DNA of 48,411 nt, taken from positions 1 to 48,411 of IMG/VR virus record IMGVR_UViG_3300044639_004276; one strand, given 5' to 3'. Source of the stretch: a virus. The position numbers and the translations under genes were made by a program. Below the pieces are notes generated by a model. The model was given only the letters and a program-made list of their open reading frames with translations. It searched no databases and was not told the origin of the DNA. Shown here piece by piece: positions 1 to 48,411 of this stretch (position 1 is the first letter of the stretch; every line of letters starts with the position of its first letter).

Positions 1-1
1 A

Positions 2-1222
2 TCTAATTGCGGAACTTGTGAAACTGTATGTGGTGCTGGTCAAGAGTGTTGCTCTGGTGTTTGTAAATCAGTACAAACAGATGAATCTAATTGCGGAACA
101 TGTGGTAACGCTTGTGCTGCTGGCGAACTATGTTGTTCTGGTGTTTGTAAATCAGTACAAACAGATGAATCTAATTGCGGAACTTGTGAAACTGTATGTG
201 GTGCTGGTCAAGAGTGTTGCTCTGGTGTTTGTAAATCAGTACAAACAGATGAATCTAATTGCGGAACATGTGGCAACGCTTGTGCTGCTGGCGAACTATG
301 TTGTGGTGGTGTTTGTAAAATTGTACAAACAGACGAAGCAAACTGCGGAACTTGTGGTAACGCTTGTGCTGCTGGTCAAGAGTGTTGCGATGGTGTCTGC
401 AAAGCACTTCAAACAGATGAAGCTAATTGCGGAGCTTGCGGTAACGCTTGTAGTGCTGGCGAAGAATGTTGTTCTGGTGTTTGTAAAGCACTCCAAACAG
501 ATGAAGCTAATTGCGGAACATGTGAAACTATATGTGGTGCTGGTCAAGAATGTTGCTCTGGTGTTTGTAAATCAGTACAAACAGATGAAGAAAATTGCGG
601 AAATTGTGGAACTGTATGTGCTGCTGGTCAAGAATGTTGCGGTGGTATTTGCACAGCCGTACAAACAGATGAAGCTAGTTGTGGAGGTTGCGGAATAGAG
701 TGTGCTGCTGGCTACACCTGTTGTTCTGGTGTTTGTAGAAACACAGCAACCGATCTCAGCAATTGTGGAACATGCGGAAGCTCTTGTAGCGGAACATGTT
801 GCAACGGCTTTTGCAAAGCGACATATGAGGATGAATTAAATTGTGGTGATTGCGGAATAGAATGTGCTGTTGGCGAAACATGTTGCTCTGGTGTTTGTAA
901 AGCCGTACAAACAGATGAAGCAAACTGTGGAACTTGTGGAAACACTTGTGCTGCTGGTTACACATGTTGTTCTGGTGTTTGCAAAGCATTACAAACAGAT
1001 GAAGCTAACTGTGGAACTTGTGGAACTGTATGTGCTGCTGGCTACACATGTTGCGATGGTGTCTGCAAAGCACTTCAAACAGATGAAGCAAACTGCGGAA
1101 CTTGCGGAAACGCTTGTGCTGCTGGAGAAACTTGTTGCTCTGGTGTTTGTGCAAATACAGAAACAAGTTCATCTAATTGTGGATCTTGCGGAAATGCATG
1201 TCCAGCTGGCGAAACTTGCGAA
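2..1222 (+). repeat. 84-bp tandem repeat array coding for the Cys-rich units
   Basis: Units recur every 84 bp (starts at 2, 86, 170, 254, 338, 422, 506, 590, 674 and onward), each coding 28 residues. Neighbouring copies are nearly identical at the left and diverge to the right. One copy near 758-840 is shorter by a few residues. The first and third units are almost identical, as are the second and fourth, suggesting duplication of a 168-bp double unit. Confidence 0.85.
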
Positions 1223-1564
1223 GAAGGAATTTGTTATCTGCCTCCACTAACGGTAAAATTAGTTTTCCGTGCTTTCGTATGTGCAAGTGATTTTTCAAAT
1301 CTTCCAAATGAACTTCCTGCTGGATCTAGAAGTGTTAATTTCACAATCACTGTTGGTGGAACTACTTTTGCCAGTGGTTCTGTTTCAAACATTGGACCCG
1401 GAGGAGTTGCAGCAACCTTAGCATCAATTACGATTCCAACAGGAACATCATTTAATATAAATATAAGTGGGTATGCTGGGTCGGCAATTATTGGTAGCAC
1501 TAGAGCATCTGGTCAAATGACTTATACTGGTGCTGTTAAAACTGCAGATAATAATGCATGTTAA
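2..1564 (+). CDS. Cysteine-rich tandem-repeat protein (3' part, start outside window)
   Basis: The reading frame is open from the first bases to a TAA at 1562-1564. It encodes about 14-15 copies of a 28-residue unit with the pattern NCGTCxxxCxAGxxCCxGVCKxxQTDE, then a roughly 115-residue cysteine-poor, Gly/Ser/Thr-rich tail ending DNNAC. Each unit carries about 7 cysteines, so the protein is probably heavily disulfide-bonded or metal-binding. Similar repeats occur in secreted proteins of myxobacteria and other environmental bacteria, and in Stig1-type domains; the function is unknown. No initiation codon is visible because the 5' end lies outside the window. The competing frame with many hydrophobic Val/Leu residues is a shadow created by the repeat. 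Together with the collagen-like genes at the other end of the window, a virion surface or secreted adhesin role is plausible, but this is inference. Confidence 0.85.
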   Translation, partial: SNCGTCETVCGAGQECCSGVCKSVQTDESNCGTCGNACAAGELCCSGVCKSVQTDESNCGTCETVCGAGQECCSGVCKSVQTDESNCGTCGNACAAGELCCGGVCKIVQTDEANCGTCGNACAAGQECCDGVCKALQTDEANCGACGNACSAGEECCSGVCKALQTDEANCGTCETICGAGQECCSGVCKSVQTDEENCGNCGTVCAAGQECCGGICTAVQTDEASCGGCGIECAAGYTCCSGVCRNTATDLSNCGTCGSSCSGTCCNGFCKATYEDELNCGDCGIECAVGETCCSGVCKAVQTDEANCGTCGNTCAAGYTCCSGVCKALQTDEANCGTCGTVCAAGYTCCDGVCKALQTDEANCGTCGNACAAGETCCSGVCANTETSSSNCGSCGNACPAGETCEEGICYLPPLTVKLVFRAFVCASDFSNLPNELPAGSRSVNFTITVGGTTFASGSVSNIGPGGVAATLASITIPTGTSFNINISGYAGSAIIGSTRASGQMTYTGAVKTADNNAC

Positions 1565-1598
1565 AAAAACAGGCTTGATTTTCAAGCCTGTTTTTTTT
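1563..1598. terminator. Bidirectional rho-independent terminator
   Basis: Perfect 10-bp stem (ACAGGCTTGA at 1569-1578 pairing with TCAAGCCTGT at 1582-1591) with a 3-nt loop. It is preceded by an A run and followed by eight T residues, so it can act in both directions. It lies between the plus-strand Cys-rich gene and the convergent minus-strand membrane protein gene. Confidence 0.93.
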
Positions 1599-1617
1599 CT
1601 TTAATTTAGAATTTTTT

Positions 1618-1905
1618 CTATTCTTTGTAGGATACCCATCGGTTACGAACGAATAAAAGATTTGCAAAAAACCCACAAAAGGCAGAAATCAGATTTCCAG
1701 CAAATGGAACATATAGTTCACCTACCGGATTGAGCAAAAATGAGATTCCTAAAGAAAACCAAAAACTGCTGCATTCATGGCAAAGCATTGGAACATTAAC
1801 ATATGGTATCTTAGCTACCAAGTTTCTAAATGGTCGTGCAACATCGGTGTCGGACCAAGCGTATGCGACACCGAGACATGCAACTAGATAAATTAAAAAT
1901 ATCAT
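1618..1905 (-). CDS. Small membrane protein with CHEC motif
   Basis: Ninety-five residues from an ATG at 1905 that overlaps the upstream gene's TGA (ATGA arrangement), implying coupled translation; a GTG five codons upstream is the alternative start. Residues 1-17 are a hydrophobic segment. A second hydrophobic stretch follows a conserved-looking LCHECSSFWFSL motif, and a third lies near the C terminus, so two or three membrane segments are likely. Small phage membrane proteins with a CxxC followed by an aromatic F/W are known (DUF1360-like), but I cannot assign a family. A lysis or inner-membrane role is conceivable; nothing in the sequence proves it. Confidence 0.6.
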   Translation of the reverse strand: MIFLIYLVACLGVAYAWSDTDVARPFRNLVAKIPYVNVPMLCHECSSFWFSLGISFLLNPVGELYVPFAGNLISAFCGFFANLLFVRNRWVSYKE

Positions 1906-2321
1906 AGGAAATAAACCCACATATAATCGAACTCTCGAACAACCGAGAAGCTTCTAAAAGTTTTTCCGGTAATAGTCTTGTTGAAATTAGCCCAAGCTTC
2001 ATCACCAAGCTGCACCTTGAAAACCTTACCATTAATTGCGTTATTTACTCTTTTTAGCTTAATGGCTTCAAGTTCTTTAACTATCGCAGCTTTATCCTTG
2101 TAGTACTTTTCCAAAATGTTCGGATCAGCAGCTACTTTGTCGGAAAAAAACTTGCCAACCTTTCCTCTGCATGAGCAGTTTGGGTTGGTTTTTAATGTTG
2201 TTAGGTCGGCAAGAATATCTGGAAATTCCGCCTTTAGTTCAGCGAATAAGGTTTCATCCTTGATGATCATATAGATGAGATCTGGCATCGTGCCGAGATC
2301 TACAGTGATTGTAGTTTCCAT
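1902..2321 (-). CDS. Hypothetical protein (139 aa)
   Basis: Not recognised. The N terminus (METTITVDLGTMPDL) is followed by a helical, lysine- and aspartate-rich middle containing one CSC pair (residues about 49-51) and a basic, aromatic C terminus ending DYMWVYFL. Its last codons overlap the start of the downstream membrane protein, so the two genes form a translationally coupled pair. The codon use and the ATG start in a clean intergenic context support a real gene. Confidence 0.6.
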   Translation of the reverse strand: METTITVDLGTMPDLIYMIIKDETLFAELKAEFPDILADLTTLKTNPNCSCRGKVGKFFSDKVAADPNILEKYYKDKAAIVKELEAIKLKRVNNAINGKVFKVQLGDEAWANFNKTITGKTFRSFSVVREFDYMWVYFL

Positions 2322-2373
2322 AAAATTAATATAGTTTTATTGTTTTATTTTTTTGATTTTTAAAAATATTTTT

Positions 2374-3723
2374 TTACAAATCAAAACAAATAGATCTACC
2401 GCCTCTAGCCTCAGACATGAATCGACTAAACAAAAGACCTTCATATACTGGATCGACATCAGTGATTCCAAGGCAATAACAAACCAAAGATCCACAAGCA
2501 CTTCCTCTTCCGGGTCCTACAGCTTGAGTTCCATCACCACCGATATTTTCTCTACACCATTTTCTTGCTTCGTCAGTCATCATCTTTTGAATAAGAAAAT
2601 ATGTACTAAAACCTTTGCGAGTTATAAGGCTCAACTCTTCAATTATTCTATTTTTATATTCTGTAGTCATTGGCAAATTACGATGTTTAAATCCTCTCAA
2701 GACTTCATCCTTAAGCCTTTGGTCACAATCTGGAAATATAGGTAGTTTCAGACTTCTATCTAATTCGACACCTTTTGCTTTACGACAAATCTCTACTGTA
2801 TTCTTTTTAGCTTCGCAAAAAATTTCATAAGGAATAATATCTTTATAATCACTCAGCCACTTTTCATTAAGTTCTTCCTCAGATTTCATCCATAGATTAG
2901 CATCCTGCAATTCGAAGAAATCCTGCATTGAATCTTCTTTCATTGCCCTTTGAATTTCTTTTAATGTTCTGTTGGTCTGAACCATCAACATAAGTCTTTG
3001 CAAGTGACTATCTTCTTTACGGCAATAATGACAATCTTGCGTAAGAATAATCTTCAATCCAAATTTTTGCTTTGCTTTAACAATAAAAGCGTCATAAGGT
3101 TTTTGTTTAACAAAATCTAAAAGCATAATTTCAAGCAGATAATTTTCTTTACCAAACATCTGAATGTATCGTTCTATCATTTGAAATCCAGCTTCTTCTC
3201 CGCCAGCATCAAATGCTCTGCCAACTTCGCTGTTATAGCAACAACTTGTAAAAAATAAGCCTTCTTTATGCTTCTCAAGTTGTTCGTAATTTACTCTTGG
3301 CTTTCTATAAAATCCTTTCGTCCAACCCCAAGATGTCAAACGAACAAGATTTTTATATCCAGTTTCATTATATGCTATGGCTAATAAGTGTGGACTTGCT
3401 CTCAGTTCCAATAATTCACTTGGAGAGAGAGATTCAGAAAATTTTTGCATGTCCGACAAAGAAGAGGATTGTGGTTGCAATCTATTTACATAAAGTTCCG
3501 CAGCGAATATGGGAGAAAGTTTATTTTTCCCATATTTATCACATATCTTTTCGCATGCTTTGATTTGTCTGGGAACTGCTCCCAACATGCCATGATCACT
3601 AATTGTAAGAAAATTTTGATTTATTTCTGTAGCACGAACCGAATATTCTTCGCATGTTCCAAGCCCATCGAGGACGGAAAAGTCGGAGTAACTAATGAAG
3701 GTGGAGATGTTCAAAACCAACAA
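2374..3723 (-). CDS. DNA polymerase III alpha subunit, N-terminal fragment (PHP domain and start of the palm), interrupted
   Basis: The long frame matches the DnaE/PolC N-terminal half: PHP elements (SDFSVLDGLGT, TISDHGMLGAVP, ILTQDCHYC) and the conserved GPGRGSACGSLVCYCLGITDVDP / LLFSRFMSEARGG block. It stops at SICFDL, exactly where the catalytic PDIDxDF motif should be, and the remaining palm, fingers and DNA-binding parts are absent here. The real 5' end is out of frame. An ATG at 3734-3736 with an AAAGGAG ribosome site encodes MKVEIVGFEHLHLH, the metal-binding PHP motif, then hits TAG; the rest continues one frame over. The TTG at 3723 is therefore not a natural start. The gene is either a decayed or split polymerase, or it needs frameshifting. 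The window also has a complete family A polymerase. Confidence 0.75.
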   Translation of the reverse strand: MLVLNISTFISYSDFSVLDGLGTCEEYSVRATEINQNFLTISDHGMLGAVPRQIKACEKICDKYGKNKLSPIFAAELYVNRLQPQSSSLSDMQKFSESLSPSELLELRASPHLLAIAYNETGYKNLVRLTSWGWTKGFYRKPRVNYEQLEKHKEGLFFTSCCYNSEVGRAFDAGGEEAGFQMIERYIQMFGKENYLLEIMLLDFVKQKPYDAFIVKAKQKFGLKIILTQDCHYCRKEDSHLQRLMLMVQTNRTLKEIQRAMKEDSMQDFFELQDANLWMKSEEELNEKWLSDYKDIIPYEIFCEAKKNTVEICRKAKGVELDRSLKLPIFPDCDQRLKDEVLRGFKHRNLPMTTEYKNRIIEELSLITRKGFSTYFLIQKMMTDEARKWCRENIGGDGTQAVGPGRGSACGSLVCYCLGITDVDPVYEGLLFSRFMSEARGGRSICFDL

Positions 3724-3745
3724 TCTCCACCTTCATTGTTACTCC
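3685..3745 (-). repeat. Near-perfect 23/24-bp inverted repeat over the Pol III alpha start
   Basis: Positions 3685-3708 pair with 3722-3745, with a single bulged base and a 13-nt loop. In the minus-strand transcript the 5' arm contains the ribosome site GGAG and the ATG. The 3' arm contains the HLHLH codons followed by TAG, where the reading frame breaks. Confidence 0.9.
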
Positions 3746-3763
3746 TTTCGTAAATGTCATTGT

Positions 3764-4552
3764 TCAATCTCTTTGTTTAGTTTGAAGCCAAATTAAAAAT
3801 TCTTGCTTATCGTACTTTGCATTTTTACGACAATTCTCAGAAGCTGAAATTGGTCGTAAATTTTCCAAACAATTGATCAAAGACAAATCCCAAATCTTAT
3901 GATCTGAAAACGCCTTGATTGGGAAAATATGGTCAATATGCCACTTTCCATTTTTTACCTTTTCATAATTCTCATGATTGATTATATGATTTTGCAATTC
4001 TTTATAATCATAGCCAAGTAAAGCTGAAGTTTTAGACTTTTTTACTCTGCCAGTAACCGCCAAACTCATACTCAATAATTTATACGATCTCTGTCGAAAT
4101 ATCAAGTCCATTTTAAATTTCTCTCGATCATCAACCCATTCATAATGATTTTCTCCAGATCGTTTGGCAATTCCGCAATCCCAACATCTTTTACCTGTTC
4201 TGAAATTATTCCAAGAGATCTTTGCTTCTTTGCCACAAGAACAAATATATCGCATATTCTTGGAAGACTTTTCGTATTGATCCAAAAGCGTACAACCAAC
4301 GGCTGCGAATTCAGATTTTATTTTTTCATGAGAATAAGAGAATCGTTCGCTTATTTTGCGAGAACCGCAATTTTTACATCTATTGCCAGATTTGAAACTA
4401 TAAAAAACAATTTTAGATTCGTTTCCACAAGAACAACGATACCTCATTGGTGTGCGAGCATTGATATAAGTATCTTCTAATAATTTGCAACCATTTTTTA
4501 AGAAGAAACTTTGAACGAATTGATAGGTAAGTCTTTGACTTGAATATTTCAT
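3764..4552 (-). CDS. HNH homing endonuclease with duplicated zinc-binding repeats
   Basis: A 262-residue free-standing endonuclease. Residues about 21-64 and 86-128 are two copies of a module with the pattern GCxLLxxY...MRYxCSCG...GxxCxxCG, with likely zinc ligands C40/C42/C59/C62 and C104/C106/C123/C126; these probably bind DNA. The C terminus carries an HNH nuclease core: HIDHIFP at 205-211, then an NCLENLRPISASEN-type stretch. I chose the ATG at 4552 because GGAGG lies just upstream; the longer frame from 4585 would place that site inside the gene. The gene sits directly beside the broken Pol III alpha gene, a typical homing-endonuclease location. Its ribosome site is inside a hairpin, listed separately. 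Confidence 0.88.
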   Translation of the reverse strand: MKYSSQRLTYQFVQSFFLKNGCKLLEDTYINARTPMRYRCSCGNESKIVFYSFKSGNRCKNCGSRKISERFSYSHEKIKSEFAAVGCTLLDQYEKSSKNMRYICSCGKEAKISWNNFRTGKRCWDCGIAKRSGENHYEWVDDREKFKMDLIFRQRSYKLLSMSLAVTGRVKKSKTSALLGYDYKELQNHIINHENYEKVKNGKWHIDHIFPIKAFSDHKIWDLSLINCLENLRPISASENCRKNAKYDKQEFLIWLQTKQRD

Positions 4553-4556
4553 AAAA

Positions 4557-4579
4557 CCTCCAATATATTTAGTTGGAGG
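4557..4579 (-). promoter_or_regulatory. RBS-sequestering hairpin before the HNH gene
   Basis: In the minus-strand RNA, CCTCCAA (5' arm, 4573-4579) pairs with TTGGAGG (3' arm, 4557-4563), burying the GGAGG ribosome site four bases before the ATG. The 9-nt loop is CTAAATATA, resembling a T4-type late promoter element. T4 I-TevI is known to be controlled by a similar occluded ribosome site with an internal late promoter; the parallel here is inference. Confidence 0.65.
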
Positions 4580-4625
4580 CTTCACAATTATTTCAATCTT
4601 TTAGACGGTTCTGCAGAATTAAAAG

Positions 4626-4847
4626 TTATTTCTTAATTGATGCCTTTGTAGGTTCTTCAGACTGTATTTTTTTCCATTTTTCAAATTCATCAGATAAAGC
4701 TTGAGCTTGAGCTTCAAGTTCTTTTAATTTTACCTGTGTTTTTTCATAATACTCTTTTAATTGTTGTTTAATCTGTTTTTTCTCATTGTGAATTTCAGAA
4801 ACTCGCTGAGAAAAAGTGACAAATTCATCTGATAATAGCCAATCCAT
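4626..4847 (-). CDS. Small coiled-coil protein (73 aa)
   Basis: Not recognised. It starts MDWLLSDEF, followed by a long heptad-rich charged helix (residues about 15-62, repeating K/E/Q with L/A) predicted to form a coiled coil, and a lysine-rich end. It follows the spoVR-like gene by only about 11 bp and is transcribed in the same direction, so it is probably co-expressed with the prkA-yeaH-spoVR cassette. Confidence 0.55.
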   Translation of the reverse strand: MDWLLSDEFVTFSQRVSEIHNEKKQIKQQLKEYYEKTQVKLKELEAQAQALSDEFEKWKKIQSEEPTKASIKK

Positions 4848-4858
4848 AATTTTTTCCT

Positions 4859-7800
4859 TTATTTCTTTTCTCGAATTCTTACATTAGCAGGATCATTATC
4901 GAAACATTCGAATACGACATCAGTACCATCATGACCTTTAGTGGAAAGAAAAACATCATTTCCCCAAATGAATCTTAGACCAACCAATACATCTCGAACA
5001 TAAGGCTCATGAAGCGGTCTGCCTTCAAATGTATGCTCAAGCATCAGATAGCCCTTACCACGATAATTAGGCTCTGTTAAACGAATATCTGGCAGTCCTC
5101 CATTTACATGGCGAGCCATCAACAATTTTTTTATCTTATTGTAATCATGACTTTCAAGAATCGTCTCTCCGCTTGGATAACGCTTATGTTCAAAGTATTC
5201 TTGTTCTCGACAGAAATCCTCGGTAAAAAATTCATGTATTAAAGTTAGATCATCGTAATACTTTCTAACTTCAAATATTTTTTCCTTACCAAGCATTGCC
5301 TTGGTATCCCATTTTTCTTTCTTGCTAGAATTTGTGCAATCATCCCATTCATTGCCGAATTGACCTTTATCCCAACGATTGCGAATATCGGACAAAAGAT
5401 TATATCCTAGCTTATAAGGATTGGTGCTATATTTTCCACCAAGAACACCCATCTTGTGTGCAGCGTATTCAATGATTCCAGAATCATGAGTCTTTTGACC
5501 CAAGCCGACATAACCCTGTTCTGCCATGATAACATGGTCAGTCATACTATTATGATTCATAAATCCACAAGCCGAATATCGATGACTTGTTTCTACTGTA
5601 ATGTCATACACTGTATCTTTTCCAATTTTTTCGATAGAAACAATTTCATCTTCAAGTTTTTGATCAATAAACCATTTATGATTGTCAATATACTTCTTTA
5701 ACTTTTGCTGTTTTCTAGATAATCCAAAACCTATTTGCTCATAATACTTTACCGCTTCCTGTCCGGTTATGCGTACATGCCAACAAGAATCTTTTTGTTT
5801 GCGTCTTGTTGATAATATGCAAAAATTCAACAAAACATTTTGTATTTGTCTGGAAAGAACTTCGCTTGCGGTGGAAAGAATGACACCAGCATTCCCCGCA
5901 TAACCATCACAATCAAAATACGATCTTACAAAAGAAGCGATAACACTCTTGGGCGATTTAAGAATAATTTCTGGTATTTGCTTAATCCTAGCACAGACTC
6001 CAGTTTTCATTCCCAAATAAACAAGTAGTTCTTCAAGTTCTTTTGAAGTTACAGAAATTCTATATCGACCATTTTTAGATGTGTCATCCCAACTAGATTT
6101 ACAATCTATACTAAATAATTTCTTTGTAAGACGAATATAATTATCGGCTTGATCTTTATCTCCAGTTGTTAAGCCAAGAGTTCTCTTGCTTTTAGATATA
6201 TGACCATCTCCAATCATATATCCAACAAATGAAGCAAATTCTTCATCCATAAAAAAAGGCAAAGATATACATTTCCTTTTATTTCTCATGCATGTCATAG
6301 ACTGATCATCATATTGCTTGAGCAATTTGTCTAAATTGTCATTTTTTTCTTCACCTTTATAATGATATTTTCTATAAACGACTTGAGACATAGTCACTGA
6401 TGCTTTTTTACAAATTTGCTTCAATTCTATCCTTTTATTGGGCAATTTATAATCGATTTTTTGATATTTTTTCGTCCAAATATTTGAAAATGATATTTTA
6501 ACTTTTTCACCTACATTCATTTTATCAAGACGAACCCAATCATTATTACCCATAATTCTATGATTATTTGAACCCTCAAAAACATATCCTCTTCTAGTTT
6601 CAATCCTATAAACATCACGATTTTCAAAAGTGAACCAATTTGTAACATTTCTAGATTTTTCACCATCATAAACCATAACAGGCAACTTTTTATCGACAAT
6701 TTCACCTAATGTCAAAATGCCCATATTTGTAGATACAAGAGAATCTTTTCGTCCGCAAGCCCATCCTTCGTTTAATACTTTGGTTTGTCTCTGTGGGAAA
6801 AAATAAATTGATTCTTCATAGATCATAGACATGATATCTTGTTGCCAAGGCTTAAGTGGAGCATTATCACGCAAAAATCCAAATATATCTTTAACTGGTT
6901 CTATAAAAAATCCAAGTTCTTCTGCAAGATCCTTATCTTTTACCTTTTCATTTTCTCTTTCTTTGAACTCTTTTGTGTTGATGTAATTATCCATATAAAA
7001 TCGATCACTATCAACTTTAAGTCTTTTTGGAAATCTATAATTTCTTTTATCAATAATATTTCTATCTTTGATAACTTTTTGATGCCAAGCCGATGCTCCA
7101 TCAACCAAAGTATCAATGCGAAGTAAATAATCAAGAAATTCAGTAACCTTTTCCTTGCCCCATCTAGCCATATATTTTTTAATACGGCTACTATGATTTG
7201 CCATGTTGTTCAACATGTTTGTATCAGTAGCAGAAAAGTGAATATTATTTTTAAAGAAATCATTATGACCAGTGGCGTGAGCGATAACAGTCAGATGATC
7301 CAATAATGTGTTGCTATCTAAGCAATAGATGTAACATGGCGATGTGTTATGAGTAATCAATCCATATGCAATAAAATCATGAGCATCATGATCCAATGCA
7401 ATATCAACAGTTTCGATCTCATCTCCATCAACAACATGCTCAACAACAAATAAAGGATTTGAAATAATATCTTTAATTTCATTTGGAACACTTAATCCTT
7501 GATTTTCTGCTCTTTGTACAAATGAAGAAAAAGAATTAATCCCAACTTTTTGTTTCTCGAACATTTTAATTGAATAGCCAAGACTATGGTTGTTATATGT
7601 TGTAATGTTTAGATTTTTTGCCCACATAATCAATTGTTGTTGAATATATGGCAACTCCATACCTCCATTACGACAAAATTTTCTATCAAGTAATTTTTTA
7701 AGTAATTCTTGCTTATAGTTAAGCACAAAACCTATTCTATTGTAAAATTTATTTTCAGCCCAAATTCCCTTAATTTTAACAACATTAATATATTTTTGAT

Positions 7801-8965
7801 CACCTTTTTTACCCTTGCCATTTTTTAATGTTTTTAAATTAGAAAGAATTCCCATTTCTGAAAGCATAATCTGAACATCATCTGCCAATTTTTTATTGTA
7901 GCAACTAAAACCAACATGGTTAACCACATAGCCATCAGTATCGAACAAACCACGAATAAAAGCACATCTATAGGCAGGAGGAGACTTCCAAATAATATCT
8001 GGAATTACTTTTTCTTTAAATGTGTTGCCTTTCTTTAAACCAATCGAATTAACAAAATCAACTGCGTTTTTTGAGCATAATGTTACATTGAAACAATTTG
8101 GCTTTTCGTAAATATCTGCTCCGATTCCAAATACCTTTTCAAACAAAAATACAACATGTTCTGCGTATGACCTATGTTTTTTACCAACAGCAACAGTCAA
8201 CATATTTTCAGCCGACTTTACTCCTACTGATCCATCTCCAACCAAAATTCCAAGAAGTTCTGCCAATTCCATAGTAATCTGATTTGGCGGATAAATTTCT
8301 TTGACACAATGTCTAATGTTTGGTCTTGTTGATTCAATGACTTGTTTTGATGACCAGTCAATACTTGGTGCATCCCAATTATTTTCATAAGAATCAGTTC
8401 CTACAAAAATGTCACCAGAAATAATTTCAGATGTCTTTTTCCAGATCAAACCTTTATCGGAAAGTATACGCCACTTGTGATTTGGCGTACAAACTAATGT
8501 CTGACCACCTTTAAGAAAAATTTTCTTGGTTTGAGAAGAATTTTGTTTTTTTATGGCGACAACATTCCTAGTTTCACTACCAACAATAACTTGATCTCCT
8601 ACCTTCACATCTCCAGCTAGAATTGTACCACGCTTAGTCAAAACCGGAGCGTCAAGTTCACAGCAATTGATAACCATCTCATATATTTTGTGCATTTGAT
8701 TTTCATATCCACGCTGCAATTCTTCATATTGCATGCCAAATGACCAATGTGGATATCGTACTGGAAAACCACCATACGCTGCTACTTCAGAGATTTCATC
8801 GTAGGTAAGAAGTTGCACTACGGTTGGATAAAAGTCCAAACCCCAATCTTTACAAACATTTAAAATTATTTGAGCATATTCTTTTAATTGTTTTGGAAGC
8901 TGAACTCCGGGAATTGTGTTGTCGCCAATAAGAAGCGAAGAACCATGCATGAACTTATTAGACAT
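4859..8965 (-). CDS. spoVR: SpoVR family protein interrupted by two inteins
   Basis: Total 1368 residues. Removing two inteins (residues 101-540 and 737-1139) leaves a 525-residue SpoVR/YcgB-type protein, close to the usual family length. Extein landmarks: DWGLDFYPTVVQLL, YPHWSFGMQYE, KIYEMVIN joined to TSPCYIY, VIAHATGHNDFFKNN, and NEGWA joined to SMTDHVIM. In bacteria SpoVR/YcgB is encoded with PrkA and YeaH and is linked to stationary-phase, nutrient-stress or sporulation programmes; the biochemical activity is unclear. Here the order prkA, yeaH, spoVR is preserved with 6- and 18-bp gaps, so the genes form one operon. Both inteins must be excised for function, since they break highly conserved motifs. 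The AT-rich codon use matches its neighbours. Confidence 0.93.
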   Translation of the reverse strand: MSNKFMHGSSLLIGDNTIPGVQLPKQLKEYAQIILNVCKDWGLDFYPTVVQLLTYDEISEVAAYGGFPVRYPHWSFGMQYEELQRGYENQMHKIYEMVINCCELDAPVLTKRGTILAGDVKVGDQVIVGSETRNVVAIKKQNSSQTKKIFLKGGQTLVCTPNHKWRILSDKGLIWKKTSEIISGDIFVGTDSYENNWDAPSIDWSSKQVIESTRPNIRHCVKEIYPPNQITMELAELLGILVGDGSVGVKSAENMLTVAVGKKHRSYAEHVVFLFEKVFGIGADIYEKPNCFNVTLCSKNAVDFVNSIGLKKGNTFKEKVIPDIIWKSPPAYRCAFIRGLFDTDGYVVNHVGFSCYNKKLADDVQIMLSEMGILSNLKTLKNGKGKKGDQKYINVVKIKGIWAENKFYNRIGFVLNYKQELLKKLLDRKFCRNGGMELPYIQQQLIMWAKNLNITTYNNHSLGYSIKMFEKQKVGINSFSSFVQRAENQGLSVPNEIKDIISNPLFVVEHVVDGDEIETVDIALDHDAHDFIAYGLITHNTSPCYIYCLDSNTLLDHLTVIAHATGHNDFFKNNIHFSATDTNMLNNMANHSSRIKKYMARWGKEKVTEFLDYLLRIDTLVDGASAWHQKVIKDRNIIDKRNYRFPKRLKVDSDRFYMDNYINTKEFKERENEKVKDKDLAEELGFFIEPVKDIFGFLRDNAPLKPWQQDIMSMIYEESIYFFPQRQTKVLNEGWACGRKDSLVSTNMGILTLGEIVDKKLPVMVYDGEKSRNVTNWFTFENRDVYRIETRRGYVFEGSNNHRIMGNNDWVRLDKMNVGEKVKISFSNIWTKKYQKIDYKLPNKRIELKQICKKASVTMSQVVYRKYHYKGEEKNDNLDKLLKQYDDQSMTCMRNKRKCISLPFFMDEEFASFVGYMIGDGHISKSKRTLGLTTGDKDQADNYIRLTKKLFSIDCKSSWDDTSKNGRYRISVTSKELEELLVYLGMKTGVCARIKQIPEIILKSPKSVIASFVRSYFDCDGYAGNAGVILSTASEVLSRQIQNVLLNFCILSTRRKQKDSCWHVRITGQEAVKYYEQIGFGLSRKQQKLKKYIDNHKWFIDQKLEDEIVSIEKIGKDTVYDITVETSHRYSACGFMNHNSMTDHVIMAEQGYVGLGQKTHDSGIIEYAAHKMGVLGGKYSTNPYKLGYNLLSDIRNRWDKGQFGNEWDDCTNSSKKEKWDTKAMLGKEKIFEVRKYYDDLTLIHEFFTEDFCREQEYFEHKRYPSGETILESHDYNKIKKLLMARHVNGGLPDIRLTEPNYRGKGYLMLEHTFEGRPLHEPYVRDVLVGLRFIWGNDVFLSTKGHDGTDVVFECFDNDPANVRIREKK
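5549..6757 (-). mobile_element. Intein 2 in SpoVR (403 aa, LAGLIDADG type)
   Basis: Begins with Cys of CGRKDSLVSTNMG (residue 737) and ends SACGFMNHN (residue 1139), followed by extein Ser. Block B-like SNNHRI lies at 799-804. Endonuclease dodecapeptides are FASFVGYMIGDGHIS (910-924) and FVRSYFDCDGYAG (1012-1024). Excision regenerates NEGWA-S, a conserved SpoVR motif. Sequence and length differ from intein 1, so the two were probably acquired independently rather than by duplication. Confidence 0.9.
7346..8665 (-). mobile_element. Intein 1 in SpoVR (440 aa, LAGLIDADG type)
   Basis: Runs from the first Cys of CCELDAPVLTKRG (residue 101) to the terminal His-Asn (FIAYGLITHN, residue 540); the next extein residue is Thr. 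Splicing blocks are visible: A (CELDAPVLT), B (TPNHKW, about 160-165), the two dodecapeptide endonuclease motifs (LAELLGILVGDGSVG, 234-248, and IRGLFDTDGYV, 337-347), and F/G at the end. The second Cys could be the first intein residue, but starting at the first restores MVIN-TSP. All splicing residues are present, so it is probably active. Confidence 0.9.
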
Positions 8966-8983
8966 CTTATAAATCCTTAAATT

Positions 8984-10180
8984 TTACTTTGATTTTTGAT
9001 TACCCATCAAACTTTTAATTGCATCTAAAATTTGATTATTTCTAATTTCATCATCACGCATATTCGAATCATTAGGATTTCCATTTCCAAAGTTAATTTC
9101 GGTGGTACGAATATTATTTTTATCAAGCTCTCCAGTTTCCAATGCCTTATCGACATGATACTTAACACTATTGGTATAGTTATAAGGCAAAATTTGTGTG
9201 ATCCCGACTAAATTAATATCCTTTTCTGGAAATGATTCTTTTAATGTGTTGATAAATACTTGATTATCATCGCCCCAATTATCTCCATCCGTAAAGTAAA
9301 AAACATAAATGTTCCACTTTTGCGGAGGGTATCTATTCTCAAATTGCTTTTGAATAAATTTCAAAGCAGAAGAACAAGTTGTTCCTCCGCCATATCGGTA
9401 GTTATAAAACTTTTCTTCATCTACTTCCATGGCAAGAGAATCGTGCCACACAAAAAGTCGATCAACTCTTTTATAAAATTGTCTAATCCAAACATCAATC
9501 CACCAAGCCATATCTGATACGATCTCACATTTAGCTTGATCCATCGATCCAGATCCATCACGGGCATAAATGATCAAAGCATTGCTAGAAGGAACTTTAA
9601 CTTCTTTGTATTGCCTATAACGCTTGTCACGCTTAATTGGCTTGATTGTCTTCATAGGCATGCTAAGACCCGGAACTATTTCAAAATTATTAGCAGTTCC
9701 ATCTGCACATTGCCTTTTTAAAGCTTCGATAAAAGTTCTTCTATTATGACGCAAAGATTCGGGACCAACCAAAGATATATTATTATATTTGATTTTTACT
9801 TCATCGAATGTATCATTTACTTTTGGCTTTAAATTTGGCAATTCCAGTTCATCTTGCATGAACTTCAATACAGTTTCCAAATCAAGACTTACGGTGATTC
9901 CTTCACCTTCATCCTGAGTTGCTCCATTGCCTTTTCCTTTTTTGCCCTTATCAATAACATCGCCATCCTTGCCTTTACCTCTGCCGATGCCATTGCCGTT
10001 ATCACCATAAAGAATTTGAGGAATATCAATTTTTGGAATTGTGATAGAAATTTTACCTCGTTTGCCACGAGATTTTACTATCTGTCCAGATTTGATAAAC
10101 TTTTTAAGTGCTTTACGAAGTTTGCCTGAGACAACATCTATAAAGTCTTTATGATCTTCTTCAATTCTGCGTGGACACAT
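8984..10180 (-). CDS. yeaH: YeaH/YhbH family (DUF444) protein with a von Willebrand A-like domain
   Basis: A 398-residue protein. The N terminus is basic (RRIEEDHKDF, then a KSRGKRGK stretch). A Gly/Lys-rich linker spans about 58-95. The C-terminal half has a VWA-like metal site: DGSGSM at 208-213, GGGTTCSSAL at 264-273 and YFTDGDNWGDD at 296-305. In bacteria YeaH is the partner of the PrkA kinase and SpoVR; its exact role is not known, though it may be a PrkA substrate or regulator. It lies between spoVR (18-bp gap) and prkA (6-bp gap) in the same order as bacterial operons. Length is close to bacterial members (about 380-430), and no key MIDAS residue appears missing. Confidence 0.92.
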   Translation of the reverse strand: MCPRRIEEDHKDFIDVVSGKLRKALKKFIKSGQIVKSRGKRGKISITIPKIDIPQILYGDNGNGIGRGKGKDGDVIDKGKKGKGNGATQDEGEGITVSLDLETVLKFMQDELELPNLKPKVNDTFDEVKIKYNNISLVGPESLRHNRRTFIEALKRQCADGTANNFEIVPGLSMPMKTIKPIKRDKRYRQYKEVKVPSSNALIIYARDGSGSMDQAKCEIVSDMAWWIDVWIRQFYKRVDRLFVWHDSLAMEVDEEKFYNYRYGGGTTCSSALKFIQKQFENRYPPQKWNIYVFYFTDGDNWGDDNQVFINTLKESFPEKDINLVGITQILPYNYTNSVKYHVDKALETGELDKNNIRTTEINFGNGNPNDSNMRDDEIRNNQILDAIKSLMGNQKSK

Positions 10181-10186
10181 GTTCTA

Positions 10187-12259
10187 TTATTCCTCGGCTA
10201 GATCGCCTCTTGCAAATATAGATCCAACAAAATCTAGAACATCAGTTGCAGATCTTTCGTTATAACCATACTGTTTGATAAGGCGAGTTTTAATCGCATC
10301 TATTTTTTCTTGAATATCCTTATCAACCACAGTTGCTCCGCTAACATTGAGTGCGGACAACTTAATGGTATCTTTTACATCTTCAAAAAGCTTTGCTTCT
10401 AAAGCTTTTCTCAATTTTGGATTAGAATCCCAACTAAATTGCTTGTGCTTGATTGCAAGGTCGCCAATAAAAGCAGCTATCTGCCTACGGAAATCATCAG
10501 CACCCGGTTCTGGTATGTCGATCTTAGATTCAATGGCTCGCATCAATCTTTCATCAGGCTTTCTATCTTGCCCTGTGATTGGATCTTTAATCTTACTTTT
10601 GTTGATATACGCCATGATATTATCAATGTAATTAGCACAAAGGCGAATAATCGCATCTTCATCACCAACAAGAGCCTTCTGAACTTCGGCTTTTAAAATT
10701 TCAGTCAACTTCTTAACTACTAAATCAATACATGTGATGTATCGACCAACATCATCCTTATTGTTCAACAAAGAACTTCCTTCTAAACCTTCACGAAGCT
10801 CATTTAGAACCATGAACATATTTACATAGTCATGATTATTGGCTAGGCAGTTTGAAAGCTTATCTTGAACATAACGAACTGAAACACCACGGGTCATACC
10901 CTCATCAGGATACCTATCCTTTAATTCTTTGACTTGCTCTTCTGTCCATCCAGAAAGAAGTTTGCCGTCATAAAGCTCTGCCTTTTCGACTAAGGAAATT
11001 TTACCATCCTTATCATCATGAAGTCTGGTTAAAACTGCCCATAGAGCAGCAACTTCAAGTGTGTGTGGTGCGATATGTTGTTTGACCCTATCTACACCAT
11101 AATCTTTTTCCAAGATTTTAAGTTCTTCGCCCCATCGAAGAGTATAAGGAACATCGATCTTTACAGTCCTGTCACGCAACGCTTCCATATATTGATTGCT
11201 TCTAAGCCTTTCGTATTCAGGGCTATTGGTATGACAAAATATTGCCTCATCAATAGAGACTTGTGCAAACTTCTTCGGCTTAATACTTTGCTCTTGGCTT
11301 GCTCCCAAGAGATCATATAAAAATGCTTGATCTAACTTCAAAGCTTCTATAAACTCTATAATTCCCCTGTTTCCGACACAAAATTCTCCGTCAAAATTAA
11401 AACTTCTTGGGTCAGAGTCGGAACCAAAGGTGCTGATACGACTAAAATTAATATCACCTGTAAGTTCTGTAGAGTCTTGATTTTTTTCATCTTTCGGTTG
11501 GAATGTGGCGATACCAACACGATCTGCTTCGCTATATGTTTTTCGAATTACTCGAATATGTTTTTCGAGAACTTTTTCGAGATCTCCATCATACCTAATC
11601 AAAAGTTCTTTCATAAAGAACTTGCATCTTGGATCAAGCTCTCCCTCGCACTTCAATGCATATAGTTCATTTCTCTCTTCTGCAGATACAGACTCAGAAA
11701 GAACTCGATTCAAATCATCCATAATAGGTTTACGAATTTCTGGAGGAAGCAACTTAAGTGGCTGCTCATGCATTGGGCATTCGTCTTCTTCTTTGACATA
11801 AATTCCATCTTGTCCAGTCGGAAGATTTATCCATTTGAAAGTATACCAAGCACCAGCATCGGTTGTGGAATAATTTTCCAATTCTCGCTTGAACAATCTA
11901 CAGATTGTAGATTTAGAGCTACCTACAGGTCCGTGCAAAAGAAGAATTCTTTTTTCAGTACCAAAATATCCAGCTGCACCTTTGATGAACTTAACCAAAG
12001 AATCCTTAGTTGGTGTCAGACCAATGATTGGACATTCCTGATTATCAAAAAAATTATAATGTTTGTATGTCTTTCTGTATTCTTCAACGGCATGACAACC
12101 CTTTTCCATAATCATGTCGTAAATCATTTGCCAAGAATTACGAACAAGTCTTGGTTGCTGATAGCACAGATCAATGTATTCGGAAAATGACATTTCTCCG
12201 TTAAGAATTTTAAATTTGCTTTGATTGAATCTGCCTATGAATCTTTTAAGTTCGTCCAT
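10187..12259 (-). CDS. prkA: PrkA family AAA+ serine protein kinase
   Basis: A 690-residue protein matching PrkA throughout. Walker A is GPVGSSKS at 110-117, preceded by the AAA_PrkA-type region starting PIIGLTPTKDSL. Further PrkA-like segments include GRDINFS/ISTFGSDSDPRSFNFDGEFCVGNRG and the sensor region EAIFCHTNSPEYERLR. The C-terminal kinase-homology part contains SVRYVQDKL and the extended alpha-helical end. Bacterial PrkA is an AAA-coupled Ser/Thr kinase or protease-like regulator acting in nutrient stress and sporulation. This is the promoter-proximal gene of the cassette, with ATTGGAGA before ATG. It is slightly longer than the usual ~640 residues. Phage function is unknown; reprogramming of host stress physiology is an inference. 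Confidence 0.93.
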   Translation of the reverse strand: MDELKRFIGRFNQSKFKILNGEMSFSEYIDLCYQQPRLVRNSWQMIYDMIMEKGCHAVEEYRKTYKHYNFFDNQECPIIGLTPTKDSLVKFIKGAAGYFGTEKRILLLHGPVGSSKSTICRLFKRELENYSTTDAGAWYTFKWINLPTGQDGIYVKEEDECPMHEQPLKLLPPEIRKPIMDDLNRVLSESVSAEERNELYALKCEGELDPRCKFFMKELLIRYDGDLEKVLEKHIRVIRKTYSEADRVGIATFQPKDEKNQDSTELTGDINFSRISTFGSDSDPRSFNFDGEFCVGNRGIIEFIEALKLDQAFLYDLLGASQEQSIKPKKFAQVSIDEAIFCHTNSPEYERLRSNQYMEALRDRTVKIDVPYTLRWGEELKILEKDYGVDRVKQHIAPHTLEVAALWAVLTRLHDDKDGKISLVEKAELYDGKLLSGWTEEQVKELKDRYPDEGMTRGVSVRYVQDKLSNCLANNHDYVNMFMVLNELREGLEGSSLLNNKDDVGRYITCIDLVVKKLTEILKAEVQKALVGDEDAIIRLCANYIDNIMAYINKSKIKDPITGQDRKPDERLMRAIESKIDIPEPGADDFRRQIAAFIGDLAIKHKQFSWDSNPKLRKALEAKLFEDVKDTIKLSALNVSGATVVDKDIQEKIDAIKTRLIKQYGYNERSATDVLDFVGSIFARGDLAEE

Positions 12260-12328
12260 TTAAATCTCCAATAAAAATCTAGTTAATTAGATCTGCATTA
12301 TTATAAGGTGAGTTCACAAAATTAAAAA
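12260..12328 (-). promoter_or_regulatory. Possible promoter/operator region of the prkA cassette
   Basis: A TATAAT hexamer (minus strand, 12300-12305) lies about 40 bp before prkA, with only a weak -35 (TTTTTA at 12323-12328, 17-bp spacing). Between it and the ribosome site is an inverted repeat with arms ATCTA and TAGAT around 12277-12292 that could be an operator. Host-type sigma70 control is plausible but unproven. Confidence 0.35.
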
Positions 12329-12342
12329 AGACATATAAATGA

Positions 12343-12690
12343 TTATTTTATTTCGCCCCATGAAGAATCACTATCAATATCATTTATTGGACTATATGGT
12401 TCTGATCCCATATGGCTATTTTCTTTTGCATTTTTTCTTTGGTCTCGGACACCGCCGGGACGATCAACATTGAAATTATGTCGATAATCATGCCCTTTTG
12501 ATTCACTATTCCAAACATCTGTTCCTACTGGATTTGTGAAACTAAAACGACAAGTAGTCAATAATTTGTTTTTGGATTTTGATTTACATTTAGGGCAGGA
12601 AACTTTTGAATATTTTCCAGTTTTATCGTATTCCGCTACTTCTTCCCATACTTTTGTACATTTCTTGCATTCGAACGCATATGTTGGCAT
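12343..12690 (-). CDS. FmdB-like zinc ribbon protein
   Basis: A 115-residue protein whose first 47 residues are a classic FmdB-type zinc ribbon: MPTYAFECKKC (C8, C11) and SCPKCKSK (C32, C35). The C-terminal half is hydrophilic, with Arg, Asn, Ser and Asp, and looks disordered. FmdB-like ribbons are common in bacteria and phages as putative regulatory or DNA/RNA-binding proteins with no settled function. It lies about 80 bp downstream of where prkA begins to be transcribed but in a separate tail-to-head cluster of small minus-strand genes. Confidence 0.8.
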   Translation of the reverse strand: MPTYAFECKKCTKVWEEVAEYDKTGKYSKVSCPKCKSKSKNKLLTTCRFSFTNPVGTDVWNSESKGHDYRHNFNVDRPGGVRDQRKNAKENSHMGSEPYSPINDIDSDSSWGEIK

Positions 12691-12701
12691 GATATATATT
12701 C

Positions 12702-12977
12702 CTAAATTTCTTGTAGATCTCGCAACTGAAAATATACCTTCGAGATCATGCTTAATTGAGTTTGCAAACTATAAAACTTCCAAAAGAAAGATTTTTCACA
12801 GACTTTTATAGATTTAGCAATTAACTTTTGATTCAAAGCCAAATATGTAAGTTCGACACCTTCTTGCTGTAAAGCTTGATCTTCTGCAATCAATTCTTTA
12901 TATTCTTGCGGTGAAATTGGAGGTTCGTTTGATTCGTCTTCATTCTCTTCGTCATCATAATAATCAAATCGCTTCAT
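12702..12977 (-). CDS. Hypothetical acidic protein (91 aa)
   Basis: Not recognised. The first 30 residues are very acidic (DDEENEDESNE). The rest is alpha-helical with a Phe/Trp-containing segment (EKSFFWKFYSLQTQLSM). The start follows a TTGAGGAG ribosome site. It is packed between the zinc-ribbon gene and a glycosyltransferase-like gene on the same strand, with gaps of about 10 bp, so it is probably co-transcribed with them. Confidence 0.6.
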   Translation of the reverse strand: MKRFDYYDDEENEDESNEPPISPQEYKELIAEDQALQQEGVELTYLALNQKLIAKSIKVCEKSFFWKFYSLQTQLSMISKVYFQLRDLQEI

Positions 12978-12986
12978 TTTTTCTCC

Positions 12987-13604
12987 TCAACAAACACTAT
13001 GGAAAACATTACATGCATCTTTCCATATATTTGAAAATCGTCTTTCATTAATAGTAAGCATCACATTGTCATGTTTGGAATAGACACTCAATGGATTCCC
13101 AAGTTTATTTATCCATGAATCTGTATTAAAGTTCCCCCACCCAGAAGAATATGAAACAAATCTAGAAAATTTATTTTCTTTGACATTAGCAAATAAATTT
13201 TCATTTTTTACAATATCATCAACTTCGTTATACAAAATATAACAATTTTCTTTTTTATAATTTTGCTTTGAACTGATAATGCTTTCTTCATCATCTAATT
13301 CTTGCAAGCAAATTATGTCTGGTGATATGACAAGCACGGGATATTTAACATAAGATTTTTTAAGAGCATAGTTCAAGCAAGAGATTGGATTATCATTCTT
13401 TGTTATTTCAAATGTAACGCCAAGACGCTTAGTCCAATTAAATAAATTGAATTTCATATCTTTTCGATTACACAATATTGAAATTTTTGCATCTGGAAGA
13501 TTTTGCTGGAAAGAATACCAACTAAGAAATGTCATCCAATCATGATGCAAAAGATGCGAACAACAAATCAAAACGCTTAGATTTTCACCTGTGTAACTTA
13601 TCAT
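12987..13604 (-). CDS. Putative glycosyltransferase-like protein
   Basis: A 205-residue protein. The N-terminal half has an alternating strand/helix pattern (LSVLICCSHLL, FLSWYSFQQNLPDAKISILCNR, YPVLVISPDIICLQELDD), reminiscent of the GT-A fold of nucleotide-sugar transferases, with SPDI where a DxD-type motif could sit. The C-terminal half is rich in Asn and aromatic residues. A confident family assignment is not possible from sequence alone. No strong ribosome site precedes the ATG. The window has a clearer glycosyltransferase at 34.6 kb. Confidence 0.5.
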   Translation of the reverse strand: MISYTGENLSVLICCSHLLHHDWMTFLSWYSFQQNLPDAKISILCNRKDMKFNLFNWTKRLGVTFEITKNDNPISCLNYALKKSYVKYPVLVISPDIICLQELDDEESIISSKQNYKKENCYILYNEVDDIVKNENLFANVKENKFSRFVSYSSGWGNFNTDSWINKLGNPLSVYSKHDNVMLTINERRFSNIWKDACNVFHSVC

Positions 13605-13616
13605 GATCTAATGGAG

Positions 13617-13772
13617 TTATTTTTTCTTTTTATTCAAGTGTAAAGGAGAAAAGAGACTAAAAATTGGCTTTGCTGGCTTTACACTTTTAGACATTAATTG
13701 TGTGGGAGAATTTGACCCTCTAGAATTGAAGCCATACATCTTCTCATTTAAAAACTGCTGAAAAGTTTTCAT
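13617..13772 (-). CDS. Small protein with T4-like capsid-targeting N terminus (51 aa)
   Basis: A short reading frame that begins MKTFQQFLNEKMYGF. The first ten residues closely resemble the capsid targeting sequence of T4 internal proteins (MKTYQEFIAE), with LNE fitting the prohead protease rule (L/I)xE. The rest is Ser/Lys/Pro-rich and ends in a polylysine run, as expected for a small DNA-associated internal head protein. It starts 3 bp after the next CTS-type gene ends. The assignment as a packaged protein is inference from the N-terminal signal. Confidence 0.6.
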   Translation of the reverse strand: MKTFQQFLNEKMYGFNSRGSNSPTQLMSKSVKPAKPIFSLFSPLHLNKKKK

Positions 13773-13775
13773 TTA

Positions 13776-14066
13776 TTATTTTAGAACTCCAGCTGTAGCT
13801 TTACCCTGATCTTTTTGAGCAGCATCCAATTGAGTCTTAATTGTTTTTTGTAATGCTGCTGGATTAAGTGTTACTGGATTTTTAGATTTTAACATTAGAT
13901 TTTTAACTTCTGTGTCTTTTATGATCTTGTCGGCAATTGCACTTGGATTGTTCCCAATCTTTGGGTCTGCAGAAAGCATCGCTGATTTTCCTTGGATGGC
14001 TCCAGAAAGTTGTGCATCAAAATCGCCCTCTTCTGTAATTTTCAACCAATTTTTGAATGAATTCAT
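13776..14066 (-). CDS. Candidate packaged head protein with capsid-targeting-like N terminus (96 aa)
   Basis: Begins MNSFKNWLKITEEGDF, matching the shared pattern M-x-S-F-K-x-W-L seen in several small proteins of this window; ITE is a plausible prohead protease site. The remainder is Ala/Lys/Asp-rich, largely helical, with no cysteine. A good AAGGAG site precedes the ATG. Immediately upstream lies a TATATATAG/TTATAAG block shared with a divergent gene, possibly a bidirectional late promoter. No enzymatic motif is visible. Confidence 0.65.
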   Translation of the reverse strand: MNSFKNWLKITEEGDFDAQLSGAIQGKSAMLSADPKIGNNPSAIADKIIKDTEVKNLMLKSKNPVTLNPAALQKTIKTQLDAAQKDQGKATAGVLK

Positions 14067-14107
14067 ATTTACTCCTTATAAACATATATATAGAAGAAAG
14101 GAATAAA

Positions 14108-14311
14108 ATGAAAAAATGTTGTTTAACTAGAGTTTTGTTTGGTATGATTTTTGGTTTTTTTCTAAGTATTTTCGTAATGTATTCACAACTTTCTGGTGTC
14201 AAAAATCAAATTAAACATGATCATAAAACATGTGGCATGTGTGTGTGTGAAAAAAAATGCAATTGTCCTCACGAAAATGACAAATGTAAAAACAAATGTT
14301 TGTGTGATTAA
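14108..14311 (+). CDS. Small Cys-rich single-pass membrane protein
   Basis: Sixty-seven residues from the ATG at 14108 (AAAGGA upstream); an in-frame start 51 bp earlier would overlap the promoter-like sequence. Residues 1-6 are basic and Cys-containing (MKKCCLTR), followed by a hydrophobic segment of about 20 residues (VLFGMIFGFFLSIFVMYS). The exposed tail of about 35 residues holds eight cysteines and several histidines (CGMCVC, CNCPH, CKNKCLC), typical of a metal-binding or disulfide-rich tail. The tail orientation is probably outside, but topology cannot be proved. Its stop overlaps the convergent hldE gene. Function unknown. Confidence 0.6.
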   Translation: MKKCCLTRVLFGMIFGFFLSIFVMYSQLSGVKNQIKHDHKTCGMCVCEKKCNCPHENDKCKNKCLCD

Positions 14312-15696
14312 ATTATTTTTCTGACAATTGAATCGATTATATTTGTTGTTGACAATCCATCGACAAATGGAGCAAAAACAACCTTTCCAGCATAATCTCT
14401 GCCAACTACTTCCTTGTCAATATAATCATGACCTTTTACCAAAACCTCTGGATTTAAATGTTTGATAATTTCAATTGGTGTGTCTTCTTCAAAACAAGCG
14501 ACATAATCAACACACTCTAACGCAGCGAGCATTTGCATTCGATGTTGAATTTTATTCACAGGGCGACCCGGCTTTAACTTCCCAACCGACTCATCACTAT
14601 TGACAGCAACAAGAAGTTTATCACCTTGCTTTTTAGCAAATTCTAAACTCTCTATATGCCCTGCATGTAAAATATCAAAACATCCATTTGTAACGACCAA
14701 CTTAAAATCTCTTTTTTTAAATCTTTTGTAATCAACAATTTTGGAAGAACTTCCAATAACTGTTTTTTTAATTGTGTCGATATCTAATGGCTTGTTGTGT
14801 TTTTCTGTGACATAAATTAAACCCATAGAAAATGCGAATTCAGCAGCTTCTTCAAGTGGTATGTTGTTGCCCAAGCATAATCCCAAAAATGCAATAAAAC
14901 AGTCTCCTGCACCAATAACACTATTGGCTTGTTTGTCTGATTTTGGATTCTTATATTCAAAGTAATTTTCATTAAATCCAAAAAACCCACTTCCTTCCGA
15001 AGTTATAATTACAGACTTACAATTAGTTTGTTTTATTATTGAATCAATTTGCTTAGGCTTTTCTTTTTCATTGGTAATCGCACAAGCTTCTTGTGTATTT
15101 GGTTTTATGAGTGTGCATCCTTTCCACTTTGTAATATCTTTTTTTGGATCAACAATCCTTATGGAGCATGGATGTTTTTCTGCCAAAGAAGAAACAATTG
15201 AATTGGCGAATAATCCTTTGTCGTAATCAGAAAATATCAAAACATCAAAATCTTTTGACATGATTTTTTTGCAAAGATTTTCAGAAGCCTCCTGCAATTC
15301 ATCTTTGTTCATGCCATAATTATTTTTCTCGACATCCCAACGATATGTCGGAAAATCCGAACTATAAAATCTTTTTTTTCTTGGAACCAAATAAGGACTT
15401 ATACTCACCGATAATGATGTATCAATTTTATTTTTTTGTAAAATTTCATTCGCAGAATCATCTAAGAAAGAACATAGAAATGTATTTTTATTTATATTTT
15501 TAAGCTGATATGCAACATTAGCGGCTCCGCCCGGAAGAATTGCACTTGGCATGCATTCCTCTGAATGCATTACTGGAATTGGAAATTCTGGAGATATTTT
15601 TCGAACATTTACATTGAAATATTCGTCCAACATAGAATCTCCAACGATTCCAATTTTTAAATTGCTAGAATTAATTGATTCTATAATATTCTTCAT
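14308..15696 (-). CDS. hldE: Bifunctional heptose-7-phosphate kinase / heptose-1-phosphate adenylyltransferase
   Basis: A 462-residue protein with both HldE domains. The ribokinase-like kinase half carries GGAANVAYQL (56-65) and the catalytic IGAGDCF (261-267). The nucleotidyltransferase half carries NGCFDILHAGH (337-347) and the C-terminal GLSTTNII (447-454). The enzyme converts D-glycero-D-manno-heptose 7-phosphate to the 1,7-bisphosphate and adenylylates the 1-phosphate, giving the precursor of ADP-heptose for lipopolysaccharide cores. The ATG at 15696 starts the conserved part; an upstream TTG frame adds an unrelated 15 residues. Phage-encoded HldE suggests sugar modification of host surface, virion or DNA. 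It ends overlapping the convergent Cys-rich gene. Confidence 0.93.
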   Translation of the reverse strand: MKNIIESINSSNLKIGIVGDSMLDEYFNVNVRKISPEFPIPVMHSEECMPSAILPGGAANVAYQLKNINKNTFLCSFLDDSANEILQKNKIDTSLSVSISPYLVPRKKRFYSSDFPTYRWDVEKNNYGMNKDELQEASENLCKKIMSKDFDVLIFSDYDKGLFANSIVSSLAEKHPCSIRIVDPKKDITKWKGCTLIKPNTQEACAITNEKEKPKQIDSIIKQTNCKSVIITSEGSGFFGFNENYFEYKNPKSDKQANSVIGAGDCFIAFLGLCLGNNIPLEEAAEFAFSMGLIYVTEKHNKPLDIDTIKKTVIGSSSKIVDYKRFKKRDFKLVVTNGCFDILHAGHIESLEFAKKQGDKLLVAVNSDESVGKLKPGRPVNKIQHRMQMLAALECVDYVACFEEDTPIEIIKHLNPEVLVKGHDYIDKEVVGRDYAGKVVFAPFVDGLSTTNIIDSIVRKII

Positions 15697-15742
15697 ATGT
15701 GCAGCCCAATAATAGATGTTGCTATTATTTGAGTTACACAAT

Positions 15743-16627
15743 TTATTTTTCTATATTTTTAACAGACAAGCCAAGCATTGCAGCTTTAGTTTTCCACTCT
15801 TCCTGTTCCCTTTTATTATCTGTTTTTAAAGAATTCACAGATATTCCTCCCAAGGATGAGACCATTGCATCTACTTCCAATTTGGTCAATCTAATCGCTC
15901 CACGATGCTCATGATAGTCCTCCCAAGCTTCAACAGCCCAAGGAACAATAGGTTTGATAAGTTCTAGCATAGCATTTGCAAACACTCTAATCTCCCATTG
16001 GGCATGAGCATCGCAACGCAAGGCTAAAAAATGCAAAAGATTATGCAGATCCACTTTCCAATACCACTCTGTATACAAATTGACTGGTAGGAGCATTCTG
16101 GCTTGTTCTCTAGCCACACCATTTTGAATTGCTTTTTCGTATTCCTCATATGATTGATTGCAGATAAAATCTATTTTTTCAATGAAGTTAGAAGCATCAA
16201 CTTCATTTATTGATTCGCCACTTCCTTGTTTATTTACTGATGATTGTTGCCTCACATTTTCAATTTCTGGCTTATAAAATTCATCCTTCATCATTGAATA
16301 TCTTCCACTGTATTCATTAATGTTAGCGGTTCTATGCCTTACCATTTGTCTGGCTATGAATATGGGCATTTTCACATTGAATTTTATTTCAATCATTTCG
16401 AATGGGGTTGTGTGCTTCTGACGAAGCAGGTAACGAATCAATCCTCTATCTTCATTAATGGTCTTAGTTCCATCTCCATAAGAAACTCTAGCAGCTTGAA
16501 CTATTGCATAATCTGCGGTCTTCCTGTCATCTGGAACAAGTCTTGGCATAACATCAAGAATCGTCACATGACCCTTGTCCAAGCATTTAATTGTTTTTTC
16601 TGAAACATTTGTCAAAACATCATGCAT
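15743..16627 (-). CDS. thyX: Flavin-dependent thymidylate synthase ThyX
   Basis: A 294-residue protein with the ThyX signature RHRTANINEYSGRY at 97-110, the family motif RHRxxSxNxxSxRY with conservative changes. It also has ARVSYGDGTKT, FEMIEIKFNVKMPIFIARQ and the C-terminal region LLPVNLYTEWYWKVDLHNLLHFLALR. ThyX makes dTMP from dUMP using FAD, NADPH and methylene-tetrahydrofolate. A GGAG site precedes ATG. It works with the dCMP deaminase and dNMP kinase encoded elsewhere in this window to supply dTTP. The length is slightly above the usual 210-260 because of an inserted Asn/Ser-rich loop. Confidence 0.95.
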   Translation of the reverse strand: MHDVLTNVSEKTIKCLDKGHVTILDVMPRLVPDDRKTADYAIVQAARVSYGDGTKTINEDRGLIRYLLRQKHTTPFEMIEIKFNVKMPIFIARQMVRHRTANINEYSGRYSMMKDEFYKPEIENVRQQSSVNKQGSGESINEVDASNFIEKIDFICNQSYEEYEKAIQNGVAREQARMLLPVNLYTEWYWKVDLHNLLHFLALRCDAHAQWEIRVFANAMLELIKPIVPWAVEAWEDYHEHRGAIRLTKLEVDAMVSSLGGISVNSLKTDNKREQEEWKTKAAMLGLSVKNIEK

Positions 16628-16756
16628 GAGATAACTCCAAAATAGTTAAATCTTATTCTATGAGTTATATTATAGAAAAAATAAAGGGAAATGAGAATAG
16701 CAATTAGAACCAACCTATGTCTCCCATGACAACATCTGGCAGATTAGGAAACATTT

Positions 16757-16957
16757 TTAAAATTTTACTTTTTTTCTTTTTTTTTTCTCAAGATCATCAA
16801 CAGTTATCAAACTTGGTGATTTTCTAGTCACTGTTCCAATGCCAATAGGTCTTGCATAAACAGCCACATCACCAGTCGATGTCATTCCGCCACCCGCAGC
16901 TGGTGCTGCTGCTGTTGCGACTTCATTTTGTTTCAACCATTCTTTGAACGATATCAT
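16757..16957 (-). CDS. Small capsid-targeting-signal protein (66 aa)
   Basis: Begins MISFKEWLKQNEVATAAAPAAGGG, with a QNE site that could be cleaved by a prohead protease. The body is Ala/Gly-rich, then ends in a Lys/Arg-rich tail (EKKKRKKVKF), as in DNA-binding internal head proteins. The ATG overlaps the upstream gene's TGA (ATGA) and has a GGGAGGG site, so the two are translationally coupled. A longer frame upstream starts inside the preceding gene and is less likely. Confidence 0.6.
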   Translation of the reverse strand: MISFKEWLKQNEVATAAAPAAGGGMTSTGDVAVYARPIGIGTVTRKSPSLITVDDLEKKKRKKVKF

Positions 16958-17430
16958 GTTATCCCTCCCATACCTGCATCTGGAGGCATACCACCTGCAT
17001 CTGCTGGTGGTGGTGCAGGAACCCATGCGGTTGTCAAAAATTTTACAAGTTCGTCACGACTTAAATAATATTTATTTTTATCTGGTGTAGCCCTATTAAG
17101 GCTTCCATTTTTAAGAAAACTTCTCGTTCTCTTGTCTGGCTTTAAACGAATATATGCTCCATTTTTAGAAATTGATTCTGGATCGATTTCCCAAGAAGAT
17201 GCTTTGTATGACATTTCATAATTTGGCTTGCCCATCATAAAATGAGTTGCAACCCAAGGCTCTGAAGTCAAAAGTGAAGATAAATCTTTCCATTTAATTC
17301 CAAACTCATCTTCGAGTGTATCAATATAATCATTTCCAACTGGCGTAGATTCACTGCCTTCATCTTCTGATTTTTTCTCAGGAGAAGGGTCCATTTCTTC
17401 AATATATTTTTTGAATCCTGCGAAGCTCAT
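16954..17430 (-). CDS. Hypothetical capsid-targeting-signal protein (158 aa)
   Basis: Begins MSFAGFKKYIEEMDPSPEKK, a variant of the shared FK-aromatic-I/L-xE N terminus with IEE as a possible processing site. An acidic/Ser stretch is followed by a folded-looking region (about 32-130) with WKDLSSLLTSEPW and RLKPDKRTRSFLK, and a Pro/Ala/Gly-rich end. It is coupled to the next small CTS gene by an ATGA overlap. A TATATATAG block lies just before the ATG with no clear ribosome site. Function unknown; packaging in the head is inferred. Confidence 0.6.
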   Translation of the reverse strand: MSFAGFKKYIEEMDPSPEKKSEDEGSESTPVGNDYIDTLEDEFGIKWKDLSSLLTSEPWVATHFMMGKPNYEMSYKASSWEIDPESISKNGAYIRLKPDKRTRSFLKNGSLNRATPDKNKYYLSRDELVKFLTTAWVPAPPPADAGGMPPDAGMGGIT

Positions 17431-17519
17431 ATTTCTATATATAATATTACCCGCTAACTTATGAAAAACAATTAATTAAAATAAACTATTGTACTGTTCC
17501 ATAATAATTTTGTTTTAGG

Positions 17520-17891
17520 ATGGCGTGGATATATAAATATATGATGAACGATATAGAAAATTTTAAAAACACCATGGCAACTTGGGATACATATCTTCTT
17601 AAGGAAGATAAGATTCAAAATTTTTTTGATGAAAATGAATTAATTTTCTTTTTTCAAAAAGGTGACAATATCTATGGAGCAAACGAAGATGGCAGATTGA
17701 CATTTGCCACAATGAATGACAAAAAAGAAGATAAAAGAGTTCGAGACGAAATTAGAGTCCTTGCAATAAATATCGTTAAAAGTATCAATGACGAAAAATC
17801 AGAATCAATGTTCAATATGAAAGAAATGAAAAAAATTAAAATTTTAGACAGAGATGAAGCAGAAAAAATTCTGCACAAAAAAATTAAATGA
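17520..17891 (+). CDS. Hypothetical protein (123 aa)
   Basis: Not recognised. The protein is lysine- and glutamate-rich with an aromatic patch (NELIFFFQKGDNIYG) and a helical C terminus. Start choice is uncertain. The first ATG at 17520 lacks a normal ribosome site. ATGATG at 17541-17546 lies right after a TATAAATA octamer that could be a late promoter, which would give a nearly leaderless message. The stop overlaps the next gene by ATGA, indicating coupling with the zinc-finger nuclease downstream. Confidence 0.55.
   Translation: MAWIYKYMMNDIENFKNTMATWDTYLLKEDKIQNFFDENELIFFFQKGDNIYGANEDGRLTFATMNDKKEDKRVRDEIRVLAINIVKSINDEKSESMFNMKEMKKIKILDRDEAEKILHKKIK
17532..17539 (+). promoter_or_regulatory. 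TATAAATA octamer, possible late promoter
   Basis: Exact match to the T4 late promoter octamer, located just before an ATGATG pair in the 17.5-kb gene. The genome is AT-rich, so a single exact octamer is weak evidence on its own. Confidence 0.3.
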
Positions 17892-18559
17892 CATTGCCAT
17901 TTCAAAAAAATAATCATGTTCGCAAATATCAATGTTTCGTATGTGGCAGAGCCTATTACGAATATGACGAGTATAGCAAACACATAAAGGATACTCACGA
18001 ACTTGGTCGTGATTATGTTGTATGCCCACTACAAAGATGTGGTTGTCCAGTCAGAGATCTAAGGCTACATTTTAAATCAAAGCATCCGCATGAAAAAGAT
18101 ATTCCAAAGATAGGACAAATGCGAGCAACAATCTGGAAAGATATTGATAAAAAAAGTGGAAAATTAAAGCAGCAAAAGCCAAAATTTCGTGAAGGTTATT
18201 TCATGTCAGGAAAAAATAGAAAAGAAATGCATTATCGAAGTGGCTACGAAGTAGAAGTATATGAACAATTAGAATATTTGCCAGAAGTTATAAAATACGA
18301 TGTTGAACCATTCAAAGTTGATTATATTTTTGAAGGAGAAAAGCACGAATACAATCCGGATCTTAGTATTTACTTTATGGATGGACATGTAGAAATATGG
18401 GAAATAAAGCCAGCCAATCAAACGCAATTGCCAAAAAATCACGCTAAGTGGGCTGCATGTCAACATCACTGCCAAGCAAGAGGTTGGCAGTTTGTAGTTA
18501 TGACGGAAGTTGGTATAGGAAAACTTAAAAGAAGAGTTGATGAGATAACAAAGTCTTAA
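17888..18559 (+). CDS. Double zinc-finger protein with TnsA/T4 gp4-like nuclease domain
   Basis: A 223-residue protein. Residues 16-37 (CFVCG...H...H) and 46-66 (CPLQRCGC...H...H) are two C2H2-like zinc fingers. After a basic linker, residues about 113-205 resemble the TnsA N-terminal / T4 head-completion (gp4) PD-(D/E)XK fold: YRSGYEVEVYEQLE (E121/E127), YNPDLSIYF (D158) and EIWEIKP (E172, K174), then a helix and WQFVVMTE. That pattern suggests a metal-dependent endonuclease active on DNA ends, possibly in head completion or DNA trimming. The zinc-finger fusion is unusual. ATGA overlap couples it to the preceding gene. Confidence 0.7.
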   Translation: MTLPFQKNNHVRKYQCFVCGRAYYEYDEYSKHIKDTHELGRDYVVCPLQRCGCPVRDLRLHFKSKHPHEKDIPKIGQMRATIWKDIDKKSGKLKQQKPKFREGYFMSGKNRKEMHYRSGYEVEVYEQLEYLPEVIKYDVEPFKVDYIFEGEKHEYNPDLSIYFMDGHVEIWEIKPANQTQLPKNHAKWAACQHHCQARGWQFVVMTEVGIGKLKRRVDEITKS

Positions 18560-18562
18560 AAT

Positions 18563-18931
18563 CTAATCTCCTTTTTCCAATCTAATCGAATCACTATCCT
18601 CATGATGCGTAGAAAATTCTATAATTTTAGCTCCATTTTCTCCAGCTATCATTTGATGTCTTAATCCAGTAGGAATATGAAAAGACATTCCTGCTTTTAA
18701 AATAATTGATTTTAATTCTTCTCCACCCCATCCATATAACATCTCTATATCATTTTCTAAAATAAATAAAACCTCATCCTTTATAGCATGATAATGGATA
18801 GAACATTTCTTTTTTGGATTAAAAAAAAGAATCTTACCACAATATTTTTCGTTATTACATATCCATTGTTCATGTCCCCAACCCTTTGGAACAATAATAT
18901 TTGGATGTAATGTATAATTAGTTACTGACAT
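18563..18931 (-). CDS. Cupin, mannose-6-phosphate isomerase type II-like
   Basis: A 122-residue single cupin. The family-like beginning is VPKGWGHEQWICNNEKYCGK, then the metal-binding core CSIHYHAIKDEVLFIL (His-x-His and Glu) and a second motif IPTGLRHQM. Such cupins include phosphomannose isomerase/GDP-mannose pyrophosphorylase C-terminal domains and free sugar isomerase-like proteins. I chose the ATG at 18931 with GAGAGG upstream. The start overlaps the dNMP kinase C terminus by 14 bp. With HldE, Glf and glycosyltransferases, it belongs to a phage sugar-nucleotide set; the precise substrate is unknown. Confidence 0.75.
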   Translation of the reverse strand: MSVTNYTLHPNIIVPKGWGHEQWICNNEKYCGKILFFNPKKKCSIHYHAIKDEVLFILENDIEMLYGWGGEELKSIILKAGMSFHIPTGLRHQMIAGENGAKIIEFSTHHEDSDSIRLEKGD

Positions 18932-19550
18932 TGTACGCCCTCTCAATAAAAGGAATTAATTGGTCTCTAATTTTGTAATGAAGATCGACTATTTCTTTGT
19001 CATTTATAAGAAAATAATCATAAAGTTCGCTTCCCTCTGGTGCATTTGGATCATTATGCATGATTTCGCCTTCTTTTTGAGTTTTTAAACACCATTCAAT
19101 GATTGGTTTTATTTGAGATTCTGAAGGATTGGTATCATTATTGAAATAATTAGGACGATACATGATAACATTGATACCTTCTCGACCACGAATGTTTTTT
19201 GCCTCATTGATATATCGACAATCAGAAACAATAAGTTGCTTGCCATTATCTCTTAAGGCTATATCAATCCATATATCGCTTACAATTTGACGAAATCCAT
19301 CACCAACGAATTGTAACGCCTTGCGGATATTCATTTTCATTCCGGGAGGTGCATCATCAATTCTTTTCCATTTTTCTAGAAAATCTCTATCGACATTGAA
19401 CGCCCTGCAAAATGTGTCTTTTACAGCGTTTGCAAATGCTCCTCTTTCCCATGTTCCTGTAGTTTGAACACGGTTAAGTTCGATAGCCAAATAATCGGCT
19501 GCAGTATCTTTTCCCATAGCTAATTGCGATGCAAAACCAATAATTTTCAT
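18918..19550 (-). CDS. Deoxynucleoside monophosphate kinase
   Basis: A 210-residue protein with a P-loop-like GFASQLAMGKDTAADYL (5-21), where GKDT is typical of phage dNMP kinases (T4 gp1 type) rather than GKST. Further support comes from WERGAFANAVKDTFCRAF and GDGFRQIVSDIWIDIAL, and from DCRYINEAKNI, which fits the nucleotide-binding P-loop kinase fold. It phosphorylates dNMPs to dNDPs for phage DNA synthesis. It lies in a cluster with cupin and ThyX genes on the minus strand. Length is close to T4 gp1 (about 240). Confidence 0.85.
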   Translation of the reverse strand: MKIIGFASQLAMGKDTAADYLAIELNRVQTTGTWERGAFANAVKDTFCRAFNVDRDFLEKWKRIDDAPPGMKMNIRKALQFVGDGFRQIVSDIWIDIALRDNGKQLIVSDCRYINEAKNIRGREGINVIMYRPNYFNNDTNPSESQIKPIIEWCLKTQKEGEIMHNDPNAPEGSELYDYFLINDKEIVDLHYKIRDQLIPFIERAYNVSN

Positions 19551-19648
19551 AATGAAATCCTCGTTGTTTTAGTAATCATAAATCATTTATAAATTTTTAT
19601 CAACAGCCAAGTCTGTTTTTTATAACCAATTGTCACTTATAATTTCTT

Positions 19649-19921
19649 ATGATACCTATGAAAAAAATAGAACCAATATGTAAAAATTGTTTGCTTTACA
19701 ATCATGAAAAAAAAGAATGTAAAGTTGCAGTTCTAATTGATGGCACTGAACATCATCTGCCAGTAGATAAAAATGATAGATGTCATATGGATGAACTTGG
19801 GATTGAAGTTCAGCAAGTCAGATGGTGGACAGAAGATAAGGAGGGCAATCCAACAAAAGAAAACGGCATTGTTAAGATTGAATATCCACAGAATTTCTTC
19901 GGAAAACAAGAGAATCAATAA
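19649..19921 (+). CDS. Hypothetical Cys-containing protein (90 aa)
   Basis: Not recognised. The N-terminal half has a CxxC...C...C pattern (CKNCLLYNHEKKECKV, then DRCHMDELG) that could bind a metal, followed by QQVRWWTEDKEGNP. Similar short phage proteins occur near structural genes but have no known function. The next gene starts 3 bp after its stop, so the two are a plus-strand pair, probably expressed late. A second ATG at codon 4 is an alternative start. Confidence 0.6.
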   Translation: MIPMKKIEPICKNCLLYNHEKKECKVAVLIDGTEHHLPVDKNDRCHMDELGIEVQQVRWWTEDKEGNPTKENGIVKIEYPQNFFGKQENQ

Positions 19922-19924
19922 GTA

Positions 19925-20695
19925 ATGGCTTGTGAAGGTCCTTTTAAAAATGGTATTGCAGGAGATCCAGTCTGTGGTTGCTCATGCTCAGATTCTAAAT
20001 GTTGTCCACCACCATGCTGCACTAGTGTTAGTCTTTTTTTTGAAATAGGACCAGCTTATGACGAAGTAGATTATCCCGAAGGATGTAAATGCGAAGATCC
20101 AACTCCGCCAGAAGAACCGGCACCATTACTAAGAGAATTATTTGAAAAAGAAAATTGGGAAACTATAAACATTGGATCTCATCTCATACCTTTTCCAAAA
20201 TTTAAAAAAAAATCAAATAAAAATTCAGATAATTATGTTTTTGCTCTTGGGGGAAGCTGTTCAGTGCCATGCGAAGTGGTAGAAATTCAATTAACTGTTG
20301 ATAGCTGTTGCATAGAAATAGTAGATGGAACAGAAGGGCAAACAAACTTTGATCCAGATGTGTCGTTAAGAATGGTTGGTGATGGCTTTGTATTTGCCAC
20401 AAAAATCGATGGTGATTGCGAATTCGATCTAGTAATAAATGGCACAACAATAACAGAAGAAGAAGATAGCGTATTTGTTGCCGATGGAGATCCAATTGTT
20501 GTTTCACTTGAGCCAACAGGAATAAATGCAGATTGTTGCACACCCTGCTGGATTGACACTCAATGCACACCAAAGAGCCTTCTTGCTGCAAAGGTATTCT
20601 TTAGAGCTAGATCTGTGAAAAAAGGTGCAAAGGGCTATTTAAACATAGCAAAGCTAATGGAAAGAGTAAACAGGTTAAAGCGCAGAAAGTCTTAA
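19925..20695 (+). CDS. Cysteine-rich hypothetical protein (256 aa)
   Basis: Not recognised. Residues 1-60 are strikingly Cys/Pro-rich (VCGCSCSDSKCCPPPCC, then YPEGCKCEDPTPPEEP). The central part is a beta-rich region with CCIEIVDG and DGDCEFDLVING stretches, and the C terminus is basic and helical (ARSVKKGAKGYLNIAKLMERVNRLKRRK). The combination of many cysteines and a virion-like Ig/beta region suggests a structural surface protein, but this is inference. It follows the 90-residue Cys protein by 3 bp and overlaps the convergent helicase gene by about 20 bp. Confidence 0.6.
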   Translation: MACEGPFKNGIAGDPVCGCSCSDSKCCPPPCCTSVSLFFEIGPAYDEVDYPEGCKCEDPTPPEEPAPLLRELFEKENWETINIGSHLIPFPKFKKKSNKNSDNYVFALGGSCSVPCEVVEIQLTVDSCCIEIVDGTEGQTNFDPDVSLRMVGDGFVFATKIDGDCEFDLVINGTTITEEEDSVFVADGDPIVVSLEPTGINADCCTPCWIDTQCTPKSLLAAKVFFRARSVKKGAKGYLNIAKLMERVNRLKRRKS

Positions 20696-22699
20696 TGCAA
20701 CGCTTTTTATTTCTTTGACCAAATCTTCTTTAAGATTCAATATTTTTTTCAATTTGGCATCATCCAATTCGGCAACAGAATCAACATCTTTATATCCCAA
20801 ATCATATAACTTTGTCGCTCTAACTTTCCCTACATTTGGCAGCTGACACAAATTTATAAGATGTGCTGGCACTCCATGTCTAATGCGACTTCCCAAATCC
20901 CTTAAAAATGACTCTTGACCCCATTTCCCACTCATAGAATCAAGTGCAATCAATATCTGCTGTATTCTTTCAAATTCGCTTTGCAAACTTCTTTGATATC
21001 CAGCCAAAGCCGTTACATACGATCCATTCAACAAATTGAAATAACAAAAGGCAGATTTCTTGATTCCTTCTGTTAAAAATTTATATTCTGAATAAAAATC
21101 TTTTTGTAGTCTTTTGTCGAACAAGCTCATTTCTTGTTTTTCTGCAGTGTTGACTATATTTGCTCTATTGGTATCAATTTTTGCCAAAGCCAAAGCAACA
21201 TGTAAATCAGAGTTTTGTTTTTTTTCCTTAAATAGAAAATAAAAATTTCTACTGTAATCAGCAATGTCAAACGGAGAGTAATAAAAAATGCTTGCTATTT
21301 TTCCAACACTAGAAACTTCCAAATTACCATCATCGTTATGAACAATTTTTCTATCGATCATTTCGACAAGCAATTCGCTGATATAAGTCTGATTAAGATT
21401 CCTTGCTTGAAAACTAGCCAATGATCTTTCATACCACTTCTTAATATCTGCAACATTTTCAATTGATCTATGATGAATTTCACTCACCAAATGAAATGCG
21501 AGATTTCTTGGCTTCTCTAAAAGTTTAGAAGTAATATTCTGTGGAGTATTCAATCTGTCACGATGTCTTTTTGCATTAGAGTTTGGCAATAAGATATAAG
21601 CATCGCCACGAGGATCAATTCCTAATCGTCCTGATCTACCGACCATTTGAGTCACATTATAAGTTTCTACTTCATCCTTGCCACGATGAACTCCAAGTAT
21701 AATCACACGCCTAGCAGGTGTATTCACTCCCCAAGCCAAAGTTGGAGTTGCAACAATAATTCTCAAGCCATCTTTTTTCTTAAATCTTCTTTCTAAATCA
21801 ATTCTTTTATCTTTATCCAAATCTGCATTATGAAACTCTGAATCAATTGAATTAGCTTTCAATGTACGAGTTATCAAATCGCCAGTTCTTTTTGTGTGTG
21901 CAAAAACCAAAAATTTATCATCGGGATAATCGTTTATAATATCCAAAGCTTTGTCAATCTTTGCCTTTTCTTCAATATCATAAGAATAACAATGCTCATC
22001 ATCGTAGTTTTCATAGTGAATTCCTAAAGGCACTGGTCTATACTCAGAATTCAAAATATAAGTTTTCTTTTTATTGAGTTCACATAACCATTCTGCGATT
22101 TGACTCACATTTGGCATAGTTGCAGACAAAAGAACAATCCGACAATTTGGATTAATTTGAGTGAATTTCATCAATCCAACCTCAAGATGTTCGCCTCTTC
22201 CGGGAACTGTCAAAAGGTGAGATTCATCAATTACTAAAGTTCCTATTTCTTTCAGATAAGCACTTTTTTCAGAATTGATATTTCTTGCCCTATGGTTGAG
22301 CATTTCTGAAGTCATAATGATTAGATTTGATTTTGACAATTCTTGTTGTCTTTTTTCGGTAATTCTATAATCGCCTGTGCATATTGAAATATTCAAATCA
22401 TGAAAATGATATGACAAGTCTGTCCATTGGTCTATTTTTTCTTGAGCCAAGGCTTTTAATGGTGCAAGAAACATTCCTTTGCCACCACGCTTACGAATTT
22501 CTTGAGCCAAAAACATTTCAGCAATAACAGTTTTTCCGGCACTAGTTCTTGCGGAAACCAAAAAATTAGCATCATTTTCAAAAACTTCAAAAATTCTACT
22601 TTGAACTGGATTGAAATTTTCATATTCCCATTTTGCGTATGGATATTTCGAACAAGGAACCAGATCGGTCTGATCTATTATTTGAATCAATTCGCTCAT
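20675..22699 (-). CDS. Ski2/Hel308-like superfamily 2 helicase
   Basis: A 674-residue helicase. Walker A is ARTSAGKT (50-57), motif Ia APLKALAQEK, motif II DESH, motif III SATMPN, and motif VI QMVGRSGRLG; AWGVNTPARRVIIL marks the Ski2/Hel308/Brr2 group. The C terminus has a helix-hairpin-helix-like LCQLPNVGKVRATKLYDLG. Hel308-type proteins unwind forked DNA in archaea and eukaryotes, and bacterial members are less studied. I chose ATG at 22699 because the GTG ten codons earlier adds nonconserved residues. A phage copy, beside UvsX, gp32 and UvsW, suggests a role in recombination-dependent replication or repair; this is inference. Confidence 0.88.
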   Translation of the reverse strand: MSELIQIIDQTDLVPCSKYPYAKWEYENFNPVQSRIFEVFENDANFLVSARTSAGKTVIAEMFLAQEIRKRGGKGMFLAPLKALAQEKIDQWTDLSYHFHDLNISICTGDYRITEKRQQELSKSNLIIMTSEMLNHRARNINSEKSAYLKEIGTLVIDESHLLTVPGRGEHLEVGLMKFTQINPNCRIVLLSATMPNVSQIAEWLCELNKKKTYILNSEYRPVPLGIHYENYDDEHCYSYDIEEKAKIDKALDIINDYPDDKFLVFAHTKRTGDLITRTLKANSIDSEFHNADLDKDKRIDLERRFKKKDGLRIIVATPTLAWGVNTPARRVIILGVHRGKDEVETYNVTQMVGRSGRLGIDPRGDAYILLPNSNAKRHRDRLNTPQNITSKLLEKPRNLAFHLVSEIHHRSIENVADIKKWYERSLASFQARNLNQTYISELLVEMIDRKIVHNDDGNLEVSSVGKIASIFYYSPFDIADYSRNFYFLFKEKKQNSDLHVALALAKIDTNRANIVNTAEKQEMSLFDKRLQKDFYSEYKFLTEGIKKSAFCYFNLLNGSYVTALAGYQRSLQSEFERIQQILIALDSMSGKWGQESFLRDLGSRIRHGVPAHLINLCQLPNVGKVRATKLYDLGYKDVDSVAELDDAKLKKILNLKEDLVKEIKSVALRLSAL

Positions 22700-22766
22700 A
22701 ACATTATTTCTCTTAAGGTTGAATTGCACATGATAGCAAAAGCAGCTTTGTTGGGAAAGATAACAT

Positions 22767-23225
22767 TTAAAAATTGATTTTATTTTCTTTTCTAATTTGC
22801 CAAATTTGCGAAATGGTCTTTCCCAAAGATCCCATTTCCTCTTGGCTAAAACTATTGCTCTTTACTTTATTGCATGCGAGACAGCAAAGAACGATATTAT
22901 CAAGCGTGTAATCCTTATCGCTATCGATGCGATCTACGCCCAATGATTCAACTAACAATCCAATTTGTGAATATATTGATAAATTTAAAAGTTCTGCTTC
23001 TGTGACACCACAATAAAAACATTTTCTCACATGTGATTTTATCCATGTGAGAAATTCTTCTTGAGTGATAGCGACTTGAGGAGTTTTTTTTCTTTTTCTT
23101 TTGACAGAACAATTTGCTTGAATATTTTTATATTTCTGACAATCTTTGCATGTACGCATTTTTCCAGAACTATATCTCAATGTCAAATCATCGGTTTTAC
23201 AAATAGGACAAGTCCAAATAATCAT
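22767..23225 (-). CDS. HNH endonuclease (zinc-containing)
   Basis: A 152-residue protein. The N terminus has CPIC and CKDC pairs, then a Lys-rich linker. The C-terminal part contains CFYCG, the catalytic GVDRIDSDKDYTLDNIVLCCLACN and KSNSFSQEE, typical of small free-standing HNH nucleases of phages. GGAG precedes the ATG. It lies between the Ski2-like helicase and a small hypothetical gene, and could be a homing endonuclease for a neighbouring locus. Confidence 0.85.
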   Translation of the reverse strand: MIIWTCPICKTDDLTLRYSSGKMRTCKDCQKYKNIQANCSVKRKRKKTPQVAITQEEFLTWIKSHVRKCFYCGVTEAELLNLSIYSQIGLLVESLGVDRIDSDKDYTLDNIVLCCLACNKVKSNSFSQEEMGSLGKTISQIWQIRKENKINF

Positions 23226-23277
23226 TTATCTCCATCGTCTGGATATGATTATTTAGACTTGTCTGCTATTAAATTTA

Positions 23278-23532
23278 TTAGCGGTGAATATCAAATCTCT
23301 TTTGATATTCACGATTTACAGCTTCGTGCATAGTGTCAACCATGCCATAAAAATCAAAGCATCCAGATGCTCCGCCAAGCCATCTGTCAAGATCTTTGTT
23401 ATTTCCAACAAAATTCAAGACTTCTGGAATGTCGCCTTGATACCTAAAATGAAGTCTACTATGAAGCACTTTTAGATTCTCATCAGAAAGCCTATAAAAG
23501 TATTCTTTTAAAAAATGATCGATATTTTTCAT
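23278..23532 (-). CDS. Hypothetical protein (84 aa)
   Basis: Not recognised. The protein is helical with Phe/Leu/Arg clusters (HSRLHFRYQGDIPEVLNF) and a Gly-rich turn (WLGGASGCFDFYG). A GAGG ribosome site precedes ATG. A perfect hairpin lies in its last codons, listed separately. The gene is divergent from the 23.5-kb plus-strand gene with only about 14 bp between starts. Confidence 0.55.
   Translation of the reverse strand: MKNIDHFLKEYFYRLSDENLKVLHSRLHFRYQGDIPEVLNFVGNNKDLDRWLGGASGCFDFYGMVDTMHEAVNREYQKRFDIHR
23284..23312 (-). other. Perfect 12-bp hairpin in the 3' end of a gene
   Basis: Arms 23284-23295 and 23301-23312 are perfectly complementary with a 5-nt loop. The stem overlaps the last codons of the 84-aa gene and ends just before the stop; AT-rich sequence, but no long T run, follows. 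It may be an RNA stability or processing element. Confidence 0.7.
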
Positions 23533-23546
23533 ACTATACCTCAGAT

Positions 23547-23885
23547 ATGGAAAAGATTTTTAACCAAAAAAAGTTTGAAGAACTACTAGTCTCCAAATGG
23601 GCTGAGTTCTTAGATGCTCCAAAATTATTGAAAACAATCAATGATTTAGTCCAAGAACATAAAAATAATTTCGACATTGTTCCCAATACATCATATAAAC
23701 AAAAAGGAACACAAATAATGATATCCAGATTCCAACTTACAAATAATGGATTCATTATATGGGTAGACTTTTTGGTTCCACTCGCAGAAAACAAGGTTGC
23801 CGTAGGAACTACCGAGTTGTTCCTACTATCTACAGGAATTCTAAGTCATTCCAAAACTTTAGGCAACATATACGATTGTATTTAA
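23547..23885 (+). CDS. Hypothetical protein (112 aa)
   Basis: Not recognised. The N-terminal half is helical and charged, and the C-terminal half shows a beta pattern with a Val/Ile-rich core (FIIWVDFLVPLAENKVAVGTTE). No strong ribosome site is visible before the ATG, and convergent overlap of a few bases with the downstream minus-strand gene supports compact phage packing. A different, shorter start cannot be excluded. Confidence 0.5.
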   Translation: MEKIFNQKKFEELLVSKWAEFLDAPKLLKTINDLVQEHKNNFDIVPNTSYKQKGTQIMISRFQLTNNGFIIWVDFLVPLAENKVAVGTTELFLLSTGILSHSKTLGNIYDCI

Positions 23886-24181
23886 ACTACATCTAGCCTT
23901 CTTACATGGTCTCCATCTTGATTGATGAAGCTGTCTTCTAGTATTAAGGCGTTTTTATCATCCGCAAAACGAAGCCCTAAATTGAATGCATCAATACATG
24001 CTGTTCGATCATTTTGTGATGCCATAACCCAACAATAGTCATTTTTCTTTATAAATTTTCCTCTTTGATTTTCTTGTGTTATTCCTATTTCTAATGTAAC
24101 ATTGTCCGGCAAAAGTAATTCAATTTTCCCATGCCTCATAAGATGCTCTACAATCATAGATTGTATTTTATTTTGACTCAT
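23882..24181 (-). CDS. Hypothetical protein (99 aa)
   Basis: Not recognised. The sequence has a regular alpha/beta pattern (IVEHLMRHGKIELLLPDNVTLEIGITQ, then NDYCWVMASQNDRTACIDAFNLGLRF). It sits in a minus-strand run with the following two genes (amidoligase cluster), suggesting joint expression. No catalytic motif can be identified. Confidence 0.55.
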   Translation of the reverse strand: MSQNKIQSMIVEHLMRHGKIELLLPDNVTLEIGITQENQRGKFIKKNDYCWVMASQNDRTACIDAFNLGLRFADDKNALILEDSFINQDGDHVRRLDVV

Positions 24182-24201
24182 GATTACACCTCGTAAAATT
24201 T

Positions 24202-24672
24202 TTAAATGAAAAAAACTTTGCTAGGAGGAATATAAAAGTATTTGAACCCATCATAGAAACGATGTGTATAGTCACCATCTTTACGAATTGGAGATTCAAT
24301 CACCCTCTCCTCCTTGTTCAAACAAACTGTCCAACAGTATATCTTTTTTTGTTGCTTATAGGTCTCTATGAGAAACAATTCATCATTTCCTAAAAACAAC
24401 TTTGCAATCTTACAATTAACAGAAATCGGCAAAAAGGTGCTATAGTCACCATAAAGTTGTAAAACATCCATATAATAATGTTCGTAATCACATCTTTGGT
24501 AATGAGCTACTACAGAATATCCATCAACGACATATTTTCTACTTTTAAAAATAAGTAGATCTTCTTCGTAAGCTTCTGAATTTTTAATGGGATAATTGTA
24601 TGGAATCAAAATCTTTGAGAGATTTTTTAATTCTTGAATCGAACTTTTTATCTTTGTGATGTTGTCCGACAT
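24202..24672 (-). CDS. Hypothetical protein (156 aa)
   Basis: Not recognised. It contains an aromatic, Cys-bearing region (YQRCDYEHYYMDVLQLYGDYSTFLP) and a beta-rich end with KIYCWTVCLNKEE. The repetition of Tyr/Phe residues suggests a compact beta-sheet. It lies 28 bp downstream of the amidoligase gene on the same strand, and could be a partner, but that is only an inference from position. Confidence 0.5.
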   Translation of the reverse strand: MSDNITKIKSSIQELKNLSKILIPYNYPIKNSEAYEEDLLIFKSRKYVVDGYSVVAHYQRCDYEHYYMDVLQLYGDYSTFLPISVNCKIAKLFLGNDELFLIETYKQQKKIYCWTVCLNKEERVIESPIRKDGDYTHRFYDGFKYFYIPPSKVFFI

Positions 24673-24700
24673 ATATTCACCTTCTATGAAGGTATATATC

Positions 24701-25696
24701 CTAATCCAAGAACTTATCTTCTATAAATTTATTATTCAATAGTGAAGTTGAACCTTTTTCTAATTGAAAAATATCATAATATTGATGAGATTTAAAATTA
24801 TTACCAAATACCCCATCAATCTCACATGATACATTCTGCTTCATACGCATAAAAAGCCATTCTTTTACCTCTTTCAGACCAGACGATAAGTTAGAATCAT
24901 CATCAAATCCAAGCAATTCCATGACTTTATTGAAATCTAACCAAGCATAACCAGTCATTTGGTTATTTTTTTCATAATTTTTCAATAATGGTAATTTGGA
25001 AGTAATATTTACAAAATGAAGAAGAAATAAAATGTAATTTTTTGCATCAAAATAATTCAAACAAGCAGATGCATCCATTATGCGAAATTCAATAGTCTGT
25101 CTTTTATTGTTTACGAAATGATATGTATTAATCGAATAATATTTATGCATCCCAATTGAATTTATAAGTGTATTAGAACTAATGAGTGGGCGTTCAACTT
25201 CATCGATAATGTCGGAAAAAGACAATAACTGGCAATATCTATTTCTTTTTCTTTTAATTGGAACCATGTTTGTAAACACATATTCGCATTTAATCCACCA
25301 ACTAATTACAGAAGCGACTTGATCAACAGAAAGGTCATGAACATCAACATGAACATGAAACGAACATCTTTCATCTGCTTTTATATTGCCGTCATTGCTA
25401 AAAGCATCGACAACAGCAGATACTTTTCTCACTCCATCAATTCCCTTTAATACTGGTGTGCATACTTCGATCCCACAACTACTATCTGGCTTTAAAATCC
25501 AAGAATCATTATTGTGATTATTTCCCCACTTTTGAATAAACACCTTATCTTTGACAACTTTTTGAACCAGCCAAGAAACATAAAAAATTCCTTTTGGCAA
25601 ATTTCCCAATTCATAATCAAATGGACGACTTCTGCCATCGAAGGCATTAATTTCCAACTCAACTCCAAAACGCCTTTTATTATTACAATTATTCAT
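24701..25696 (-). CDS. Amidoligase family protein
   Basis: A 331-residue protein matching the Amidoligase_2 (ATP-grasp-like COOH-NH2 ligase) pattern: FGVELEI at 10-16, WILKPDSSCGIEVCTPVL at 66-83, CSFHVHVDVHDL at 111-122, then QTIEFRIMDAS. These motifs supply metal and ATP contacts. Such enzymes are predicted to form amide bonds, modifying peptides or cell-wall-like or virion components, and occur in phages and toxin-like clusters. Start: ATG at 25696 with GAGG; a GTG two codons earlier is out of register with the site. Neighbouring small genes may supply the substrate. Confidence 0.8.
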   Translation of the reverse strand: MNNCNNKRRFGVELEINAFDGRSRPFDYELGNLPKGIFYVSWLVQKVVKDKVFIQKWGNNHNNDSWILKPDSSCGIEVCTPVLKGIDGVRKVSAVVDAFSNDGNIKADERCSFHVHVDVHDLSVDQVASVISWWIKCEYVFTNMVPIKRKRNRYCQLLSFSDIIDEVERPLISSNTLINSIGMHKYYSINTYHFVNNKRQTIEFRIMDASACLNYFDAKNYILFLLHFVNITSKLPLLKNYEKNNQMTGYAWLDFNKVMELLGFDDDSNLSSGLKEVKEWLFMRMKQNVSCEIDGVFGNNFKSHQYYDIFQLEKGSTSLLNNKFIEDKFLD

Positions 25697-25763
25697 GGTC
25701 ACCTCATTGCCAAGTCAACGACATCTCTTTTATAATACAGTAATATTAAATCAAGGAGTTTCT

Positions 25764-26246
25764 ATGAATTATTTGATGATTGAATTGAAGGACAAAAGAA
25801 AATTTATTACAAATAAAAAAAATTTGAGTAGTTTAATCGAATTTTCTAAGACATTTAACGCAGATCTTTCAATAATAAGCACTGAGAGTAAAAATTCTCT
25901 ATCACTAGAACAATTGGCAAATGAAATTTGCGACACAAATCGCAAACAAGAAGAATTTGAATATAAAACAATTGAAACTTTGAACAAAAAAGAAACAAAT
26001 CAAAGCAATTTAATATTTTCACATATAATAAAAACACTTCAAAGCAAAAAAGAAATAGACACAAATAAATTAATTGCAAAATTCAAAAAAAAAGGAATAG
26101 ATGAAAAAAACATCTATTCCCAAATAACAAAAGCAAAAAATTACATCAAAAATATAGGAAAAACTTTAAAGAGGCTTGGAAAAACCAAATATAAAATTGA
26201 TTATTCTTCTATCTCTGAATCAATTTCATCATCTATTCCTTCTTGA
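25764..26246 (+). CDS. Hypothetical lysine-rich helical protein (160 aa)
   Basis: Not recognised. It starts MNYLMIELKDKRKFIT after a clear AAGGAG site; the frame extends 23 codons further upstream without a ribosome site. The protein is rich in Lys, Asn, Ser and Ile, with coiled-coil-like helices and a polyserine end. The C-terminal 40 bp overlap the convergent UvsX-like gene. A small helical adaptor or DNA-associated protein is possible, but nothing specific is visible. Confidence 0.6.
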   Translation: MNYLMIELKDKRKFITNKKNLSSLIEFSKTFNADLSIISTESKNSLSLEQLANEICDTNRKQEEFEYKTIETLNKKETNQSNLIFSHIIKTLQSKKEIDTNKLIAKFKKKGIDEKNIYSQITKAKNYIKNIGKTLKRLGKTKYKIDYSSISESISSSIPS

Positions 26247-27409
26247 TTGGTTATGTCTGTTTCTATGACATCACCACCAATCTGGAATTCCATAGCTGCT
26301 TTAAATGGCTCCAAATAATCAATTATATCTTGTTCAGATGCTGCATCAATAATCGATGGGCATTTGAGCAAAATTTCGAGAGGAATTTCATTCTTGTCCA
26401 AGGAGGCTTTGAATTTAATTTCCTCGCCATTGCTATAAGGCTCTGCAACGATGAAATTTCCAGCACTCTTAGCAATAACCCTATTTGCATCAAGCAAACA
26501 AGATAATAAGCCACTAACAGGATTTATTCCGTGTTCAAAAAGCAATTGAATGTTTTCTGTTGAAATAAATGGTGTGTGAGTCTTATTTTTAACATTTTTA
26601 ACACGAATGTTAATGCCAAGAATCTTGGTTTTTTTTGCACTAATTTTATATTCTATTTTCTTCATTGTCGATGTTTCTAATCGACACGAAGCATAGAACG
26701 GCAAAGCATTACCACCACCAGCAGTTGTCGTTGGATTTCCATAAAGAACACCAATTTTTGAACGAGTCTGATTCAAAATGACAACAGTAGCATCATTCTT
26801 TTCCATAACTGTGTTCAATTTTCGGAATTCTCTAGAACAAATCTTAGCTCTTTCTCCGGGTTGCTCATGCCCACCAACGATGCGTTTGAAATCAGCTTTC
26901 GAAGCGTTTTCTGGAAGATTAACTTCTCTAAGCTCTCTAGCCGATGGACTTACGCCAATGGAGTCATAAACAATAGCAATCGGACATTCTTTTCTTTTTG
27001 ATCGAACAAATTCAATGGATTTATACATCTTCAAAAAGACATCTTCCAATGCTTGTGGAGTATGTCTGACAATTTTATTCAAGTCGCAATGTGATGCTCG
27101 TTGAATAAATTCTTTATTGGCAGAATTTTCACAATCTTCCAAAATTGCAATTCCACCAGAACGCTGGCAACCGAACAAAACATTTGTTCCAATCAAAGAT
27201 TTTGAACTAGATGAAGGACCATAAATTTCCGTAAGCTTACCGCCCGGAACTCCACCACCCATAAACTTTCCACTACAAATATAATTGATTGCCAAATTTC
27301 CACTATCCACAAAATATTTAACGCTATCAATTTCAGCAACAATATCTCCACCAGTTTCATTTGCTAAATCTTGAAAGAAATTATCTTCATCGACTTTTTT
27401 ACGAGCCAT
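26201..27409 (-). CDS. uvsX: RecA/UvsX-like recombinase
   Basis: A 402-residue protein. The RecA-type core is visible: Walker A GPSSSSKS at 64-71, lacking the usual Gly before Lys as in T4 UvsX, then ILEDCENSANKEF, a Walker B-like PIAIVYDSIG, and ILNQTRSKIGVLYGNPTTTAGGGNALPF, which corresponds to the L1/L2 DNA-binding region. The acidic tail (DEIDSEIEE) resembles RecA-type C termini. It drives strand invasion in recombination-dependent replication. I chose the ATG at 27409 with AAAGGAG; the longer frame adds 21 nonconserved residues. A hairpin in its leader may regulate it. Confidence 0.9.
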   Translation of the reverse strand: MARKKVDEDNFFQDLANETGGDIVAEIDSVKYFVDSGNLAINYICSGKFMGGGVPGGKLTEIYGPSSSSKSLIGTNVLFGCQRSGGIAILEDCENSANKEFIQRASHCDLNKIVRHTPQALEDVFLKMYKSIEFVRSKRKECPIAIVYDSIGVSPSARELREVNLPENASKADFKRIVGGHEQPGERAKICSREFRKLNTVMEKNDATVVILNQTRSKIGVLYGNPTTTAGGGNALPFYASCRLETSTMKKIEYKISAKKTKILGINIRVKNVKNKTHTPFISTENIQLLFEHGINPVSGLLSCLLDANRVIAKSAGNFIVAEPYSNGEEIKFKASLDKNEIPLEILLKCPSIIDAASEQDIIDYLEPFKAAMEFQIGGDVIETDITNQEGIDDEIDSEIEE

Positions 27410-27443
27410 AGTATCTCCTTTGTATATTATTTTAATATGATAA

Positions 27444-27475
27444 AGCGTGAACACACCCATAGATGCGTTCACGCT
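27444..27475 (-). promoter_or_regulatory. Hairpin in the uvsX leader, between gp32-like and uvsX-like genes
   Basis: Nine-base arms AGCGTGAAC (27444-27452) and GTTCACGCT (27467-27475), loop of 14 nt. In the minus-strand transcript it lies after the gp32-like stop and about 35 nt upstream of uvsX. A short U-containing stretch follows, so it may act as a partial terminator or RNA processing/translational element. Confidence 0.55.
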
Positions 27476-27487
27476 AAAAGTGATTGT

Positions 27488-28492
27488 TTAGATTCCGTCA
27501 AGTTGCTTCAAGAAATCATCATCGGCAAGAGATTCATCTTCGCCAATAACACTCTTTGAAACCTTCTTGGATACAAGAACTTCTTCTCTGATGACATCAG
27601 AGCCAGTTATTACAGATTCTGCAGATTTTGCAGCAGCTTGAACTGGTGACTTGCTATAAAACTCATCGAGTTCTCCAGCCGAATCACCTTCAACAACCAT
27701 ACCTGTATGAACACGAAGACCATGCTTGATTTCTTCGGAAGTCTTCAGTTTTCTCAACGCAGACAAATCGTTAAGATTGCTGAACCAATTCTCCAGTTCT
27801 TCTGGTGTTCCAGCGGGAGATTCTTCTTCAAACTTTGAAAAATCATAGTTTGGATACTCTCTATTCCCACTTTTAACAACCTTCTTTACAAGCCTAAAAT
27901 CACATCCTGTTTTTGGATGTGTGATATCTCCTAAAGATTTTTCACCTGCAGCTTCATCGCCAGTTATAGCTCTCATAATCTTGCTATGAACTTGCTTGCC
28001 ACAAGAATAAATCTTAGGTCCAACATTAGCTGCTGTAGCTTTATTCTTCGGATCAACCTCTGAACGCACAATTACATTGTAATAATAGCGTTCTATAGGT
28101 TTGAGTTCTCGTGCTTTATTCTGAAGGTTTTCCTGTTCTTTTCCAGAAAGACCTTCGGACTTCTGCCACAAGTCAGAATAGTACTTGCAAATAATACATT
28201 CACCACGCCAAGATTCTACACCTTTTTCGTTTTTGGAAAGCTCTCTAGGGCAATGATAGGTTTTCTTTTGATTGGTCGTGGGATTTGTCAGCGTGTGGAT
28301 TCTGGTCGCACAGTAGAGTCGCTGACCTTTCTTTCTTGGAAGAAATCGCATCATTACGAATCCATCCCGATCTGGCATCTTCACAAACTTTTGAAGGTAC
28401 TCGTTGTCAAGACCTCCGCCGCTTTCTGAGCTAACTCGTTTAGCTTCTGCTTTGATTTCGTTAATGTCTAGTGGTTCGTAGTCAATTCCCAT
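27488..28492 (-). CDS. gp32-like single-stranded DNA-binding protein
   Basis: A 334-residue protein. It resembles phage gp32-type SSBs: an N-terminal Lys/Arg- and Glu-rich region, a core with a zinc-like pattern H80-C81-PRE then C99-xx-C102, aromatic residues in YYYNVIVRSEV, and an acidic C-terminal tail (GEDESLADDDFLKQLDGI) typical for protein partner contacts. It coats ssDNA during replication and recruits recombination proteins. It is followed by uvsX in the same direction, with a 78-bp gap that holds a hairpin, and preceded by a leader hairpin that could be an autoregulatory site. Confidence 0.82.
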   Translation of the reverse strand: MGIDYEPLDINEIKAEAKRVSSESGGGLDNEYLQKFVKMPDRDGFVMMRFLPRKKGQRLYCATRIHTLTNPTTNQKKTYHCPRELSKNEKGVESWRGECIICKYYSDLWQKSEGLSGKEQENLQNKARELKPIERYYYNVIVRSEVDPKNKATAANVGPKIYSCGKQVHSKIMRAITGDEAAGEKSLGDITHPKTGCDFRLVKKVVKSGNREYPNYDFSKFEEESPAGTPEELENWFSNLNDLSALRKLKTSEEIKHGLRVHTGMVVEGDSAGELDEFYSKSPVQAAAKSAESVITGSDVIREEVLVSKKVSKSVIGEDESLADDDFLKQLDGI

Positions 28493-28525
28493 AGTTCACC
28501 TCGTAGTTAAAAAGTTAAGTAGTTT

Positions 28526-28548
28526 GGACAACGAACAACTCGTTGTCC
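28526..28548 (-). promoter_or_regulatory. Hairpin in the gp32-like gene leader
   Basis: Perfect 9-bp stem GGACAACGA (28526-28534) with TCGTTGTCC (28540-28548), loop ACAAC on the plus strand, about 34 nt upstream of the ATG in the minus-strand RNA. T4 gp32 represses its own translation by binding a structured leader; the position suggests similar control, but no binding data exist. Confidence 0.55.
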
Positions 28549-28622
28549 GACTTCGTTTATTAGTATCATTATCTAGAATTCATTGCAAGATTAATTTATA
28601 AAAAAAACTATTCTTTTAAAAA

Positions 28623-29036
28623 TTAAATATTGATGGGCGAATCTGGATTCTGCAATTTCTCTTCTGACTCAACAACTTCCTTGTGCATTGCTGCGAGTTT
28701 ATCTTGCAAATTTCCGTGTCCTTTGGATTCCAAATCTCCATTGAGATCATCTCTGTTTTGTCGTTCTTTTAAAAATTCTTCCTCTAATGCTTTCAAGATT
28801 TGTTGATTTTTCAAAAGCTGCTCTTTAATTTTTGCGTCTCTATCTTCCATGGATTCATCTTTCTTTTTTATGTTGATAATAGGATTTTGTTTTGGCTGAA
28901 CTAATTTTTCAAGCATATATTTCTTGGATTCTTCCTTGCGATCTTTGCGTATAGCTTCACGCCTTAGTAGAATTTTTGCTTTGGACTTCTTTTCTCGTTC
29001 TTTACGCTTTTTTGCAATCTTTTCTTCTTTCTTCAT
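28623..29036 (-). CDS. Highly charged coiled-coil protein
   Basis: A 137-residue protein, not recognised. Residues 1-45 are mostly Lys/Arg/Glu; the middle contains MEDRDAKIKEQLLKNQQIL, and the end is acidic with hydrophilic Asn and Asp. The pattern suggests a long coiled coil. I place the start at the second ATG because the GTAGG ribosome site sits directly against the first. The gene starts within a few bases of the previous stop, in an operon with the following two genes. Confidence 0.55.
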   Translation of the reverse strand: MKKEEKIAKKRKEREKKSKAKILLRREAIRKDRKEESKKYMLEKLVQPKQNPIINIKKKDESMEDRDAKIKEQLLKNQQILKALEEEFLKERQNRDDLNGDLESKGHGNLQDKLAAMHKEVVESEEKLQNPDSPINI

Positions 29037-29043
29037 GATCATC

Positions 29044-29823
29044 CTACTTTCTTAGGTTAGGCACATTATCAGCAACTGCTCCGCCCCAATAAAGGTTGCC
29101 ATGTTCCCTTTGTTTTTGGGTTTCAGAAAAATTCAACTCATTATCCGCCAAAAGATTCACATTGCCGGGAACAAAAAACTTATCGCTTATTTTTATTTCC
29201 CGATTAGTGTCATCAATAATTGTAAGTATCTCACCATGTATAGAACCAGTCTTTCCATAAACTGCATACTTTTTATCCACCGTAAGTCTATATCCCTTGT
29301 TCCTTACTTCGGTAATCATTTGTGGTTCTGGGAAAAACACCACATTGTCTACAATTCTTTTTCCTGACTGCCCACTTGCAGTTAATTCTTTTTTTGAATT
29401 TGCCAATTGTTCGTGGGGATAAAGAGTATTCTGCCCCTGCAATGGAACTACTGCGGTGCTTTTTTCTGGCTCTACTTCTTGTGTTATAAAATTTCCAGAA
29501 GTCTGATCAAATAAGAATTTTTTGTTCTTTATGACCACACCATTATCAGCTTCTCTAAAAGTAATTTTCTTTTTAGCGAGTTCAAATATTTCAACACCAA
29601 TAACAAAAATATCTCTTCTTGCCAATTGACCCATGACACTACTTGCTAATGTTTCTAGAGAAACATCTTCAAATGGATCTCCGACCTTTTTCTTTAAGGT
29701 TTTTGTTTCTTCTTTGTTGTAATTCCCATCCTGTTTTTCATGATAAGAATAAATAATTTCGTAGCCCACACGCACCCCCAGTGAACTAAATAAGTAACTA
29801 CTTAAACAAAATACCAGTTCCAT
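29044..29823 (-). CDS. Hypothetical protein (259 aa)
   Basis: Not recognised. It starts MELVFCLSSYLFSSLGVRVGYEI, with a beta-rich N-terminal region containing Tyr and Val, then a middle with a repeated charged pattern and a C terminus of mixed beta (KKYAVYGKTGSIHGEILTIIDD). The start (ATG at 29823) overlaps the previous gene's end; the alternative TTG is less likely. A structural or DNA-modifying role cannot be decided from the sequence. Confidence 0.5.
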   Translation of the reverse strand: MELVFCLSSYLFSSLGVRVGYEIIYSYHEKQDGNYNKEETKTLKKKVGDPFEDVSLETLASSVMGQLARRDIFVIGVEIFELAKKKITFREADNGVVIKNKKFLFDQTSGNFITQEVEPEKSTAVVPLQGQNTLYPHEQLANSKKELTASGQSGKRIVDNVVFFPEPQMITEVRNKGYRLTVDKKYAVYGKTGSIHGEILTIIDDTNREIKISDKFFVPGNVNLLADNELNFSETQKQREHGNLYWGGAVADNVPNLRK

Positions 29824-30424
29824 ATCTTGTTTCAAAAAAATTTGGCTTTACACCAACACTATCAGCAAAAGCCAAATACGCTTGTTTCACAGGTTTTAGA
29901 TCCAAAGCATTGTCAATAATAATACAGCCATCATCGGACAAATATTCCCATGAAACTTCAAGCATATAGAGAATATAATCATAATTTTTTTCTTCATTTA
30001 TAAAAATTGCATCCCATTTTCTCTTCCCGATTCTATCGTGGAAATCATCATTTTTCATATTGCCTGTGAAAAAATCGAAATCTTTTTTGTAAGACTGCCT
30101 AATATTATAAAAGCCCATACGATTAGAAAAGTAAACATTTTCATCGGTTTGATGAAAAGCAAGAAAATACTCTGTTTCTAAACAAGACATAAAAAAGCAT
30201 TTCTCTAATAATCCCAAATTAAAACTCAAAGATAATACACTCTTTGGCTTTATAAATTTGCCAAGATGATAATAAAAAGGAACATAAAGCGGGTCGCTAT
30301 ATGAAGGACTTCTTCTAGAATTTTCATCAATTAATTTGCAATCTTGAAGGAGTATCTTGCCGTTTACAAGTTTCTTTCTCAATAACTCTTTAATTTCTTT
30401 TTGAATGATATCAAAATTAAGCAT
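29798..30424 (-). CDS. SAM-dependent methyltransferase-like protein
   Basis: A 208-residue protein with a Rossmann-like pattern: PKSVLSLSFNLG (a degenerate motif I), then KRKWDAIFINEEKNYDYILYMLEVSWEYLSDDGCIIIDNA, which is typical of class I methyltransferases of the Methyltransf_24 group. The glycine-rich motif I is imperfect (SFNLG instead of GxGxG), so an inactive or variant enzyme is possible. It is divergent from glf by 31 bp and overlaps the downstream gene. Confidence 0.6.
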   Translation of the reverse strand: MLNFDIIQKEIKELLRKKLVNGKILLQDCKLIDENSRRSPSYSDPLYVPFYYHLGKFIKPKSVLSLSFNLGLLEKCFFMSCLETEYFLAFHQTDENVYFSNRMGFYNIRQSYKKDFDFFTGNMKNDDFHDRIGKRKWDAIFINEEKNYDYILYMLEVSWEYLSDDGCIIIDNALDLKPVKQAYLAFADSVGVKPNFFETRYGTGILFK

Positions 30425-30455
30425 AGAATATTATAGCTTTAACCACGGATATATT

Positions 30456-31568
30456 ATGTACGACTTTATTATTGTTGGGTCTGGATTTTTTGGATCGACA
30501 TTTGCAAGGAAGGTTACCGACCTTGGAAAAAAATGTTTAGTTCTAGATAAAAAGCCACACATTGCAGGGGCAGCACACGATATGCCTCAAGATGATTACT
30601 ATGTTTCATCTTATGGCGCACATGTATTTCACACACATAGCGAAGAGGTATGGGAATTTGCCAATAACTTTTCTGAATTTATTCCATTTATAAATAGACC
30701 GAAAGTTCTATCGAATGAAAAAATATATTCATTTCCAATCAATTTGATGACACTTCAACAACTTTGGGGAATAAAAACTCCAGCTGAAGCAAAAAAAATA
30801 TTAGAAGAAAAAAAAATTCCATGCGAAAATCCAAGTAATTTTGAAGAATGGGCATTATCCATGGTTGGAGAAGAAATATATAAAAAATTCTTCTATGGAT
30901 ATACAAAAAAACAATATATGCGAGAACCAAAAGAACTTCCAACATCAATAATTCAAAGACTTCCTATTCGACTTACATATGACGAAAATTATTTTACTAC
31001 GAAATTTCAAGGTATTCCAAAAAATGGATATACAAATCTAATTTATAATATGCTTGATGGTATTGATGTTGAGGTTGGTGTAGATTTTATAAAGCAAAAA
31101 GAAAAACTAATGCGTCTCGCAAAACAGATTGTCTATACAGGTCGAATAGATGAATTTTTTGATTTTGAATTTGGGAAACTTGAATACAACACCATGAAAT
31201 TTGAGAAAAAAGAATTTATTGGAGATCAACAAGGAAATGCAGTTATAAATCATGTTGATGAATCGGTTCGATATCTTCGAAGCATAGAACATCGTCACTT
31301 CTACAAACACGGAGAGTCTATCAAACATTATGCTGGTAAAAAAGAAGATTTCACTAGCGTAATAACCTACGACATTCCAGCAACATATGAAGAAAATCCA
31401 GACCCATTATACCCAATTAGAAATAAAATAAATTCTGAAATTTATCAAAAATATTCATCAATAAAACCAAGCAATGTAACATTTGGTGGAAGATTGGGAG
31501 AATATAAATATTTGGACATGGATCAAAGTATGGCTTCTGCTCTTCAAAAAGCTAAATCTTTTGAATGA
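30456..31568 (+). CDS. glf: UDP-galactopyranose mutase
   Basis: A 370-residue protein with the FAD-binding start FIIVGSGFFGSTFARKV, then KPHIAGAAHDMPQDDYYVSSYGAHVFHTHSEEVWEF, YTKKQYMREPKELPTSIIQRLPIR and PATYEENPDPLYPIRN, all typical of Glf. It interconverts UDP-galactopyranose and UDP-galactofuranose using reduced FAD, for galactofuranose-containing polymers. I chose the ATG at 30456, not the upstream start at 30405, because it gives the canonical N terminus and length. With HldE and glycosyltransferases, it indicates phage control of a surface polysaccharide or glycosylated virion/DNA. Confidence 0.93.
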   Translation: MYDFIIVGSGFFGSTFARKVTDLGKKCLVLDKKPHIAGAAHDMPQDDYYVSSYGAHVFHTHSEEVWEFANNFSEFIPFINRPKVLSNEKIYSFPINLMTLQQLWGIKTPAEAKKILEEKKIPCENPSNFEEWALSMVGEEIYKKFFYGYTKKQYMREPKELPTSIIQRLPIRLTYDENYFTTKFQGIPKNGYTNLIYNMLDGIDVEVGVDFIKQKEKLMRLAKQIVYTGRIDEFFDFEFGKLEYNTMKFEKKEFIGDQQGNAVINHVDESVRYLRSIEHRHFYKHGESIKHYAGKKEDFTSVITYDIPATYEENPDPLYPIRNKINSEIYQKYSSIKPSNVTFGGRLGEYKYLDMDQSMASALQKAKSFE

Positions 31569-31570
31569 AA

Positions 31571-32008
31571 TTATTCATGATCATATAGACACAACTCAAC
31601 ACCAGCTTCTTTGAACATTGTTCTGGAAATGTCACAGGAATCTTTCCATCTTTTCGCCAATTCTTCTGATAAGTTTGGTGCTATGCATCTTTTAATTCCA
31701 CTTTGAATGATTAGAGAGGCACAACCAGAACATGGCATAAATGGATATGTAACTATAGAACATCCATCCAAATTCCTTTGAGCAAATAAAATAGCATTAG
31801 CCTCTGCGTGGACTACCATTTTATACTTTATATCTCGATCATCATATCTTTGAGGATCATCACAAACACCTTTTGGAAATCCATTGTAACCTATAGAAAC
31901 TATTCTTTTGTCGGAATCAAAAATAACAGCACCAACTTTGGTTGATGGATCTTTGCTCCAAAGAGAAATGTGTTTAGCTAAATCTAAAAATCTAATATCC
32001 CAAATCAT
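31571..32008 (-). CDS. dCMP deaminase
   Basis: A 145-residue zinc deaminase: HAEAN at 67-71 (catalytic His and Glu) and PCSGC at 92-96 (zinc Cys), with the family sequence STKVGAVIFDSDKRIVSIGYNGFPKG. It deaminates dCMP to dUMP, which feeds ThyX. The ATG at 32008 overlaps the upstream gene's TAA (TAATG), so translation is coupled with the acetyltransferase. A TTG start five codons earlier is rejected because of that arrangement. Confidence 0.93.
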   Translation of the reverse strand: MIWDIRFLDLAKHISLWSKDPSTKVGAVIFDSDKRIVSIGYNGFPKGVCDDPQRYDDRDIKYKMVVHAEANAILFAQRNLDGCSIVTYPFMPCSGCASLIIQSGIKRCIAPNLSEELAKRWKDSCDISRTMFKEAGVELCLYDHE

Positions 32009-32550
32009 TAAATTCCTTCGCAATCTTCAGCATCATAAGCCATTAAATTACTTGCAAATTCGTCTTGTGGCTGGCAATAATTAGTTTTATACAAAAAATG
32101 ATACGCATCAAAGATTCCCTCGTCATCTCTAAAAAAATCTTTTTCTATAGATACAGCTTTAAATCCCATGCTCTTGAAAAAAAGATGGGCATGAAATCTT
32201 TCTTCGGAAATATAAGAATTTATATAATTTCGTTTATCTTTTTCTTCTGGATTGCAAGATTCTGAGCCTAGCTTGTCAATCAATTGATCCACCATCGCTC
32301 TGGCATAACCACGCCTACGATAATTTGGATTTATTGCTATGTTGATAATATAAAATCCTTTAGGCATCAATTCGTACAAAATAAAGCCAACTATATTATT
32401 ATCAACTATAATTACCTTTCCAATGTTGCCCCTATTTTTCAAACAATCCAAGAAATCTTTATGACACCAAGGTTGAGAAAAAGAATCTTTTTCAATTTCT
32501 ACAACCAAATCAATATCATCTTTTATCATCCAACGAATATTATATTTCAT
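32008..32550 (-). CDS. GNAT family N-acetyltransferase (RimI-like)
   Basis: A 180-residue protein with the GNAT core: VEIEKDSFSQPW at the N terminus, NIVGFILYELMPKGFYIINIAINPNYRRRGYARAMVDQLID (acetyl-CoA binding, R/Q-x-x-G-x-G/A), and RFHAHLFFKSMGFKAVSIEKDFF. It resembles RimI, which acetylates ribosomal protein N termini. The real substrate could be a host or phage protein. It is coupled to the dCMP deaminase and lies 6 bp after the following gene, in a minus-strand operon with the replication genes. Confidence 0.82.
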   Translation of the reverse strand: MKYNIRWMIKDDIDLVVEIEKDSFSQPWCHKDFLDCLKNRGNIGKVIIVDNNIVGFILYELMPKGFYIINIAINPNYRRRGYARAMVDQLIDKLGSESCNPEEKDKRNYINSYISEERFHAHLFFKSMGFKAVSIEKDFFRDDEGIFDAYHFLYKTNYCQPQDEFASNLMAYDAEDCEGI

Positions 32551-32556
32551 CTACAT

Positions 32557-33048
32557 TCACCGTTTTAAAATGTCTTCGGCATTGCACAATCCATCATTTC
32601 CATCTCTGCCTTCGTATATGTCCTTATTTAATTTGTCCAACTCCTTACGCAAAGTATGTCCACGATTTTGTGCATTATCATGATTTTTATCCCAAGCTTT
32701 TAAATACATTTTTAAAAATCCAACCGCAGATTTTCTTTCTATAACTTTTCCGAATAACTCAACACATTCCTGATTGCATTGAGATTTAGCCTTGCAATAA
32801 GTGTCAGAGCCTCCTTGGTCTTTATTTGAAATGTATATTTCGTTATATTTAGTCTCATAGGCAAGTTCGGCTAGTGATAGTTCTTTATTTGCCATTTCAA
32901 GTTGTTTTCCGTAATAATCAATCCAAGCATATTCCTTATCCATATATTCGCTCAATGTAAATTCATTGAATTTCATATTATCTGGATCAAGAATTATTTC
33001 TTTATTATTTACAATTACCTTAATCTTTTCGCTCGGTATTTCTGACAT
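32557..33048 (-). CDS. Candidate UvsY-like recombination mediator
   Basis: A 163-residue helical protein. Weak resemblance to T4 UvsY: a central Trp/Lys/Glu-rich region (AWIDYYGKQLEMANKELSLAELAYETKYNEIYI) followed by VELFGKVIERKSAVGFLKMYLKAWDKNHDNAQNRGHTLRKEL, which parallels the UvsY part with LxxxLDxxxxAIxxRGxxI. Length is similar (T4: 137). It lies 2 bp from the replicative helicase gene, as would fit a helicase/recombinase loader. A GAGGA site precedes ATG. Homology is not certain. Confidence 0.5.
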   Translation of the reverse strand: MSEIPSEKIKVIVNNKEIILDPDNMKFNEFTLSEYMDKEYAWIDYYGKQLEMANKELSLAELAYETKYNEIYISNKDQGGSDTYCKAKSQCNQECVELFGKVIERKSAVGFLKMYLKAWDKNHDNAQNRGHTLRKELDKLNKDIYEGRDGNDGLCNAEDILKR

Positions 33049-33050
33049 GT

Positions 33051-34571
33051 TTATTCCTCTGCATCTATGACGCTGTTTTTGGGTGATGTAACTTTCTTCT
33101 TCTTCTTATCAACAGAGTAAGTATCAAAAGCAATATCTTCGCTTCGTTGCATTTGAACCCTAGTTAGCCTTTCCTTGTAAGTATCCACACTAATCTCGTA
33201 AATGTCCAAAGTTCCCATCGAAAAATCAAAAGCCATCTTGAATGGGAATCTTGATTTTCCATTTCTATGTTTTATAACAAATCCACGACCAACCTCTGCA
33301 TCTTTTTCAATAGTTTGTTGATTGATCGACCAGAATCCATCCAAAGGTTTAAACTGATCAAATGATGTTCCGATATTTGATTCATCAATATATTGCGATA
33401 TTTCTAACTTTGCAGCGGTTTGATTTGGTTGCACACAAGTTAATGTGCAATGTTGTTTCTCGACACCAAAGCCACGCAAATCTCTCAATATTCTATAAGC
33501 AGATTCATACTTTTTCACAGTTGGATCATCTTTCATTTCACCAACATAATCTATAATAATCAATGCTGGTTTCCATCCCATTGCCTCTAATCGTGAACAA
33601 TATCCACGAATTCCATTCACATCTATAGAACCACCCGGAAATTGCTTTAATATAAAAAGATTTTGATCATCTTTGTCTTTTCCAAATTCGGCAATAGTCT
33701 TTTTTATCTGTTCTTTTGATTCTCTTAAAAGATTAATATCTATCTTTGCAAATTGACTTGTAAATCTCTGAGCAATACCAACTTCATCCATTTCTAATGT
33801 TATGTACAAAACTTTGTGACCAAGAAGAACATTTGCAACAGCAGCCTTTACTAGTGCCAAACTTTTTCCAGTTCCCGGCAAACCAATCCAAGCTGCAATC
33901 TGTCCGGGAAATAAGCCACCATTCGTCAAGGCATCATCGATGGAAGGAAAACCACTAGTGAATCTTTCCTTGCCTTGAAATTGATCTTCCATTCTTCTGA
34001 ACATCTCTTCGATATTCAAAAAATACTCTAATCCCGGTTCGTAGTCCGTATCCACACTCATAGACTCACGCATTTTTTCATAAACATAAGACCATGTTTT
34101 TTCGTCTTCTGGTGCTTCCGACATCTTTTGCAAACATTCATGAAATGCTACTTTAATTGCTTGTACCCTTGCAAAATATGTAACTCTTTCCAAAAGATAT
34201 TCACGAGTGTCAATACCGGGAACATAGTAGTCATATAAGGCTTCAAGTTCAGAAATATAATACAATTGAACTGAATTATCTTTTTCTTTGAGGTGATTTA
34301 AAAGCTCTTGCTTCAAAACAGCCATGTGAGGAGAAATTCTTTTTTCTTGAAAATAATTGAATAATATTTTTGTAATAGTGACATGAACTTCATTGCTGAA
34401 ATAATGGGGCTTTAATTTGTCTATGCTTTGAATGAGCATAGTCTGATCCATCAACAACATTCCAAGAATTCTTCTTTGAAATGTATCATCCCATGCAAAA
34501 TTTGTTTTTATATTATCTGGATCGGAAAAAGAATCGAATTTGGATTGTTCTTCTGGTGTCAACTCTCGCAT
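33051..34571 (-). CDS. Replicative DnaB-family helicase
   Basis: A 506-residue protein. The N-terminal part contains DnaB-type alpha helices (DTFQRRILGMLLMDQTML). The RecA-like C-terminal domain has Walker A GLPGTGKS at 230-237, KPALIIIDYVGEMK (Walker B), VLYITLEMDEVGIAQRF and VQPNQTA, plus GFVIKHRNGKSRF near the end. It should act as a hexameric replication fork helicase, like T4 gp41. The first ATG would overlap the GGAG site, so the second at 34571 is preferred. The gene is linked to the UvsY-like gene and lies 48 bp from the glycosyltransferase gene. Confidence 0.92.
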   Translation of the reverse strand: MRELTPEEQSKFDSFSDPDNIKTNFAWDDTFQRRILGMLLMDQTMLIQSIDKLKPHYFSNEVHVTITKILFNYFQEKRISPHMAVLKQELLNHLKEKDNSVQLYYISELEALYDYYVPGIDTREYLLERVTYFARVQAIKVAFHECLQKMSEAPEDEKTWSYVYEKMRESMSVDTDYEPGLEYFLNIEEMFRRMEDQFQGKERFTSGFPSIDDALTNGGLFPGQIAAWIGLPGTGKSLALVKAAVANVLLGHKVLYITLEMDEVGIAQRFTSQFAKIDINLLRESKEQIKKTIAEFGKDKDDQNLFILKQFPGGSIDVNGIRGYCSRLEAMGWKPALIIIDYVGEMKDDPTVKKYESAYRILRDLRGFGVEKQHCTLTCVQPNQTAAKLEISQYIDESNIGTSFDQFKPLDGFWSINQQTIEKDAEVGRGFVIKHRNGKSRFPFKMAFDFSMGTLDIYEISVDTYKERLTRVQMQRSEDIAFDTYSVDKKKKKVTSPKNSVIDAEE

Positions 34572-34619
34572 GTACATCTCCGTTTTTATTTGATTCCAGA
34601 GATTACCAAATTTTACAAT

Positions 34620-35468
34620 TTAAGTAAAGGTGCTTTTTGGTTTTAAAAGCGATAGTTTCATCTTCTTTTGCGGAGAAGATGTTCCTTCAATCAAATCCTT
34701 GAATCTAAAATAGCCATCCATCCAATTTTGCGTCAAAGTGTGATAAATCAGACAATCTCCATAATAATTGTTTGTCTGCACATCTTGCTTTGTAAAATAT
34801 TTGTATTTTAAATTTTTATCAAGCACAAAAATCGAACAAGCAAGTTCTTCCCTTCCTTGTGGCGGTTCATTCTTATCAGAAGTAACTTGGTGCAACCAAT
34901 CACCCAATTCATGCGTTCTATCTTTGAGTGCAAGGCATAAATCAAAAACCTTTGTTGCATATTCTTTCAACAAACCTTTATTCCACAAAACCACACCACT
35001 ATTGAATGGTCGCATAGTCGTAGATTTATAGGTCATAGAATATCTTTCACCAAAACAATTCTTATCAGCAACAAAATCATACTCATCAAGCAAATTGAAA
35101 AGATGTGATATATCACCAAAGATAAAAGTGTCGGCATCCAACAACAATGTTTTTTCTTCAGATGCATTAACTAAAAACTTTCGTTGTGCGGAACAATAAC
35201 CTTTCTCCTGACCCATCTGAATGTCGTCTATTACTTTAACATTTACATTCAAACGATTACACAACTCCATAAATTCATTTGTGGTGATCTGTGGGATTTT
35301 AGCGGCACATTGAAGCAGTCCGCCAATATTACGATTATTTTCGTTATTATCTTTGATGTAAAAAACATCGACTGGAATAGAAGGATTATGCTTACGCAAG
35401 GTTATTAGGCTGCACCTTGCCATAGAAAGATAAAACCAGAATTCATTTACAATATAAACTATTCGCAT
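34620..35468 (-). CDS. Glycosyltransferase family 8-like protein
   Basis: A 282-residue protein with a GT-A start MRIVYIVNEFWFYLSMARCSLITLRKHN, YCSAQRKFLVN, and a DxD motif DADTFIFGDISHLF (D111/D113), the metal and UDP-sugar site. FNSGVVLWNKG is typical of glycogenin/LgtC-type enzymes. A His/Trp-containing end follows. It probably transfers a sugar from a UDP-sugar to a surface or phage acceptor; the donor is unknown. No clear Shine-Dalgarno site precedes ATG, but a long stem-loop lies 14 bp upstream. Confidence 0.8.
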   Translation of the reverse strand: MRIVYIVNEFWFYLSMARCSLITLRKHNPSIPVDVFYIKDNNENNRNIGGLLQCAAKIPQITTNEFMELCNRLNVNVKVIDDIQMGQEKGYCSAQRKFLVNASEEKTLLLDADTFIFGDISHLFNLLDEYDFVADKNCFGERYSMTYKSTTMRPFNSGVVLWNKGLLKEYATKVFDLCLALKDRTHELGDWLHQVTSDKNEPPQGREELACSIFVLDKNLKYKYFTKQDVQTNNYYGDCLIYHTLTQNWMDGYFRFKDLIEGTSSPQKKMKLSLLKPKSTFT

Positions 35469-35481
35469 GTTTTTATATTAT

Positions 35482-35554
35482 GGAGTGGGGGGTTACAAAA
35501 CTGGGCTTTTGAAATTATTATATATATTATCCCGGCAACCTAATACCCCACTCC
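35482..35554 (-). promoter_or_regulatory. Long imperfect stem-loop before the glycosyltransferase gene
   Basis: Nine-base arms GGAGTGGGG (35482-35490) and CCCCACTCC (35546-35554) pair perfectly. Inside, GGTT pairs with AACC and CTGGG with CCCGG (one G-T), leaving an AT-rich 20-nt loop. In the minus-strand RNA it ends about 13 nt before the ATG of a gene with no evident ribosome site. It could be a regulatory leader or end-of-gene structure. Confidence 0.6.
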
Positions 35555-35569
35555 GTTGATTTATAATAG

Positions 35570-36145
35570 CTATTCGCCATTTAAATAATCATATTCAGAA
35601 AGAGAAACCTGACCCGATCTTATTGATTTCTCTCTTGTTATTTTTTTGCCCATACTTTTTTGCCCATTCCAAACAATTGCTTTGCAGTATGTGGAAAATT
35701 TTGTGTCTATTTTCAATCGTTCATTTCTATCTGGTCTAAATTTCTTTGGAACTACAGACTTCACAATCAAATCAAGCATGCGTTCCTGCTTGTATCCAAA
35801 CTTCTGTCTGTTCGCACCATGCCTAGTTCTATTGCTCCACAAATCTTGAAGCTTCACTATTATCTTCTTCATGAAGCCATCAATATTGTGCTGATCTACA
35901 GAAGCCAAACACTTCTCAATATATATCTGTCTTTTATAATAAGATCCAGCACGAATGATTGACAATTGCAATTCTTGATTTATATCTTCAAAATCATCAG
36001 TGTAATTATTTTTTGAATTTTTCTTTTGCAATTGATGTGCTGCGTAATAACAAAGCTTTCCAAAGCACTTAGTAAGATGATCATATTCCAATTGAGTTAT
36101 CGGAAACGATTGGCAAATGTTTTTCGGATTCTTTTGATTTTTCAT
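35570..36145 (-). CDS. Hypothetical protein with weak sigma factor-like region
   Basis: A 191-residue basic protein. The segment DDFEDINQELQLSIIRAGSYYK resembles sigma-70 region 2.1/2.2 (DxxxxxQEGxxxxIxA), and the C-terminal part has Lys/Arg clusters. T4 gp55-type late sigma factors are similarly small, but the match is weak. An AGGA site precedes the ATG. The first 65 bp overlap the end of polA, so it is expressed with polA and could act as a late transcription factor; this is inference, and the protein may have a different role. Confidence 0.45.
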   Translation of the reverse strand: MKNQKNPKNICQSFPITQLEYDHLTKCFGKLCYYAAHQLQKKNSKNNYTDDFEDINQELQLSIIRAGSYYKRQIYIEKCLASVDQHNIDGFMKKIIVKLQDLWSNRTRHGANRQKFGYKQERMLDLIVKSVVPKKFRPDRNERLKIDTKFSTYCKAIVWNGQKSMGKKITREKSIRSGQVSLSEYDYLNGE

Positions 36146-37475
36146 TCTTAGTCCTATTTGGCAGTTTAATTGTTTTCATCTCAGTAATTTTTCTTCCAAC
36201 AGAGCAAGAAATGCTCATGCTCAAATTTGGAAATAAATTACATTCTGAAACCAACGATTTATGGGAAGCCAAAATAACTTCTTTTAATTTTTCCCTGTTT
36301 GCATAAATCATATACCCGTCATGTACATTATAAGCTATTCTCCCAATACCATTCAAGGATTTGTAAAGACCAATCAATTGATACAAACAATAAATGGCAG
36401 AAGGAGACTGAACTGCAAAATTTCTAGCCCTATAAGACTTATCTTGAAAATGCCTTATTTTGCCACAATAATCCACAACTTTTTTATCGATTTCGGCTTT
36501 GTTCTGGTGATCTTCAATCCACTTGTAGGCTTTAAAAAATATATTTTTAATTCGGTCAACAATTGCTTCTGCGACTTTTATTGGTAATCCAAACTTCTCT
36601 GATATTCCATAAGCACTCATACCATAAAAGACAGGTAAAAATATTTTTTTACATAATGATCTTTTGTCTTCGGAATCACAAGGAGTTTTCAAAATTTTCT
36701 CATAAGCAACTCTGTAGATGTCTTCGCTATCACACAAACCATTTATTTCCTCATCACCAGACAACCAACCCAACATTTTAACTTCCATGCTTTTGTAATC
36801 CATATAAACAAATACGGAATCAAAATCCAAAGGCTTCAATAATTCACGCTGTTCTGGACTTATGACATGCGGAACGAATGATCTTGTGAGAGCCTTATAG
36901 CAAAGCATTCTTCCATTTTCTTGACCAGTTATGTCATAAAAGGCATGTAGCTTTTCGGTTGTCAATATGCCAATCGTTTCTAGCGAAGGAACTACTTCCA
37001 AAGCTAAGGGAAGATGAACCGACTTATAAATCTTTTGTGTTTTAGACCAATTATCAGAAGACATGACCTTTTTCAATCTTCCCATGAATTCAATCATGGT
37101 TTTTGGCTTTTCGAGCTTCGTATCTGTGTAGCTTTCCAAAATCTTAAGATCAATGAGTGTTCCCTTAAATTCAATAGTAATCCCATACATTCCCAACAAA
37201 AACGAAGCTATGACTTTCCAGTTCCAAACAAGTATCTTTTTGCCTTCACAACACAAAGAATTAGAAAAAGCCTTGGAAAATATTCTTGCAGACCAATCTC
37301 CATCCAAAGGTATCTCATGCGAACCAAAAGAAGAACAAATAAATATCGTGGCTTCTTTAGCCTTTTCTCTGCTCGTAAAGTCCAATACAGCATCCGTAGC
37401 TGAAAGGTAAACAGCCCCTGTTGCTGCATGATCATACAACAGCTTAACAATTTGACTAGGATGCATGGAACTCAT
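36081..37475 (-). CDS. polA: Family A DNA polymerase (short)
   Basis: A 464-residue Pol I-type polymerase with all three palm/finger motifs: A at 225-241 (VYMDYKSMEVKMLGWLSGD), B at 272-291 (RSLCKKIFLPVFYGMSAYG) and C at 384-387 (VHDG), with catalytic Asp in A and C. The N-terminal part (1-200) is shorter than a full 3'-5' exonuclease and has no clear exonuclease motif. In motif B the residue corresponding to E. coli Phe762 is Leu280, while Lys276 and Tyr284 are kept. The ATG has no strong ribosome site; a structured leader of over 500 nt precedes it. This is likely the phage replicative or repair polymerase. Confidence 0.9.
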   Translation of the reverse strand: MSSMHPSQIVKLLYDHAATGAVYLSATDAVLDFTSREKAKEATIFICSSFGSHEIPLDGDWSARIFSKAFSNSLCCEGKKILVWNWKVIASFLLGMYGITIEFKGTLIDLKILESYTDTKLEKPKTMIEFMGRLKKVMSSDNWSKTQKIYKSVHLPLALEVVPSLETIGILTTEKLHAFYDITGQENGRMLCYKALTRSFVPHVISPEQRELLKPLDFDSVFVYMDYKSMEVKMLGWLSGDEEINGLCDSEDIYRVAYEKILKTPCDSEDKRSLCKKIFLPVFYGMSAYGISEKFGLPIKVAEAIVDRIKNIFFKAYKWIEDHQNKAEIDKKVVDYCGKIRHFQDKSYRARNFAVQSPSAIYCLYQLIGLYKSLNGIGRIAYNVHDGYMIYANREKLKEVILASHKSLVSECNLFPNLSMSISCSVGRKITEMKTIKLPNRTKNEKSKESEKHLPIVSDNSIGI

Positions 37476-38016
37476 ACATAAAATCTACCATAGCTTGAAC
37501 TTAAATCAATAGAGAAAAGTCGTAACAAAATATTTTTCTACTATTTTTATATCTTTATATTGTAAACCGAGTTGCCGACTTAGTTATCTTGCTGTTTAAT
37601 GTATGAATTAAATGAAATTACATACATAATCAATTGAATTGTTTCTGTGTTTAAACATATCGTAATTCATTTGATTCAACTGATAACTCATAGTATGAAT
37701 TCTTATGAACATCATAAGATTCCTTGTGTTTTGAACAATTGATACCAATGAAGCCATATAACTCACAGTTGTTCCCATTTCTTGTCTGCAAAATGAGAGT
37801 CGGCTATTTTTGACACAACTGCGGAAGACTTGGCTTTTCGAGCATAACAATGGTTCTCGTTGCACCATTCGTGTTTTTCACTACAAAGACTTACCCGTCA
37901 GGGCTGCTCAAGTTTTTTTCACGGTAAGTTATCGTTGGGGTATCCTCAACAATTACCTAAAGGGGAAGAGTAAGCTTCCGTCTTAGTTATTTATAGTTTC
38001 TATGACAAGTAGGATT
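37476..38016 (-). ncRNA. Structured leader RNA upstream of polA (candidate ncRNA)
   Basis: Gene-free region. Minus-strand folding shows: a hairpin at 37923-37957; a closing stem TGCTCAA (37905-37911) with TCGAGCA (37838-37844) enclosing three hairpins (37849-37869, 37871-37881, 37894-37903); a stem CAGTTGT (37766-37772) with ACAACTG (37815-37821); hairpins at 37702-37718 and 37599-37627. A sigma70-like promoter lies just upstream. No recognised RNA family, tmRNA, 6S or group I intron core was identified. It may be a translational control leader or an independent RNA. Confidence 0.55.
37575..37990 (-). repeat. Direct repeat flanking the structured segment
   Basis: CCGACTTAGTTAT at 37575-37587 and CCGTCTTAGTTAT at 37978-37990 (12 of 13 identical) in the same orientation, 403 bp apart. 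They bracket the folded part of the leader, consistent with insertion of a unit or with two related RNA elements. Confidence 0.6.
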
Positions 38017-38045
38017 ATTATAATTTAGGTAAGATAAAATTGCAA
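38017..38045 (-). promoter_or_regulatory. Sigma70-like promoter for the polA leader
   Basis: On the minus strand: -35 TTGCAA (38040-38045), 17-bp spacer, perfect -10 TATAAT (38017-38022). The transcript would start near 38010 and read through the structured region into polA. This is the best host-type promoter seen in the window. Confidence 0.7.
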
Positions 38046-38286
38046 TCGATTATTTTGAAAAAATAATTTCATTTTCAATAATCATTTAAAAAACTACGAA
38101 TGTGATTAATCTAATTCTTGTTTTGATAAAAATGAAAGAATTTTTCCAATTACTTAAATGACGATTATCGTAATCAATGCTAACCAAAGTAATAAAATAA
38201 TTTCATTCATTTGTGATATGATACTTTAATCTAAGATAATTTTCAACTAGATAAAATGCCATCTTGAGAAATTTCATTTATAGGGT
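38046..38286. other. AT-rich intergenic region with repeats, possible promoter
   Basis: Very AT-rich, no gene. Contains a 14-bp direct repeat (AAAATAATTTCATT) and inverted repeats GATTA/TAATC (38163-38175) and GATTATT/AATAATC. A plus-strand sigma70-like promoter is possible (TTGTGA at 38211-38216, GATAAT at 38235-38240, spacer 18). Replication origin activity is conceivable but unsupported. Confidence 0.45.
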
Positions 38287-38982
38287 ATGATAATGATCGA
38301 TTTAAAAAAACTAGCTGAGAAATACAAGATGGATGAATTAGAAGTAAAAGCTTTGAAAGTATGTCAAATATGGATGGAAATGAGTAAAAAAATATTTCCA
38401 AGTTATAATCACAATAAATTTGGAAAAGGAGATCCAAGAAAAACTTTAATGTTTAAAGTTTGCTATAAGCTAATTCGTGAAACTTCTGGATTTATAGGAG
38501 ATGACGATTATCCATTATATGTTCGAGCGCAATTAGATATATTGAAACATATAAGTTTAGATAAAGGTCATCCACTTATAGAAGTTAATTGTTTGGTTGG
38601 AGATAAAGCTTGGAAACGATGGAAATTATGGAAGAAGAAATATGATACCACTGTTCAAATTAGGTCAAAAACCGCTACAACTAAAGTTAACAATCCCAAA
38701 ATCATTGAGGCTCTTAAAAAAACAAAAGAATTTTTTGACTTACATTTTGGAAATAAACCAACTTATGAAAAATTTAAAGAATTTGAAAAAGATGGATCGT
38801 TATACCGATATGTTAATTTTGGTAAAATATCTCCGTACTATTTAGTTTTGTCTCCATACTTTGAAAAACTTTCTAAAGAATGTGTGATGCAAAAGATGAA
38901 TTTTGATATTCAACTATATAAGACTGGTATAGATGATACTACTTTAGAGCATTTTAAAAATTTATTCATATATGAATTTTAA
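38287..38982 (+). CDS. Hypothetical protein (231 aa)
   Basis: Not recognised. The protein has an N-terminal helical, Lys-rich part (MIDLKKLAEKYKMDELEVKALKV), a middle with WKRWKLWKKKYDT and a C-terminal part with conserved-looking FGKISPYYLVLSPYFEKL. A possible start two codons later is also acceptable. It is the only plus-strand gene between the polA leader and the thioredoxin-like gene, with its own possible promoter. The 3' end overlaps the convergent thioredoxin-like gene. Confidence 0.6.
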   Translation: MIMIDLKKLAEKYKMDELEVKALKVCQIWMEMSKKIFPSYNHNKFGKGDPRKTLMFKVCYKLIRETSGFIGDDDYPLYVRAQLDILKHISLDKGHPLIEVNCLVGDKAWKRWKLWKKKYDTTVQIRSKTATTKVNNPKIIEALKKTKEFFDLHFGNKPTYEKFKEFEKDGSLYRYVNFGKISPYYLVLSPYFEKLSKECVMQKMNFDIQLYKTGIDDTTLEHFKNLFIYEF

Positions 38983-39425
38983 TCAAGCCAAGATATAAAA
39001 TCACGAATATTCATATATCCTACTTTTCTTTTAATTTCATTTTCATTTTTATCCACAATAATTGTGCAAGGTATGGATTTAACTCCATATTTTCCTGCAG
39101 TACTTTGATTTTTATCAACATTTATTTTAACGATAATTGCATTATGAGATTCCACAGCACTAATTGACCTACTTGAAGTTAATGTATCATGCTCAAATTT
39201 TTGACACCACACACACCAATTTGCTCCAAAAACAAGAATTATTGATTTGTTTTCTTTTTTTGCTGTTTTTTTCGCATTTTCATAAATGTCATCTTTTTGA
39301 ATGACAACATCTTTAGATGTTTGATTTATAGATATATTTTCACTTTTATTTGAATTAGTGTTTCTTGTTAAGAATATCAAAGCAAGACATATAGATGCTA
39401 AAAAAATATTGATTACATTTTTCAT
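38979..39425 (-). CDS. Membrane-anchored or exported thioredoxin-like protein
   Basis: A 148-residue protein. Residues 1-20 form a hydrophobic signal/anchor (MKNVINIFLASICLALIFLT). The rest resembles Thioredoxin_7/DUF255: ILVFGANWCVWCQKF with the redox CVWC at 71-74, KINVDKN and KSIPCTIIVDKN, including the cis-proline. It is likely to act in the periplasm or membrane, possibly on disulfide-rich virion or surface proteins such as the Cys-rich proteins of this phage (inference). GGAG precedes the ATG. Confidence 0.78.
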   Translation of the reverse strand: MKNVINIFLASICLALIFLTRNTNSNKSENISINQTSKDVVIQKDDIYENAKKTAKKENKSIILVFGANWCVWCQKFEHDTLTSSRSISAVESHNAIIVKINVDKNQSTAGKYGVKSIPCTIIVDKNENEIKRKVGYMNIRDFISWLD

Positions 39426-39432
39426 TTGACTC

Positions 39433-40233
39433 CTAATATGTCATGAATATTCTAGATATAGATTCTACAATTTCTTTTGTATCTTGAGTCGGAGCAAAAT
39501 ATTCATCCCATTCAGATGGTTGAACTTTCCATGAATGTTGCCTTATTGTTGAATCTATATTGTATCCCCAACAACGAATTAATCCTTTTTTTTGATTCCA
39601 CGATAAGTCTATATTAAATTGTTCTGCTCTACCACCAGTAGGAGCTTCAACGCCATGTCCTCTAAATTCAAAAACATATTTGTGATAGTTTTCACTCTTC
39701 TTGTACATCCCAATTGGAAACATACAATAAGATGGAAATACCTTTCTTACATTGTTAAAAATTTTTAGAGATAATTTATCAAATCCTTCAAATTGAACAT
39801 TTGGAGAATCAATAAGCTGTTCATTTAAATTAACTAGATAATTGTGGATTTCAGAAGCATATATTTCTTCTCTTGTATTATGATATCCTTCATCCAAAGG
39901 AAATACTTTTTTGCAAATCCAAGCACTTTCACCAACAGCATCAATAACTTTTCTTCTAGCAATAATCTTGTAAGAACCCAAAGGAGTTAATTGTAATTGC
40001 AATGCACCAGCTTCATCGCCCCATTCTATAAGGTTTTGAAATTTGGGGTTTGCTATATAATTTCCAATTTCTGGTGTAGAAAGTAATTCTGAAATAATTT
40101 TGCTTGAACTAATAGTATTAATGGGCATATTGCCTTCAGATGGCTTAGTTCCACCAGCTGGTTTTTTTAATCTTTCACCAAATCCAAAGTCAGCCCATTC
40201 TTTTAAGCTGATAAATTTTTTGAAGCTATACAT
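39433..40233 (-). CDS. Capsid-targeting-signal protein (266 aa)
   Basis: Begins MYSFKKFISLKEWADFGFGERL, the shared CTS-like pattern; an upstream start (40299) would add 22 nonconserved residues. The rest is folded with alpha/beta elements (GALQLQLTPLGSYKIIARRKVID, LDEGYHNTREEIYASEIHNYLVN) and ends with EIVESISRIFMTY. Possible prohead processing would occur after one of the first Glu residues. No enzyme motif is recognised. It is divergent from another CTS-like gene by 30 bp, sharing a TATATATA block that may drive both. Confidence 0.6.
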   Translation of the reverse strand: MYSFKKFISLKEWADFGFGERLKKPAGGTKPSEGNMPINTISSSKIISELLSTPEIGNYIANPKFQNLIEWGDEAGALQLQLTPLGSYKIIARRKVIDAVGESAWICKKVFPLDEGYHNTREEIYASEIHNYLVNLNEQLIDSPNVQFEGFDKLSLKIFNNVRKVFPSYCMFPIGMYKKSENYHKYVFEFRGHGVEAPTGGRAEQFNIDLSWNQKKGLIRCWGYNIDSTIRQHSWKVQPSEWDEYFAPTQDTKEIVESISRIFMTY

Positions 40234-40263
40234 AATTATATATAGATTAACAAAAGGATAAAA

Positions 40264-40536
40264 ATGAAACGATTTAAAGTTTGGATTGAAGCAAAACAAG
40301 AAAAATTAAAAGATTATTTAGATGTTGTTTTAAATTCTCTTAATTTAGACACAAAAAAAGGAGCATCTACGCCAATAGATTCTTTAAATCAACAAAATCT
40401 AATGGCTAAATTAGAAAATTTGGAAGTTTATAAATTGTTGCCTACAAAAACAAAAGATTTGATTCGTAAAAAAATTGAAAGCGATAATAAAGGCACAGTT
40501 CTTGATATTATAAAAACAATGGCTGGATATCAATAA
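40264..40536 (+). CDS. Small capsid-targeting-signal protein (90 aa)
   Basis: Begins MKRFKVWIEAKQEKLKDYL, with an IEA where cleavage might occur after Glu. The rest is helical and Lys/Asp/Leu-rich, suggesting a small packaged DNA-binding protein. AAAGGA precedes ATG. The 3' end overlaps the convergent peptidase gene. Confidence 0.6.
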   Translation: MKRFKVWIEAKQEKLKDYLDVVLNSLNLDTKKGASTPIDSLNQQNLMAKLENLEVYKLLPTKTKDLIRKKIESDNKGTVLDIIKTMAGYQ

Positions 40537-41276
40537 GATTGTGCAATAATATCAATTAACTTTCTATTAAACAATGTTCTTTTAGCTAAATCATTTTTCA
40601 TGGGTGTCTCAGTTGTCAAATATGGAAAACCCATGTCGTGAATTCCATTTTCAATAGAACATTTGTGTTTAGGCTCTGATTCTATTCTTTGTTTTTTTGG
40701 ATGAGATATCAAACCATTAATGCATTTATCGCCATGTATTTCTCCATCAAGTATGGGAAAATAAGACGATGCTTCTCTTACGCATTTATCCCAAAGAGGT
40801 TTTTTATCTTCGTCTGAGTAGTAAGAATAAAAACCATCTGTAGATTCATCTTCATGTAGTGTCCAGAATAAAGATGGCTTCATTTTCTTCGCCAATTCTA
40901 GAATACTTTTAACTTCTGGTTGTTTTATACGATGACACATATCTCGATTCAAATCGTTCCCCTCATCAGTAAATCTGTTATTGGATATAAATCCAGTTGG
41001 ATTTAGAATAGGAAAAAACTCAAGTGTTATATCTTTGGGAAATTTACCTCTTGATAAGTAATCGATAATTCCAGTGATTCCACCTATTTCATTACCATGA
41101 ATTCCACCGACTATAAAAATTGATTTTGATTTGTCGGGATTAATGGTGGCTCTGTATATTGGAAAATTATTTTCACAAAGAGTTACCAATTTAACTTTTG
41201 GAGTGCATCGAACAAGCCTAGAAACATAGGCATCATAACGATTCGAATCAGATTTAAAAAATTCTTTGAATTGCAT
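40530..41276 (-). CDS. Zinc carboxypeptidase/aspartoacylase-like protein with CTS-like N terminus
   Basis: A 248-residue protein of the M14/AstE-ASPA fold. Zinc ligands are visible: H60-GN-E63 (GGIHGNEIGG) and H141 (WTLHEDES), plus N108-D-L-N-R111 typical of substrate-binding residues. The N terminus MQFKEFFKSDSN fits the capsid-targeting pattern, so the enzyme may be packaged and delivered with DNA, for instance to act on peptidoglycan or amino acid conjugates. Start: ATG at 41276; an upstream start six codons earlier is possible. A TTCATAAATA motif lies just upstream. Confidence 0.78.
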   Translation of the reverse strand: MQFKEFFKSDSNRYDAYVSRLVRCTPKVKLVTLCENNFPIYRATINPDKSKSIFIVGGIHGNEIGGITGIIDYLSRGKFPKDITLEFFPILNPTGFISNNRFTDEGNDLNRDMCHRIKQPEVKSILELAKKMKPSLFWTLHEDESTDGFYSYYSDEDKKPLWDKCVREASSYFPILDGEIHGDKCINGLISHPKKQRIESEPKHKCSIENGIHDMGFPYLTTETPMKNDLAKRTLFNRKLIDIIAQSY

Positions 41277-41312
41277 ATTTTTATTTATGAACATTTACCT
41301 TTATAATTTAGC

Positions 41313-41588
41313 ATGCGAAGCAAAAAAAGCAAAAAACAGATAAAAAAACTTTCCGACAAGAGTTGTTATTTTTGTCGAGAAAGCGATTATGATCTTCTAG
41401 ATGTGCATCGTATAATTGAAGGAAAAGATGGTGGAAAATACCATGAAATGAACACAATAACAGTTTGCTGTTTATGTCACAGAAAAATCCACTCAGGTAA
41501 AATTAAAGTTTTTAGAAAGTATACAACAACTTTAGGAAGAATTGTTCTTCATTTTGAAGATGAAAATGGCGAAGAAAAATTTGAATGA
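41313..41588 (+). CDS. HNH endonuclease-like protein (91 aa)
   Basis: A short protein with CYFCRES, DVHRIIEGKDGGKY, NTITVCCLCHRKIHSG, which fits the HNH/zinc finger pattern (CxxC...H...N...CxxCHxxxH). The central His is followed by R and I, as in phage HNH proteins of the restriction or packaging type. It may act as homing endonuclease or as a packaging-associated nuclease; too short for certainty. It is divergent from the peptidase gene and adjacent to a nuclease-like gene. Confidence 0.72.
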   Translation: MRSKKSKKQIKKLSDKSCYFCRESDYDLLDVHRIIEGKDGGKYHEMNTITVCCLCHRKIHSGKIKVFRKYTTTLGRIVLHFEDENGEEKFE

Positions 41589-42074
41589 TCATACTTCAAA
41601 AGGATTCAAATCTGAAATTTTAACATTATAACAGTCTGCTTTTACAGTGAAATTATTGTCTGGATCAAAATCTCCTTTTTTAAGAAATTTTGCTTTTTTA
41701 TAATATTCATCTTTATCAAGCCATCCTAAGATGTAAGCTTTATGCCATGTATCATTACTGAATTCCAATCTAACAAATGCATATTTTGTGCATATTTGAT
41801 GTGTGTTTAAAGCTGCAATAGAACATTCATAATGTGGTCTTGGTCTAGATGTGCATCTTTTGGTTTTTACATCCCAAAGTATGTTGTCTTCAATAATGTC
41901 ATAATCATAAGTGTTATTTATAATTCCTTTTATAACTTCATTTGCAACTTGCTCTCCAATAAAGCCAGCTATATTTCCCATCCCACTGGTAATAGAGTTT
42001 CTTATCTCTCCCATTTCCAATGATTTTTTTGTGGCACGAATGATCATTTCTTGAGTAATTTCTATTTCAATCAT
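41589..42074 (-). CDS. PD-(D/E)XK nuclease-like protein
   Basis: A 161-residue protein with IAGFIGEQVANEVIKG, YDYDIIEDNILWDVKTKRC and RPHYECSIAALNTHQICTKYAFVRL. The sequence DYDI then DVKTKR gives the core pattern D-x(n)-(D/E)-x-K of nuclease folds. Such proteins are seen in phages as putative endonucleases; the substrate is unknown. It forms a minus-strand group with the next hypothetical gene and UvsW. Confidence 0.6.
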   Translation of the reverse strand: MIEIEITQEMIIRATKKSLEMGEIRNSITSGMGNIAGFIGEQVANEVIKGIINNTYDYDIIEDNILWDVKTKRCTSRPRPHYECSIAALNTHQICTKYAFVRLEFSNDTWHKAYILGWLDKDEYYKKAKFLKKGDFDPDNNFTVKADCYNVKISDLNPFEV

Positions 42075-42386
42075 TCATAAGTTCCTTAAGAAAAATTTAA
42101 TTTTATCATCATCTTTTGTTATTGTGTAGATTCTTTTCTTCGATGTTTCTGTCAAATACTGAAGCTTTTCTTTTTTAGAGCTTTTTGTTCTGCATTCTTT
42201 TAGTATTGGTTCCAATCCACATAAGAATATCCAAATTCTAAATGTACTTTCGTTCAATTTAGAAGAAATCAGTTTGTAAAATTTAGTCCAATTTATTTTC
42301 AACGAAGCAAATATTTTCTTGTATCTTTCAGACATACATTCTATTTGTCTTTCGTAATATTCTTTTTCAAATTCTGGAATTATCAT
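42075..42386 (-). CDS. Hypothetical protein (103 aa)
   Basis: Not recognised. It is basic and helical with aromatic residues (LKINWTKFYKLISSKLNESTFRIWIFLCGLEPIL) and Lys/Arg/Ser-rich C-terminal part. It ends directly at the start of the nuclease-like gene and overlaps UvsW by a few bases, so all three are probably co-transcribed. Confidence 0.55.
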   Translation of the reverse strand: MIIPEFEKEYYERQIECMSERYKKIFASLKINWTKFYKLISSKLNESTFRIWIFLCGLEPILKECRTKSSKKEKLQYLTETSKKRIYTITKDDDKIKFFLRNL

Positions 42387-43813
42387 ATATCTGTCGTTTC
42401 GTTGACCACAACATTGTGTCCTTGTTCTCGTAGAATTTTGATGCGTTTCTTGCTATGTTCTAACAAATATGGATTGATATTAAAAACAAAATCATAATAA
42501 TTTAGTTCTTCTTTATCTTTTGCAGTTCTCAACCCACGACCCATTCTTTGAATGATTTGATGATCTGCTTGACCACCTGCAGCATTTATAAGCGAATGAA
42601 TAAAAACATTAATACCAGTATTGAATATTTGTTGTGTCGCAATTGCAATCAAAGATTTTTTTGATTTTTGAAGCTGTTGAATTACTTCCTTCCTAGTGTC
42701 TGCATTATCTTTACCTTGAACCCATAACGAATTTGGAATCATCTTGTTTAGAATGTCTCCATGTGCAATTCGATCAACAAGAATCAATGTCCTTCCTTTG
42801 CATTTTTTGGCAAGTCTGGTAACTATGTCATTGAAATAAAAATTTTCTGCAATGCCTCTTGTGACTGCATCAAGATATATGTCGTAAGGAATACTTGGCT
42901 CATTGATAGGATAAAAATTGCAATTACTTGAAGATAAAATTCCTCTTTCTTGAAGTTGTGCCGTGGTAAGGACTCCATTGACAGATGATTTTATTTTCAA
43001 TATAGGTCCAAAATATCCTTTCACTTGGTGTTTTTGAACTTTATCTTTTTCTCCAAATTTGAAAGGCGTTGCAGATATTGCAATTCTAACGCTCGTACTT
43101 TTAAGTTTTTTGTATACATCTATTGGAGTTTTAGACATCATGTCATGTATTTCATCAACAATAAGAACTTTAAATCTACTTAAAGCTTTATCTATTTTTT
43201 TTACAGACATTACGCTGGCGACAGTTACTATGTTTGGCTCAATTACACCGCCCCACAATCTTCCAAGATTAGGAATATCCCATTTTTTTAATTCAGCGTA
43301 GTTTTGTTCTGCAAGACCTACACGATTTTGAAGAATTAATGTTGGTGTTTTTGGAGGCAATGATTTTAATATGCCCAAAAGAATTAAAGTCTTACCAGCC
43401 GAAGTAGGTGCGAATACAATTCCTCGTTTATGCTTTATGGCTTGGCTTATAAGTTCAACTTGATAATCATGAAGTTTTATTGGTTCAAGTCCTTTTGGTA
43501 GCCACTGATTGAGAAAATTTTCTTCAATTAAATTTTCTGAAAATTTAAATTCTGATCTATTATCTTGAATTTCATATTCAATATCGAAATGCTTCAGTGC
43601 AGCAGAAACTTCTGGAATAAGACCAGTCAAAAATCTTCCTGTTTCTTTTTTAAAAAATTCTGTGTAACCATCCCAAAGTCGCTGTTTATACAGTCTGCTA
43701 TGAAAGTAGTTCCGTTCACGAAAACGCAGACAATCCCACAAAGTTTGTTTGATTTTATGATTGGTTGTTAAAAGTTGACAATAATCGTTATCAATCACCA
43801 GCAAAGTGGTCAT
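42383..43813 (-). CDS. uvsW: UvsW-like superfamily 2 helicase
   Basis: A 476-residue helicase. Walker A is APTSAGKT at 135-142, motif II DEIH at 220-223, motif III SATP and motif VI QRMGRGLR. The N-terminal 90 residues resemble the UvsW double-stranded RNA-binding-like domain. It unwinds branched recombination intermediates and R-loops and regulates the shift in origin usage in T4. A GGAG site precedes ATG; the longer TTG frame is rejected. Confidence 0.9.
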   Translation of the reverse strand: MTTLLVIDNDYCQLLTTNHKIKQTLWDCLRFRERNYFHSRLYKQRLWDGYTEFFKKETGRFLTGLIPEVSAALKHFDIEYEIQDNRSEFKFSENLIEENFLNQWLPKGLEPIKLHDYQVELISQAIKHKRGIVFAPTSAGKTLILLGILKSLPPKTPTLILQNRVGLAEQNYAELKKWDIPNLGRLWGGVIEPNIVTVASVMSVKKIDKALSRFKVLIVDEIHDMMSKTPIDVYKKLKSTSVRIAISATPFKFGEKDKVQKHQVKGYFGPILKIKSSVNGVLTTAQLQERGILSSSNCNFYPINEPSIPYDIYLDAVTRGIAENFYFNDIVTRLAKKCKGRTLILVDRIAHGDILNKMIPNSLWVQGKDNADTRKEVIQQLQKSKKSLIAIATQQIFNTGINVFIHSLINAAGGQADHQIIQRMGRGLRTAKDKEELNYYDFVFNINPYLLEHSKKRIKILREQGHNVVVNETTDI

Positions 43814-43907
43814 ATTTGTCTCCAAAAAGATATTTTCTTATATTTAGTCAATTTATTCAATATCGTTTTTAAAAAAAGCTTCATAAATATCCAAGGAGGA
43901 AGAAAAT

Positions 43908-44432
43908 ATGAGTGATGATTATACAATTTTAAATCCCGGCATAGGCGGGGATGTCATGGATGAAACAGCAGTATCTTATGATGCTGCTCCGCTTGTTAGA
44001 AAAAGACCTCGTGTTGTTGTGACTGGAGAAGGTGCCGATGATGTTGTCACCACAACAGGAACTTTGCCAAATGATGGAGACATTGGTTTAGTTGTTAGAG
44101 AAGCTAGGAAAGGGCAATCGACAAGTGCAAACAGTATACCAGTTGTAGTCGCTTCAGATCAAACAGTTGGAAGAAGCAATGTAATTGTATTTCAAGAAAT
44201 TATTGGAACATCGGAAACGCAACTTTCAGATAACGCAATATCATTATCAGTAACAATAAAATCTATGGACTCTAATAATGGAGTTGTATATTTAGGAATT
44301 TTTGGTGTAACAAACTCTAATGGATTTGAATTAAGCGCTGGAGAAAGCATTTCGATTTCTATTGATAATACTAATAGATTGTATGCAATAGCGAGTTCAA
44401 TTAACCAAAAACTTTGTATTATAGGTATATAA
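43908..44432 (+). CDS. Virion structural protein (174 aa)
   Basis: Begins MSDDYTILNPGIGGDVMDETAVSYDAAPLVRKRPRVVVTGEGADD, the NPGxGGDV type N terminus found in phage tail/neck or capsid-fibre proteins. The C-terminal part is beta-rich (LSVTIKSMDSNNGVVYLGIFG) like a decoration or attachment domain. AAGGAGG precedes the ATG, and a TTCATAAATA motif lies further upstream. It starts the plus-strand fibre cluster. Exact role (head decoration or tail) is not known. Confidence 0.65.
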   Translation: MSDDYTILNPGIGGDVMDETAVSYDAAPLVRKRPRVVVTGEGADDVVTTTGTLPNDGDIGLVVREARKGQSTSANSIPVVVASDQTVGRSNVIVFQEIIGTSETQLSDNAISLSVTIKSMDSNNGVVYLGIFGVTNSNGFELSAGESISISIDNTNRLYAIASSINQKLCIIGI

Positions 44433-44436
44433 ATTA

Positions 44437-46654
<2,218 letters not shown>

Positions 46655-46727
46655 ATTTTTCACCGAACTACATATTTTCACCGATAACAAATTTATTGTT
46701 TTGCTTACAGCCAATACATAGAGATAA

Positions 46728-48411
<1,684 letters not shown>

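Follow-up and report, generated by a model that had tools for sequence, protein, structure and literature searches.

Two predicted homing inteins interrupt SpoVR in the PrkA-YeaH-SpoVR triad of a huge phage

The triad in bacteria and phages

The module PrkA-YeaH-SpoVR (YeaG-YeaH-YcgB) is present in the chromosomes of many bacteria (best 80 of at least 574 loci), and the same order was found in 54 of 54 bacterial loci with all three genes; E. coli K-12 is different in that its ycgB is not adjacent to yeaGH. On phages, the same three families occur in the GenBank records of the Thermus phages phiYS40, phiLo and Lalka8, where, unlike in the locus described here, the gene order is VWA-SpoVR-PrkA and SpoVR is very distant, with long branches for phiYS40 and Lalka8; a Pfam search of the phiLo SpoVR gave no intein. 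A 2021 study also reports spoVR as a virome gene (PMC8940887). The triad in phages, known from the Thermus phages and from many IMG/VR contigs, is not new.

Homing inteins, likewise phage-borne, placed in conserved functional motifs and equipped with homing endonucleases, are described from mycobacteriophages (Kelley et al. 2016, PMC5050341), and traffic between phages and bacteria is proposed there too; according to that paper, the intein-bearing genes are mostly phage-specific, whereas the spoVR considered here is also bacterial and one insertion site (site b) is common to both. DnaB of M. smegmatis is another conserved protein with two different inteins, the P-loop being the site of one, but it is a replicative helicase and one of its inteins is reported to be endonuclease-free and oxidation-responsive (PMC6195587), while both SpoVR inteins described below carry endonuclease motifs.

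The window (the whole stretch of DNA analysed, 48,411 nt) is a 48 kb fragment of a huge phage, from a record classed as virus in IMG/VR. Unlike the bacterial module as compared here, its SpoVR carries inteins. A preliminary description had placed a complete triad in bacterial order at 4859-12259 of a phage-like genome, among replication genes, and this was borne out: the three ORFs lie there on the minus strand in that order and were confirmed by Pfam, and nearby genes include the N-terminal part of DNA polymerase III alpha together with UvsX-like, T4-type SSB-like, DnaB-like helicase and ThyX genes. TerL and a T4-type gp23 capsid gene were each found in 4 of 11 related virus records searched (records of 299–381 kb and 259–343 kb, respectively); among the window proteins scanned, covering part of its ORFs, there was neither a gp23-type capsid nor TerL. 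The features discussed are as follows.

2374..3723, minus strand: DNA polymerase III alpha, N-terminal part only
3764..4585, minus strand: HNH / endonuclease VII-like ORF adjoining SpoVR (phrog_559, phrog_1035)
4859..8965, minus strand: SpoVR precursor ORF, 1368 aa, comprising a 525 aa SpoVR and two inteins
4859..5548, minus strand: SpoVR C-extein, spliced aa 297-525, with stop codon
5549..6757, minus strand: intein SpoVR-b, 403 aa, C1...HN/S, two LAGLIDADG motifs
6758..6772, minus strand: NEGWA, with invariant E293 and A296, immediately before site b
6758..7345, minus strand: SpoVR middle extein, spliced aa 101-296
7265..7279, minus strand: HATGH, H123 and H127 of spliced SpoVR, would-be metal ligands
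7346..8665, minus strand: intein SpoVR-a, 440 aa, C1...HN/T, two LAGLIDADG motifs
8666..8965, minus strand: SpoVR N-extein, aa 1-100, the same residues being continuous in L014 and L016
8672..8768, minus strand: putative converted flank, 7–103 nt before site a, holding all five L015-window differences
8984..10180, minus strand: YeaH / DUF444, 398 aa, VWA-like, MIDAS-like motif (PF04285)
9542..9559, minus strand: YeaH DGSGSM (aa 208), first part of the MIDAS-like motif
10187..12259, minus strand: PrkA, 690 aa, AAA+ and PrkA C-terminal domain, no intein (Pfam PF08298, PF06798)
11909..11932, minus strand: PrkA Walker A GPVGSSKS, aa 110-117

PrkA (Pfam 4.6e-74 for AAA_PrkA and 1.1e-71 for the C-terminal domain) is 67.9% identical to a gene of the huge phage LR756511.1 and has a relative in the PDB (9xip); YeaH matched DUF444 at 1.1e-61. 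The motifs named in the preliminary description were all located, GPVGSSKS in PrkA and DGSGSM and FTDGD (the latter at aa 296) in YeaH, where we take DGSGSM and TDG to be a MIDAS-like motif. All 72 well-covered phage PrkAs retained a Walker A of the GPVGSSKS form, and phage YeaHs had DxSxS in 70/70 and [TS]DG in 67/70. With dN/dS against the window of 0.008–0.12 for PrkA, YeaH and the SpoVR exteins, wherever dS was computable, and with Walker A kept, the triad genes look conserved and free of decay, as had been proposed. The label “PrkA kinase” is doubtful and the literature divided: in vitro work on B. anthracis PrkA reportedly gave no kinase activity and hardly any protease activity (PMC13001217), and E. 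coli YeaG mutants in the AAA+ or the kinase part failed to complement (PMC4664914).

Among relatives of the window SpoVR in IMG/VR, the triad order was the same in 80 of 80 loci with all three genes; each locus set comprised the best 80, out of at least 574 in one case and 498 in the other, and was not a random sample. The triad is thus common in such phages, which is half of one condition that the preliminary description had named as counting against it, the other half being prior characterisation; on the latter, the literature searched yielded no functional work on these phage genes. In the tree, phage SpoVRs of the window's type formed their own group beside those of Planctomycetota, Myxococcota, Bdellovibrionota and other bacteria. 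Enterobacter phage LAU1 was rejected as a carrier of the module, its yeaG-yeaH starting at base 1 beside tail genes and looking like host DNA.

Two inteins in the SpoVR frame

The ORF at 4859..8965 had been described as a plain SpoVR gene with the spacing of a bacterial operon. The family stands (Pfam 4.6e-93, the C-extein matching SpoVR_C, PF24755), but two inteins had been overlooked: they take up 843 of the 1368 codons (440 + 403 aa), which accounts for the length of the ORF, and the frame is open throughout. Operon-like spacing is accordingly possible for the gene starts only and not for the intein-lengthened SpoVR gene itself, and annotating this ORF as plain “SpoVR” misstates both protein size and anatomy. 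In the 525-aa SpoVR the insertion points lie at N100/T101 (site a) and A296/S297 (site b).

The Pfam families Intein_splicing (PF14890, 68.3 bits with a cut-off of 35.8) and LAGLIDADG_3 each matched two stretches of the ORF; where intein b begins, TIGR01445 intein_Nterm (NCBIfam) reached 34.8 bits, its cut-off being 24.5, and several intein-bearing families in NCBIfam also matched. Each insert is in frame, with Cys first and His-Asn last, followed by Thr (a) or Ser (b), junctions that recurred in every phage copy examined for them, and the flanking SpoVR parts are continuous in the intein-free loci L014 and L016. Block B of inteins follows the rule Thr-x-x-His; it reads TPNH in intein a and SNNH in intein b, with Ser replacing Thr. 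The twin LAGLIDADG motifs, with acidic residues present, are LLGILVGDG and GLFDTDG in intein a and VGYMIGDG and SYFDCDG in intein b. As judged from the sequence, SpoVR is interrupted within one 1368-codon frame by two elements with intein junction residues and twin LAGLIDADG motifs, and both would excise themselves to leave an intact 525-aa SpoVR.

Homologues of intein b were present at the same SpoVR residue in Planctomycetota (at least 7 of 171 surveyed) and Myxococcota. Phage and bacterial site-b inteins formed one group with support 98/99 in an intein tree built without near-duplicates, without the short inteins of L083 and L217, and without the inteins of Pol III, of helicase and of PrkA (aa 346). 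These same-residue relatives in huge phages and Planctomycetota indicate that inteins crossed between phage and bacterial lineages. Inteins were also present in PrkA of some bacteria. In the huge phage LR756504, an endonuclease-free mini-intein interrupts the same NEG motif of SpoVR, an assignment based on junction residues, on similarity to site-b inteins in blastp and on one weak match in the PDB, Pfam giving no intein domain in this protein at E 0.001. A candidate SpoVR intein in the huge phage LR756502 was rejected, as SpoVR is uninterrupted there; it lies ~245 kb from PrkA in that record. In the literature searched, with most subscription journals and all supplements outside it, SpoVR was not found linked to inteins, nor was an intein found with “stage V sporulation”; inteins in bacterial PrkA were not found by title among the matches listed.

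The HNH / endonuclease VII-like ORF next to SpoVR, which had no Pfam family at E 0.001, is perhaps a free-standing homing endonuclease. Beyond it, Pol III alpha lies downstream of the triad, likewise in LR756511.1; Rfam gave nothing above curated thresholds within the window, so that the split Pol III is not explained by a known intron family.

Allele states and the spread of the inteins

All four states (no intein, a, b and both) were seen among the IMG/VR relatives, and the intein-free L014 and L016 encode the window's joined exteins with 100% aa identity. Across 85 viral loci, counting repeats of one contig as one and excluding the window itself, site a was occupied in 14 and empty in 70 of 84 determined loci and site b occupied in 12 of 83, counts that are not independent because L018-L021 duplicate the window or nearly so (occupancy of L019-L021 being assigned manually) and that are biased toward occupancy by L184-L186, which were retrieved by an intein query (without these, 11/81 and 9/80). 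On a 40-row phage tree, the presence of intein a needs at least 8 changes and that of intein b at least 4.

L015, which is without intein a, differs from the window at only five positions, all synonymous, over 15,554 aligned nt outside the insertion, and all five fall in the flank listed above. The pattern fits a footprint of homing with co-conversion of the flank; for this near-clonal pair it could also reflect a clean loss of intein a via recombination with an empty allele. In several pairs, comparison shows inteins that are much less diverged than the surrounding genes: between the window and L022, dS was 0.92 for the extein, 0.26 for intein a and 0.04 for intein b (PrkA being saturated), and between the window and L185 nt identity was 69.3% for the extein and 88.4% for intein a. 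Recent spread is not apparent in all pairs, since intein a of L136, L149, L160 and L184 shares 41–44% aa identity with that of the window while the exteins share 56–73%. The +1 Ser codon was AGT in all four b-bearing and TCT or TCA in all four b-free copies compared, near-copies included.

We infer that each intein endonuclease cuts intein-free spoVR alleles during co-infection and that repair copies the intein in. Homing elements generally last longest at vital sites, because imprecise loss would destroy the protein; both SpoVR inteins adjoin invariant residues (H123/H127 and E293). Taken as a whole, we consider it very probable that this huge T4-like phage carries a module acquired long ago from bacteria and conserved, whose spoVR has been invaded by two homing inteins.

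Possible roles of the triad and its inteins

PrkA, as an AAA+ motor, and YeaH, as its VWA/MIDAS partner, might act together on SpoVR, and such a machine would perhaps serve the stress or envelope state of the infected cell. That the phage uses a full working bacterial stress module to control the metabolism or dormancy of its host, with the inteins as passengers without functional weight, is a tentative possibility. It agrees with the complete triad, its fixed order in 80/80 viral loci and purifying selection, as well as with the joint action of E. coli yeaG and yeaH in nitrogen starvation (PMC4664914) and the report that spoVR outnumbered all other sporulation-type genes in a virome from an oxygen-minimum zone (PMC8940887); assembly of the phage or some metal-dependent step could, however, equally be the target of the module. 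This proposal is compatible with homing inteins and makes the host effect the main point.

SpoVR itself is perhaps zincin-like, and H123, H127 and E293 are candidate residues for binding a metal. H123, H127, E293 and A296 were invariant in 80/80 SpoVRs, and the HxxGH pattern occurred in 67/72 phage SpoVRs, the G varying. In VIA-align comparisons of two SpoVR models, which share most alignment rows and so are not independent, named zincins drawn from Foldseek's weak candidates reached Z 9.9 and 9.3 (LTA4 hydrolase), values that by the tool's own note may reflect a common arrangement; the highest-ranking entry, 3o0y (Z 12.2 and 10.4), bears only the title of a putative lipoprotein. Most upper rows are filled by names that we take to be zincins (LTA4H and other M1, M32 carboxypeptidases), and these have in common with SpoVR an HxxxH helix and a later Glu. 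Zincins, however, have the Glu of HExxH where SpoVR has V or A (H-V/A-x-x-H in 80/80), and SpoVR is therefore not classed as a zincin metallopeptidase. Foldseek gave no significant structural match for either model, and the search of PDB sequences gave no relative of SpoVR, solved zincins included; two clathrin light chains (E 0.57, 0.79) were set aside as matching via a charged stretch. The models appear to resemble zincin metallopeptidases weakly. In the partly available literature searched, with most subscription journals and all supplements outside it, SpoVR was not found described as a metalloprotein or zincin.

If SpoVR were such a PrkA/YeaH-driven metal enzyme, it might serve the virus itself in the maturation of capsid, tail or lysis proteins, as the position of the VWA, SpoVR-like and PrkA genes of Lalka8 between portal/minor head protein genes and TerL, that of the phiYS40 genes near TerL and the possible likeness to metallopeptidases would suggest. 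We regard this as unlikely, given that the window module lies near replication genes, that the catalytic Glu is missing in 80/80 SpoVRs and that the same module is found in many bacterial chromosomes.

The inteins could instead be kept as useful, with splicing dependent on conditions such as redox or metal, so that the state of the cell would decide when SpoVR is active. The placement of both inteins next to invariant residues in a stress-related protein, the inteins of some bacterial PrkAs, the persistence of the mini-intein in LR756504 and the oxidation response reported for one of the two M. smegmatis DnaB inteins (PMC6195587) are in keeping with this, but the responsive DnaB intein is the one without an endonuclease, presence in SpoVR is patchy, intein-free copies have identical exteins, and endonuclease motifs with recent spread are what selfish homing predicts, all of which makes it improbable. 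That PrkA-SpoVR is a recurrent intein target in phages and bacteria because splicing acts as a switch (redox, metal, starvation) is very doubtful; were it true, precursor SpoVR, and in some bacteria PrkA, would be dead until excision, and a stress machine would be under post-translational control by parasitic elements exchanged between phages and bacteria. A chimeric assembly, or a broken gene in the course of being lost, can be dismissed almost entirely, for although the window is a single metagenome contig, the same junctions recur across many contigs that are listed separately, those of site b also in genomes of bacteria, intein dN/dS against the window is 0.11–0.38 wherever computable, and the frame is fully open.

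With homing as the preferred explanation, the two inteins are the most informative feature of the triad locus. SpoVR, a stress-related family, is added to the hosts of inteins, none having been found in the literature searched, and a zincin-like SpoVR without the catalytic Glu would offer a lead on the AAA+/VWA/SpoVR set, which is conserved yet unexplained. The natural series of empty, single and double alleles, some of them in near-identical backgrounds, may allow homing among uncultured huge phages to be traced by sequence.

The triad and two inteins within SpoVR

The triad of PrkA, YeaH (DUF444) and SpoVR that a preliminary description had read in the window, a record classed as virus (48,411 bases), was borne out by Pfam for all three ORFs, which follow one another in head-to-tail arrangement on the minus strand. 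The phage replication genes it had placed around the triad were also found, namely the N-terminal part of DNA polymerase III (Pol III) alpha and ORFs for a UvsX-like recombinase, a single-strand DNA binding protein, a DnaB-like helicase and ThyX, together with a dNMP kinase. No tRNA was found in the window with ARAGORN, and no Rfam family there scored above its thresholds. The features are as follows (a slash marks an intein junction):

1-1564 and 44468-48410, plus: Cys-rich STIG1-type repeat protein (PF04885) and collagen-like repeats (PF01391)
2374-3723, minus: Pol III alpha, N-terminal part
4859-8965, minus: SpoVR ORF, 1368 aa (Pfam SpoVR, 4.6e-93)
5549-6757, minus: intein b, 403 aa, junctions NEGWA/CGRKDSLV...GFMNHN/SMTD
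7346-8665, minus: intein a, 440 aa, junctions EMVIN/CCELDAPV...GLITHN/TSPC
8984-10180, minus: YeaH/DUF444, 398 aa (Pfam DUF444, 1.1e-61)
10187-12259, minus: PrkA, 690 aa (Pfam, 4.6e-74 and 1.1e-71)

The SpoVR ORF matched the Pfam families LAGLIDADG_3 (1e-36) and Intein_splicing (8.4e-19), each in two stretches, and in NCBIfam TIGR01445 (intein N-terminal region) and several intein-bearing families, e.g. GyrA_w_intein. The LAGLIDADG motifs read LLGILVGDG and GLFDTDG in intein a, inserted at site a (N100/T101), and VGYMIGDG and SYFDCDG in intein b, at site b (A296/S297). Neither intein is a recent copy of the other, their identity being ~30% over 226 residues. Joining of the exteins, the SpoVR parts around the inteins, yields a SpoVR of 525 aa, and the SpoVR of the 595 kb huge phage LR756511.1, unbroken at both sites, aligns with the joined exteins across 517 residues at 57% identity; its triad has the same PrkA-YeaH-SpoVR order as the window. 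The 1368-aa precursor is predicted from its sequence to splice twice to give SpoVR.

Elsewhere in the window, 24701-25702 (minus) encodes an amidoligase-like protein, 40530-41294 (minus) an AstE/AspA-like hydrolase and 17888-18559 (plus) a TnsA-like endonuclease that may contain a zinc finger. Pol III alpha appears genetically split across much of the phage clade of the window: the match of the N-terminal part to the intact LR756511.1 protein (L002) ends at about residue 433, directly before the PDVDVD motif at residue 437 of L002, and the C-terminal part lies 1-4 kb further on in several relatives, the protein being intact in L148 (loci compared: L002, L024, L135, L140, L141, L144, L148 and L149). 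Both contig ends pass into repeat genes with higher G+C, at which the assembly probably breaks.

Occupancy of the insertion sites in phages and bacteria

An IMG/VR scan with the joined exteins as query gave 20 loci, among which all four allele states were found: no intein (e.g. L014 and L016, whose SpoVR has 100% aa identity to the joined exteins of the window), a only (L012), b only (L015) and both (L018-L023). A profile-based scan of IMG/VR gave 498 stretches encoding SpoVR; the top 80 of them, from 79 distinct loci, were retained. Over 85 distinct viral loci, taken from best matches, 14/84 determined loci had an intein at site a and 12/83 at site b, counts that include copies or near-copies of the window (L018-L021) and three loci fetched by intein query, without which the values are 11/81 and 9/80. 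PrkA was present in 80 of the 85 loci, 73 being covered across residues 60-650 and insertion-free, and all 80 had the order PrkA-YeaH-SpoVR on a single strand, which answers positively the question, raised in the preliminary description, of whether related phages carry the triad. Scans with the inteins as queries, which reach close relatives only, gave an interrupted SpoVR in 12/12 loci for intein b and 11/13 for intein a, the remaining two matches being weak (E 9e-4 and 1e-3). Phages of this clade bear further inteins, one in the N-terminal part of Pol III alpha (L138, 10702-13326, plus; GPGRG/C...HN/S) and one in a helicase-like ORF (L154, 14938-17406, plus; SPTASGK/A...HN/T).

Among the bacterial loci fetched, the best 80 of at least 574, site b was filled in 4 of 78 determined SpoVRs and site a in 0/80. 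The bearers were L083 (Myxococcota), with a short site-b intein of 264 aa, and L088, L089 and L090 (Planctomycetota). In 343 Planctomycetota genomes, SpoVR was present in 171 and split at site b in at least 7 of these; the six copies beyond L088 all had the junctions NEGWA/C...HN/S[YF]WH. Site-b inteins from 5 phages and 8 bacteria formed one group in the intein tree (98/99), indicating that the site-b intein is a single lineage in both; within it, the phage inteins were set apart by a branch with 100/100 support, and the bacterial ones by a weakly supported one (69/81).

Of the 54 bacterial loci where PrkA was matched, 5 had the gene interrupted, by six inteins in total:

L048 2-3889, plus: PrkA with two inteins
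L083 1284-4499, plus: PrkA with intein
L088 375-3662, plus: PrkA with intein
L089 1-2973, plus: PrkA with intein
L092 1434-4655, plus: PrkA with intein

These occupy three positions, near aa 287, near 308 and at a GH/TN motif near 346. The two fully read inteins at 346 begin with Ser, not Cys, and among the PrkA intein ends read, that of L089 is KN in place of HN. The huge phage LR756504 encodes a SpoVR of E. coli type with a 129-aa mini-intein that has no endonuclease (NEG/C...HN/CATF), positioned two residues earlier than site b; no intein was found at this position in LR745206 and LR756502. The mini-intein shows homology to those at site b (E 5e-18 with L089, 2e-16 with the window) and, weakly, to PDB chain NEQ068 (E 9e-4), an archaeal intein.

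Signs of intein mobility

The window was compared with L015, which holds intein b without intein a. Over 15,554 nt aligned outside the insertion, the two showed five differences, every one synonymous, a sixth mismatch in the BLAST table being an edge base of intein a itself. The five are located as follows:

8672-8768 of the window: five differences from L015, 7-103 nt upstream of site a

L026, with site a empty, has the L015 letters at all five positions and two more differences in its 8.3 kb upstream. The window/L015 pattern is the footprint expected of recent homing with co-conversion of the left flank, as judged from the alignment; clean loss of intein a via recombination with an empty allele would also explain the pair and is less likely.

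Recent homing was further examined through divergence values. Between the window and L022, PrkA shared 76.6% nt identity with saturated dS and YeaH had a dS of 2.26, with values of 0.92 for the SpoVR exteins, 0.26 for intein a and 0.04 for intein b. The nt identities with L185 were 69.3% for the exteins, 88.4% for intein a and 72.1% for intein b, and L161 and L184 shared 74.1% in the exteins and 94.9% in intein b. By these measures, the inteins of the three pairs are younger in place than the surrounding genes. Old, separately evolving copies also exist, as indicated by intein a of L136, L149, L160 and L184, more diverged from the window (41-44% aa identity) than the exteins (56-73%), and by L163, where intein a and the exteins show nearly equal identity (52% and 53%). 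When presence was mapped onto a tree of 40 phage SpoVR exteins, a minimum of 8 changes was needed for intein a (9 bearers) and of 4 for intein b (6 bearers). The +1 serine codon at site b was AGT in 4/4 b-bearing and TCT or TCA in 4/4 b-free copies, a comparison of eight copies of which some are near-copies of one another. Where computable, dN/dS against the window was 0.11-0.38 for the inteins and 0.008-0.12 for exteins, PrkA and YeaH; the intein values fit splicing-competent elements, without proving it.

SpoVR and its module

SpoVR residues H123, H127 and E293 were invariant in 80/80 sequences, and position 124, the place of the catalytic Glu in HExxH peptidases, was V or A in 80/80. AlphaFold2 models of the phage SpoVR (mean pLDDT 86.6, pTM 0.81) and a Bacillus-type SpoVR (87.0, 0.85), built from largely the same alignment rows, both place H123 and H127 on one helix and E293 close to the beginning of a subsequent helix; site a would lie in a turn between two strands just ahead of the first helix, and site b is three residues past E293. 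Foldseek alone gave no significant match for either model. The top VIA-align row for both was 3o0y, titled putative lipoprotein and listed without a class (Z 12.2, 188 residues, 3.6 A for the phage model; Z 10.4, 192 residues, 3.7 A for the Bacillus-type), in a tool whose own note states that Z 7 to 8 is frequent without a true relative, and 14 if helical. Named zinc metallopeptidases made up most of the rows beneath: LTA4 hydrolase (Z up to 9.9 for the phage model and 9.3 for the Bacillus-type), followed for each model by M32 carboxypeptidases and ACE/ACE2, and for the Bacillus-type also by M1 aminopeptidases. The modelled likeness to zincins is a lead; because HExxH is absent, SpoVR is not classed as a zincin peptidase, and it may bind metal without HExxH peptidase chemistry.

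From their families, PrkA would be an AAA+ motor and YeaH its VWA partner, acting on or with SpoVR. In B. anthracis, PrkA is reported to be required for sporulation and osmotic stress, whereas in vitro assays showed no kinase activity and negligible proteolysis (PMC13001217). The module may reprogramme the host, as first proposed, or may serve maturation of the phage's own proteins. It need not be an operon, given that in the 642 kb phage record LR756502.1 SpoVR (L221) lies ~245 kb away from PrkA-YeaH (L222). In a tree of 99 SpoVRs, made by a quick method without bootstrap, 38 viral rows including the window type formed one group (SH-aLRT 99) adjoining bacterial SpoVRs, among them those of Planctomycetota, Myxococcota and Bdellovibrionota. 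A further two huge phages clustered with YcgB of E. coli, and the branches of two Thermus phages were very long; these separate places indicate that phages gained spoVR at least twice. Among 11 related records searched, TerL was found in 4 and a T4-type gp23 capsid gene in 4, all these being at least 259 kb.

The triad was already on record in phages: GenBank entries show it in Thermus phage phiYS40 (YS40_056, _057 and _059) and in phage phiLo. Ralstonia jumbo phage RsoM2USA is reported to have SpoVR and PrkA among its genes (PMC8504454), and an ocean virome study included spoVR in its count of viral genes (PMC8940887). Phage inteins in functional motifs (PMC5050341) and two inteins within one protein (PMC6195587) were also known before. 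By term search, the huge-phage survey mentions none of SpoVR, PrkA and intein in its main text (PMC7162821), and the literature searched held no paper on SpoVR as an intein host. What is new here is the presence in SpoVR, a host protein not met in that literature, of putative homing inteins, with clean natural evidence that points to their mobility and an insertion site common to phages and bacteria.
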